Assembly (NCBI GenBank): GCA_003131315.1
Contig: PKUV01000137.1
Coordinates: 1-42,684, forward strand
Source of the DNA: Acidobacteriaceae bacterium
GTDB lineage: Bacteria > Acidobacteriota > Terriglobia > Terriglobales > Acidobacteriaceae
Reading direction: 5' to 3'
DNA: 42,684 bases
The notes below the pieces were generated by a model. It saw only the letters and a program-made list of their open reading frames with translations. It did not search any database and had not been told where the DNA came from. Of this stretch, positions 1 to 42,684 are shown in pieces. A program made the translations under genes and the position numbers. Positions within the stretch are counted from its first letter, which is position 1, and the number at the start of each line of letters is the position of its first letter.

Positions 1-592
1 TGATGGTCATCGATGTGGTGATGGTTTCGAGGTTGATGCCGTCGAAGAGAATCTCCATATCTTCGAGCGAATCGATGGCCACGCCGCACTTGCCGACTTC
101 ACCTTCGCTGGCCGCGTGATCGGAGTCGTAGCCCATGAGCGTGGGCAAATCGAAGGCAACGGAGAGTCCGCCGCCGCCGTGTTCGAGGAGATATTTGTAG
201 CGCTGGTTGGTTTCTTCGGGCGAGGCGAAGCCGGAGAACATGCGCATCGTCCAGAGCTTGCCGCGGTAGCCGGTCGAGTGAATGCCGCGCGTGTAGGGCG
301 GTTGGCCGGGATAGCCGAGGTACTGATCGTAGTTCCAGTCGGCGGGGAGATCGGCTTGGGTGTAGAGCCGGCGAATCGGCGAGTTCGAGATCGTGCTGAA
401 CCGCGCGCGGCCGTTCTCGTCGAGGTTGGTGCCAGTGGGAGCGCCAATCGGTCTTTCGGGAGACTTGTCGAGCGTGGGCGCTAGAGTTTTTTCGGCCCAA
501 TCCTTTTCCGACGTGGCGGGATGACGGCCTTCAAAGACGTCGGAAATCGGGCTTTCAGCGACCGATGGCGGCTTGGGCGTTTTCTCGGGCAT
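1..592 (-). CDS. Methylmalonyl-CoA mutase, large (catalytic) subunit, N-terminal part; runs off the left edge
   Basis: The minus strand is open from an ATG at 592-590 to the window edge, giving 197 codons with no stop. The translation matches the substrate-binding half of B12-dependent methylmalonyl-CoA mutase. Seen in order are [20 protein letters not shown], a [19 protein letters not shown] segment, [20 protein letters not shown], and [20 protein letters not shown]. The enzyme isomerises methylmalonyl-CoA to succinyl-CoA in the cytoplasm, so it drains propionyl-CoA into the TCA cycle. The B12-binding domain would lie outside the window. AAGGTG just upstream of the ATG can serve as ribosome binding site. 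The first ~60 residues are a polar, proline-rich extension typical of large-subunit mutases. The promoter at 662-710 carries the operator shared by the catabolic operons, and the epimerase-like gene at 18901 is under the same operator. The family call is firm; the full length is unknown. Confidence 0.93.
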
Positions 593-661
593 TTCACCTT
601 CAGGGGAGCGCGGCGGATTTCTCAGATCACATGGGAGGTCCGCCATCGCTTTCCTGGAGCA

Positions 662-710
662 ACCAAACGATTGGTAGATACCTTGTAGTTGTTTCCGGAG
701 TGGCTGTCAA
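662..710 (-). promoter_or_regulatory. Promoter plus TetR-type operator for methylmalonyl-CoA mutase
   Basis: On the minus strand TTGACA (710-705) is followed after 17 bases by TACAAG (687-682). The near-palindrome ACCAAACGATTGGT (662-675) then sits over the expected transcription start. The same operator form and placement occur at five other promoters in the window. The assignment to the TetR protein encoded at 30571 is inferred. Confidence 0.7.
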
Positions 711-903
711 GTGCGGCGAAGGCAGAGGCTCCAATCGGCGCAGGCGACGGGGGCTGAGCCGAGTAAGAGGCGCGGTTTGGGCGCGAGTCATATGCCATGG
801 CGCGCCTTTCGTGGACGGGGGAGGCTTTGCGGCCAGATGACCTGGAGGAAACTGTCCAGCGAGAGAAAAAAGTGTAGGGCGACAAAAAACGGCAAAAAAC
901 TGC

Positions 904-972
904 TTGACAAGGAGTCCGGGAAAGGATAAATAAGTCACCAACCAAGCGTTTGGTCAAATCCAAACGGTTGGT
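904..972 (+). promoter_or_regulatory. Promoter with two tandem operators for the TonB receptor operon
   Basis: TTGACA (904-909) precedes an AT-rich -10 region within 925-932 (GATAAATA). Two operator copies follow: ACCAAGCGTTTGGT (941-954) and TCCAAACGGTTGGT (959-972). Their centres are 18 bp apart, so two repressor dimers could bind side by side. This is the only promoter in the window with two copies, and both overlap or follow the expected start, which suggests tight repression. Confidence 0.72.
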
Positions 973-1178
973 AGGTAAATTGGAGTTAGTTTCCGTCGGG
1001 CCACGAAGCCGCAGTGGAGCCTCTACTTCCATCTCGCTACAGGCGGTTGGTATCGCCGATGAGTATGCACCCTTTGCCAGGGCTGCCCGCCATTCCAGCG
1101 TTCTATCCTCATACCGTTTTCCTGTTCCCTAGCATCATGAAATTCCGCACGTCGCCGAGTAGCACCAGGAGACCCTCT

Positions 1179-4100
1179 ATGCCCGCTTCCAAGCCATCCG
1201 TTGCTGTTGTTTTTCTTTCCCTCGTCTGTGCCATGGTGTTTTGGGCGTCCGCGCCCGCTTGGGCACAGGGTGCCGTGAACTATGCCTCGCTGGTCGGAGA
1301 CGTTTCCGACAAGACCGGAGCTGCTCTTCCGGGAGCGACGGTCTCGGTCGTGAACAAAGCGACCAATCTGGCCCGAATTGCGACCACGGATGCCAATGGA
1401 CACTTTTCCATTCTGCAGGTGCCGCCGGGTGTCTACTCTGTAAGCGTCGAGCAAAAGAGTTTCCAGAAGGCAGTGATTGACGATGTGCATCTCGACATCG
1501 GCGCGACCCGCACCCTCAAAATCGCTCTCACCGTGGGGCAGATCACCGAGACCGTCGAAGTAACCGCCGAGGCCGCCACTGTGGAGACCGGTCAATCGGA
1601 AGTCTCGGACATCATTCAGACCCAGCAGTTACGTGATCTGCCGTTGAACCAGCGCAGCTTTACAGCGCTGGTCACGCAGCAGCCGGGACTGGTGCAGATC
1701 ACCAGCACGGCGGCACCCAGCGTGCTGAGTGCCGCCACGAACACGGGCTCGTACATCTCGGCGGACGGCTCGATGGGGAGCTCGATGGCGTATCTGATGG
1801 ACGGAGTGAATTTCAGCAACGGAAGTCTCACGGCGCCGGGTACAGCTGCCGCAGGCGACATGCCAGGGGTGGAAGCAATTCAGGAATTCAAAGTACTCAC
1901 CCACAACTACAGCGCGGAATATGGCGGAGCTTCGGCAGCGGTCGTGACCTTCGCCACCAAAACGGGTAGCAACAAGCTGCATGGCAGTGCCTACGAGTAC
2001 TTGCGAAATGACGTCTTCGACGCCAGATCATATTTTGACTATGGTGCAGATGGTCTGCCCTACAAGCCGGCATTTCGCCGAAATCAGTTTGGTGGGACGC
2101 TGGGTGGTCCGATCATCAAGGACCGAACTTTCTTCTTTGTGAACTATGAAGGACTAAGGCAAAGTCTGAACTCCACCAACATCGCGTTTGTACCCAACGA
2201 CAATGCCAAGAGCGGAGTGATCGGCGGGATTCCGCTACCGGACTGCGCATCAAACGCCCCACCCTGTTTCAACGCGGCGGTGATTGACCCGTTGCTGGCG
2301 TTGTACCCGAATCCGACGCCCGGGCTGGACGCACGCTTCGGTCTAGATCCGGCGCAGGGGGTTTCGGCCGCGGCCTTCGTCAGTCCGCAGCCCACCCGGC
2401 AGGATTTTGGGGTGGCGAACATCACGCACGCACTCACCAACAAGGATCAATTGCAATTCCGGTATCAGATCGTGGATGCCAGTGCGTCCCAGGCCTTCAA
2501 TCTTCCAGACTTCCAGTTCAATCGTTTCGACCGCGACCAGAACTACATGGTCAAGTGGACGCGGACGATCAGCTCAAGCCTGGTGAACACGGCCAGCGTC
2601 AGCTTACTCCGCCAGGTCATCAAATCCAGCACGAACCCGCTCGTGACTCTGACCGCCAGCCAATACACGGGCAATCCCTCGCGACAAACCATCGGTGTGA
2701 TCACGGTGGGCAACGGCAGTGCTGGAACCTCCGGCGGCAGCCTGTCGCTGCTGGGCAATGACGACGCCAGCCCGTTCAGTCTGGCGAAGAACGTGGCGCC
2801 CTTCAGCGATGACTTGCTTTGGGTGCGTGGCAAGCACACGCTGTCTTTTGGCGGAATGGTGGAACGCATTCAATGGAATTGGGACTCGGCGGTGATCACG
2901 GGGGGGAGCTACACATTTCCCACACTGACGAACCTTCTGGAAGCGAATCCAAGTGTGGCCCTTATTCGCCGGGACGTCCCTCCCGCACACTTCAACGTTC
3001 GGACAACACCCATCGCGTGGTATGTGAATGACAAATGGCGAGCGAGCAGCCGACTCACCGTGAACTTCGGACTTCGCCACGATTTCCAAGTGCCCGTGCT
3101 GAGCGATGCCCACAATGCGATCGGCAACTGGCAAAGTCCCAACGCTACATCCGTGCACGTGGGGACCCCGTACAACAACTACTCGCTAACCCAATTTCAA
3201 CCGCGCGTCGGCTTCGCCCTCGATCCCTTCGGGGACGGCAAGACCGTCTTCCGAATGGGCTACGGAATCTTCAACGATTTTGTGGATTTTGCGGGGCTCG
3301 CACAAGGGATTATGCAATGGAATAATCCGCAGCCGATGCTGAACACGTTTTTCGGACAAGCGCTCGCTCCGTCGCTGCCGATCATCCCATTTCCCACGTG
3401 CAGCAGTTGCACGGCGACGACTGGGTATTATGGACTCGTCACCGGCGTGCTGGAACCGATGAACTCCCCCACATCGCAGCAGTGGAACGTGGGGATTGAA
3501 CGGGAGTTGCCCGGGCGTATGAGTCTGGAACTGAACTACACGGGTTCGCAGTCATGGCATTTGCCCCGGAAACTGGAGGCGAACTATAACCAGCCGTGCG
3601 GCGGGGATGCGCATCCCCTACTGGACTCGAACGGACTGCCTGTATTCCCAGGTACGAATCCGGTCACATACGGGCCGGAGAACTGCGGGCCAGGCTCCCT
3701 GAATCCGAACATCCCGCTCCCAGACCCATTAACGGGCGCACCCGGTTTCGCGCAGGCGGGCGTTGGCTTCTCTCTGTACTCTCGGCGCTATGACACGAAC
3801 GCCCTGTATAACGGCCTGACGGTCAAGGTGGCCCGTTCCGTCGGAGCTTTAACTTTCCAGGGCAGTTACACGTGGGCAAAGAACATTTCCGAATCCGATG
3901 CCTACAATTCGAACAACATTCTGACGGGCGTGGCGGAGGGAAGTATCTATCCCGCCAACATTCGCTTGGATCGTTCCGAATCGGCATTCAGCCGCCGGCA
4001 ACGCTTTACGGAAAGCGCGACCTACGAACTTCCTTTCGGAAGAGGCCGCAAGCACATGTCCGGTGCCGGGGGGGTAGCCGATGCGATCCTGGGAGGCTGG

Positions 4101-4535
4101 AGTATCAGTTCTCTGGGATCAGCTCAGACCGGTCAGCCGTTCTCGGTGCTGCTTGGCAACGACATTTCTGGCGTCGGGGATGCCATCGACTTCCCGGATC
4201 GGCCGAATGTCTCCCGTCCCAACCCCGTGTTGGGCAAGGTGAATGAGTATTTCGATGTGAGCGCTTTCAGCACTCCGGCGATTGGGCACATTGGTACGGC
4301 TTCGCGGACTTCGGTCATCGGTCCCGGCTTCTATCAATTTGACGCGTCCGTTGCCAAGGTCTTCCGGATTACAGAAGGCACCCGCCTGCAATTCCGGACG
4401 GACTTTTTCGATTTCACAAACCGTGCCAACTTCGCGTTGCCGAACTCGAACCTCTCGTCTCCGCAGGTAGGTGTCATTAGTTCCACGGTCGGCGTGCCGC
4501 GCCAGATTCAGTTCAGCTTGAAACTCAGTTTCTGA
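1179..4535 (+). CDS. Oar-type TonB-dependent receptor (carboxypeptidase-regulatory domain, plug, beta-barrel)
   Basis: The 1,118-residue protein is a predicted outer-membrane receptor. The ATG at 1179 was chosen because AGGAG lies six bases upstream and a signal peptide starts there: a hydrophobic run at residues 8-23, then APAWA before Gln30. Residues ~33-115 form a carboxypeptidase-regulatory/CnaB-like beta-sandwich (LVGDVSDKTGAALPGATVSV). A plug domain follows (~120-240, with LRDLPLNQRSF), then a long barrel ending in a C-terminal Phe (LKLSF), as needed for outer-membrane insertion. Such receptors are numerous in Acidobacteria and usually import large or scarce substrates with TonB energy. 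An upstream in-frame ATG (1137) is less likely because it would bury the signal peptide. Control by two operators ties it to the catabolic regulon, so it probably imports the substrate or a precursor. The family is certain; the ligand is unknown. Confidence 0.93.
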   Translation: MPASKPSVAVVFLSLVCAMVFWASAPAWAQGAVNYASLVGDVSDKTGAALPGATVSVVNKATNLARIATTDANGHFSILQVPPGVYSVSVEQKSFQKAVIDDVHLDIGATRTLKIALTVGQITETVEVTAEAATVETGQSEVSDIIQTQQLRDLPLNQRSFTALVTQQPGLVQITSTAAPSVLSAATNTGSYISADGSMGSSMAYLMDGVNFSNGSLTAPGTAAAGDMPGVEAIQEFKVLTHNYSAEYGGASAAVVTFATKTGSNKLHGSAYEYLRNDVFDARSYFDYGADGLPYKPAFRRNQFGGTLGGPIIKDRTFFFVNYEGLRQSLNSTNIAFVPNDNAKSGVIGGIPLPDCASNAPPCFNAAVIDPLLALYPNPTPGLDARFGLDPAQGVSAAAFVSPQPTRQDFGVANITHALTNKDQLQFRYQIVDASASQAFNLPDFQFNRFDRDQNYMVKWTRTISSSLVNTASVSLLRQVIKSSTNPLVTLTASQYTGNPSRQTIGVITVGNGSAGTSGGSLSLLGNDDASPFSLAKNVAPFSDDLLWVRGKHTLSFGGMVERIQWNWDSAVITGGSYTFPTLTNLLEANPSVALIRRDVPPAHFNVRTTPIAWYVNDKWRASSRLTVNFGLRHDFQVPVLSDAHNAIGNWQSPNATSVHVGTPYNNYSLTQFQPRVGFALDPFGDGKTVFRMGYGIFNDFVDFAGLAQGIMQWNNPQPMLNTFFGQALAPSLPIIPFPTCSSCTATTGYYGLVTGVLEPMNSPTSQQWNVGIERELPGRMSLELNYTGSQSWHLPRKLEANYNQPCGGDAHPLLDSNGLPVFPGTNPVTYGPENCGPGSLNPNIPLPDPLTGAPGFAQAGVGFSLYSRRYDTNALYNGLTVKVARSVGALTFQGSYTWAKNISESDAYNSNNILTGVAEGSIYPANIRLDRSESAFSRRQRFTESATYELPFGRGRKHMSGAGGVADAILGGWSISSLGSAQTGQPFSVLLGNDISGVGDAIDFPDRPNVSRPNPVLGKVNEYFDVSAFSTPAIGHIGTASRTSVIGPGFYQFDASVAKVFRITEGTRLQFRTDFFDFTNRANFALPNSNLSSPQVGVISSTVGVPRQIQFSLKLSF

Positions 4536-5077
4536 TGAGAGGTGCTCCTTCCATTGGTGCTATGACTGCGGAAGAACAATGTCGTCCTGTTTGGTGGACA
4601 CGCCAGTATGTAGACTCGTACGTGCTGTCGGAAGAAGAGGCGTGGCAGATCATTCAAAGCCCGCCCTGGAAGTGCGTGGTGGCATGGGTAACTCGAGATT
4701 GCCAGCCGGTTGTGTGCGAGATGGCATACGTCATCCTGGATGACAAGATCATGCTGACTTCGACCGAGAATCGAGACAAGGTGAAAGCGTTCCGGCGCAA
4801 TCCGGCGATTGCGCTTTGTTTTCAGGGTCGAGGGATGAAGCAGGTTACGGTGCGAGGACGGGTCGAGTTGAGCAACGATCCAGCGCTGGTGAGGCGATGG
4901 GCGGAAACGACCGTTGACGCTGGTGGCCTAAATTTGTCAGGTCCGGGACGGGAGCAGGAGATTCAGCGGTATTTAAGTCCGGACCGGTTAGTACTCATCG
5001 TTCACGTGGACAAGATTCGCACGTTCGATGGCGCGCGGATGTTCCGGGAAGAGCAGCAGTCGGCCGCCGGATCGTAG
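4535..5077 (+). CDS. Pyridoxamine 5'-phosphate oxidase-like flavin/F420-binding split-barrel protein
   Basis: The ATG at 4535 overlaps the receptor's stop codon, so the two are probably translationally coupled; an internal ATG at 4562 is an alternative start. The 180-residue protein shows the split-barrel pattern of small PPOX-class proteins. A WKCVVAWVTRDCQPVV strand pair is followed by ILDDKIMLTSTENRDKVKAF and later QVTVRGRVEL. The stretch in which Lys-Val-Lys precedes RRNPAIAL is typical of sites that bind FMN or F420 phosphate. Members reduce or oxidise diverse substrates or only carry cofactor. It sits between the receptor and a luciferase-like oxidoreductase, which suggests a flavin or F420 step in processing the imported compound. 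The exact reaction cannot be read from the sequence. Confidence 0.75.
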   Translation: MRGAPSIGAMTAEEQCRPVWWTRQYVDSYVLSEEEAWQIIQSPPWKCVVAWVTRDCQPVVCEMAYVILDDKIMLTSTENRDKVKAFRRNPAIALCFQGRGMKQVTVRGRVELSNDPALVRRWAETTVDAGGLNLSGPGREQEIQRYLSPDRLVLIVHVDKIRTFDGARMFREEQQSAAGS

Positions 5078-5149
5078 CGAGGAGACTGGCGCACGCCGAT
5101 AGGTGGAAGTGTTTCGAGAGATGTACGCAGGGTGGTCAGGACAAACAGA

Positions 5150-6202
5150 ATGAAGATTGGCTATCTTTTAGACACACATGGCGGACCGTATGACCAACCA
5201 CCGCCCAGTCGTGAACGGGTGAGCGCTTTTGCCGATCAGTTGCTTGAAGAGGCAGATCTGGCGGAGGCCGGCGGGTTCCACTCCATCGTCGTACCGGAAC
5301 GGCATGGTCGGACCGAGTGCATGTTCCCGTCGCCGCTGATCCTGCTCTCGGCGCTCGCTACACGCACCTCCAACGCGCGTCTCGGCACTTACATATGTAT
5401 CCCGCCGCTCTATAACCCCATGCATCTGGCCGAGCAGTTTGCCATGATCGATCAACTTTCCCGGGGCCGCGTGATTGTCGGGATCGCATCGGGATATCAC
5501 AACGGGTACTGCGACTTCGTGGATGTCCCGTTCAAGGAGCGCGGCGCGCGTTTCGAAGAGAGCTATGAAATCATGATGCGCGCCTGGACCCAGGACACGT
5601 TTTCTTATGAAGGGAAGTTCTGGAAGTTTAAGGATGTGCGGCTGACGCCGAAGCCCTACCAGCAGCCAAGGCCGGAAATCTGGGTGGGCGGAATGTTCCC
5701 GAAGACAATCGCGCGAGCCGGGCGGCTGGGGGATGCGTGGTGCAGTGATCCGTTTCCATTGGACCCGAAGGTCTGGAATGCACAGGTGAAAACTTATCGC
5801 GACGAGGCCAAGAAGCACGGCAACAAGTCGATGGTGGTGCTAATGCGGGACGGCTGGGTGTCGCGACGGCGGGAAGAGTCCGACGAAGTTTTTCTGGACC
5901 TAGCGCTCCAGGAGTGGCTGTTCTACTACCGCTGGGGAATTCTCACCCATCACCCGGAATTTCAGAAGGAATCCGATTTCACGCGCGATCGGGCGCGCCG
6001 GCACTTTATCACCGGAACACCGGAAGACTGCATTCGGCAGGCACAGCGCTATGGGAGCGAGTTCGACACCGACTACCTGATTATGCGTTTTCGTTTGCCG
6101 GCGGGCCCGGAACGGCAGAAGGTTCTCGATTGTCTGAAGTTGTGGGGAAAAGAAGTGATGCCGGCGTTTCCCGCGCAACCATCGGTTGGTGTGAACTTAT
6201 AG
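5150..6202 (+). CDS. LLM-class (bacterial luciferase-like) flavin-dependent oxidoreductase
   Basis: The start is ATG 5150, with AGGA eight bases upstream; the in-frame GTG at 5132 has no better site. The 350-residue protein has luciferase-family TIM-barrel landmarks. These are an N-terminal MKIGYLLDTHGG strand, the LARLGTYI-like strand (ARLGTYICIPPLYNPMHLAE), the DQLSRGRVIVGIASGYH segment, and KPYQQPRPEIWVGG. LLM enzymes use FMNH2 or F420 for monooxygenation, Baeyer-Villiger-type insertion or hydride transfer. It lies third in the receptor operon, 8 bases ahead of the CMD-like gene. Its C-terminal portion (FITGTPEDCIRQAQRYGSEF) is the usual end of the fold. Substrate and cofactor are not determinable here. 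Confidence 0.85.
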   Translation: MKIGYLLDTHGGPYDQPPPSRERVSAFADQLLEEADLAEAGGFHSIVVPERHGRTECMFPSPLILLSALATRTSNARLGTYICIPPLYNPMHLAEQFAMIDQLSRGRVIVGIASGYHNGYCDFVDVPFKERGARFEESYEIMMRAWTQDTFSYEGKFWKFKDVRLTPKPYQQPRPEIWVGGMFPKTIARAGRLGDAWCSDPFPLDPKVWNAQVKTYRDEAKKHGNKSMVVLMRDGWVSRRREESDEVFLDLALQEWLFYYRWGILTHHPEFQKESDFTRDRARRHFITGTPEDCIRQAQRYGSEFDTDYLIMRFRLPAGPERQKVLDCLKLWGKEVMPAFPAQPSVGVNL

Positions 6203-6210
6203 GAGGCCAG

Positions 6211-6768
6211 ATGCCCGTTTTACCGCTCGTAAAACCCGAAGACATGGAACCGGATATTCGGGAAGCCATGCAGATGTTTCAAGACTGGATCGGTGATTCG
6301 ATCTATTCGCAGTTTATGGCGCACGTCCCTGACATTTTTCGGAAGTTTAATGAGTTCTACATGCTGATGCTGAATGGCCGGGTCGAATCCGAACCCAAGG
6401 AGTTAGCCCGGCTGCGCATGGCCCGGTTGAATAGCTGTGAGTATTGAAAGTCCGCCAATACCGTCTGGGCCAGACGGAACAACATACCGGAAGCGAAACT
6501 GCGGGATCTCGATCATTATTGGGATTCGGATGCCTTCACCGAGAGGGAGAAGGCGATTTTCAAGCTGGCGGATTGGCATACTTTCGGATCGAAAGGCCGA
6601 ATTGATGCCGAAGATCTCGCTTTGCTGCAGAAGCACTTCACCAATCCGGAGATCGTGGAACTGGGCTGCTATTTCGCGGTAGTAAGTGGATTCCAGAAGT
6701 TTAATTCCGTCTTCCAGATTGAGTTTGCCTGCCCGCTTCCGCAGCTGGGAGAGAGCGGTCACGACTAG
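6211..6768 (+). CDS. Carboxymuconolactone decarboxylase/AhpD-like protein; candidate selenoprotein (in-frame TGA at codon 79)
   Basis: ATG 6211 follows AGGAGG. Read through the TGA at 6445-6447, the frame runs to TAG 6766-6768 and gives 185 residues. Both halves are clearly one CMD/AhpD-like protein. Before the TGA stands ELARLRMARLNSCEY, and after it WARRNNIPEAKLRDLDHYW, DAFTEREKAIFKLADWH, and HFTNPEIVELGCYFAVVSGF, as in actinobacterial relatives. The TGA falls exactly at the second Cys of the family's redox CxxC motif (Cys76-Glu-Tyr-TGA79). A perfect six-bp hairpin with a GGGCC loop starts 14 bases after the TGA, where a bacterial SECIS belongs. Selenocysteine insertion is therefore the best reading, giving a CxxU redox centre. 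Family members act as peroxidases or decarboxylases; the role here is unknown. A recent nonsense mutation or a TGA-recoded pseudogene is the alternative. Conventional gene callers would stop at 6447. Confidence 0.72.
6445..6477 (+). promoter_or_regulatory. Candidate bacterial SECIS element (UGA plus hairpin)
   Basis: The TGA (6445-6447) is followed by the stem CCGTCT (6461-6466), loop GGGCC (6467-6471) and stem AGACGG (6472-6477). One more G-C pair could form and close a three-base loop. There are 19 bases between the UGA and the loop, and the loop starts with G; both match the published rules for bacterial SECIS elements. The hairpin lies inside coding sequence that is conserved at protein level, so it must satisfy both constraints. 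Confidence 0.65.
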
Positions 6769-6939
6769 CGAAGTGAGGCGAAGTTGCCCTGGTGTCCTGA
6801 GCCCGAAGACTGTGAATCAAGTCGCGGGGCTTTGAAAGGCGGAGCCTCAGCCGCTCCGAAACGTACATTGTTCAAGACCCGGCTTTGGCTTTCGGGCGGC
6901 AGAGGGTGGCGAGGCCGCGTCATTCCCGATAAAGTGGTA

Positions 6940-6981
6940 TTGACGCCAGCCATTTAATCTGATACAAAACAATCGTTTGGT
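6940..6981 (+). promoter_or_regulatory. Promoter plus operator for the DUF2889-ipdAB-like operon
   Basis: TTGACG (6940-6945), a 17-base spacer and TACAAA (6963-6968) form a good sigma-70-type promoter. The operator AACAATCGTTTGGT (6968-6981) touches the -10 box and covers the expected start. The gene start at 7001 is 19 bases further on, with AAGGAG between. Confidence 0.75.
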
Positions 6982-7000
6982 TGGCTTGGAAGGAGAACGA

Positions 7001-7552
7001 ATGAGTAACGCTCCCGGCAAGCCGATGTCATTGATCATGGGCGGCGCCGACAGCGCCGGGCCCTCGCAGCCGAAGATTCATGAACGCAACGTCAATGTGA
7101 AGGTGATTGACGAAGGGAAGCCGTACCTGCGAATCCATGCTTCCTTGCTCGACGTGGAACACAGCTTTCAGGCGGAGATGGTGGTGGACATCGCCACCGG
7201 CCGTATCGAAGAGGTCGCCGCTGCGATGGCGCAACGGCCGTACCAGAGTTATTGCCCCAATGCGTTGGGCACCGTCCAGAAGTTGAAAGGGGACGTGATC
7301 GGGCCCGGGATCAGCCGACGCATTATCGAGAAGGTCGGACGTAGCGCGGGATGTTTTCACCTGGTCGAGATTTTTCAGGCGGCAGTGAGTTTTGCCGCCA
7401 CCATCCTGATCGGGAAGCGGGCCTTGGCGGACGGGTTGGCGGGCGAAACGGCGGGGTCCGAAGACGAACACCGCGAGAAGTGGATGCCATATTTGAAGAA
7501 CACTTGCCAGGTTTTCCGCGTGGATGACCTGGCGAGCGGGCGCAAAGAATAA
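7001..7552 (+). CDS. DUF2889 family protein
   Basis: The start is ATG 7001, with AAGGAG eight bases upstream. The 183-residue protein carries DUF2889 landmarks as I remember them: YQSYCPNALGTVQKLKGDVI followed by GPGISRRIIEKVGRSAGCFH and LVEIF. That is the conserved CP, L-G, IGPG and GC-HL pattern. No signal peptide or membrane segment is visible. The two Cys and the His-Leu-Val-Glu segment could form a small metal or ligand site, but this is speculation. It opens an eight-gene operon that continues with an IpdA/IpdB-like pair ten bases downstream. Its tight control by the shared operator argues for a direct role in the pathway. No reaction is known to me for this family. Confidence 0.8.
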   Translation: MSNAPGKPMSLIMGGADSAGPSQPKIHERNVNVKVIDEGKPYLRIHASLLDVEHSFQAEMVVDIATGRIEEVAAAMAQRPYQSYCPNALGTVQKLKGDVIGPGISRRIIEKVGRSAGCFHLVEIFQAAVSFAATILIGKRALADGLAGETAGSEDEHREKWMPYLKNTCQVFRVDDLASGRKE

Positions 7553-7562
7553 CGGAGAAGCG

Positions 7563-8462
7563 ATGGCGGCTGGCAAAGAGAACAAAGTGATGTCGGCGGC
7601 GCAGGCAGTTGGCATGATCCGCGACGGCGACACCGTCGCGATTCAGGGCATGGGTACGCAGATGAGCCCGTTGGCGCTGGTGCGGGAAATTATCAAGGCA
7701 AGGAAGCGCAATCTGATCGCAGCCATGATCGTGGGCGGGATCGGGCTCGACTGGCTGATTGCGGCGGGCTGCGTCAAGAAAGTCATGGCCATCATCGTGA
7801 ACCTCGACGAGTTCGGCATGGCCAACGCTTTCCGCCGCGCGGTTGAAGCGGGCGAACTCATGATGGAGGAGTATACCGAGCACCAGATGTTGACGCGCTT
7901 CAGCGCCGGTTGTTATGGTTTGCCATTCATGACCACACAATCGGGAATAGGCAGTGCCATCGTCGATCTCCATCCCGACACAACGAAGGTGATTGATTGT
8001 CCTTTCACCGGACAGAAAGTGATCGCATGCCGGGCGCTCACACCGGATGTTTGTATCCTCCACGCCCACCGCGCGGATGAAGTCGGCAATGTGCAGTTTT
8101 TTCCCAAGCCGATCTGGGGAGACGTGGATGTTTTCCCGCGAGCCTCCAAGAAAGTGATCGTCACCGTCGAAGAGATTGTTTCTACGGACGAGATTCGGCG
8201 CACGCCGGAACGTACCGGCCTCCCCTATTTCAAGGTAGATGCGGTGGTCCCGGTGAAGTACGGGGCGCATCCCTGCTCTCTTTTTCCCAGGTATAACTTC
8301 GACCGGCAAGTGATGGAACGGTACGCGGCCGAATCGCGCACACCGGAAGGGACGCAGGCCTTTCTCGAAAAGTACGTCCGAGCGCCCAGGACCCAGGAGG
8401 ATTACCTGGATCTCGTCGGCGGTTCGACGATGGAAGCGCGGATCCAGAGCTTTTGGAGTTGA
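7563..8462 (+). CDS. IpdA-like class I CoA-transferase-fold protein, alpha subunit (set 1)
   Basis: ATG 7563 follows GGAGA. The 299-residue protein belongs to the glutaconate CoA-transferase/IpdA branch of class I CoA-transferases. It shows GMIRDGDTVAIQGMG at the N-terminus, then LDWLIAAGCVKKVM and the YTEHQMLTRFSAGCYGLPF segment. In M. tuberculosis IpdAB the equivalent alpha-chain Glu drives hydrolytic opening of a cyclic beta-diketone-like CoA ester rather than CoA transfer. Here Glu106 occupies that place. The next gene encodes the partner beta chain and the frames nearly overlap, so a heterodimer is expected. Whether it is a ring hydrolase or a true CoA-transferase cannot be settled by eye. 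Two more sets lie at 26895-28602 and 35296-36969. Confidence 0.88.
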   Translation: MAAGKENKVMSAAQAVGMIRDGDTVAIQGMGTQMSPLALVREIIKARKRNLIAAMIVGGIGLDWLIAAGCVKKVMAIIVNLDEFGMANAFRRAVEAGELMMEEYTEHQMLTRFSAGCYGLPFMTTQSGIGSAIVDLHPDTTKVIDCPFTGQKVIACRALTPDVCILHAHRADEVGNVQFFPKPIWGDVDVFPRASKKVIVTVEEIVSTDEIRRTPERTGLPYFKVDAVVPVKYGAHPCSLFPRYNFDRQVMERYAAESRTPEGTQAFLEKYVRAPRTQEDYLDLVGGSTMEARIQSFWS

Positions 8463-8479
8463 GTAGTTTGGTGACGAGA

Positions 8480-9292
8480 ATGTCGAAGCTTTCTGAAGAT
8501 TACACGATCGACGAGCTGATGGTGGTCACGCTAGCCCGGCAGTTCACGGATGCCGACATCATGCTGAATGGCACAGTGTCCTACATTCCGGTGTCAGCTT
8601 TCATGCTAGCCCGGGAGACGCACGCTCCCAAGCTGACGTGGGTGGCCGGCGCAGTAGGAGTGGACGCTGATCCCGGCTACATCGTCGGCAACACGCTGGA
8701 TCCTACGATGTGGAAGGACTGCGTCATGTATCTGCCCCAGATCAGCGACATGTGGGGCTACGTGCACAGCAACACGCTGGAGACGTTCTGCATTCGAGGC
8801 GCGCAAATTGATAAGTACGGCAATGTCAATAACAGCGTGATTGGGAAGGACTATCACCGGCCCAAAGTCCGTCTGCCCGGTTCGGCGGGTATGGGCGACA
8901 TGTGCTCGCTGCACAAGAAGATTTACATCTGGTCGACGACTCACAATCCGAGGACCTTCGTCGACAAAGTCGATTTCCTCGCTGCACCCGGATATCTGGA
9001 TGGGGGCGATGCGCGCGCCAAGTTGGGTCTGCGCAACGGTCCCGAGGTGGTGGTGACCGACCTCTGTGTGATGGACTTCGAGCCCACCAGCAAACGCATG
9101 CGGTTGAAGTCGGTGCATCGCGGGGTGTCCGCGAAGCAGGTGCAGGACGAGACGGGGTTCGAACTCGTCACGCCGGATCATGTTCTAGAAACCCCCGCGC
9201 CCAGCGTCGAAGAGATTGAATTATTGCGCAAGAAGATCGATCCCAAGAACATGCGCAAAATCGAATTTCGCGGTTCGAAGACGAAGGTTTAG
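8480..9292 (+). CDS. IpdB-like class I CoA-transferase-fold protein, beta subunit (set 1)
   Basis: This 270-residue chain is the partner of the gene ending at 8462. ATG 8480, preceded by GACGAGA, is the most plausible start; the frame is open upstream and TTG 8453 or GTG 8471 are possible. Conserved features of IpdB/glutaconate CoA-transferase beta chains are visible: FCIRGAQIDKYGNVNNSVIG, RLPGSAGMGDM, RTFVDKVDFL, and VVTDLCVMDFEPTSKRMRL followed by KSVHRGVSAKQVQDETGFEL. The PGSAGMGDM loop corresponds to the PGxxG binding loop of the family. It would act in the cytoplasm on a CoA thioester together with its alpha partner. A 22-bp inverted repeat begins three bases after the stop. Confidence 0.87.
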   Translation: MSKLSEDYTIDELMVVTLARQFTDADIMLNGTVSYIPVSAFMLARETHAPKLTWVAGAVGVDADPGYIVGNTLDPTMWKDCVMYLPQISDMWGYVHSNTLETFCIRGAQIDKYGNVNNSVIGKDYHRPKVRLPGSAGMGDMCSLHKKIYIWSTTHNPRTFVDKVDFLAAPGYLDGGDARAKLGLRNGPEVVVTDLCVMDFEPTSKRMRLKSVHRGVSAKQVQDETGFELVTPDHVLETPAPSVEEIELLRKKIDPKNMRKIEFRGSKTKV

Positions 9293-9294
9293 TA

Positions 9295-9316
9295 GAGACG
9301 CCGCTAGCCGTGTCTC
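9295..9316. repeat. REP-like palindrome, copy 1
   Basis: This 22-bp inverted repeat has arms GAGAC at 9295-9299 and GTCTC at 9312-9316, with further inner pairing around CGGC/GCCG-like bases. It is 19/22 identical to the reverse complement of the copy at 14707-14728. It sits between a stop codon and the next gene's ribosome binding site. It may be an extragenic palindromic repeat or an attenuator hairpin; there is no U-tract. Confidence 0.6.
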
Positions 9317-9325
9317 GGAGAGTCC

Positions 9326-10462
9326 ATGGGGGAGATCAAACTCGGTGTGCCCGGCAGCATCATGCCGCCATTCGATAAGGTGATTCAGCAGGCGCAGCGC
9401 GCTGAGAGCAAGGGGTACGACTCAGCGTGGTGGCCGTGTCATCTCATGGGCTGGCATCCGCGCTCCATCTGGACGCCGGATATCACGCCACTCGCCAAAT
9501 ATCAGAAGAGTGCCGATGTATACTTTGACCCTATCGCTGCGTTATCGGCAGTAGCGGCGACCACAGAGAAAATCCAACTTGGCATCGGCGTTACCGATAT
9601 TATTCGCCGCCATCCCGCCATGCTGGCGCAGGCGGCGCTGACGCTGGACCATGTTTCGCGGGGACGTCTCATTCTCGGCCTCGGGTCGGGCGAGCAGTGC
9701 AATCTCACGCCCTATGGTTTCGATTTCGCACAGCCGGTCGGAAAACTCGAGGAAGGACTGCAAGTTCTCCGGCTGATGTGGAAGTCGGCTGGGGATCCGG
9801 TGGATTTTCACGGAAAGCATTTCCACCTGGAAGGCGCTGTTCTTGGCCTCGAGCCATACGAAGGAAAGCCGCCCAAAATTTGGGTCGCAGCGCACGGGCC
9901 GCGCATGCTCAGCCTCACCGGAAAGTACGCCGATGGATGGCTGCCCACGATGATGACTCCGGCGGAATATAGTCAGAAGCTCTCGGTCATTCGCAAGACG
10001 GCTGCGGAGTGTGGACGCAGCGGCGATGCGGTGGAGCCGGGCATGCTCGCGTATGTGGTTGTTGATGAAGACCGCAAGGCCGTGCCGCAGCTTCTCGATC
10101 ATATCCTGGTGAAAGGACTCTGTCTGCTGCTGCCGGCGGAGGTCTTCAAGAGATTCGGCTACGAACCGCCGTTTGGGGAGGGCTCGGCTGGGTTTCACGA
10201 TTATGTTCCCTCACTCTTCGGGCGCGAGGACGCGGTGCGGGTCATCAACAAAGTGCCGCGTGAGGTTGTCGAATACTTCACGCTGCACGGCACTCCGGAA
10301 GATGTGGCGGAGCAAGTGACCGCTCTTGCCTCGGCGGGATTGAGGCACGTTGTGCTCTGGAACATCACCGCGTTTGCGGACCCGGGGCGCGCGAAGTCAT
10401 CGTTCCAATGCATGGATCGTCTAAAACAGTTGCTGAGCGCGACGACGACAGCAGTTCAGTAA
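9326..10462 (+). CDS. LLM-class flavin/F420-dependent oxidoreductase
   Basis: ATG 9326 follows GGAGAG. The 378-residue protein is a second luciferase-family TIM barrel, distinct from the one at 5150. It has IKLGVPGSIMPPFDKVIQQA, a QAQRAESKGYDSAWWP segment, EKIQLGIGVTDIIRRHPAML, TLDHVSRGRLILGLGSGEQ and PPKIWVAAHGPRMLSLTGKY. The ALTLDHVSRGRLILGLGSG block is typical of F420-dependent methylenetetrahydromethanopterin-reductase-like members, though FMN enzymes share it. It lies in the middle of the IpdAB-like operon, so it probably reduces or oxygenates a pathway intermediate. The F420-versus-FMN choice remains open; there are no F420 biosynthesis genes in the window. Confidence 0.83.
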   Translation: MGEIKLGVPGSIMPPFDKVIQQAQRAESKGYDSAWWPCHLMGWHPRSIWTPDITPLAKYQKSADVYFDPIAALSAVAATTEKIQLGIGVTDIIRRHPAMLAQAALTLDHVSRGRLILGLGSGEQCNLTPYGFDFAQPVGKLEEGLQVLRLMWKSAGDPVDFHGKHFHLEGAVLGLEPYEGKPPKIWVAAHGPRMLSLTGKYADGWLPTMMTPAEYSQKLSVIRKTAAECGRSGDAVEPGMLAYVVVDEDRKAVPQLLDHILVKGLCLLLPAEVFKRFGYEPPFGEGSAGFHDYVPSLFGREDAVRVINKVPREVVEYFTLHGTPEDVAEQVTALASAGLRHVVLWNITAFADPGRAKSSFQCMDRLKQLLSATTTAVQ

Positions 10463-10491
10463 TCTTTGTCAGTAATCAAGGAGGCGGAAAC

Positions 10492-11250
10492 TTGCGACTG
10501 ATGGGAAAGCGAGCGCTGGTCACGGGTGGTGCGTCGGGCATAGGATTCGCCATCGCCCAGCGATTTCTGGATGAGGGAGCGCGTGTGGTGATCGCCGACC
10601 TGAACCCGAGTCAGGCTGATGAAGCCGTCAAGAAAACCGGCGGCAAACTGGGGCGCACAATTGGCGATGTGTCAAAACTCGCCGACGCAGAACGCATGGT
10701 GCAGGAAACCGTCGCTCAACTCGGCGGACTCGAAATTCTGGTGAACAATGCCGGCATAGAGACGACTGGGTCGGTGACGACGGCTGCGGATGCTGACTGG
10801 GACCGCCAGATCAACGTCAATCTCAATGGCACGTATCGTATGAGCCGTTTTGCGGTACCGGAAATTATCAAAGCCGGTGGCGGTGCGGTTGTGAACATGG
10901 CATCGGTAGGCGGTCTGGTCGCGGTGCGTGAGTACTCTGCGTATGGTGCATCCAAGGCTGGCGTCATTCAGTTGACCCGGAGCATGGCCGCCGATTACGC
11001 GGAAAACAACATTCGCGTGAACTGCCTCTGTCCCGGCGCAGTCGACACGCCGCTTTTGCGGCGCTCTTGCGAGAAGCTGGGTGGCGGCGACCCCGGCAAG
11101 ATACGCGAACTGTATGCGAGCTTCACGCTCCTGAAACGCATTGCAACCCCCGAGGAAATAGCGGTCGCAGCGCTGTTTCTGGCCAGCGACGAATCCAGCT
11201 TTGTCACGGGCGTGGCTCTGCCGGTGGACGGCGGGTTCAGCGCTCAATGA
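10492..11250 (+). CDS. Short-chain dehydrogenase/reductase (SDR)
   Basis: A TTG start at 10492 is chosen because AAGGAGG lies seven bases upstream; the ATG at 10501 is too far from that site. The 252-residue protein has all classical SDR features: TGGASGIG at 11-18, NNAG at 85-88, Ser138, and Tyr151-x3-Lys155 (YGASK). The C-terminal SFVTGVALPVDGGF is the usual end. These enzymes oxidise hydroxyacyl or reduce ketoacyl groups with NAD(P). Asp at the end of the second strand (VVIADLN) favours NAD. In a beta-oxidation operon it is a candidate 3-hydroxyacyl-CoA or ring-hydroxyl dehydrogenase. The first codon is the weakest part of this call. Confidence 0.88.
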   Translation: MRLMGKRALVTGGASGIGFAIAQRFLDEGARVVIADLNPSQADEAVKKTGGKLGRTIGDVSKLADAERMVQETVAQLGGLEILVNNAGIETTGSVTTAADADWDRQINVNLNGTYRMSRFAVPEIIKAGGGAVVNMASVGGLVAVREYSAYGASKAGVIQLTRSMAADYAENNIRVNCLCPGAVDTPLLRRSCEKLGGGDPGKIRELYASFTLLKRIATPEEIAVAALFLASDESSFVTGVALPVDGGFSAQ

Positions 11251-11329
11251 AGTTGGTGTCATGCAAGAAGCATTTTTGTCAGCCGCGACAGCCAGGACTG
11301 CGCTGTCGAGGGTTTGTGTGAGGAACAAC

Positions 11330-11728
11330 ATGGCTTGTCCGAGTTTCCACAACGTGGCCCTCGCCAAGACTTATTTTGCAGCTGTGAATGAGAGGCGAAT
11401 CGGCGACATCGCGGCAACATTCGCGGAAGATGGTGTCCTCACCTTTCCCACGCTTGATCCCATCCAGGGGCGCAAGGCGATTCGTGATTTCTATGCCGGT
11501 GCGCTGAAGTTCTATCCAAAGTGCCACGACGAAGTCACTCGCTGGTTTGTCAGCGAGGCGGGCGACGTGGCTGCTGACATCCACTTTGAAGGCCAGACCG
11601 CCACCGGTCGCGAGGTGATCTTCGATGCCGGGGACCTGTTCATGATCAAGAATGGCCTGATCCAGAGCCTGCGGATCCTCTATGACAGCGCCAGCGTGCT
11701 CAAGATGGTGGGGGAACTGCCGAAATGA
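11330..11728 (+). CDS. SnoaL/NTF2-like small protein
   Basis: ATG 11330 is preceded by GAGGAAC at good spacing; the in-frame ATG at 11261 lacks such a site. The 132-residue product has the alpha+beta-barrel pattern of SnoaL-like proteins. LAKTYFAAVNERRIGDIAAT is followed by FAEDGVLTFPTLDPIQGRKA, then IRDFYAGAL, a set of strands and the ending LRILYDSASVLKMVGEL. Members act as isomerases, dehydratases or lyases, or are binding proteins in polyketide and steroid metabolism, often with one Asp/His pair. Its stop overlaps the ligase start (ATGA). A possible remnant of a similar protein lies at 18651-18805. Confidence 0.78.
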   Translation: MACPSFHNVALAKTYFAAVNERRIGDIAATFAEDGVLTFPTLDPIQGRKAIRDFYAGALKFYPKCHDEVTRWFVSEAGDVAADIHFEGQTATGREVIFDAGDLFMIKNGLIQSLRILYDSASVLKMVGELPK

Positions 11729-13449
11729 GCCGGTCCATGCGCGAAGGCGCCGCCCATGAAGCTTTAGACCGCCTTGCGTACTTGCGAGGTCCGGAAGACG
11801 AACCTGGGATGCCGTCGGATGTGCAATGGGATAAAACGACGTTATCTGTGGCACTGAGACGTTGCGTGGCCCGCTGGGGTGATCGCGAGCTACTCGTATT
11901 TCCTGGTCGCTCCCTTACGGGGAGCGCTTTTGCTGAAGAAGTGAGCCGTTTGGCGCGCGGCCTGATGGCATTAGGTGTCGGCCCAGGCGACAACGTCGCG
12001 GTCTGGCTGGCCAATCTGCCCGAGTATGCGGTGGCGGAGTTTGCCCTCGCCGCTTTGGGTGCGGCCATGGTGCCGATCAACATCCGTTACAAGAAAGACG
12101 AGGTCGAGTTCGCGTTACGCCAATCGGACTCGAGCACGCTGATCTTCGCTCCCGCTGTTCTCAAGACGGATTGCGTGGCGGTTTTACGGGAGATGTGTCC
12201 GGAACTTGGGCAGCAAAGCGACTACATTCTCAGGAGCACGACTTTACCGCAGCTAAAGAACGTGATCGTTCTCGGATCGAATGTCGCTGGCGCCAGGTCG
12301 TATGACGATGTGTTGCGCCTCGGAGACTCACGAACCCGCGCCGAACTCGACCGCCGCGAACAAGAAGTCCGGCCCGAGAGCGTGCTGGTATTGCAGTACA
12401 CCTCCGGAACCACCGCATTTCCCAAAGCGGCGATGCTCACCCAAGCACAGACGCTGCGCAATGCCTACCAGATGTCGTGCCGCGCGGGCTTCACGGACCA
12501 AGACCGACTGCTATCGGCGATGCCCATGTTCCACGTCGGCGGCTCGGTTTGCGCATTGCTGGGGGCGATCACCATTGGCTACCGGCTATACATGTCCCCG
12601 AATGTCGATGCGGCGGAAACCCTGCGCCTGATCGAAGAAGAACGTATTACTGCCTATGTGGGTTTGGAACCAATGTATCTCGCGATGAGGAACCATGAAG
12701 ATTTCAACCGGCGTTCCCGAAAATCGTTGAAAAAGGGATGGTCAGCGGGGACGCCCGCGATTCTGCGCATGGTGGCACAAGATATTGGCATCCGGAATAT
12801 CTGTTCGCTTTACGGCTTGTCGGAAGCGAGTCCCAACGTGTGCATCGCGCACTGGGAGAAAGACCCGTACGAAAAGCGCATCAGCACCATGGGACGCCCG
12901 CAGGCTGGCACGGAGGTTAAGGTGGTCGATCCCGCTAGCGGCCAGGTTGCTGCTCGCGAAGTACGCGGAGAAATCTGCGTCCGCGGCTGGACGGTGATGA
13001 AAGGTTACTACAAGAACCTGGCCGAAACCTCGCGCGTCATTGACGCGGAAGGCTGGCTTCACACTGGGGACGCCGGCCTGATCACCGAAGACGGCTACCT
13101 GGTATGGACGGGAAGATTGAAAGACACGATTCGCGTCGGCGGAGAAAATGTGTCGGCGGTGGAAGTCGAACACCTGCTGTGCACGCACCCGAAGATCGTG
13201 ACCGCGGTCGTGGTTGGTGTCCCCGACAAACGTTACCAGGAAGTCGGTCTGGCGTATGTACAGCTCAAGCTCGGAGAGCAGGCAACCGAAGACGAGATGA
13301 TTGAATACTGCAAACAGCGGCTTGCGGTCTTCAAAGTGCCCAAACACGTTCGCTTCGTAGAAAGCTTCCCCACGACGGGGACTGGGAAAGTTCAAAAGTT
13401 CATGTTGCGTCAGCAAGCGATTCGCGATCTGGAGCAGAGCTCGAAGTAA
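11725..13449 (+). CDS. Acyl-CoA synthetase (AMP-forming)
   Basis: The ATG overlaps the previous stop codon (ATGA), which indicates translational coupling. The 574-residue protein is a complete ANL-superfamily ligase. It has the P-loop-like LQYTSGTTAFPKAAM, the SLYGLSEASPNVCI motif, GWLHTGDAGLITEDGYLVWT, and KDTIRVGGENVSAVEVE. The catalytic Lys in PTTGTGKVQK is at about residue 555. It would activate a carboxylic acid to its CoA thioester with ATP. As the only CoA ligase in the window it is the likely entry enzyme, analogous in context to FadD3 of the actinobacterial KstR2 regulon. Substrate specificity cannot be read from the motifs. Confidence 0.93.
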   Translation: MSRSMREGAAHEALDRLAYLRGPEDEPGMPSDVQWDKTTLSVALRRCVARWGDRELLVFPGRSLTGSAFAEEVSRLARGLMALGVGPGDNVAVWLANLPEYAVAEFALAALGAAMVPINIRYKKDEVEFALRQSDSSTLIFAPAVLKTDCVAVLREMCPELGQQSDYILRSTTLPQLKNVIVLGSNVAGARSYDDVLRLGDSRTRAELDRREQEVRPESVLVLQYTSGTTAFPKAAMLTQAQTLRNAYQMSCRAGFTDQDRLLSAMPMFHVGGSVCALLGAITIGYRLYMSPNVDAAETLRLIEEERITAYVGLEPMYLAMRNHEDFNRRSRKSLKKGWSAGTPAILRMVAQDIGIRNICSLYGLSEASPNVCIAHWEKDPYEKRISTMGRPQAGTEVKVVDPASGQVAAREVRGEICVRGWTVMKGYYKNLAETSRVIDAEGWLHTGDAGLITEDGYLVWTGRLKDTIRVGGENVSAVEVEHLLCTHPKIVTAVVVGVPDKRYQEVGLAYVQLKLGEQATEDEMIEYCKQRLAVFKVPKHVRFVESFPTTGTGKVQKFMLRQQAIRDLEQSSK

Positions 13450-13489
13450 GGCGTTCTGAATAAATCAATTCTTAGCGGTTGGAGATTCT

Positions 13490-14674
13490 ATGCAGAAAAC
13501 TGTGGTGATTCTAGGCGGCGCACGCACCTCCATGGCGGACTACTGCGGTCAGTTCAAGGACATGTCAGCGACCGATCTGGCCACGGTTGCGGCGAAAGCG
13601 GCCCTCGAGCGCACCGGCACCGACCCCGCGCAGATCGACCACACCATCATGGGCAACGTGGTGCAAGGTGGTCCGGACGCCATCTACGCCACGCGTCACG
13701 TCGCATTGCGCGCGGGAGTGCCAATCGACCGCCCGGCGCTCACGGTAAACCGTTTGTGTGGATCGGGGATTCAATCCATTGTGAGCGGCGCGCAGATGAT
13801 CCAACTGGGGGAGGCGCAGCGAGTGCTTGCGGGTGGCATGGAGTCCATGAGCCAGGCGCCTTTCGTCGTTCCGGGGGCGCGGTGGGGTTTGCGGCTCGGT
13901 TCCGGGCAAATTATTGACATGCTAATGGCGTCTCTGTTCGATACCTACTGCGGCCTTTACATGGCGCAAACCGCGGAGAATGTCGCGCGGAAGTATGGCG
14001 TCACCCGCGAGGATCAGGACGCCTTTGCCGCGCTTAGCCACAAGCGCGCGGCGGAAGCGCAGGCCGGCGACAAACTTAAAGAAGAGATTCAACCTGTTGA
14101 GATCAAAGCGAAGAAAGGTGTGCAGCACTTCTCTGTTGATGATCACGTCAAGCCCGACACGTCGCCGGAGGTTCTCGCTAAGCTGAAACCAGCATTCGGC
14201 AAGGACGGAAGCGTGACCGGGGGGAATGCCTCTGGGATTGTCGACGCTGGCGCAGCAGTCGTGATCGCCGATGAGGCTGCCGTTGCGAATTCGCAGAAGA
14301 CACCGTTGGGACGCATTGTGTCGTGGGGAATCGCTGGAGTGGATCCGTCAGAGATGGGGATGGGGCCGGTTCCTGCGACGAAACAGGCCTTAGCAAAAGC
14401 GGGTTTGAAGCTGGCGGATATCGATCTGATCGAACTCAACGAGGCATTTGCAGCCCAATATCTTGGCGTGGAAAAAGAACTCGATCTTGACCGTGAGAAA
14501 ACTAACGTGAATGGCGGCGCGATTGCGTTGGGGCATCCGTTGGGCGCAACCGGGACTCGACTTGTGCTTACGTTGCTGCTGGAGTTGCGCCGCAGGAACA
14601 AGAAATATGGCCTGGCGACTGCGTGCATTGGCGGAGGGCAGGGAATCGCGATGATCGTAGAGGCCTACCGCTAA
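13490..14674 (+). CDS. Thiolase (acetyl-CoA C-acyltransferase), catalytically complete
   Basis: The 394-residue protein is a canonical degradative thiolase. It has Cys90 in NRLCGSGIQSIV, His349 in GGAIALGHPLGATGTR and the second Cys379 in ACIGGGQG. The catalytic triad is thus intact, unlike the thiolase-fold proteins at 21030 and 22172. It would release acetyl-CoA or propionyl-CoA from a 3-ketoacyl-CoA. It is the last gene of the operon starting at 7001 and faces the etf operon tail to tail. FadA6 of the KstR2 regulon is the closest functional parallel by context. The start at ATG 13490 is supported by the family's usual N-terminus; the upstream GGTTGGAG is a usable ribosome site. Confidence 0.95.
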   Translation: MQKTVVILGGARTSMADYCGQFKDMSATDLATVAAKAALERTGTDPAQIDHTIMGNVVQGGPDAIYATRHVALRAGVPIDRPALTVNRLCGSGIQSIVSGAQMIQLGEAQRVLAGGMESMSQAPFVVPGARWGLRLGSGQIIDMLMASLFDTYCGLYMAQTAENVARKYGVTREDQDAFAALSHKRAAEAQAGDKLKEEIQPVEIKAKKGVQHFSVDDHVKPDTSPEVLAKLKPAFGKDGSVTGGNASGIVDAGAAVVIADEAAVANSQKTPLGRIVSWGIAGVDPSEMGMGPVPATKQALAKAGLKLADIDLIELNEAFAAQYLGVEKELDLDREKTNVNGGAIALGHPLGATGTRLVLTLLLELRRRNKKYGLATACIGGGQGIAMIVEAYR

Positions 14675-14706
14675 GTGGGTTCGGCTCCGGCTCGCTGATT
14701 TCCGTG

Positions 14707-14728
14707 GAGACACGGCCCGCCGCGTCTC
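14707..14728. repeat. REP-like palindrome, copy 2, between convergent operons
   Basis: The arms GAGAC (14707-14711) and GTCTC (14724-14728) plus CGG/CCG inside form a hairpin with one mismatch. The reverse complement matches the copy at 9295-9316 at 19 of 22 positions. It lies in the 69 bases between two converging stop codons and could act as a bidirectional terminator, although no U-tract is seen on either strand. Confidence 0.6.
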
Positions 14729-14743
14729 TACAACCGCGAAATC

Positions 14744-16768
14744 TTATTCGGTGGCTTCGTTCAAAACCTCGGCGATATCGCGCACCCTCACCTGCGCATC
14801 GGGCGCCACGGTCTTGGTGCCGTCTTCAAGCATGATCATGCAGAAGGGGCAGCCCACGGCAATCGTGTTCGCGCCCGTGTCTAACAGCTGCTTCGCGCGA
14901 TTCTGATTCATGCGCGTGCCCTGTTTTTCTTCCATGAAGGAGAAACCGCCTCCGCCTCCGCAGCACAAGGAATTGCGCCTGTTCCAATCGGGTTCGGTCC
15001 GCTCCACTCCCGGAACACTATCGAGGACCGCTCGTGGGGCATCATAGACCTGGTTATAACGCCCCAGATAACACGGATCGTGAAAGGTGACTTTGGCCGA
15101 ACCGGTGGCGCTGGGCTTGAGCCGGCCTTGTCGCACCAGTTCCTCCAAAAATTCGCTGTGATGCACGACTTCGTATTGTCCACCAAATTGGGGATATTCG
15201 TTCTTGATGGTATTGAAGCAATGTGGGCACGACGTAACGATCTTGCGTACCTTGTACCGATCGAGGGTCGAGATATTCTGCTGGGCCAGTGTCTGGAAGA
15301 GAAATTCGTGGCCAATACGGCGCGCGGGATCTCCGGTACAGCGCTCCTCGCGTCCGAGCACAGCGAACTTCACGCCGGCTTTCGTGAACAACTCGGCAAC
15401 CGCCCGCGTGACGGATTGGCTTCGCTGATTGAGCGCGCCCGCGCAGCCGACCCACAGCAGAACTTCGAACTCTGCGCCGGGTTGATCTGCCAGCTGTATA
15501 ACAGCCAAACCCTTCATCCAGTCGATACGCGAGGCGCTGACCCCGGGATAGGGATGTCCGCGGGCCTCGAGACTGCGCACCATGTTCTGCAGGTCGTCCG
15601 GGAATTCGGCTCGCTCCATGACCAGCGAACGGCGCATTCCGACTATTTTCGACACGTGCTCGACTGCAACCGGACACTGCTCGACGCACGCGCCGCAACT
15701 GGTGCAGGACCACAGCGTCTCTTCCTTAAGCACCGCGCCCACAAGAGGTGATTGGGCCAGTTCTGCCGGAGAGATTTTGGGATCGGCATTTGCGCCTCGA
15801 CCGTTTCCGCTCTCAGCGTGGAGCGATTCCCGCAGGTTCAAGATCAACCACTTTGGGGAGAGCGGCTTGTCGGTGAGAAAGGCCGGGCAGTTTACCTCGC
15901 ACCGGCCGCACTCCGTGCAGGCATCGAGGTCGAGCAGGTCCTTCCAGGTAAAATCCTGCAACCGACTGACGCCTAGCGGAGCATCCTCCTTCTCGATATC
16001 CACTACGGGAAGGGCTCCGCGCGGGCCCAGATCCTGGGTCAGGATGCTGGCGGGCGCGGTCAAGATGTGGAGGAGCTTGGAATACGGAATCCAGCCAATG
16101 AAGGAGAAGACAACAATCAGGTGGAACCACCACGTCGCCCGATGAAGTTCGCGCAAAGCTGGCTCGCTGAGGAAGTGGGCAAAGACCATGCCGACCGCGC
16201 GCCCGACCGGAGACCACGCCGCCCACGGATCATGCGTCAAGTGAATACGCAGACCTTGAATGATGAAGCCAGTAACCAGGATGACCAGGATGCTGACGAG
16301 GATGATCGTGTCGTCCGGCTTGTCGGGCTTGAGACGTGGTGCTCGCCGGATAGAACGTTGGATGAGCGCGACCGTGACTCCCGCAATGCAGAGTGCGCCG
16401 GAGATATTCAGCGCCAGCGACTCAAAGTACAGATACAGAGCGCCCTGCATGATGTGGATGTGCAGGTCCTCATGAATGAAGACGACGACCGTGCCGAGAA
16501 AAAGAAATACAAATCCCCAGAAGATGAGAAGGTGAGCAAACCCCGTTCCGGAGTACCGTTTCAGCAGCTTTTCATGCCCCGGCGCCTGTTTGAAAAGGAG
16601 TCTCAGCCGTTCCCCGAGGCGGTCGAGCCGAACCACCGGACGACCGATCTGCCAGAGACGCCAGCGCCGATAGACACCATAACCAAATACCAGTAGCGTC
16701 AGGGCGAAAAACACATACATCAGCCACACGCCCGTGATGTTGAAATAGACCTGCCGGGTCGGCGTCAT
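14744..16768 (-). CDS. Membrane-bound Fe-S ETF:(mena)quinone oxidoreductase (EMO-type)
   Basis: The 674-residue protein starts at ATG 16768 and overlaps the etfA stop. The N-terminal part has about five or six membrane helices, including FAHLLIFWGFVFLFLGTVVV, IILVSILVILVTGFIIQGL and WWFHLIVVFSFIGWIPY, resembling a nitrate-reductase gamma-type cytochrome b subunit with several His. Two 4Fe-4S motifs follow (CTECGRCEVNCP and CTSCGACVEQCP). The C-terminal third carries two cysteine-rich CCG domains (SCPHCFNTIKNEY; later SLCCGGGGGFSFMEEKQGTR), as in HdrB/GlpC. This set, next to etfBA, fits the EMO class that passes electrons from reduced ETF to the membrane quinone pool. The operon promoter carries the shared operator. 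The family call is good; the quinone type is inferred. Confidence 0.9.
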   Translation of the reverse strand: MTPTRQVYFNITGVWLMYVFFALTLLVFGYGVYRRWRLWQIGRPVVRLDRLGERLRLLFKQAPGHEKLLKRYSGTGFAHLLIFWGFVFLFLGTVVVFIHEDLHIHIMQGALYLYFESLALNISGALCIAGVTVALIQRSIRRAPRLKPDKPDDTIILVSILVILVTGFIIQGLRIHLTHDPWAAWSPVGRAVGMVFAHFLSEPALRELHRATWWFHLIVVFSFIGWIPYSKLLHILTAPASILTQDLGPRGALPVVDIEKEDAPLGVSRLQDFTWKDLLDLDACTECGRCEVNCPAFLTDKPLSPKWLILNLRESLHAESGNGRGANADPKISPAELAQSPLVGAVLKEETLWSCTSCGACVEQCPVAVEHVSKIVGMRRSLVMERAEFPDDLQNMVRSLEARGHPYPGVSASRIDWMKGLAVIQLADQPGAEFEVLLWVGCAGALNQRSQSVTRAVAELFTKAGVKFAVLGREERCTGDPARRIGHEFLFQTLAQQNISTLDRYKVRKIVTSCPHCFNTIKNEYPQFGGQYEVVHHSEFLEELVRQGRLKPSATGSAKVTFHDPCYLGRYNQVYDAPRAVLDSVPGVERTEPDWNRRNSLCCGGGGGFSFMEEKQGTRMNQNRAKQLLDTGANTIAVGCPFCMIMLEDGTKTVAPDAQVRVRDIAEVLNEATE

Positions 16769-17763
16769 GTTGTCGCAGAAGTCTTGTGCTTCTTGAGTGC
16801 TTCGATCAACTTCGGGATGAACACCTTATAATCTTCCGCCACGCCCAGTTCCGCCATCTGAAAGATGGGAGCTTTTTCATCTTTATTAATCGCCACGATG
16901 TGCTTGGCGGCAGCAATACCCACCATGTGCTGGCTGGCGCCCGAGATACCCACGGCGACATAGAGCTCGGGTGCGACTTTCTTGCCGGTTTGTCCGATCT
17001 GCCAGGTAGATGGGACCCAGCCGAGGTCCACAGCTGCGCGCGAAGCTCCGAGCGCTGCGCCGAGAACGTCTCCCAATTCAGCCAGGCAGGAAAAGTTTTC
17101 TTTCCCGCCCATGCCGCGGCCACCTGAGACGATGATCCGCGCATCTTCCAGGCGCGGACCGCCGCTCTTTTCCAAATTACGTTCAATCAGTCGCCACGTT
17201 CCAGTTGATGGCCTGACGTTCACTGGTATCTCGATGACTTCTCCCGATGCGCCTTCCTGCGGCTGGAGCGGGTCGACCGAACGCATGCGAAGAGATAACA
17301 CCACGGGCGCCTTTTGCGCAACCAGTTCGGATTGTGCCTTGCCTCCAAAGACCGGTTTTTGAATACGGACACCACCGCCTTCGACCTTGCCGTCGATTCC
17401 GGTCACGTCCATGATCACGCTAGCCCCGAGCTTGTATCCGACCAGCGGAGCCACTTCGAGCCCCGATATCGTGCTCGAGAACAGTAGTACGTCCGCGTCC
17501 GCCGAGCGGGCAATCTGTTCAAGAGCGTCTGCGAAAAGTCTCGGCTCGTAGTGGGTCAAGGCGGGGCTGCCGGCAACGTACACACGTACGGCGCCGTAAG
17601 AAAATGCTTCTCGCGCCCAAGACTGATCCGAGCCACCGACCACGGCAGCGACTGAAGTGCCCCCCAGGTCCGCGGCCAGCCTGCTTCCTGCGCTGAGCAC
17701 TTCGATTTCTGCCCGGCCAAATTCGGCGCCATTTGCGATCAAGACAGCCAAGACATTGCGCAT
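16765..17763 (-). CDS. etfA: Electron transfer flavoprotein, alpha subunit
   Basis: The start ATG 17763 is preceded by GAGAG and gives the usual MRNVLAVLIANG start; the upstream in-frame codons are not family-like. The 332-residue protein shows the ETF-alpha FAD domain near its C-terminus: VSGGRGMGGKENFSCLAELG, then GWVPSTWQIGQTGKKVAPEL, YVAVGISGASQHMVGI, and INKDEKAPIFQMAELG. With EtfB it forms the soluble FAD carrier that accepts electrons from the acyl-CoA dehydrogenases at 24319 and 31183. The stop overlaps the start of the membrane oxidoreductase gene (ATGA), and etfB ends 20 bases upstream. The assignment is firm. Confidence 0.96.
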   Translation of the reverse strand: MRNVLAVLIANGAEFGRAEIEVLSAGSRLAADLGGTSVAAVVGGSDQSWAREAFSYGAVRVYVAGSPALTHYEPRLFADALEQIARSADADVLLFSSTISGLEVAPLVGYKLGASVIMDVTGIDGKVEGGGVRIQKPVFGGKAQSELVAQKAPVVLSLRMRSVDPLQPQEGASGEVIEIPVNVRPSTGTWRLIERNLEKSGGPRLEDARIIVSGGRGMGGKENFSCLAELGDVLGAALGASRAAVDLGWVPSTWQIGQTGKKVAPELYVAVGISGASQHMVGIAAAKHIVAINKDEKAPIFQMAELGVAEDYKVFIPKLIEALKKHKTSATT

Positions 17764-17783
17764 GTAATCTCTCAAGGCGGCGC

Positions 17784-18587
17784 TTAGATGACGCGGAGCC
17801 CCGCCAGTTTCTCGACCAATTCTTCTGCCCTTTGAACCACGCTGTCTCCGGAAATCATCTGGCATTGGCGGGAGACGGTGGGGATGTAAAATCTTTCGGT
17901 TTTGAGTCTTGTATTGGGCCCGCAGCCGGACTCTGAGGTCAAGCCCAGGTCAGCGGCGGTCCACACCGTGATCGTTTTGCGGAAAGCCAGCATGTTGTCG
18001 CGGACCTTGGGGATTCGGGGGAGGTTCTGCGCGTCGTTGGTCACGCTGACCACGGCCGGTGCCGAGCAGGCAATGGTTTCCCATCCATCATCGGATTGCC
18101 GGCGCAGGTTCCACTCGCTCCCGGTCTTCCGGATGGCCGCCACCAGTGCTGTGTAAGGCCAGTCCAACTGGGCAGCGAGGAAGGCCGGCACTTGACCTCC
18201 ATACCAGTCGCCCGACTCACGTCCACAAAGAAGCAGGTCCGCCGGCGGCAGTTTGCCAAGAGCGGCAGCCAGAATCCGCGCTGTGCCGAACGTGTCGAGA
18301 GCGGGAAAATCTGCTTGGCGAATGAGGTAGGCATCATCCACCCGCATGGAGAGCGCCTTGCGCAGCGCATCGACGGCTGACTCGGCACCGATCGAAATCG
18401 CGGTAATCCTTCCCTCGCCGGCGGCTTCGCGGACCTGGAGTGCAACCTCGAGTGCATTCTCATCGAAGATACTGATCACCTGGGGGGCAATTCCCTCAGC
18501 GGGGCCCCGGCCGGCGGAATCGAGGCGGAAGTCGCTGGGGGGGATTTCGGGGTCGAGGATCTGTTTGATACAGACAACCAAGTGCAT
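17784..18587 (-). CDS. etfB: Electron transfer flavoprotein, beta subunit
   Basis: The start is ATG 18587, giving MHLVVCIKQILDPEIPPSDF, the standard ETF-beta N-terminus. The same frame extends upstream to 18650, but that would run through the operator and promoter. The 267-residue protein has FDENALEVALQVREA, DLLLCGRESGDWYGGQVPAF, and a KVRDNMLAFRKTITVW segment. It carries AMP in the heterodimer and supplies the docking surface for dehydrogenases. The transcript leader is short, and the operator at 18605-18618 lies between promoter and gene. The assignment is firm. Confidence 0.96.
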   Translation of the reverse strand: MHLVVCIKQILDPEIPPSDFRLDSAGRGPAEGIAPQVISIFDENALEVALQVREAAGEGRITAISIGAESAVDALRKALSMRVDDAYLIRQADFPALDTFGTARILAAALGKLPPADLLLCGRESGDWYGGQVPAFLAAQLDWPYTALVAAIRKTGSEWNLRRQSDDGWETIACSAPAVVSVTNDAQNLPRIPKVRDNMLAFRKTITVWTAADLGLTSESGCGPNTRLKTERFYIPTVSRQCQMISGDSVVQRAEELVEKLAGLRVI

Positions 18588-18604
18588 AGAATATCTCTGG
18601 TGGT

Positions 18605-18650
18605 ACCAAACGTTTGTTTGGTAGAATAGCACAGGTCGGCGGCTTGTCAA
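18605..18650 (-). promoter_or_regulatory. Promoter plus operator for the etfBA-EMO operon
   Basis: On the minus strand TTGACA (18650-18645) is followed after 16 bases by TATTCT (18628-18623). The operator AACAAACGTTTGGT (read on the minus strand, 18618-18605) lies directly downstream. It is identical to the operator at 24285-24298. ATG 18587 is 17 bases beyond it. Confidence 0.75.
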
Positions 18651-18805
18651 GTGGCTCCCGGTGGAAGCTCGACAGAACGCTCACGGCAGCGGAGAAGGGC
18701 CAATCGCGGCTGGTGACCACCGGCGTCTATGGCATCGAGACGGCGAAAGAGGATGGCCGCTGGCGCGTCCGCAAGCTGGATCTCTTTCTGGACGCGGCAT
18801 TTTGA
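18651..18805 (+). pseudogene. Possible 3' remnant of a SnoaL/NTF2-like gene
   Basis: The frame ending at TGA 18803-18805 reads LVTTGVYGIETAKEDGRWRV followed by RKLDLFLDAAF. That resembles the last strands of SnoaL-like proteins (a G-x-Y, then D-G-R-W-R-V pattern). No start codon, ribosome site or 5' half is present; upstream lies the etf promoter. It may be a leftover from a rearrangement. The match is short and by eye only. Confidence 0.33.
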
Positions 18806-18846
18806 TGCATGCTCTGGGCAGGGTTGGTATCCTGCGAGTTTGTTGA

Positions 18847-18888
18847 TTGACGGCGGCTTCGGGCTCTGCTATAAAGCAAACGTTTGGT
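18847..18888 (+). promoter_or_regulatory. Promoter plus operator for the epimerase-amidohydrolase-thiolase operon
   Basis: TTGACG (18847-18852), a 17-base spacer and TATAAA (18870-18875) make a near-consensus promoter. The operator AGCAAACGTTTGGT (18875-18888) begins at the last base of the -10 box. The coding start at 18901 leaves a leader of under 20 bases with no clear Shine-Dalgarno sequence. Confidence 0.78.
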
Positions 18889-18900
18889 AGATACCTTGAA

Positions 18901-19323
18901 ATGCTTGGTCGTTTCAGCCATATCGGCGTTCTCGTCGAAGATCTCCCGGCCACGGTGAAACGCTACCAGTCGTTTCTGGGCGCCCGGCTGGTGGAAACCG
19001 GGCACCTGCATGAGACGGAGACAGATGTTGCCGTTCTCGATCTTGGCGGCATCCATCTGGAATTGTTGAGCTCGCAACGTACGGACTCCAAGGTCGGACG
19101 GCTTCTTCGTGAGCGCGGCCAGGGTGTCCATCACCTGTCATTTGAAGTAGAGAACATCCGTGAACGGCTGGAGGAACTGCGGCGCTCCGGAATCGGTTTG
19201 CTCGACTCGGTTCCGCGTACGGGATTGCATGGCCGGCAGATTGCCTTTCTCGCACCCCAAGACACCGGTGGCGTTCTGATCGAGTTGGCGGAAGAGATTC
19301 AGCACCCAAAGGAGAACGACTAA
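18901..19323 (+). CDS. Methylmalonyl-CoA epimerase-like VOC protein
   Basis: The start is ATG 18901; the frame is open further upstream but would cross the promoter. The 140-residue protein has the vicinal-oxygen-chelate pattern of methylmalonyl-CoA epimerases. It shows FSHIGVLVEDLPATVKRY with His7, GQGVHHLSFEVENI with His77/78, and TGLHGRQIAFLAPQDTGGVL followed by IELAEE with Glu128. The HG-x-x-IAFL-x-P-x-x-x-GGVLIEL block is especially close to epimerases. The expected reaction interconverts (2S)- and (2R)-methylmalonyl-CoA, feeding the mutase at 1-592. Both genes carry the same operator. It is followed two bases later by the amidohydrolase gene. An isomerase acting on another 2-methylacyl-CoA is possible. 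Confidence 0.8.
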   Translation: MLGRFSHIGVLVEDLPATVKRYQSFLGARLVETGHLHETETDVAVLDLGGIHLELLSSQRTDSKVGRLLRERGQGVHHLSFEVENIRERLEELRRSGIGLLDSVPRTGLHGRQIAFLAPQDTGGVLIELAEEIQHPKEND

Positions 19324-19325
19324 TC

Positions 19326-20210
19326 ATGGGCGCAATCGATGTGTGGTGCAATCCTTTTACTCCCGAAGGCATCCAGCACCTCTTTATTGACAATGAAGAG
19401 GTCTACTTCATGATGGGCACGCAATGGGGACGCACGGAAAACATGAAGGGCTATTCGGCCAAGGAGTTTGTCGCCCACATGGACAAGATCGGCGTCGAAA
19501 AGGTTTGTGTGCCGGCGCTCAAGCAGGCGTTTTATCGCAAGAACAAGATGGGCGCCGATTTCAAGTACGAAGACATTGCCAGCCTCGTCCGGCAGTATCC
19601 GGATCGGATTGTCGGCTTGGCGGGTATCAATCCGTTCGAGCGGATGGAAGGTGTGCGCAAGCTGGAACACGCCGTCAAGGAATATGGGTTTAAGGGAGCG
19701 CATGTGCATCCGTTCGGTTTCGGCCTCCCGATCAACGCCGCGGAATGGTTTCCGTTTTATGCCAAGTGCGCGGAGCTGGATATCCCCGTTGTTTTTCAGG
19801 TCGGGCATTCGGCCGAGTTCATGCCCAGCGCACATGGACGGCCCATTCTCCTGGACGACATCGCGCTCTACTTCCCCGAGTTGAAGCTGATCGGCGGACA
19901 TACGGGCTGGCCTTGGGTGGAAGAGTTGATCGCCATGGCGTGGAAACATCCCAACGTGTACATCGCGGTCAGCGGGCACGCACCCAAATATTGGGAAAAG
20001 AATCTAGTGCATTTCCTGAACAGCCGCGGCAAGGGGAAGGTGGTGTGGGGCACGGATTATCCGCTGATCCTGCACGAAGAGAGTCTGAAGCAGATCGAGC
20101 AGCTTAAGCTAAAGCCTGAAGCCAAGCAGGCGCTGCTGCACGATACGGCAGCGGCGATCTTCAAGTTCGAACCAGCTTCCGCAAAAACTGCTGCGGCCAA
20201 AAAGAAGTAA
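19326..20210 (+). CDS. Amidohydrolase-2 family protein with altered N-terminal metal motif
   Basis: The 294-residue protein is an ACMSD/amidohydrolase-2 type TIM barrel. RYPDRIVGLAGINP-like sequence (QYPDRIVGLAGINPFERMEG) is followed by GFKGAHVHPFGFGLPINAAE, VVFQVGHSAEF, LKLIGGHTGWPWVEELIAMA and KVVWGTDYPL. The barrel's inner His residues (GHS, GGHTGWPW) and the Asp of WGTD are present. The usual HxH at the start of strand 1 is absent: the protein begins MGAIDVWCNPF. Family enzymes are non-oxidative decarboxylases or hydrolases of ring-cleavage products. The gene lies between the epimerase-like gene and enoyl-CoA hydratase, so an acyl-CoA-related hydratase or decarboxylase role is possible. 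The Ala/Lys-rich tail (KTAAAKKK) is probably disordered. Confidence 0.82.
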   Translation: MGAIDVWCNPFTPEGIQHLFIDNEEVYFMMGTQWGRTENMKGYSAKEFVAHMDKIGVEKVCVPALKQAFYRKNKMGADFKYEDIASLVRQYPDRIVGLAGINPFERMEGVRKLEHAVKEYGFKGAHVHPFGFGLPINAAEWFPFYAKCAELDIPVVFQVGHSAEFMPSAHGRPILLDDIALYFPELKLIGGHTGWPWVEELIAMAWKHPNVYIAVSGHAPKYWEKNLVHFLNSRGKGKVVWGTDYPLILHEESLKQIEQLKLKPEAKQALLHDTAAAIFKFEPASAKTAAAKKK

Positions 20211-20235
20211 GCTTGTCGCCCGCGAGGGCACGACG

Positions 20236-21033
20236 ATGACTTTTGATTCTTTCAAGTTTCTCAGCGTGGAGCAATCGGGTGGTGTCACCACCGTGTATCT
20301 CGACAAGCCTCCCGCCAACACTCTCGACAACGACCTCTACGCCGAGTTGATTAGCCTCAGTGACCAACTCGACGCCGATGGGGAAACCCGAGCGGTCGTC
20401 TTCGCCAGCCGCCATCCCAAAATTTATATTGCCGGCGCGGATATCAAGCGGATGAAAGAGTACCGCTTCGAGGCGGACTATGTGGACGGCGTGATCGCGC
20501 GCGTGCGCCAGACCCTCGGCCGCATCGAGCTTATTACCAAACCCACCATCGCCGCGATCACCGGCTATGCACTCGGCGGTGGCTGCGAGTTTTCCCTTTG
20601 CCTGGATTTCCGCTTCATGAGCCGCGGTCAGGCTCGCATTGGTTTGCCAGAGGTGAACATTGGCATCATTCCGGGCGGCGGCGGGACGCAACGTTTGCCG
20701 AGAGTCGTCGGCTATGCCAAGGCGCTGGAACTGATGATGACCGGCGTCTACCTCGATGCGGATGAGGCCGCTCGTATCGGGCTTATCCATCGAGCCTGTG
20801 ACGCCGACCAAACCATCGCGGAAGCTCAAAAGTTCGCAGCGCAGCTGGCCGCCCAGGCTCCAGTTGCCATCGCGCTGATCAAGAAGTGTCTGCGTGAATC
20901 GATCGGCAGAACCTACGACGCTGGTTTCGCCGTCGAAAAAGAACACTGCAAGCAAGCCGTGCTCTCGCAAGATGCGCGCGAAGGGATAGGCGCATTCGTA
21001 GAAAAGCGGAAGCCGCATTGGGTGGGCAAATGA
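20236..21033 (+). CDS. Enoyl-CoA hydratase/isomerase
   Basis: The 265-residue crotonase-fold protein starts at ATG 20236. The CoA-binding oxyanion segment IYIAGADIKRM is present. Both catalytic Glu residues of hydratases are in place: Glu118 in GYALGGGCEFSLCLDF and Glu139 in IGLPEVNIGIIPGGGGTQRL. It would hydrate a 2-enoyl-CoA to the 3-hydroxyacyl-CoA. Its stop overlaps the next gene (ATGA at 21030), indicating translational coupling with the first Cys-less thiolase-fold protein. A C-C hydrolase of the same fold cannot be excluded, but the two Glu favour hydration. Confidence 0.93.
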   Translation: MTFDSFKFLSVEQSGGVTTVYLDKPPANTLDNDLYAELISLSDQLDADGETRAVVFASRHPKIYIAGADIKRMKEYRFEADYVDGVIARVRQTLGRIELITKPTIAAITGYALGGGCEFSLCLDFRFMSRGQARIGLPEVNIGIIPGGGGTQRLPRVVGYAKALELMMTGVYLDADEAARIGLIHRACDADQTIAEAQKFAAQLAAQAPVAIALIKKCLRESIGRTYDAGFAVEKEHCKQAVLSQDAREGIGAFVEKRKPHWVGK

Positions 21034-22169
21034 TGGGCCGCGTAGTCATTGTCGGAGCGGTGCAGACCAGGTACGAGCCGCGCAAAGCGCACCAGGCAAT
21101 CAACGAACTGGTGTACGAGGTGGTTGCCGGCCTGCTGAAGCAGACCGGTGTTCGCATGCAGGAAATCGACAGCATGGTTACCGCTTCGCAGGATGCTTGG
21201 GATGGCAAGACAATTTCCTCAATGTCGGTCAACGAAGTCGTGGGTGCATACCTCAAATCCGAGGCCAAGGTTGCCGCCGACGGGATTCAGGCATTGATCT
21301 ATGGCGCCGCCCGCATCCTTGCTGGAGCTTTCGACTACACGCTGATCGTGGCCCACTGCAAAGAGTCCGAAGGGCAGCCGGATGAAATCACAAAGGTGAT
21401 GTTCGATCCATTTTGCGAGCGTCCTCTCGGCCTAAATGACGCGGTGGCAGCGGGCTTGCAGGCGCGGCGATACATCAGTGTGGCGGGGATCGATTCGCGG
21501 GCGCTGGCGCTGGTTTCGCAGAAGAATCATCGCAGCGCCAAGCGCAATCCCCTGGCTCAACGCAGCGGGGATTACTCGCTCGACGAAATTCTTGCGGCAC
21601 CAAGTTTTGCGGACCCGCTTACCGAACTGATGGCAGGTCCGCGCTCTGACGGCGCCTGCGCCCTGCTGCTTGCGAGCGCGGAGAAAGCCGCGGCCTTCGG
21701 TGACCGCGCTGTTTGCATTGCCGGCATGGGGAACTCGACCGACTCTTACTGGACGGATCGCGATCTCTCCGAGGCAGAAGCTCTCCGGCAGGCGGCGCAG
21801 CGCGCGTACACGAAAGCAGGCATTTCTCCGGACCAGGTCGACGTCGCCGAGATTTCAGCCCGCTACGCGCACGAAGAACTGCTATACGGGGAAGCTCTGG
21901 GGCTCTGGAAGCGTGAGGAATTGAGCGCTCTGCTCGCCGAGAAAAATCCGCTGCGAAAGCGCACCAAGGTGAATCCATCAGGCGGGCCCATCACCGGAAA
22001 TCCTACGACAGTTGCCGGACTTGCCCGCGTGGCAGAAGGCTATCTGCAGCTTGCCCAACTCGCTGGCGATCGTCAGGTTCCAGGCGCCCAGGTGGCCGTG
22101 GCGCACGGAGCTTCCGGAGTTTGTGGACAAAGTCAATCGGTCGTCATCCTGCGACGGGGGAATGCATAG
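21030..22169 (+). CDS. SCP2/Ltp-type thiolase-fold protein without catalytic Cys or His (copy 1)
   Basis: The 379-residue protein has the thiolase fold of the SCP2-x/lipid-transfer branch: an N-terminal VVIVGAVQTRYEPRK, the YSLDEILAAPSFADPLTELM segment, and a C-terminal NPSGGPITGNPTTVAGLARV. The nucleophilic Cys position reads Ala82 (KVAADGIQAL), and the usual GHP is GNP. It is therefore not a standard thiolase. Known Cys-less relatives such as Ltp2 act with a DUF35 partner as retro-aldolases in steroid side-chain breakdown. Two DUF35 genes follow in the same operon. A paralog lies immediately downstream. The fold is sure; aldolase activity is inferred. Confidence 0.85.
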   Translation: MMGRVVIVGAVQTRYEPRKAHQAINELVYEVVAGLLKQTGVRMQEIDSMVTASQDAWDGKTISSMSVNEVVGAYLKSEAKVAADGIQALIYGAARILAGAFDYTLIVAHCKESEGQPDEITKVMFDPFCERPLGLNDAVAAGLQARRYISVAGIDSRALALVSQKNHRSAKRNPLAQRSGDYSLDEILAAPSFADPLTELMAGPRSDGACALLLASAEKAAAFGDRAVCIAGMGNSTDSYWTDRDLSEAEALRQAAQRAYTKAGISPDQVDVAEISARYAHEELLYGEALGLWKREELSALLAEKNPLRKRTKVNPSGGPITGNPTTVAGLARVAEGYLQLAQLAGDRQVPGAQVAVAHGASGVCGQSQSVVILRRGNA

Positions 22170-22171
22170 AT

Positions 22172-23329
22172 ATGGCCGAGCGAGTAGCCATCGTCGCCAC
22201 CGGACAGACCCGGCACACGGCCAAGCGTCTCGACGTCAATCTTCGCGAGCTGATCACCGAAGCAGTGACGCGCGCACTCGAAGATGCCGATCTTCGGATA
22301 CAGGATATCGATGCAGTTTTCCTCGGAAATATGGAGCCATTCGAAGGTTTCATGTTTCCCGAATTGTGGAGCGTAGAAGGCTGGGGCGGCTACGGCAAGC
22401 CGGCGATCAAGTTCAACACCGGCGGCACCGTGGGTACGACCACAACGATGGCTGCTTACTACTATCTGGCAGCCGGACTCTACGAAACGGTGCTGGCCAT
22501 CGGTTTTGAGAAGCAATCGGAAGGACACACGCAAGCGGCGATCACGACCGTGGGGGATCCCATTTGGGAGCGCACCATGATGGCGGGTGCGGTCGGCAAC
22601 TTTGCCGTCATGGCCAGCACCTACGTTCACGAAAGCGGAGTTACCCCCGAGCAGGCGGCCAAAGTGGCGGTGAAGGCCCGTCGCAATGCATGTAACAACG
22701 AATACGCACATCTCCAGATGCCGAACATCACTGTTGAAGAAGTGATGCAATCGCAGATGCTCGCCCATCCCATTCGCAAGCTCGACATGTGTCCGCAATC
22801 CGATGGTGCAGTGGCGATGGTTCTGGCCTCTGAGGCGAAGGCAAAAAAGCTGGCCAGCCGTCCGGCATGGATCAAGGCCGTTGCGACTGCCCACGAGCAG
22901 CAATACATGGGCGATAGCCCGAAGCGTCTGGCCATCATGCGGAGCCAGGTGACAGCGTCGCAGAAGGTATACAAGGCGGCCGGTATCGCGAATCCGCGCA
23001 AGGATCTGGACGTCGCGGAAATCTACGAAGTCGCCACTTACGCCGAGATGGCGATGTACGAGAATCTCGGCTTCTGCGAGCGTGGGCAGGGAGGCGTATT
23101 GATTGATCAGGGCGTCACCAGCATGGAAGGGGAGCTTCCAGTGAACCCGTCAGGTGGCGTGCTGAGCGCGAATCCGATCGGAGCCACGGCGATGATCCGC
23201 GTGGCGGAAGCCGCATTGCAGGTGATGGGCAAAGCAGGGAAGCGCCAGGTGCCGAACGTTCACACCGCCCTTGCTACCGGGTACGGCGGCAATGCCTGGA
23301 CAGATGCTCTGATTCTGAGCAGTCGATAA
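22172..23329 (+). CDS. SCP2/Ltp-type thiolase-fold protein without catalytic Cys or His (copy 2)
   Basis: The start is ATG 22172, two bases after the previous stop. The 385-residue protein is a diverged paralog of copy 1. It has VAIVATGQTRHTAKRLDVNL, the NMEPFEGF segment, the LDMCPQSDGAVAMVLASEAK block and NPSGGVLSANPIGATAMIRV. The Cys position is Thr83 or Gly84 (KFNTGGTVGTTTTMAA) and GHP is again NP. Two adjacent, non-identical chains that lack the same catalytic residues suggest a heteromeric complex. One chain may be catalytic and the other structural, probably with the DUF35 proteins that follow. Tyr-rich stretches (AAYYYLAAG) are present, but I cannot assign a catalytic Tyr. Confidence 0.85.
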   Translation: MAERVAIVATGQTRHTAKRLDVNLRELITEAVTRALEDADLRIQDIDAVFLGNMEPFEGFMFPELWSVEGWGGYGKPAIKFNTGGTVGTTTTMAAYYYLAAGLYETVLAIGFEKQSEGHTQAAITTVGDPIWERTMMAGAVGNFAVMASTYVHESGVTPEQAAKVAVKARRNACNNEYAHLQMPNITVEEVMQSQMLAHPIRKLDMCPQSDGAVAMVLASEAKAKKLASRPAWIKAVATAHEQQYMGDSPKRLAIMRSQVTASQKVYKAAGIANPRKDLDVAEIYEVATYAEMAMYENLGFCERGQGGVLIDQGVTSMEGELPVNPSGGVLSANPIGATAMIRVAEAALQVMGKAGKRQVPNVHTALATGYGGNAWTDALILSSR

Positions 23330-23338
23330 GGAGACAGC

Positions 23339-23824
23339 ATGGTTTCCGTGCAGAAAGTCGAAGCCGTAAAAGAAGCGCTGCGCGTACCGTTTCGCATGAA
23401 GCTTGAATTCGATTACGCGATGGGCGCGCACGCGGAGAGATTTTTCCATGCCTTGCGCGATCACGCGCGCATTCTCGGCGTGAAATGTCCCGCTTGCAAA
23501 CGTGTTTACGTTCCGCCCAGGCCGGTGTGTGGAATCTGCTTTGTCGAAACCAGGGATTGGGGTGAGGTCAGCGACGAAGGTACGCTGGTCGGCTGCACGG
23601 TTGTCGATCTGCCTTTTATCGATCCTATGACGGGCGAGCGCCGTCCGGTGCCGTACGGATTTGCGATCATCCGCCTCGATGGCGCCGATACCGCCATGTA
23701 TCATTTCCTCGAGGAAACCGATCCGAAGAGGATGTATGTTGGTCAACGGGTGAAGGCGGTGTTCCGCGAGCAGCGCACCGGCAGCTTACAAGACATACTG
23801 CATTTCCGGGCGGTGCAAGGATGA
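23339..23824 (+). CDS. DUF35 OB-fold/zinc-ribbon protein (copy 1)
   Basis: This 161-residue protein has a rubredoxin-like zinc ribbon with Cys50, Cys53, Cys64 and Cys67 (KCPACKRVYVPPRPVCGICF). An OB-fold follows, with EGTLVGCTVVDLPFIDP and PVPYGFAIIRLDG. DUF35 proteins are the small partners of thiolase-fold enzymes: ChsH2 with Ltp2, BbsA with BbsB, and the archaeal thiolase/HMG-CoA synthase complex. They help hold the CoA chain. ATG 23339 follows GGAGAC. The stop overlaps the start of copy 2. It most likely pairs with one of the two thiolase-fold proteins upstream. Confidence 0.88.
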   Translation: MVSVQKVEAVKEALRVPFRMKLEFDYAMGAHAERFFHALRDHARILGVKCPACKRVYVPPRPVCGICFVETRDWGEVSDEGTLVGCTVVDLPFIDPMTGERRPVPYGFAIIRLDGADTAMYHFLEETDPKRMYVGQRVKAVFREQRTGSLQDILHFRAVQG

Positions 23825-24246
23825 GTATGGCGGCAGAGAGTTGGGCGGTTCACCAGAAGATTGAAATACCCTTCCAGTACACCGCTGGACCCGCAGTCAC
23901 GCGTTTTCTCGAAGGCTTGAAAGACAAGCTCATCGTAGCCAGCGTGTGCTCCAAATGCGGCCGGCGCAGCGTGCCTCCTCTTTCTTTCTGTGGGAGGTGC
24001 TGGAGGCCGATTGCCGAGTTCATCTCCGTGAGCGGTGAGGGCACCCTCCTCAGTTTCACGCGTCGCGCCGGCGGAGACGTTTTGTACGGGATGATACAAC
24101 TGGAAGGCACGGATTCGAGTCTGGCGCACTACGTCACGGGAGAAGTCGGGAGACTGAGGATCGGCTGTAAGGTCGCGGCGGTTTGGCGCGCCGGCCGCAC
24201 GGGCAGCATTTTGGACATCGAAGGTTTTCGGGAAGTCGGAAATTAG
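23821..24246 (+). CDS. DUF35 OB-fold/zinc-ribbon protein (copy 2)
   Basis: The 141-residue protein overlaps the previous gene by four bases (ATGA). Its zinc ribbon uses Cys43, Cys46, Cys57 and Cys60 (VCSKCGRRSVPPLSFCGRCW). The OB-fold part reads SVSGEGTLLSFTRRAGGDVL and continues to KVAAVWRAGRTGSILDIEGF. Two different DUF35 genes behind two different thiolase-fold genes suggest a one-to-one pairing. It ends the operon; a new promoter starts ten bases later. Confidence 0.88.
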   Translation: MSMAAESWAVHQKIEIPFQYTAGPAVTRFLEGLKDKLIVASVCSKCGRRSVPPLSFCGRCWRPIAEFISVSGEGTLLSFTRRAGGDVLYGMIQLEGTDSSLAHYVTGEVGRLRIGCKVAAVWRAGRTGSILDIEGFREVGN

Positions 24247-24255
24247 CAGAGAAGC

Positions 24256-24298
24256 TTGACACGTCGTCAAATTGGGAGTATATAAACAAACGTTTGGT
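24256..24298 (+). promoter_or_regulatory. Promoter plus operator for the acyl-CoA dehydrogenase to thiolase operon (includes the TetR gene)
   Basis: TTGACA (24256-24261), a 17-base spacer and TATATA (24279-24284) form a strong promoter. The operator AACAAACGTTTGGT (24285-24298) follows immediately. The TetR gene at 30571 is downstream without an obvious promoter of its own, so negative autoregulation from here is likely. Confidence 0.77.
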
Positions 24299-24318
24299 AG
24301 AATGTATTGGAGCGAGAT

Positions 24319-25470
24319 TTGGACTTCGGCTGGAGCGACGAGCAGCAGCAAATCCGCAAGACGGCGCGCGAATTCGCCGAGCGTGAAGTCGCTCCCTTTG
24401 TGGCGGAGTACGATCAGCAGGAACATTTCCCCAAAGAGATTGTTCAGAAGGCCGCGGAACTGGGTTTCATGGGAGGTGTCGTTCCCACCGAGTACGGCGG
24501 CTCCGCTTTGGATTTCGTCAGCTACACCATCATTCTCGAAGAGATTTCCAAGGTGTGTCACGCCGTGGCCTGCGCGCTGTCTTTTCCGAGCGGTTTGTGC
24601 GGCGCGGGAATCTTGCAGTTCGGCACGGAAGAGCAAAAACAGAAATATCTCTCGCCGCTCGCCCAAGGCAAGATCTTCGCCGCTACGGGCGTAACGGAAC
24701 CCCACTCCGGAACCGATGTCGCGGCCATGCAGACGGTTGCGGTGAAGGACGGCAACAGCTATGTGCTGAATGGAAGCAAGTCGTGGATTAGCTTCCTCGA
24801 CGTTTGCGATTTTGTTCTGACCTTTGCCACACTCGACCGCTCCAATCCTCGAAAGAACATTTGTGCATTCATCATTGAGCGCGATACGCCCGGCCTGAAA
24901 CTCAAGCCGTACAAGAACAAACTCGGCTTCCGTCCTTTGAGTTCCGGTGACGTGTTCCTGGAAGATTGCCGGGTTTCCGCCGGCAGCCGGGTTGGCGCGG
25001 AGGGCGAGGGTCTGAAAGTCGCGATGTGCGCGGTGGAGAACGGCCGGCTGGGTGTCGCCGCACGCGCTTTGGGTCTGGCGGAAGCGTGTTATGACGCTTC
25101 CGTGAAATATGCGCGCGAGCGCATTGTGTTCGATCAGCCGATCGGGCGCTTCCAGCTTGTGCAGTCCATGCTCACCGACATGCTGACCGGGATCGAGGGT
25201 GCCAAGGCTGCCACGTACCGCCTGGCTTGGATGAAGAATCAAGGCTTCGCGGGAACCCGCGCGCAAGCCAGCCTCGCCAAGATGATGGCCAGCGATACCG
25301 CAATGATGGCTGCAACGAATGCCGTGCAGATCCACGGTGCCTACGGTTGTCTGGGAGAGTCGCCGGTCAGCCGGTACTTTCGAGACGCCAAGATTTTTCA
25401 GATTGTGGAAGGACAAAACCAGCTTCACCGCAGCTTGGTCGCCGAGTGTGCTCTCGGTTTCCGCGACTAG
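24319..25470 (+). CDS. Acyl-CoA dehydrogenase 1
   Basis: A TTG start at 24319 is chosen because GGAG lies six bases upstream and it yields the standard MDFGWSDEQQQIRK start; TTG 24307 is the alternative, and a stop at 24298 blocks anything further. The 383-residue flavoprotein has the full three-domain pattern: FGTEEQKQKYLSPLAQGKIF, ATGVTEPHSGTDVAAMQT, RIVFDQPIGRFQLVQSMLTD and VQIHGAYGCLGESPVSRYFR. The catalytic Glu of MCAD-type enzymes is present in IVEGQNQLHRSL. It would introduce the 2,3-double bond of an acyl-CoA and pass electrons to EtfAB. It is the first gene behind the operator promoter. Confidence 0.92.
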   Translation: MDFGWSDEQQQIRKTAREFAEREVAPFVAEYDQQEHFPKEIVQKAAELGFMGGVVPTEYGGSALDFVSYTIILEEISKVCHAVACALSFPSGLCGAGILQFGTEEQKQKYLSPLAQGKIFAATGVTEPHSGTDVAAMQTVAVKDGNSYVLNGSKSWISFLDVCDFVLTFATLDRSNPRKNICAFIIERDTPGLKLKPYKNKLGFRPLSSGDVFLEDCRVSAGSRVGAEGEGLKVAMCAVENGRLGVAARALGLAEACYDASVKYARERIVFDQPIGRFQLVQSMLTDMLTGIEGAKAATYRLAWMKNQGFAGTRAQASLAKMMASDTAMMAATNAVQIHGAYGCLGESPVSRYFRDAKIFQIVEGQNQLHRSLVAECALGFRD

Positions 25471-25491
25471 GCGGCTGCCAACGGAGAGGGA

Positions 25492-26883
25492 ATGGCCAAA
25501 TACGACGTAATTGTTCTTGGAGCGGGAGCCGCCGGACTGACGGCCGGGGCGCTCCTCGCCAAGCAGGGCAAGAAAGTCGTCGTTATGGACCGCGACAAGT
25601 ATCTCGGTGGACGCGCCATGGCTGTGCCCTTCGAAGGCTACCGGCTCAGTTTAGGCGGACATCTGCTGGAAGATGGCGGCTCCGGCATCACAAAAGTCAT
25701 TTCCTACTTGGGCGGTGAGTTGAAGCACGGCCTCACCAGCAAAGGCATGCCGGTCTGGGTGGACGGAAAGTGGCAAAGTATTCAGGCGCTCTATTCCACC
25801 GACAAAACCGAACTGAAGAAAGTGATCAAAGTGCTGGTCGAGTCCGACTGGAAAGAACTCGACAAATGGGACGACCGGCCCATGCGCGAGTGGCTCCTGC
25901 AGCACACCACCAGCGAAGGCGTGATCGCGCTCTTCGAGTACATCACATGCGCCGAGTGCATGACCGAGCACTGGTGGGATCACTCCGCCAGCGACAACCT
26001 CTACATGCGCAAGATGCACTACATGGAACGCCGCGCGGCTGCCTATTCCTGCTGGCCCGAAGGCGGTTGGCACGGCATCTTCGACAAGCTGGCGTGCGCG
26101 CTCAAGCAGAATGGCGGCGAACTGTGGACCGAAACCACCGCCCAGAAAGTCATCATCGAGAAAGGCCGTGTGCAAGGCGTGGCGTTTGAGAAGGGGCCAA
26201 AGGCCATGATGACCGAGGGATTCAACTGGGACGTGGTCGAAGCCGATGCCGTCATCAGCACCCTGCCCGTATGGAACGTTCTCAATGTTGTTCCCGAAAC
26301 ACATTTGCCCGATTGGTATGTAACCAAGATCAAGACCCTGGCGCAGGATGCATACAAAATGTGCTGGCTTGGTCTGTATGTTGCTAGCCATGAGCCGATC
26401 TTTACTGGGCTTGATCCGACCGAACTGGCCATCTGGTCCGAATCTGAGCACAGCAAACTCCCGGGTTTTGCATTTCTTGTAACCGGCTACGATCCATCGG
26501 TGGCGCCTCCCGGTGTTCACCTCTACAACTGCGGGTTTACTTACCAGGGATCGCGCAGCCGCGATTGGATCGAGAACAAGTTCAATCTGGTGGAGAAGGA
26601 TCTCGAGACGTTCTATCCCACCACTTTCACGAAGAAGAACATCATCTGGAAGCGGCGGCACATCGTTCAGCAACCGGCATTCGGAGTGTCACAGAAGCCG
26701 GGCCTGGTCGGCATCTTCCGCCCGGACTACACGGCGCCCGGAGTTGAGGGACTGTGGTTCGCCTCGGAAACTTTCCGGTCACGCGGCATTGGCGTGGATC
26801 GCGCCGCCCGCGCCGGCTTGACCTGTGTCGAGCAAATCCTGGGCACACGCATTCCGGAGTTTAAGGACTCCTGGCACGACTAG
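25492..26883 (+). CDS. FAD-dependent oxidoreductase of the phytoene-desaturase-like family
   Basis: The 463-residue protein begins with a Rossmann FAD motif (VIVLGAGAAGLTAGALLAK, then DRDKYLGGRAMAV). It ends with the second FAD segment of amine-oxidase/phytoene-desaturase-like enzymes (GLWFASETFRSRGIGVDRAA). A Trp/His-rich middle (TEHWWDHSASDNLYMRKMHY) may line the substrate pocket. Such enzymes catalyse desaturation, isomerisation or saturation of hydrophobic substrates. Between an acyl-CoA dehydrogenase and an IpdAB-like pair, it is a candidate ring desaturase or ketosteroid-dehydrogenase-like enzyme. No signal peptide is visible. The family is secure but the reaction is not. Confidence 0.82.
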   Translation: MAKYDVIVLGAGAAGLTAGALLAKQGKKVVVMDRDKYLGGRAMAVPFEGYRLSLGGHLLEDGGSGITKVISYLGGELKHGLTSKGMPVWVDGKWQSIQALYSTDKTELKKVIKVLVESDWKELDKWDDRPMREWLLQHTTSEGVIALFEYITCAECMTEHWWDHSASDNLYMRKMHYMERRAAAYSCWPEGGWHGIFDKLACALKQNGGELWTETTAQKVIIEKGRVQGVAFEKGPKAMMTEGFNWDVVEADAVISTLPVWNVLNVVPETHLPDWYVTKIKTLAQDAYKMCWLGLYVASHEPIFTGLDPTELAIWSESEHSKLPGFAFLVTGYDPSVAPPGVHLYNCGFTYQGSRSRDWIENKFNLVEKDLETFYPTTFTKKNIIWKRRHIVQQPAFGVSQKPGLVGIFRPDYTAPGVEGLWFASETFRSRGIGVDRAARAGLTCVEQILGTRIPEFKDSWHD

Positions 26884-26894
26884 GCGCAACAATA

Positions 26895-27794
26895 ATGATC
26901 AGCGAACGCAAAAGTCTGGTAATCGACGAGTCGACGGCTGGCGGCATGATCCGCGATGGGATGACCATTGCGATTGGCGGCTTCATCAATTCCAGCCATC
27001 CCATGGTGCTGGTGCGCCAGATCATCCAGCGCGGGATCAAGAACCTTACCGTGGTGGGCGCTGCCTCCGGAGGTCCCGACCTCGATCTGCTGATTGCCGC
27101 GGGATGCATCAAGAAGCTGGTGACCACGTACATGGGCGCCGAGCACTTCTGTCCCATCACTCCCTTTTTCCGGACGGCTGCACAGCGTGGTGAATTGGAA
27201 ATTTTCGAGTGCGACGAAGGCATGTTCTACTGCGCACTGCGTGCGGCTGCGCAGGGCTTGCCCTCGACACCGTGGAAGGCTGGTCTCGGCACCTCGTTCC
27301 CGGAGGTGAATCCTGAGATCAAGGTCTACAGTGACCCGATCACGGGCGAGCCCGTGCTGGCTATTCCTGCCATTGTTCCCGACCTGGCGATCATCTACGC
27401 GGCGCACTCCGATGCTTACGGTAACGTTCAACACATCGGAACGGGCTTCGGCGATCGCGCCATGTGGCGGGCTGCCAAGCGCACGATCGCGCAGGTGGAA
27501 CGAGTCATTCCAAACGAGGAGGTCCGCAAGAACCCGCTGGCGACCTCTTTGTACGGTGTGGATGCGGTGCTACGTGCCCCTTATGGCGCGCATCCCTTTG
27601 CCGGCCCGGGCTACTACATCGAGGACGGCATTCATATTCGCGAGTTCATTGCGGCTGGCAACGCCTACGCGAAAAATAACGACCGTAGGCCATTCGAAGA
27701 GTATCTGCAGAAATACATTCTGAGCCCGAAAACTCACGAGGACTATCTGGAAGTGGTAGGGATCCGCCGGTTGGTTTCCCTCCACGAGCACTAA
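26895..27794 (+). CDS. IpdA-like class I CoA-transferase-fold protein, alpha subunit (set 2)
   Basis: The 299-residue protein is, by recall, the closest of the three sets to M. tuberculosis IpdA. GMIRDGMTIAIGGFINSSHP is followed by a GGPDLDLLIAAGCIKKL segment, FECDEGMFYCALRAAAQGLP and KAGLGTSFPEV. Glu108 in CDEGM aligns with the IpdA catalytic Glu, and the AAAQ-x-LP run is shared. IpdAB hydrolytically opens the last steroid ring as a CoA ester. The partner gene follows after 13 bases. A conventional CoA-transferase function remains possible, because the fold and the Glu do not exclude it. Confidence 0.9.
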   Translation: MISERKSLVIDESTAGGMIRDGMTIAIGGFINSSHPMVLVRQIIQRGIKNLTVVGAASGGPDLDLLIAAGCIKKLVTTYMGAEHFCPITPFFRTAAQRGELEIFECDEGMFYCALRAAAQGLPSTPWKAGLGTSFPEVNPEIKVYSDPITGEPVLAIPAIVPDLAIIYAAHSDAYGNVQHIGTGFGDRAMWRAAKRTIAQVERVIPNEEVRKNPLATSLYGVDAVLRAPYGAHPFAGPGYYIEDGIHIREFIAAGNAYAKNNDRRPFEEYLQKYILSPKTHEDYLEVVGIRRLVSLHEH

Positions 27795-27807
27795 CCGAGT
27801 ACTTATT

Positions 27808-28602
27808 ATGACGAGCACCGCGGCGAGTTTCACGACGAAAGAATTGATGGCGACGTTCATTTCCCATCAGGTGCGCGACGGAGAGCGTGTTGCCGTGGGC
27901 GCCGGCCTGCATGTGCCGCGCGCGGGAATTCTGCTGGCTCACATGTTGCGTTGCCCGAATGTCCGGCTCTATCTGGCCATGACATTCACCAACCTGATCA
28001 AAGAGCCAAAAATGGAGCCGTTCTACACGACTTACGACATCCGTCCCACGAAGTGGGCGGAGGCCTACGTTTTCCACGAAGATTTTCAGGAAAAACCTCG
28101 ATTCATATCCGACACTTTCGTGGTCGGTGGCCTGCAGATCGACAAGTTCGGCAACTCGAACCTGATCGGAGTCGGCAAAGATTTCAAGCATCTGACATTC
28201 CGCGGACCGGGTGCGGTGGGCACCACTTCCATGGCGCACTATGTCGACCGCTACTACCTCTTCGTGCAATCACACGACAAGCGCATCTTTGTGGACAAGT
28301 GCGACTTCATCTCGACCGTAGGTTGGGGACAGGGCGGTGCCGATAGCCGCAAGAAACTCGGAATTCCCGGGGGTGGCCCGGTTTACTGCATCACTCCGCT
28401 TTGCGTGATGGACTTCGAAGAGAAGTCCAAGCACATGCGCCTCTACAGCGTGCATCCCGGCGTCACCGTCCAGCAGGTTGTCGAGAACACCGGTTTCGAA
28501 CTGATCATTCCGTCGAATGTTCCGGAAACTCCCGCCCCGACGGATGAGGAGTTGCGAACACTGCGGGAGAGGATCGACTTGGAAGGCATGTTGCGGAAGT
28601 AG
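27808..28602 (+). CDS. IpdB-like class I CoA-transferase-fold protein, beta subunit (set 2)
   Basis: The 264-residue beta chain pairs with the preceding gene. It shows DTFVVGGLQIDKFGNSNLIG, the LTFRGPGAVGTTSMAHYVDR loop, RIFVDKCDFISTVGWGQGG and YCITPLCVMDFEEKSKHMRL. Its C-terminus (HPGVTVQQVVENTGFELIIP) matches the chain encoded at 8480 and the second half of the fusion at 35296. It is followed by the dienoyl-CoA reductase gene. The strand pattern and the PG-x-VG loop support the IpdB/glutaconate CoA-transferase beta assignment. Confidence 0.89.
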   Translation: MTSTAASFTTKELMATFISHQVRDGERVAVGAGLHVPRAGILLAHMLRCPNVRLYLAMTFTNLIKEPKMEPFYTTYDIRPTKWAEAYVFHEDFQEKPRFISDTFVVGGLQIDKFGNSNLIGVGKDFKHLTFRGPGAVGTTSMAHYVDRYYLFVQSHDKRIFVDKCDFISTVGWGQGGADSRKKLGIPGGGPVYCITPLCVMDFEEKSKHMRLYSVHPGVTVQQVVENTGFELIIPSNVPETPAPTDEELRTLRERIDLEGMLRK

Positions 28603-28639
28603 AACTTTGGGCAACAGTGAGGCGGCTCCGCGCGAAATT

Positions 28640-30538
28640 ATGAAGCTTTTCGAACCCATCAACGTCGGCCCCTTGCGGGTGAAGAACCGCATCGTGATGC
28701 CACCCATGGGTATGGGATATGCGCATGAGGACGGCAGCGTCTCCGACCGTGTTTTGGGTTACTACGACAAACGGGCTGCGAGCGGCATAGGGATGGTGGT
28801 GGTCGAGAACTGTATTATCGATCCCGATGTGCTCGGCGTAGGTCCCGAACTGCACCTCCACAACGACCGATACATTCCGGGTCTTGCGAAACTCGCCCAG
28901 ACAATTAAGAAACACGGCGCGGTTGCGGGAATCCAGCTCAACCACATGGGACGGCAGACCACGTTGGGCCAGCCGGTGGCCCCCAGTCCGATTCCAATTT
29001 CGCCGCGCGGCCCTCTACCCAAAGTTCTGACAATTCCGGAAATTGAACACGTCGCGGAAGAATTTGTTGAGGCCGCTCGGCGCGCGCGAGACGCCGGTTT
29101 TGACTTCGTAGAGATCCACGGTGCTCATGGATATCTGGTTTGCGAATTCATGTCGCCACTTGCCAACAAACGCGAAGATAGCTACGGCGGTGACCTCGAC
29201 GGGCGAGTGCGATTCCCGGTTCAAATCATCGAAGGAATTCGGACGGTTACACCGGGGTTCCCCATCCAGTTCCGAATTTCCGGCTCCGAGTACGTTGAGG
29301 GTGGACTGACAATTGAAGAGAACTCGAAGATCGTAAAGAAGCTGGTGGCGGCGGGCGTTGCGTCCATCAGTGTTTCTGCCGGGAACTGGCAGACTCTGCA
29401 TTACATCATGGGCCCGATGTTCATGCAGCCGGGCTACTTGGTGGGCGACGCGGCCGCCATCAAGAAAGCAGTGGATGTGCCGGTGATCGCTGTCGGACGC
29501 ATTCACAGCGTCGAACTCGCGGAGCGCGTGCTCCAGAATAACCAGGCCGACATGGTTGCTTTGGGGCGCGCTCTAATCGCCGATCCTGAATGGGTGAGCA
29601 AGCTCGAAAGCGGCCACGGCGAAGACATCCGCCCGTGTATCTCCTGCAATACCTGCGTGGATTACGTTTCCCGCGCGCTCGAAGCCCGATGCACGGTGAA
29701 TGCCGACCTGGGCCGCGAGTATGACTCGCAATTGACTCCGGCGACCCATCCGCTCAGGATTTTGGTTGTCGGCGCAGGCCCCGCAGGCCTCGAAGCGGCG
29801 CGGGTGGCACGGCTCCGTAAACATGAGGTCACGCTGGTCGAACGAAGCTCGCGGCTGGGCGGGAAGCTTCACGTGTCGGCGGCGGCTCCTTCCAAGGGCG
29901 ATATTCATAACTTCATCAACTATCTGTCTCGACAGGTTTGCAAGACAGGAGTCAAGGTCGAGACGGAGCGTGAACTCAGTAAAGACGATATTCTTGCGAT
30001 GCGGCCGAATGTCATTCTGCTGGCTACGGGAAGTTCTCCGGTTGTGCCGCCGATTAATGGCGTGAAAGGCCCGAACGTTGTAGTCGCAGAGGATCTTCTG
30101 ATGCAGCAAGTCGCCGTCGGCAAGCGAGTGGCGATCGTGGGCGGAGGCGGCACGGGCTGTGAGACCGCCGAATACCTGGCCGCGCGCGGGCACAAGGTCG
30201 TGATCCTGGAAATGATGGCCCACATCGGCCTCAACATCGAGGCCATCACTCGCCGCTGGATGTTCTACGAGCTGCGCAAGGCCGGGGTCGAACTCATGAC
30301 GAAGTCCAAGGTCGTTCGCATTGAGCCCGACCGTGTTTTCTATTCCAACCACGATGGCGAGGAGCAGGTTTTCGAGTGTGACAATGTGGTCATTGCGCTC
30401 GGATACCGGTCCAATGACGATCTCGACTTCTGTGACGAGGACTTTGAAATATCGAGCTATCGCATAGGAGATTGCCAGAAACCAGGAACTATCTTGGATG
30501 CAGTTGCGGCGGGAGCTAATATTGCTGCTCGTATCTGA
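28640..30538 (+). CDS. 2,4-dienoyl-CoA reductase/BaiCD-like NADH:flavin oxidoreductase
   Basis: The start is ATG 28640, where the standard MKLFEPINVGPLRVKNRIVM begins. The 632-residue protein has three modules: an Old-Yellow-Enzyme FMN barrel (~1-330; HGAHGYLVCEFMSPLANKR with His160, His163 and Tyr165), a 4Fe-4S site (Cys333, Cys336, Cys339, Cys351), and a two-dinucleotide FAD/NAD(P) module (GAGPAG at 378-383; VAIVGGGGTGCETAEYLAAR). This is the architecture of FadH and of the bile-acid enzymes BaiCD/BaiH. It would reduce a conjugated dienoyl-CoA or an enone of a ring substrate. The Shine-Dalgarno sequence is weak. Its position just before the regulator fits a committed pathway step. Confidence 0.92.
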   Translation: MKLFEPINVGPLRVKNRIVMPPMGMGYAHEDGSVSDRVLGYYDKRAASGIGMVVVENCIIDPDVLGVGPELHLHNDRYIPGLAKLAQTIKKHGAVAGIQLNHMGRQTTLGQPVAPSPIPISPRGPLPKVLTIPEIEHVAEEFVEAARRARDAGFDFVEIHGAHGYLVCEFMSPLANKREDSYGGDLDGRVRFPVQIIEGIRTVTPGFPIQFRISGSEYVEGGLTIEENSKIVKKLVAAGVASISVSAGNWQTLHYIMGPMFMQPGYLVGDAAAIKKAVDVPVIAVGRIHSVELAERVLQNNQADMVALGRALIADPEWVSKLESGHGEDIRPCISCNTCVDYVSRALEARCTVNADLGREYDSQLTPATHPLRILVVGAGPAGLEAARVARLRKHEVTLVERSSRLGGKLHVSAAAPSKGDIHNFINYLSRQVCKTGVKVETERELSKDDILAMRPNVILLATGSSPVVPPINGVKGPNVVVAEDLLMQQVAVGKRVAIVGGGGTGCETAEYLAARGHKVVILEMMAHIGLNIEAITRRWMFYELRKAGVELMTKSKVVRIEPDRVFYSNHDGEEQVFECDNVVIALGYRSNDDLDFCDEDFEISSYRIGDCQKPGTILDAVAAGANIAARI

Positions 30539-30570
30539 AAGACCAATTCGCTGCAACGAAGGAGGTCAAC

Positions 30571-31173
30571 TTGGCGGAAGCCGTAGAAACAACGAAATCC
30601 AACACCCGGATGGCGGAGATTCTGGAGAGTGCGGCCAATTTTTTCTACACCAAGGGCTACCACGCAACGTCGATTGAAGATGTCGCCCGCGACGTGGGCA
30701 TGTTGAAGGGCTCTCTTTATTACTACATCAAGTCCAAGGAGGATCTGCTCTACGAGCTTCTTCTGAGCGTCATGCGGCAGGGGCATACCCGCGTCGAGCA
30801 GGCACTGGAGGGAGTCACCGATCCCGTCAAACAACTCGAAAAAGGGCTGGTATCTCACATTGAACATGTCATCAACAACCAGGTGCGGGTCGGTTTGTTT
30901 CTGCACGAGTTCGATTCGCTCTCCGGACGACGCAAGAAATCCATTCAGGACGTCCGGAAGGCGTACCAGAAGATCTTCACCGACATCTTGACGCGCGGAC
31001 AGGAGTCGGGCGCATTTGTCGCAGGAGATGTGGATCTGCTGGCGAACGGCATTCTCGGCATGTGCAACTGGATCTACCGCTGGTACCACGCGGACACTTC
31101 CCCCAAGCTGGAAACGGTCCAAAAGACGTTCATCGGTTTGATCATGGGCGGAATCCTGAAGAGGGGAAAGTAG
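30571..31173 (+). CDS. TetR-family repressor resembling KstR2; likely master regulator of the locus
   Basis: A TTG start at 30571 has AAGGAGG six bases upstream. The 200-residue protein has an N-terminal helix-turn-helix (TSIEDVARDVGMLKGSLYYY, then IKSKEDLLYELL). Its C-terminal ligand domain ends WIYRWYHADTSPKLETVQKT. From memory, both ends follow M. tuberculosis KstR2 (GSLYHHFASKEE; VRWYRPGGPL; LGGI near the end). KstR2 binds a 14-bp palindrome and is released by a CoA thioester of a steroid-ring fragment. Six promoters in this window carry a 14-bp palindrome of equal symmetry. I infer that this protein binds them and that a pathway acyl-CoA is the inducer. It lies inside the operon it would control. 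Confidence 0.88.
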   Translation: MAEAVETTKSNTRMAEILESAANFFYTKGYHATSIEDVARDVGMLKGSLYYYIKSKEDLLYELLLSVMRQGHTRVEQALEGVTDPVKQLEKGLVSHIEHVINNQVRVGLFLHEFDSLSGRRKKSIQDVRKAYQKIFTDILTRGQESGAFVAGDVDLLANGILGMCNWIYRWYHADTSPKLETVQKTFIGLIMGGILKRGK

Positions 31174-31182
31174 GAGCAGATT

Positions 31183-32391
31183 ATGAGCAACCATGTACTA
31201 CAGGCGGTTGGCGAAGAAGCAACGTCCGGCCTTAGTTTCGACCTCGGCAAAGAGAAGGATTTTCTGCGTCAGAACATCCGCGCCCTGGTTGAGCGGGAGG
31301 TGCCGCGCGAATATGCGCGCGAATTAGACGAGAAAGAGGAATTCCCGCACAAAGTCTGGAAGGCGCTAGCCGAAAACGGCTACCTGGGGATTCCCATCGA
31401 AGAGCAGTATGGCGGCGTGAATGGCGACATCGTCGACATGGCGATTGTTACCGAGGAGTTGGCCCGGCGCAGCGGTTCGATCGGCCTCACGTTTTTCATG
31501 TCCAGTTGCTTTGGCGCCAAGACCCTCCAGTTCGCCGCCAGCGAAATGCTGAAGCGCAGGTATCTGCCGGATCTTGCACAGGGGAAGATCATGTTCGCCT
31601 TTTCCTTGACCGAACCGGATGGCGGCACGGATGTGCTGGGCGCCATGAAGACGTATGCGGTCGAAAAGGACGATCACTGGGTGATCAACGGCCAGAAAGT
31701 TTGGACGACCTGTGCGCACGTGGCCGACTACCTTGTCGTCATGACCCGCACCAACGACAAACTACCCAAGAAAGCCGAAGGCATTTCCGTATTTCTCGTC
31801 AAGCGAGATACCCCCGGTATTCGCCTGCGCAAGCTGGAGAAGATCGGGATTCTGGCCACGCCTTCCTTTGAAGTCTTTTACGAGAACGTGAAGGTGCCCA
31901 AGGATCATTTGATCGGCGAGAAGGACCGGGGTTTCTATCAGACCCTCGCCATGCTTAACAATGAACGCATTCTCACCGCTGCGCTCTGCCTCGGGGAGGC
32001 GCAGGCTGCGTTCGAAGATGCGCTCCAATACGCGAAGGAGCGCCGCGCGTTTGGCAAGCCAATTGGGCAGTTCCAGGCCATCCAGCACAAGCTCTCCTGG
32101 ATGCGTACCAAAGTCGAACTTGCCCGCCTGATCACGTACAAGGCGGCCTGGCTCCAGTCCCTCGGACGCGATTGCGCGGTGGAAGCCAATATGGCGAAGC
32201 TAGTTGCTGCCAACTTCGCTGGCGAGGTCACCGATGCCGGGATGCAGATTTTCGGCGGCTACGGTTACAGCCGCGAGTACGACATGCAACGCTACTGGCG
32301 CGACTGCCGCCTGCATAAGGTAGGTCCGGTCAGCGATGAGATGGTCCTGAACTTCATCGGCGAGCGCCTCGGCCTGCCGCGCAGTTATTAG
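31183..32391 (+). CDS. Acyl-CoA dehydrogenase 2
   Basis: The 402-residue flavoprotein starts at ATG 31183, ten bases after the TetR gene. It has IRALVEREVPREYARELDEK, FAFSLTEPDGGTDVLGAMKT, RAFGKPIGQFQAIQHKLSWM and MQIFGGYGYSREYDMQRYWR. The usual C-terminal Glu of MCAD-type enzymes (in an EGT motif) is replaced: after YWRDCRLHKVG the sequence reads PVSDEMVLNFIGERLGLPRS. Some branches, such as isovaleryl-CoA dehydrogenase, place the catalytic base elsewhere, so this may signal a branched or cyclic substrate. Electrons would go to EtfAB. Alternatively it may pair with another subunit. Confidence 0.9.
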   Translation: MSNHVLQAVGEEATSGLSFDLGKEKDFLRQNIRALVEREVPREYARELDEKEEFPHKVWKALAENGYLGIPIEEQYGGVNGDIVDMAIVTEELARRSGSIGLTFFMSSCFGAKTLQFAASEMLKRRYLPDLAQGKIMFAFSLTEPDGGTDVLGAMKTYAVEKDDHWVINGQKVWTTCAHVADYLVVMTRTNDKLPKKAEGISVFLVKRDTPGIRLRKLEKIGILATPSFEVFYENVKVPKDHLIGEKDRGFYQTLAMLNNERILTAALCLGEAQAAFEDALQYAKERRAFGKPIGQFQAIQHKLSWMRTKVELARLITYKAAWLQSLGRDCAVEANMAKLVAANFAGEVTDAGMQIFGGYGYSREYDMQRYWRDCRLHKVGPVSDEMVLNFIGERLGLPRSY

Positions 32392-32576
32392 AAAAGAGCC
32401 AGGTACGCAGTGGGTTCCCGGGATCACACTCGCGAATCACGACGACGCCGGGCATCGGCAATTACGAAAGCTTTTCGACGATGCCGTCGATACCGGCAGG
32501 ATCAAAGAGATCGATCCATTCGTCCGCAAAGCGAGTGCTCGGCAAGCTAAGGCAGTTGGTGGTTAGACACTTAACG

Positions 32577-33395
32577 ATGAAACCCTTTGAAGGCAAAGTC
32601 GCAATCGTCACTGGTTCCGGACGAGGCATCGGGCGCGCGGTTGTCCTTCGTCTCGCCGAACATGGCGCTCGTGTGGTGATTAACGACCTCGATGCCCAAC
32701 CCGCCGCGGAGGTCGAAGCGGCCATTCACTCTGCCGGCGGCGAGGCCGTGAGTGTTCTCGGAAGTGTGGCTGATCCGAAGGTCGCCATTGCCATGGTCGA
32801 AGCCGCGCACGGCAAGTGGGGACGCCTCGACATTCTGGTGAACAACGCCGGCGTTACCCGCGATGCCATGATTCATCGCATGACTGACGAGCAATACAAC
32901 CTGGTGATGGATGTGGTGGCACGCGGCGCGTTCAATTGCATCCGCGCCGCCGCTCCCCTGCTGCGTGATGCCGGCAAGAAGGACCGTCAGGCGGGAAACT
33001 TTGTCCATCGCAAGATTGTGAATGTGTCTTCCATCGCGGGCATACACGGCGCAGTCGGCAATGCCAACTATGCGGCAGCAAAAGCGGCCCTGATCGGGCT
33101 TACCAAGGCCATTGCCAAGGAATGGGCGCCGTGTTTGGTCAACTGCAATGCAGTGGCGCCCGGCATCGTCGATACAAGAATGACCGCCGCGCGCGATGAC
33201 GCGCAGAATCCCGCCCTCGGCATTCCGGCGGAAGTGCGCGAAAAAATCAAGGGCCAGATGCCTTTCGGGCGGATTGGTACTCCCGAGGATGTGGCCGCTG
33301 CCATTGAGTTTCTCAGTTCTTCCGCGTCGGACTTCATTACCGGTCAAGTGCTTCAGATTGACGGCGGCGTGGAGTTCATCAACGTGGTTGGGTGA
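32577..33395 (+). CDS. FabG-like short-chain dehydrogenase/reductase
   Basis: The start is ATG 32577 (MKPFEGKVAIVTGSGRGIGR). The 272-residue protein has TGSGRGIG at 12-19, Asn-Asn-Ala-Gly at 89-92, Ser152 and Tyr165-x3-Lys169 (NYAAAKAAL), and a DFITGQVLQIDGG ending. It is a classical SDR, probably a 3-hydroxyacyl-CoA dehydrogenase in this context. The 185 bases upstream hold no recognised gene and no operator copy. No clear Shine-Dalgarno sequence precedes the ATG. Confidence 0.9.
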   Translation: MKPFEGKVAIVTGSGRGIGRAVVLRLAEHGARVVINDLDAQPAAEVEAAIHSAGGEAVSVLGSVADPKVAIAMVEAAHGKWGRLDILVNNAGVTRDAMIHRMTDEQYNLVMDVVARGAFNCIRAAAPLLRDAGKKDRQAGNFVHRKIVNVSSIAGIHGAVGNANYAAAKAALIGLTKAIAKEWAPCLVNCNAVAPGIVDTRMTAARDDAQNPALGIPAEVREKIKGQMPFGRIGTPEDVAAAIEFLSSSASDFITGQVLQIDGGVEFINVVG

Positions 33396-33437
33396 CGAAC
33401 AAGATCTATGACAAGTTATTAAGGAGAACAAGCGATC

Positions 33438-33905
33438 ATGCCAAGACTGAAGTTCGATCATGTTTCTTTTCTCGTCCGAAACCTGGACCAGGCCGTGAAG
33501 GACTACCAGGAAATCCTGGAGGTCCTCGATCCGGAGCAGGCCAAGCAGATCGTGTGGGACGAAGGCATCGAACAGGGATACAAGCTGCGCTGGGCTACCT
33601 TTGCCAATCCCAACGGAGCCTCGCTGCAGTTTTTCGAAAGTGAAAATCCCAACGACCTGAAACTTCTGGAGAAGCACGGTGAGCGCGTTCACCACATCGC
33701 CTTCACCTCCGATGAGATCGAGAAAACGGTCGAGAACCTCGACAAAGCTGGCGTTCCGCTGACCAGCAAGCAGCTGACGAGTCCAAGCCACATGCAATGG
33801 CTGAAGTGGACTTTTGTGCCGCCCAAAAAGGCCCATGGGGTACTCATCGAGGTAGCACAGCGGTACAAGGTTCAGGACGGCAAGTGGGTCAAGGACGAGA
33901 TCTGA
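33438..33905 (+). CDS. VOC (glyoxalase-fold) family protein, epimerase-like
   Basis: AAGGAGAAC precedes ATG 33438. The 155-residue protein has paired VOC modules: FDHVSFLVRNLDQAVKDY with His8, a strand pair around LQFFESENPND, HGERVHHIAFTSDEIEKTVE, and KKAHGVLIEVAQRY with a Glu. These are the usual metal-ligand positions of methylmalonyl-CoA epimerase and related isomerases. It is diverged from the protein at 18901: the IAFL-x-P block is replaced by WTFVPPKKAHGVLIEV. It may epimerise another alpha-methyl acyl-CoA or be a lyase. The gene precedes the SCOT-type transferase pair. Confidence 0.78.
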   Translation: MPRLKFDHVSFLVRNLDQAVKDYQEILEVLDPEQAKQIVWDEGIEQGYKLRWATFANPNGASLQFFESENPNDLKLLEKHGERVHHIAFTSDEIEKTVENLDKAGVPLTSKQLTSPSHMQWLKWTFVPPKKAHGVLIEVAQRYKVQDGKWVKDEI

Positions 33906-33930
33906 TTCCGCGCGGGAGGAGAAGATTGCC

Positions 33931-34602
33931 GTGAAACAAAAAATCTACAACTCCGCGGACGACGCCATCGCCGATGTCCCCGATGGCGCCAGCATCATGT
34001 TCGGTGGTTTTGGTGGCGCCGGCTTCCCGAACAATTTGATTCAGGCACTGCTGCGCAAGGGGACGCGCGACCTGACGGCCATCAGCAATAACTGCGGCAC
34101 AGGCGATGGCGAGCTCGGCATCCTTTTCAAGAGCAAACAGGTCAAGCGCGTGATCGCATCTTTCCCGGGTCCGAAATCAAACTACTTTCAGGACCAATTC
34201 GCAGCCGGAGAAGTTGAGCTGGAGCTGGTGCCGCAAGGAATCCTCTGCGAGAGGATGCGCGCGCAAGGGGCCGGCATCTATGCCTTCTTTTCGCCCGTCG
34301 GAGCCGGAACTGAAATCGCCGCCCGAAAAGAAGAGCGCGTTCTCAACGGAAAACGTTGTGTGCTCGAAGCTGCACTGGGCGCGGACTTCGCTTTTATCAA
34401 GGCCTACCGCGCCGATACGCTGGGCAACCTTGTCTACCGCAAGGCTGCCCGAAATTTCAATCCTATTATGGCGACTGCCGCGGCCACGACCATCGTCGAA
34501 GTGGACGAGATCGTTCCGGCCGGCGGGCTCGATCCGGAAGTGATCGCCACGCCGTTCGTGTTCGTGGACCGCGTCGTTCAGGCAAAGACATTGCGCTCAT
34601 GA
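33931..34602 (+). CDS. SCOT-type 3-oxoacid CoA-transferase, alpha subunit
   Basis: A GTG start at 33931 is preceded by GGAGGAG. The 223-residue chain is a canonical AtoD/PcaI/ScoA-like subunit: DGASIMFGGFGGAGFPNNLI, the SNNCGTGDGELGILFKSKQV block, PQGILCERMRAQGAGIYAFF and DFAFIKAYRADTLGNLVYRK. It transfers CoA between 3-oxoacids or dicarboxylic acids and succinyl-CoA or acetyl-CoA. It differs clearly from the three IpdAB-like sets. The stop overlaps the beta-subunit start (ATGA). A role in activating a pathway acid without ATP, or in ketone-body-type end-product use, is plausible. Confidence 0.93.
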   Translation: MKQKIYNSADDAIADVPDGASIMFGGFGGAGFPNNLIQALLRKGTRDLTAISNNCGTGDGELGILFKSKQVKRVIASFPGPKSNYFQDQFAAGEVELELVPQGILCERMRAQGAGIYAFFSPVGAGTEIAARKEERVLNGKRCVLEAALGADFAFIKAYRADTLGNLVYRKAARNFNPIMATAAATTIVEVDEIVPAGGLDPEVIATPFVFVDRVVQAKTLRS

Positions 34603-35288
34603 CCAAACCACGTCTTACTCGCGAACAAATCGCTCATCGGGCAGCGCAGGAGCTGCCCGATGGATCCTGTGTCAATCTTGGCTGGGGAATTCCCAACCTC
34701 ATTGCCGCCTACATTCCCGCGGATGTCACTGTCTACTTTCACAGTGAGAACGGAATTCTCGGCATGGGATCGCGTGCGACTCCGGGCGAAGAAGATCCCG
34801 ACCTGGTGGACGCCATGAAAGTTCCGGTTACGCTGCTTCCGGGCGCCTGTTTTTTCACGCAGGCTGACGCGCACATGATGACCCGCGGTGGCCATCTCGA
34901 CTTCTGCGTGATGGGCGGCCTGCAAGTTTCCGAAAAAGGCGATCTTGCCAACTGGAAAGTTCCGGGAGCGAAGGGCTCGGGAGGAATTGGCGGCGCCATG
35001 GACATCGCTGCCGGCGCCCGTCACCTCATCATCTGCATGGAACATACCACCAAAGACAACGAGCCTAAGATCGTAAAGAACTGCACATATCCGCTAACGG
35101 GTCTGGAGTGCGTGAAGACGATCATCACCGATATGGCCGTCCTTGATGTTACCTCAAAAGGGCTCGTTCTCCGTGAGGTGGCTCCCGGTCTGACTCCTGG
35201 CGACGTGCAGGCGGTAACCGAACCGAAATTGATCGTTCCAGAATCTGTTGGTGAAATGCGGTTGAGCAACGTCGCAGCTGCTGTATAG
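34599..35288 (+). CDS. SCOT-type 3-oxoacid CoA-transferase, beta subunit
   Basis: ATG 34599 overlaps the alpha stop. The same frame is open upstream inside the alpha gene, but family length and coupling support 34599. The 229-residue chain has NLGWGIPNLIAAYIP and the catalytic Glu50 in HSENGILGMG, where the enzyme-CoA thioester forms. GGHLDFCVMGGLQVSEKGDL, KGSGGIGGAMD and YPLTGLECVKTIITDMAVLD follow. With the alpha chain it makes an AtoDA/PcaIJ-like enzyme. Both subunits look intact. Confidence 0.94.
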   Translation: MTKPRLTREQIAHRAAQELPDGSCVNLGWGIPNLIAAYIPADVTVYFHSENGILGMGSRATPGEEDPDLVDAMKVPVTLLPGACFFTQADAHMMTRGGHLDFCVMGGLQVSEKGDLANWKVPGAKGSGGIGGAMDIAAGARHLIICMEHTTKDNEPKIVKNCTYPLTGLECVKTIITDMAVLDVTSKGLVLREVAPGLTPGDVQAVTEPKLIVPESVGEMRLSNVAAAV

Positions 35289-35295
35289 CCGGTCC

Positions 35296-36969
35296 TTGGA
35301 CGCAATCTTGCTAGAACGTTCCTCCAAACTCGTCTCCTTTGATGAAGCCGTCGCGCGGATTCCAGATGGCGCCACCATTGCGGTTGGCGGCCTCTCCTAC
35401 TACGGCGCTCCGATGGAACTCATTCGTGCGCTGGTTCGGCGCCGGCCTCGCAGCCTCACGCTCGTCACAGCCGCTGTCACGGGCATTCAGGCCGACATGC
35501 TGATCGCAGCGGGATGCGTGCAAAAAATCATCAGCCCCTATGTAGCTTTCGAGGAATTCGGGCTCGCTCCCAATTTTCGCCGCGCAGTAGAGAGCGGATG
35601 CATCGAACTGTTGGAGATCGGCGAAGCGTTTCTGGCTTTCGGTCTGAAGGCAGCAGCCAGCGGTGTGCCGTTCTATGTTCTGCCTTCCACTCTTGCTGCA
35701 TCGGATTGCGCCCGAGTCAATGGACTTTATAAACGGGCGGCCGATCCATTCACCGGTAGAGAAGTAATCTGTGTTCCCGCTATCCCCGTCGATTTCACGT
35801 TGCTCCACGTCCGGCGTGCGGACCAATTCGGCAACCTCCAGCACGAAGGCACCTCTTTTATGGATTCGCTACTGGCTCGCGCTTCCAGACGGGTCCTTGC
35901 CAGCTGCGACGACCTTTTGGACGACGGCGAACTCCGCAGGAACTCTGGAGCTACTACGATTCCATCCATTCTGGTTCAGGGTATCGTGCATGCACACGGG
36001 GCAGCCTGGCCCACCGCCAGTTTCGGCTGCTATGACGTTGACCGAAGTGAAATCAAGCGCTACGCGAAGGCGAACCGCAATGAAGCCAGCGTTAATGCCT
36101 TTCTCGATCCGGTGACGCTCGCCCGATCAACCGCGCTCCCGCCCGTCGCGGCAAGAGATGATCAGCCAGCCGCGCCCGCGCGCGATGCTCTTCCGCCTTC
36201 CAAAGCTGAAATCATTGCGACGGAAATTTCCCGCTGTGTTGAAGACGGCATGTTCACAGGAGCAGGCACCGGATGCTGGGAAGTACTCGCCGGGCTTCGC
36301 CTTGCGCAACTCACGCGTACTCCCAACCTGTCGTTCACCATGGGAGGTTCTGGCGCTCTGAATCCGCGCTTGCATTTCCTCCCAGCCTCGCTGAATGGCG
36401 ACGAAGCTCTCAACGCCTGCGAAGCCCGCGTCGGACTCGATGACCTCTTCGACCTCGAACTCGCCGGCGCTTTCGACATCATGTTCGCCAGCGGCATGCA
36501 GATCGACCAGTACGGAAACCTGAACCTCGCTTGCATCGGTCCACACGAAAAACCTGTGCTTCGCGGCCCGGGCACAGTCGGTCTTGAATTCACACCGCAG
36601 GTCCGGCAGTGGGTGGCGTTTTTCCGCAGTCACAACCAACAGGTATTCGTGGAAAAAGTGGATTTCATTTCCGGCATCGGATATGGCGCCGGCCCCCGTT
36701 CGCGCGAGCAATTCGGCATCTCGGACGATCGCGGTCCAAAGTGCGTCATTACCGATCTTTGCGTACTGGATTTCTGTCCAGAGACGAAACGCATGCGCCT
36801 CAAGAGTGTTCATCCCGGCGCTACCGTAGAACGAGTTCGAGAGAGCACCGGCTTTGAGCTGGTCATCCGCGGCGACATTCCGCAGACTGCACTTCCGACG
36901 CAGACAGAATTGTCGCTGCTGCGCAACGAAATTGACCGAGGGGGATTGCTGACGACGTTGATCGCCTAA
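35296..36969 (+). CDS. Fused IpdA-IpdB-like class I CoA-transferase-fold protein (set 3)
   Basis: The 557-residue protein joins an IpdA-like half (~1-275) and an IpdB-like half (~315-550) by a Pro/Ala-rich linker (PPVAARDDQPAAPARDALPP). The alpha half has GGLSYYGAPMELIRALV, DMLIAAGCVQKIISPYVAFE and LLEIGEAFLAFGLKAAASGV with Glu110 at the IpdA catalytic place. The beta half has FASGMQIDQYGNLNLACIG, VLRGPGTVGLEFTPQV, VFVEKVDFISGIGYGAGPRS and CVITDLCVLDFCPETKRMRL. A TTG start at 35296, seven bases after the previous stop, is assumed; the ribosome site is weak. A natural single-chain version next to two split sets points to gene duplication and specialisation for different ring intermediates. Confidence 0.87.
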   Translation: MDAILLERSSKLVSFDEAVARIPDGATIAVGGLSYYGAPMELIRALVRRRPRSLTLVTAAVTGIQADMLIAAGCVQKIISPYVAFEEFGLAPNFRRAVESGCIELLEIGEAFLAFGLKAAASGVPFYVLPSTLAASDCARVNGLYKRAADPFTGREVICVPAIPVDFTLLHVRRADQFGNLQHEGTSFMDSLLARASRRVLASCDDLLDDGELRRNSGATTIPSILVQGIVHAHGAAWPTASFGCYDVDRSEIKRYAKANRNEASVNAFLDPVTLARSTALPPVAARDDQPAAPARDALPPSKAEIIATEISRCVEDGMFTGAGTGCWEVLAGLRLAQLTRTPNLSFTMGGSGALNPRLHFLPASLNGDEALNACEARVGLDDLFDLELAGAFDIMFASGMQIDQYGNLNLACIGPHEKPVLRGPGTVGLEFTPQVRQWVAFFRSHNQQVFVEKVDFISGIGYGAGPRSREQFGISDDRGPKCVITDLCVLDFCPETKRMRLKSVHPGATVERVRESTGFELVIRGDIPQTALPTQTELSLLRNEIDRGGLLTTLIA

Positions 36970-37035
36970 CCCATTCAAACTCGACCGCCGGAGAAGGCGC
37001 AACGGAATTGACATTGACAAAATGAAGAGCACCCA

Positions 37036-38436
37036 ATGAAAGGAATCATCGGACATGCGGTGCGCGTGCCAGCCTACCGGATCGCGCGCGAAGAAATCGC
37101 CAGGGCCTGGCAGTCGTCTTCACCGGGTGGCTACAAGCGCTGCGTTCGCTTCGACGAAGATTCACTGACGCTAGCCGCCGCCGCGGCCCAGAATTGCCTG
37201 CAGGCGCTGAGTGGAACGAGGGTGGCTGGGCTGATCTTCGCGTCTACTACAGCCCCTTATCTGGAGCGCCTGAACGCTGGAATCATCGCGGCGATCTGCG
37301 ATCTCGGCGCTGGCAGTTTTGTGCTCGATGCCGCATCCTCTCTTCGCGCGGGAACCACTGCGCTACAACTTGCTTTGGCAGCCGTACCTGACGATTCGGC
37401 CATCGTTGTCTGTGCTGCCGATATGCGGGAAGCCGCACTCGGTTCCCCGGAAGAGATGCAGTACAGCGACGCCGGCGCGGCCGTTGCTGTGGGAACGCAG
37501 AATGTGATCGCGGAGCTGCTGGCGAGTGCCACCACGAACGATGACTTCTTTGACTCCGTGCGGCGTGATCGCGATGAGCGCGTAACGTCTTTCGCATCGA
37601 AGTTCTCCAGTGATTACGGCTACATCGCACCCGTCACCAGGGTTGTCAAGGAAATCCTGGCGAAAGCGGGTAAAGTGTCAGGCGAGATTGCCAAGTTCGT
37701 AGTTTCCTCGCCCGATCGCCGTGCCCACCTGCAACTGGCGAAGAAACTTGGGTTCAACGAAAAGCAACTGCAGGACATCGGTTTCGAAGATGGCGGATTG
37801 ACCGGTGCCGCAATGCCGCTGGCGCTGCTGAGCGCGGCGCTCGAGTCCGCCAAACCCGGTGATTTAATTGCAGTTGCTTCTTTCGGGAATGGCGCCGATG
37901 CACTGTTGTTTCGAGTCACCGACCAGATCCAGTGCTACAAGCCGCGCGTGCCCCTTGCCGCACAGAAGGCGGTTGCACTTGATTACGCCTCTTACACGCT
38001 GTACCGCAAAGCCCGCGAGTTCTTCCGCTCCGCCGATCAGGGCCTGGAGATCAGCAATGTCTTCTATGCGAAAGAGGAGCACCAAATCACCCGGCTTCAC
38101 GGCAGCGCCTGCCGCCACTGTGGCATGCGTCAGTTTCCCTTGGCTCAGGTGTGCGTAGGCTGCAGGAAAGCGGATGCTCTCGACGAAGTCGCGCTCGCTC
38201 GCACAGGAACGATCTACACGTTTTCGGAGGACACACTGTATCCTTCGCCACTGCCCCCCACAGTGATGGCAGTTGTGGACCTCGACGGAGGCGGACGCAT
38301 CTATTGCGAAGTGGTCGATTGCTTGCCGTCGGAAGTTCGTATCGGCATGCCTGTAGAACTCACCTTTCGAAAGCTGAAGGAAGGCGGCGGCCTCTACCAC
38401 TACTACTGGAAATGCAGCCCGAGGAGGACGGCATGA
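37036..38436 (+). CDS. HMG-CoA-synthase-like protein fused to a DUF35 zinc-ribbon/OB domain
   Basis: The 466-residue protein has a thiolase-superfamily N-terminal part like archaeal HMG-CoA synthase: GIIGHAVRVPAYRIAREEIA, FDEDSLTLAAAAAQNCLQAL, the FVLDAASSLRAGTTALQLAL block and FGNGADALLFRV. The nucleophilic Cys of the C-x-AGT motif is Leu103 here, so normal condensation chemistry is unlikely. From about residue 359 comes a DUF35 domain with Cys359, Cys362, Cys373 and Cys376 (CRHCGMRQFPLAQVCVGC). The next gene, overlapping by four bases, is a thiolase with intact Cys. This resembles the archaeal thiolase/HMG-CoA-synthase/DUF35 assembly. It may act as a scaffold or retro-aldolase. Confidence 0.85.
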   Translation: MKGIIGHAVRVPAYRIAREEIARAWQSSSPGGYKRCVRFDEDSLTLAAAAAQNCLQALSGTRVAGLIFASTTAPYLERLNAGIIAAICDLGAGSFVLDAASSLRAGTTALQLALAAVPDDSAIVVCAADMREAALGSPEEMQYSDAGAAVAVGTQNVIAELLASATTNDDFFDSVRRDRDERVTSFASKFSSDYGYIAPVTRVVKEILAKAGKVSGEIAKFVVSSPDRRAHLQLAKKLGFNEKQLQDIGFEDGGLTGAAMPLALLSAALESAKPGDLIAVASFGNGADALLFRVTDQIQCYKPRVPLAAQKAVALDYASYTLYRKAREFFRSADQGLEISNVFYAKEEHQITRLHGSACRHCGMRQFPLAQVCVGCRKADALDEVALARTGTIYTFSEDTLYPSPLPPTVMAVVDLDGGGRIYCEVVDCLPSEVRIGMPVELTFRKLKEGGGLYHYYWKCSPRRTA

Positions 38437-39602
38437 GCGCTTCTTTGGCAGACAAGGTAGCCGTCATCGGCGTTGGGTGCACCAAATTCGGCGAGAACTT
38501 TGGTCAGAGCTTGCAGGAGATGATGGTTGAGGCAGGCACGGCTGCGTGCGCCGATGCAGGAGTTAGCCTGGATGACGTTCAGGCCGCCTGGTTGGGGACG
38601 TTTTCTCCCGGCTTCAGTGGCGGCAAGGCCACGATCACACTGGCGGACTCCCTCAAATTTCGGGGCCGCCCCATTACACGGGTCGAAAACTACTGTGCGA
38701 CGGGCACGGATGCTTTTCGTAACGCGGCGGCAGCGGTTGCCGCCGGGCAATACGACATTGTCCTGGTCCTCGGAGCAGAAAAACTTCGGGATCGTCCCGT
38801 GCGCGGGTTGCAACGCGAAGGCATTCACCCTTACTTCGAGGCAGGCTCCACGGCGCCTGGAATTTTCGCGCTCGCAGCCAATCGCTACATGCACACGTTT
38901 GGCATGAAGCGGGAAACTCTCGCCAAGGTTGCGGTGAAGAATCACGCCAATGGCGCGTCCAATCCCAAGGCCCACTTCCAGATGAAGATCACGGAAGACC
39001 AAGTGCTGAAAGCGCCCATGATTGCGTATCCTTTCGGTCTGTTTGACTGCTGTCCGACCACCGACGGCGCCGCCGCGGCCATCATCTGCCGCGCTGATCT
39101 GGCCAGCAAATTCCGAAAGGATCGGATTGTCGTTCGTGGCATCGGCCTTGCTGTGATGTCGGGCAAACCGTATCTCGATCCCACCTGCGACTATCTCGGT
39201 TTTCCAGCTACCCAGGCCGCAGCGCAACAAGCCTACAAAGCTGCGGGCATTTCTGATCCCGTGAAGGAAGTGGATTTCGCCGAAGTCCACGACTGTTTTA
39301 CCTGGACAGAGATTAGCAACTACGAGGACCTCGGACTCTGCCGCAAGGGGGAAGGCCCCAGGTTCATCGAAGAAGGCCGGAGCACTTTACAGGGTGATAT
39401 GCCCGTGAATCCGAGCGGCGGGCTGAAATCCTTCGGCCATCCCGTAGGAGCGACCGGCGTGCGCATGATCTATGAGATCGTGACCCAGTTGCGTGGGGAA
39501 GCAGGCGAACGCCAGGTGAAAAACGCTGAAATTGGACTCGCTCACAATCTAGGCGGGCCCGGCGCTGTCGCCTGCGTGGTGATCCTGGGACGAGAAGGAT
39601 AG
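38433..39602 (+). CDS. Thiolase of the SCP2/lipid-transfer branch with intact Cys and His
   Basis: ATG 38433 overlaps the previous stop and follows GAGGAGGAC. The 389-residue protein has Cys88 in VENYCATGTDAFRNAAAAVA and His336 in NPSGGLKSFGHPVGATGVRM, followed by IGLAHNLGGPGAVACVVILG. Both key residues missing in the proteins at 21030 and 22172 are therefore present. It should cleave or form a 3-ketoacyl-CoA. Coupled translation with the HMG-CoA-synthase-like/DUF35 fusion suggests that they form one complex. It is the last gene of the operon; gene remnants follow. Confidence 0.92.
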   Translation: MSASLADKVAVIGVGCTKFGENFGQSLQEMMVEAGTAACADAGVSLDDVQAAWLGTFSPGFSGGKATITLADSLKFRGRPITRVENYCATGTDAFRNAAAAVAAGQYDIVLVLGAEKLRDRPVRGLQREGIHPYFEAGSTAPGIFALAANRYMHTFGMKRETLAKVAVKNHANGASNPKAHFQMKITEDQVLKAPMIAYPFGLFDCCPTTDGAAAAIICRADLASKFRKDRIVVRGIGLAVMSGKPYLDPTCDYLGFPATQAAAQQAYKAAGISDPVKEVDFAEVHDCFTWTEISNYEDLGLCRKGEGPRFIEEGRSTLQGDMPVNPSGGLKSFGHPVGATGVRMIYEIVTQLRGEAGERQVKNAEIGLAHNLGGPGAVACVVILGREG

Positions 39603-39683
39603 GCGAAGCCCATCTCGTCTTCTACAATGAGCGCCGGTCATCGGCGAACGAAAAGAACTTTACGCTACCCAGTCATTAAAGAG

Positions 39684-39752
39684 CGCCTGTTTATCGACCT
39701 CGGGGCGGCCACGGTCATTGGTGAAACTGCCGTCATAGGCGACAAAGTGACG
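39684..39752 (+). pseudogene. Fragment of serine O-acetyltransferase (cysE-like left-handed beta-helix)
   Basis: The frame reads ERLFIDLGAATVIGETAVIG followed by DKVT, close to the conserved FIDHG-x-x-VVIGETA-x-IG-x-V segment of serine acetyltransferases. The first half of the protein and the catalytic His-containing turn are missing or changed (DLG in place of DHG). After the Thr the frame leaves the family pattern. It is a short relic rather than a gene. The region has no ribosome site or promoter that I can see. Confidence 0.55.
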
Positions 39753-40000
39753 CCAGGTCTTTTTTCGCGGTACAAGGACGGTACAACGAGAACCTGTTCC
39801 CTAGCCTTTCTAGCTGTTCCTTACAGGGCATTGCTTTCACGGCGGTGTCCTACAAAAAGTGGAAGGTCTTCCTGTTTGCCGTGCCCAGTTTCTGTCCCGG
39901 AGGCATCGGTTCGGACGCTGTCATGAAGTTCAAGGATTAACTTGCGTAGGCAGGTTGGAGAAGGTACAGCGGTTTTCGTGCCTTTGTGCGGCTATAAGAT

Positions 40001-40077
40001 CCTTTAGAATCAGCGAGCGGCTGACAGAGAATCCGGCTGTTAACCGGGGGCTGCAGGTTCGAGCATTGCCCTGAGGG
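40001..40077 (+). tRNA. Degraded tRNA-Asn(GTT)-like sequence
   Basis: A clear anticodon arm (stem TCCGG/CCGGG, loop CTGTTAA, anticodon GTT at 40039-40041) is followed by a T-arm with loop TTCGAGC. The T-stem GCAGG/ATTGC has one mismatch and one wobble. The acceptor halves CCTTTAG and CCTGAGG pair imperfectly and the D-arm is poor. The discriminator base is G, as in tRNA-Asn; CCA is not encoded. It is probably a decayed tRNA or an integration-site relic, not a functional gene. Confidence 0.42.
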
Positions 40078-40218
40078 GCAAGACCCGTGAAACTGAATGA
40101 AAACTGAATGACAAAATTGCCTTTGTGCCCTTTCTAGGCACTCAGGCCCATCGTTGAATCAATAACTTGCGTGGAATCAATAGGTGCCTGGGGAACAAAT
40201 CCACCCCCCCGCAACCAT

Positions 40219-40249
40219 GAGCGCCACTGCTCAAAAGGCAGTGGCGCTC
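40219..40249. terminator. Perfect 12-bp hairpin, likely transcription terminator
   Basis: GAGCGCCACTGC (40219-40230), loop TCAAAAG, and GCAGTGGCGCTC (40238-40249) form a perfect inverted repeat. It lies 153 bases beyond the stop of the minus-strand beta-barrel gene, and on the plus strand beyond the catabolic operon. Neither side has a clear T-run, so termination is inferred from stem strength and position only. Confidence 0.5.
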
Positions 40250-40401
40250 GCCTGTTTCCGAATTCAAGTTCTCTGGATCCCGCCACTGCACCCAGACTTC
40301 CCACAACGCGGTTTCGGGATTGTTTCCGAATAGCCGGCGATACGGGAGCCTGGAACTGCATTGAGTTGAAGATTCAAGCAGTGACCAGGGAAGCAAGAAC
40401 A

Positions 40402-42684
40402 TCAGAATGAGTAACGCAGGGACTCGGTCAGCGAGTTCGCGTGAAAATAACGTGGCGCCGTGGGCCCGACGAACGAACCCTCGTTGTACTGGTAATAATT
40501 CCAGCCCATATTCCAAGCCAGCTTATGGCCCAAGTCCACGCTCAGGTTGGCCACCGGCTGGGAGTACTTGTACTGCAACGAGCCGAGAGGCTGCAGAATG
40601 TTGAACTGCGGTACGCTGCCGTCAACACTAGTGATGCTGTAGCCGAGGTTGACCGTGAATCGCTTCTCGGGCTTGAACCTGACTGTGCTCATTCCGAAAT
40701 GAGTGTGGTTGGTGTAGTACGAGTTGGCCAGCAGAGGATCGGGCTTAGGACTGGCCGGATCGGGACAAGAAGTGGCATTGGTCACGAAGGGAAGGGTCAC
40801 CCCGGCTGGCGGTGTGTCGGCGAAGCAGATCAGGGCATTCTGGATCACGCTGTTGAAGTTGTACGCCAAATCCAGCCCGAAGCGCTCGCGCGGTGTGAGC
40901 GAGGCGGTGAGTCCATAGTTTTGGTTGTGTCCCACGTAATTTGTTAATGCATCGGCGTTGGCATCTTGCAGAATGTTGATGGACCCGCCCAGGACCGCCC
41001 ACGGCCGGGGCGTATAGGTCGTCTGGAACCGGTAGCGTGATTCCTTGCGCGGGGCCATGCGAACCACTACGTTGTCGTAGTTGGTGTGCTCCAGATCGAA
41101 ATTCAAGCGCAAGGCATGGGTGGGCCTTGCCCAGAACCCGAGGAGAGCCGTGTACTCGTTGACCACGAAATGGTCCAAGTCTCCGGGTAGATAGTCATTG
41201 AAGTGGTTGAATACCCGATCGCCATACCGAAGACCGATGCGGGCTCCCACTTTTTTCGAAATGTCCCAGGCTAGTTCGGTCTGATTTCTCTTCCAGGTTT
41301 GGTTGAATGACGACTGGGTCAGGGTGTTTATCGGAGCGGCTGGCGTGGTAGCGCTCAGCGGAGTCAGCAGCGTGCACGTAGCTATAACGTTACACACACT
41401 GTCAACCTCGTTGAAATTGGCATGCTCCGGAATGCGGTAGGCCCAGAAATAAAACTTCTCGATCAGGCGCAAGTGTTGGGTCAGGTGCAGCGTGGCCTCG
41501 AGATCGAGTACGTCGGAAATTCGGCTCGCACTGGCTGTCCCAGTGTCGGTGAAGGCGCGGGCGTGGGTACGCGTTAGCAGACCGTTGAAGGACTCGTTCA
41601 ATGGCGTGTTCGAATCGGCGGAACTATAGGAAAAAGAAGCGACCAAGTCTAACCGCTGGAAGTAATTGCTGCGCAAACTGAGCCGCTCCGTGGGTGTGGA
41701 AGTGCGAATCCGCTGGTTCCGCAAATAGCTGAAGTACGCGCTGCACGTGACATTGGTCAGGGTTCCATTGACAATCAGACTGGTTCCCGCTGGCTTCCCA
41801 GCACAGGGCACGCTGTTCGCAGTGTCGATGGGCAAGCCCAACTCAACGGAACCTACACCCGGCGAGGGCAGCAGCGCCGGCGCGAAGGGAGCCAGTTGCG
41901 TGTCCGTGTCTCCCTTGTAGTAATTGAGGAACTGGTCGTAGCTGAGGACAGTTCGCGGCAAGATCCTCCAGTCCACCCCGATACGGTACGAGTTCATGGT
42001 TGTGTTCCAGGGTTGAAGGAGCAGGGCATCCGTGCCCTCGTGGACGCTGCTGTACGAAGGCCCGGTCATGTTGTTGTGCGAAAACCCCAGGCGAAAGCTC
42101 ACGCGGGACTGCGGAAGCAAAGTGAGGTCGACGTCGCTCATGCGCCGCGTCGTCGCAAATTCGTGGGGCGAGTTCAGGGCTGGAATCGACGGATTGGAGG
42201 TTGGGGGATTCAGGGGATTCGCCAGCAAGGCGAAATCGAAGAAGCTCTGATCGCGACGGAAACTGGCTTGAAGGTTGTACCACTTGTTTTTGTCTGCCCG
42301 AAGCCGCAAGGCGTTGTTGGGATCGCCTCCCCATCCAAAGCTGTTGATATAAAGATCGTCGAACAGCACGCCCTGGTGATCCAGCGATTGCATCGAAAGC
42401 GTCTCGTCGAGAAAACGCGGGCCGGTCTGCAGATTCACCAATGTGTCGTACATATCGCCACTGCCGGTCACGTTGCTGGACCGGTAGCCTACCTCAACCG
42501 ACGAGTGAATCAGGTAACCGCCGCTGGTAACGCCTTCTGGCTCGCCAGACGGATTCTGGCCGGCGCTGGAAGATTGCGCAAAGAGCAAACGTGGTGGCGA
42601 CACCATCAAGCCGCAAAGTATTGCCACAAGGACTATGGCGAATCCAGAGTTACTGCGGTTACAGGCAGCTGCCGAGCTGCGCTC
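40402..42684 (-). CDS. Outer-membrane beta-barrel protein (MtrB/PioB-like porin); 5' end beyond the window
   Basis: The frame ends in LTESLRYSF, with a C-terminal Phe as in outer-membrane barrels. It stays open to the right edge, so the true start is probably outside; a GTG at 42627 would cut into the signal peptide. The visible N-terminus has a hydrophobic run (FAIVLVAILCGLMV) and then LLFAQ, a likely signal-peptide end. Residues beyond show many alternating amphipathic strands (SSVEVGYRSSN, RVSFRLGFSHNN, GARIGLRYGDR, RFTVNLGYSITSVDG) spaced as in MtrB/PioB-type barrels. No decaheme cytochrome gene is visible beside it. No operator copy lies in the visible part, so membership in the catabolic regulon is not supported. 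The function may be a porin or an outer-membrane conduit. Confidence 0.75.
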   Translation of the reverse strand, partial: ERSSAAACNRSNSGFAIVLVAILCGLMVSPPRLLFAQSSSAGQNPSGEPEGVTSGGYLIHSSVEVGYRSSNVTGSGDMYDTLVNLQTGPRFLDETLSMQSLDHQGVLFDDLYINSFGWGGDPNNALRLRADKNKWYNLQASFRRDQSFFDFALLANPLNPPTSNPSIPALNSPHEFATTRRMSDVDLTLLPQSRVSFRLGFSHNNMTGPSYSSVHEGTDALLLQPWNTTMNSYRIGVDWRILPRTVLSYDQFLNYYKGDTDTQLAPFAPALLPSPGVGSVELGLPIDTANSVPCAGKPAGTSLIVNGTLTNVTCSAYFSYLRNQRIRTSTPTERLSLRSNYFQRLDLVASFSYSSADSNTPLNESFNGLLTRTHARAFTDTGTASASRISDVLDLEATLHLTQHLRLIEKFYFWAYRIPEHANFNEVDSVCNVIATCTLLTPLSATTPAAPINTLTQSSFNQTWKRNQTELAWDISKKVGARIGLRYGDRVFNHFNDYLPGDLDHFVVNEYTALLGFWARPTHALRLNFDLEHTNYDNVVVRMAPRKESRYRFQTTYTPRPWAVLGGSINILQDANADALTNYVGHNQNYGLTASLTPRERFGLDLAYNFNSVIQNALICFADTPPAGVTLPFVTNATSCPDPASPKPDPLLANSYYTNHTHFGMSTVRFKPEKRFTVNLGYSITSVDGSVPQFNILQPLGSLQYKYSQPVANLSVDLGHKLAWNMGWNYYQYNEGSFVGPTAPRYFHANSLTESLRYSF

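Follow-up and report, generated by a model that had tools for sequence, protein, structure and literature searches.

The window, i.e., the whole stretch of 42,684 nucleotides that was analyzed, makes up nearly all of a 47-kb contig (C24) of an acidobacterial genome of 6.0 Mb, which is assembled in 194 contigs, 99.7% complete and 2.4% contaminated. Among a series of catabolic genes it carries a gene for an AhpD-like, CMD-fold protein whose frame contains a TGA codon, and this gene directly follows that of a luciferase-like oxidoreductase, LLM1 (Table 1). When the TGA is read as selenocysteine (Sec), the frame at 6211-6768 can be written as M...CEYU(79)KSAN...*, with no further internal stop. 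The earlier note on this DNA, made from the letters alone, had pointed to exactly such a single TGA in an otherwise continuous frame of 185 codons, and this was borne out. The ATG lies 8 nt past the stop codon of LLM1; with the ribosome-binding site overlapping that stop codon, it is likely that translation of the selenoprotein gene is coupled to that of the upstream monooxygenase gene.

Table 1. Features of the selenoprotein locus and its surroundings, in window coordinates
Feature	Position	Strand	Basis
LLM1, luciferase-like (flavin/F420-type) oxidoreductase, constant neighbor of the selenoprotein gene	5132..6202	+	profile matches, locus comparison
Ribosome-binding site AGGAGG, overlapping the LLM1 stop codon	6201..6206	+	sequence; purine-rich equivalent 5' of the gene in L060 and L061
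Selenoprotein gene, AhpD-like/CMD-fold, 185 residues with Sec79	6211..6768	+	frame, Pfam, alignment, fold model
In-frame TGA, read as Sec79; motif Cys76-Glu-Tyr-Sec79	6445..6447	+	frame; single conserved column in 43/43 TGA-bearing rows
SECIS-type hairpin, 7 bp stem CCGUCUG/CAGACGG, loop GGC	6461..6477	+	folding, covariation, published bacterial SECIS model
DUF2889 protein, in 5/5 compared loci (L060, L061, L070, L071, L072)	6998..7552	+	
CoA-transferase-family gene pair (7524-8462, 8453-9292), also in L060 and L061	7524..9292	+	
LLM2, second luciferase-like oxidoreductase	9326..10462	+	
Amidohydrolase_2, enoyl-CoA hydratase, two SCP2-type thiolases, ChsH2-type OB-fold protein	19326..23824	+	

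The closest relatives of the window gene are found in two genomes of the same genus, MAGs from palsa and bog (loci L060 and L061). The read-through protein matches the Pfam CMD model PF02627 with 27.8 bits (gathering threshold 23) over residues 40-121, a match that spans the TGA, and when the two parts of the protein are matched separately, the identity to L060 is 82% ahead of the TGA and 76% beyond it, and that to L061 81% and 73%, respectively; the protein is CMD/AhpD-like on both sides of the TGA, as had been claimed. Within the set of three formed by the window gene and these two loci, dN is 0.08-0.12 and dS 1.4 or more in the part ahead of the TGA, and dN is 0.15-0.18 and dS 1.6-2.5 in the part beyond it, the dS values being near saturation. 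The post-TGA part evolves somewhat faster than the pre-TGA part, yet it is still under constraint. The comparable part of the cluster was also scanned for further selenoprotein genes, with TGA set against TGA or Cys over the five loci L060, L061, L070, L071, and L072; there were many matches, and only the TGA at 6445 recurs in 5/5. The runner-up, a TGA at 7359 on the minus strand, recurs in 4/5 loci and lies opposite the DUF2889 gene; together with the remaining matches it was judged from position to be a reading of coding sequence in another frame or on the opposite strand, or an ordinary gene end, and was rejected.

The phylum survey covered 396 genomes, a sample of a larger group, 138 of which have a match to the window gene; at least 38 of these 138 carry the Sec form. 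For the comparison of codon 79 we used an alignment of 80 usable rows out of 81 (L064 was left out), made up of the window gene, three paralogs from its own genome, loci from the phylum, contig, and genus surveys, and 40 additional loci. The column holds 43 TGA, 35 Cys, one Ala, and one Thr, and 43/80 is not to be read as a frequency because the weaker rows were selected partly for having TGA. The 43 rows are the 40 TGA matches listed in the phylum survey, the window gene included, together with L060, L061, and L065. In all 43 the TGA falls in one alignment column with a Cys three residues earlier, i.e., it takes the place of the second Cys of a CxxC, which upholds the position assigned to it in the earlier note. 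Neither TAA nor TAG occurs within the matched stretches of the 80 rows; the one TAG flagged, in G318, lies at a C-terminal end, and in G377 an additional TGA, situated where the match ends, was trimmed as the gene stop. On the tree the window gene falls into a clade of six rows (window, L060, L061, L031, L032, L033; SH-aLRT 98%), whose other members are 46-79% identical to it. TGA is present in 6/6, so that every clade member seen is a Sec form.

In other collections, one scan of genome contigs gave two relatives, and viral contigs gave six pattern matches and no relative. A plasmid collection gave 22 records, every one below 60% identity; the top match, from Novosphingobium PP1Y, is a CxxC form, and over 18.5 kb of that plasmid the matches were limited to the N-terminal half of this gene and to SDR-type ones.

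The source genome has the machinery for Sec insertion. SelB (381 bits, cut-off 242), selA (535 bits, cut-off 268), and selD (363 bits, cut-off 125) all score well over their models' cut-offs, and a tRNA-Sec is found with 68 bits (cut-off 47), which ARAGORN also reads as tRNA-SeC with anticodon tca; these genes sit on contigs C6, C140, and C12. Two more loci exceed the cut-off for tRNA-Sec, at 49.7 and 48.1 bits, one of which ARAGORN reads as tRNA-Ser and the other as nothing, so only the 68-bit locus was counted. As a side observation, selD (L026/L027, C12:14353-15381) has an in-frame TGA near its start within the stretch AAGUASKL, and from this sequence the selenophosphate synthetase SelD of the source genome is probably a selenoprotein itself. 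Across the phylum, selA, counted as present at E <= about 1e-60 (252 genomes, versus 250 counted over the model cut-off), is found in 37/38 genomes with a listed TGA form versus 44/100 other CMD-bearing genomes (Fisher p ~7e-10, the genomes not being independent); the one TGA-bearing genome lacking a selA match, G104, is 91% complete. In the genus, selA is over the cut-off in 20/24 genomes.

A short hairpin lies downstream of the UGA. It is 17 nt long, has its apical loop starting 20 nt past the UGA, and folds with -9.1 kcal/mol when taken alone; for the 46 nt from the UGA on, the value is -10.2 kcal/mol. The bacterial SECIS model given in PMC13188914 specifies a loop of 3-9 nt, an upper stem of 4-16 bp, a G in the first two loop positions, a distance of 16-37 nt from the UGA, and an MFE <= -7.5 kcal/mol, and the hairpin at 6461-6477 agrees with the constraints as stated there. 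Compared with shuffles, the 17-nt hairpin alone is the sole stretch that stands out (z -2.8); the 46-nt stretch from the UGA (z -0.56) and an 81-nt stretch (z -0.28) fold no better than shuffles, and Rfam returned no match on 6100-6900.

When a single fixed rule is used for every row, the mean hairpin energy is -8.5 kcal/mol in the 43 Sec rows versus -2.2 kcal/mol in the 37 non-Sec rows (Mann-Whitney p ~4e-12, relatedness uncorrected), and the 5% level of codon shuffles is reached by 31/43 Sec rows versus 2/37 non-Sec rows. The 43 Sec rows represent 35 distinct stretches, which, unselected on pairing and placed in the window's register, have 194/245 paired cells, the shuffle maximum being 163. 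In 24 of the 35 the hairpin register is kept (at least 6 of 7 pairs), with 167/168 paired cells, a figure inflated by the choosing on pairing; the loop, which was not chosen on, is GGC in 24/24. Among these 24, six of the seven pairs occur with two or more Watson-Crick types, and pair 1 and pair 3 each show four Watson-Crick combinations. None of the 37 non-Sec rows has six or more pairs in this register. The other 11 distinct Sec stretches depart from this register, each with a hairpin that is shifted or wider-looped and, in L116, weak.

With the machinery, the TGA column, the dN/dS values, and a covarying hairpin in agreement, the selenocysteine reading that the earlier note had put forward is strongly supported, and on this sequence evidence we put the probability that the window gene encodes a selenoprotein at about 0.97. 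The two lookups which that note had proposed point the same way: codon 79 of the homologs is Cys or TGA in 78/80 rows, the exceptions being the Ala and the Thr, and selA, selB, selD, and tRNA-Sec are all four in the same genome. It had also named Trp or random stops at this codon as signs of a pseudogene; Trp is found in 0/37 non-TGA rows, and the stretches are free of internal TAA and TAG.

Sec and Cys have been exchanged repeatedly in this group. On the tree, at least 12 changes between Sec and non-Sec are needed, five of which are forced by well-supported branches. One case was noticed separately: the Cys gene L039 (genome G226) shares 79% identity with its Sec sister L057 (G095) and retains a SECIS-like hairpin at the same position with -10.7 kcal/mol. 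G095 has selA, and G226, which is 77% complete, is absent from the selA matches. By its sequence, L039 would seem to have switched from Sec to Cys recently and to have kept a relict SECIS.

The predicted structure of the protein (pLDDT 91.8) has nine helices in an all-helical AhpD-like fold, and its best PDB matches are AhpD-core peroxidase-related proteins with TM ~0.79 (2PRR, 0.79/0.77). The proton relay of AhpD is described in PMC3141380 as Glu, Cys, His or Tyr, Cys, and His. The window protein keeps four of the five positions as Glu64, Cys76, Tyr78, and Sec79, and the last His is replaced by Asn83, i.e., the relay is incomplete. Asn at the position of the relay His is found in 14/43 Sec rows versus 1/35 Cys rows; because all 14 of these Sec rows fall in two tree clades, we treat this apparent co-occurrence in the alignment as a lead and not as a statistic. 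In a second Sec group (L092, L107, L108, L110-L114) the motif is C-x-F-U, and Asn stands at +4 in place of the relay His as it does in the window clade.

Family models place the protein only broadly. The two best NCBIfam models, NF053654 (YciW-related (seleno)protein; 54.0 bits, cut-off 310) and TIGR01926 (peroxidase-related enzyme; 42.6 bits, cut-off 81.8), both match across the Sec codon with scores far below their cut-offs, so the window protein belongs to neither family as curated; TIGR04169 gives 23.2 bits (cut-off 120). It also differs from 4-carboxymuconolactone decarboxylase proper (gamma-CMD), which according to the account in PMC3141380 has no CxxC centre, in that a CxxU/CxxC centre is present. 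Overall, we hold it very probable that the window protein is a selenoprotein carrying a redox centre within an AhpD-like fold, whatever its substrate, and we are fairly confident that it is a redox enzyme working through the CxxU.

LLM1 is the closest associate of this selenoprotein. In three genomes from other families of the phylum (G377, G331, and G323), the selenoprotein gene lies near LLM1, the DUF2889 gene, and a gene for a TonB-type outer membrane protein, and the block found at 19326-23824 in the window adjoins the selenoprotein gene there, following it. With presence taken as E below 1e-90 (the thresholds of this comparison were set by us), LLM1 is found in 4/396 phylum genomes, and these are the same four that have the best selenoprotein matches; the best four matches listed in the phylum have E <= 2.2e-50, and the next one has 2.1e-19. 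Within the genus, LLM1 is present in 3/24 genomes, and close copies of the selenoprotein occur in the same three only, among the 23 genus genomes listed. The cluster looks accessory and has perhaps been moved horizontally.

The wider gene content was noted as an observation in its own right: the genes between 1014 and 39602 make up a long island for acyl-CoA catabolism. It encodes a TonB-type outer membrane protein, two luciferase-like enzymes, several CoA-transferase-family proteins, an acyl-CoA ligase, an acyl-CoA dehydrogenase, a BaiCD-like Old Yellow Enzyme, ETF together with a membrane Fe-S protein, and SCP2-type thiolases with ChsH2-type partners. From such gene annotations the neighborhood reads as a pathway for acyl-CoA catabolism. 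Part of the island genes are presumably IpdAB-like, and by resemblance to known genes (ChsH2-type, BaiCD-like, and these IpdAB-like ones) our guess for the substrate would be a steroid-like compound. A luciferase-like monooxygenase is reported in PMC12239570 to be a Baeyer-Villiger enzyme acting on progesterone; this is a precedent for luciferase-like enzymes in steroid breakdown, and it is no evidence for the pathway of the island. A cofH homolog is also present in the source genome (L122, C153:53830-54864; 484 bits, cut-off 374), and 3/14 control genomes pass the cut-off as well. This homolog suggests coenzyme F420 synthesis in this acidobacterium, and as it is over the cut-off, F420 is a plausible cofactor for the luciferase-like enzymes.

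At neutral pH, a selenol exists mostly in its deprotonated form, and it needs less help to reach it. In the mechanism we propose, SelB on the hairpin at 6461-6477 would bring Sec-tRNA to the UGA at 6445, and the product would be an all-helical AhpD-like protein with Cys76-Glu-Tyr-Sec79 as its redox centre. The selenolate of Sec79 would attack an oxidised substrate, either a peroxide or a disulfide, and Cys76 would resolve the intermediate as a selenenylsulfide, possibly assisted by Glu64 and Tyr78. Owing to the property of the selenol just mentioned, the protein, with Asn83 at this position, may do without the relay His of AhpD. The enzyme would most likely act beside LLM1 in the acyl-CoA catabolism of a perhaps polycyclic compound, either clearing the peroxide of uncoupled flavin turnover or keeping a pathway enzyme reduced. 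Whether it serves the flavin enzymes as such a peroxidase or disulfide reductase we regard as an even bet; the missing relay His and the presence of a debrominase among the close fold matches both count against a peroxidase role.

The alternative that survives best keeps the selenoprotein and assigns it a dedicated catabolic step in place of a peroxidase or helper role, e.g., the reductive removal of a halogen or another leaving group, or an isomerisation. The distribution speaks for it, as the gene is linked to LLM1 (three of 24 genus genomes) and not to the Sec trait (selA in 20 of 24), and so do the absent relay His and the presence of the CMD-fold debrominase Bmp8 (6OHI/6OHJ, TM 0.79) among the best fold matches; the entry title of 6ohj gives the Bmp8 C82A mutant with tribromopyrrole, which indicates that a CMD fold can bind a small organic molecule for chemistry. 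However, Bmp8, known here by its entry titles, is only 17% identical to the window protein and a weak sequence match (E 3e-4), and the peroxidase-related proteins equal Bmp8 as fold matches. We consider a dedicated step unlikely, though worth keeping in view.

Much further down stand the readings in which the TGA does not mean Sec. Decoding of the TGA as a different amino acid, or programmed read-through or termination that yields a designed 78-residue product, is highly improbable: the 37 non-TGA rows have 35 Cys, one Ala, and one Thr at this codon and never Trp; two of the eight cluster genes whose stops were read end in TGA, which means that TGA is still a stop in the source genome; and the hairpin fits the SECIS constraints. 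A pseudogene, in which the TGA would be an inactivating nonsense mutation in a CxxC protein, could appeal to the interrupted frame and to the fragmented assembly of 194 contigs, but it is scarcely credible against a TGA that is retained in five clade relatives at 46-79% identity and confined to a single column in 43/43 TGA-bearing rows, a post-TGA dN far under dS, a covarying hairpin 3' of the TGA, and Sec machinery in the genome. Pseudogene, other recoding, and designed truncation were therefore all rejected on the conserved column, the selection, the hairpin, the machinery, and the Cys instead of Trp in relatives.

The selenoprotein reading has precedents. CMD/AhpD-like CxxU selenoproteins were published in 2005 (PMC1088965), 2008 (PMC2398784), 2022 (PMC9312934), and 2026 (PMC13188914), and AhpD-like selenoproteins are also found in PMC1794560 (2006), so that, going by these accounts, the window protein is of a kind known since 2005 and its novelty is less than the earlier note implied. 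The 2006 survey counts four selenoproteins in three families for all Acidobacteria sequenced by then (PMC1794560), and in the earlier accounts AhpD-like selenoproteins are given no function, while a related type is described as joined to an arsenite methyltransferase domain. Of 13 papers retrieved on selenoproteins in Acidobacteria, none names this family in its title. The nearest known proteins are the AhpD-like 2/CMD selenoproteins of the Sargasso Sea and GOS surveys (PMC1088965, PMC2398784), which, as described there, share pfam02627 and the CxxU with Sec at the second Cys. Those are marine metagenomic proteins to which the descriptions assign no pathway, whereas the window gene comes with a genome, neighbors, relatives, and a clade with Asn at +4. 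The AhpD-like peroxidase-related structures (2PRR, 2OYO, 3C1L, and PA0269 in 2IJC/2O4D) have the all-helical AhpD fold and the Glu, Cys, Tyr, and second-Cys positions of the relay in common with the window protein, which differs from them in having Sec for the second Cys and Asn for the relay His. What look new are this branch and its tie to the gene cluster of one breakdown pathway.

An annotation that takes TGA as a stop would split the window gene, so that one redox enzyme belonging to a conserved catabolic cluster would be overlooked. Through the tie of the clade to one flavin-type enzyme, the function of an AhpD-like selenoprotein can be addressed by a concrete experiment. A bolder proposal, in which Sec79 performs an obligatory catalytic step together with the luciferase-like enzyme in an acyl-CoA breakdown pathway of Acidobacteriota for which we found no described counterpart, is in our view distinctly doubtful; if it were true, growth on one class of polycyclic compounds would depend on selenium. 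The phylum-wide survey weighs more than the single window gene: with at least 38 genomes carrying the Sec form, a covarying SECIS, at least five forced switches, and a relict hairpin in a Cys gene, this AhpD-like group with its Sec and Cys forms makes a natural test of why Sec stays or goes.
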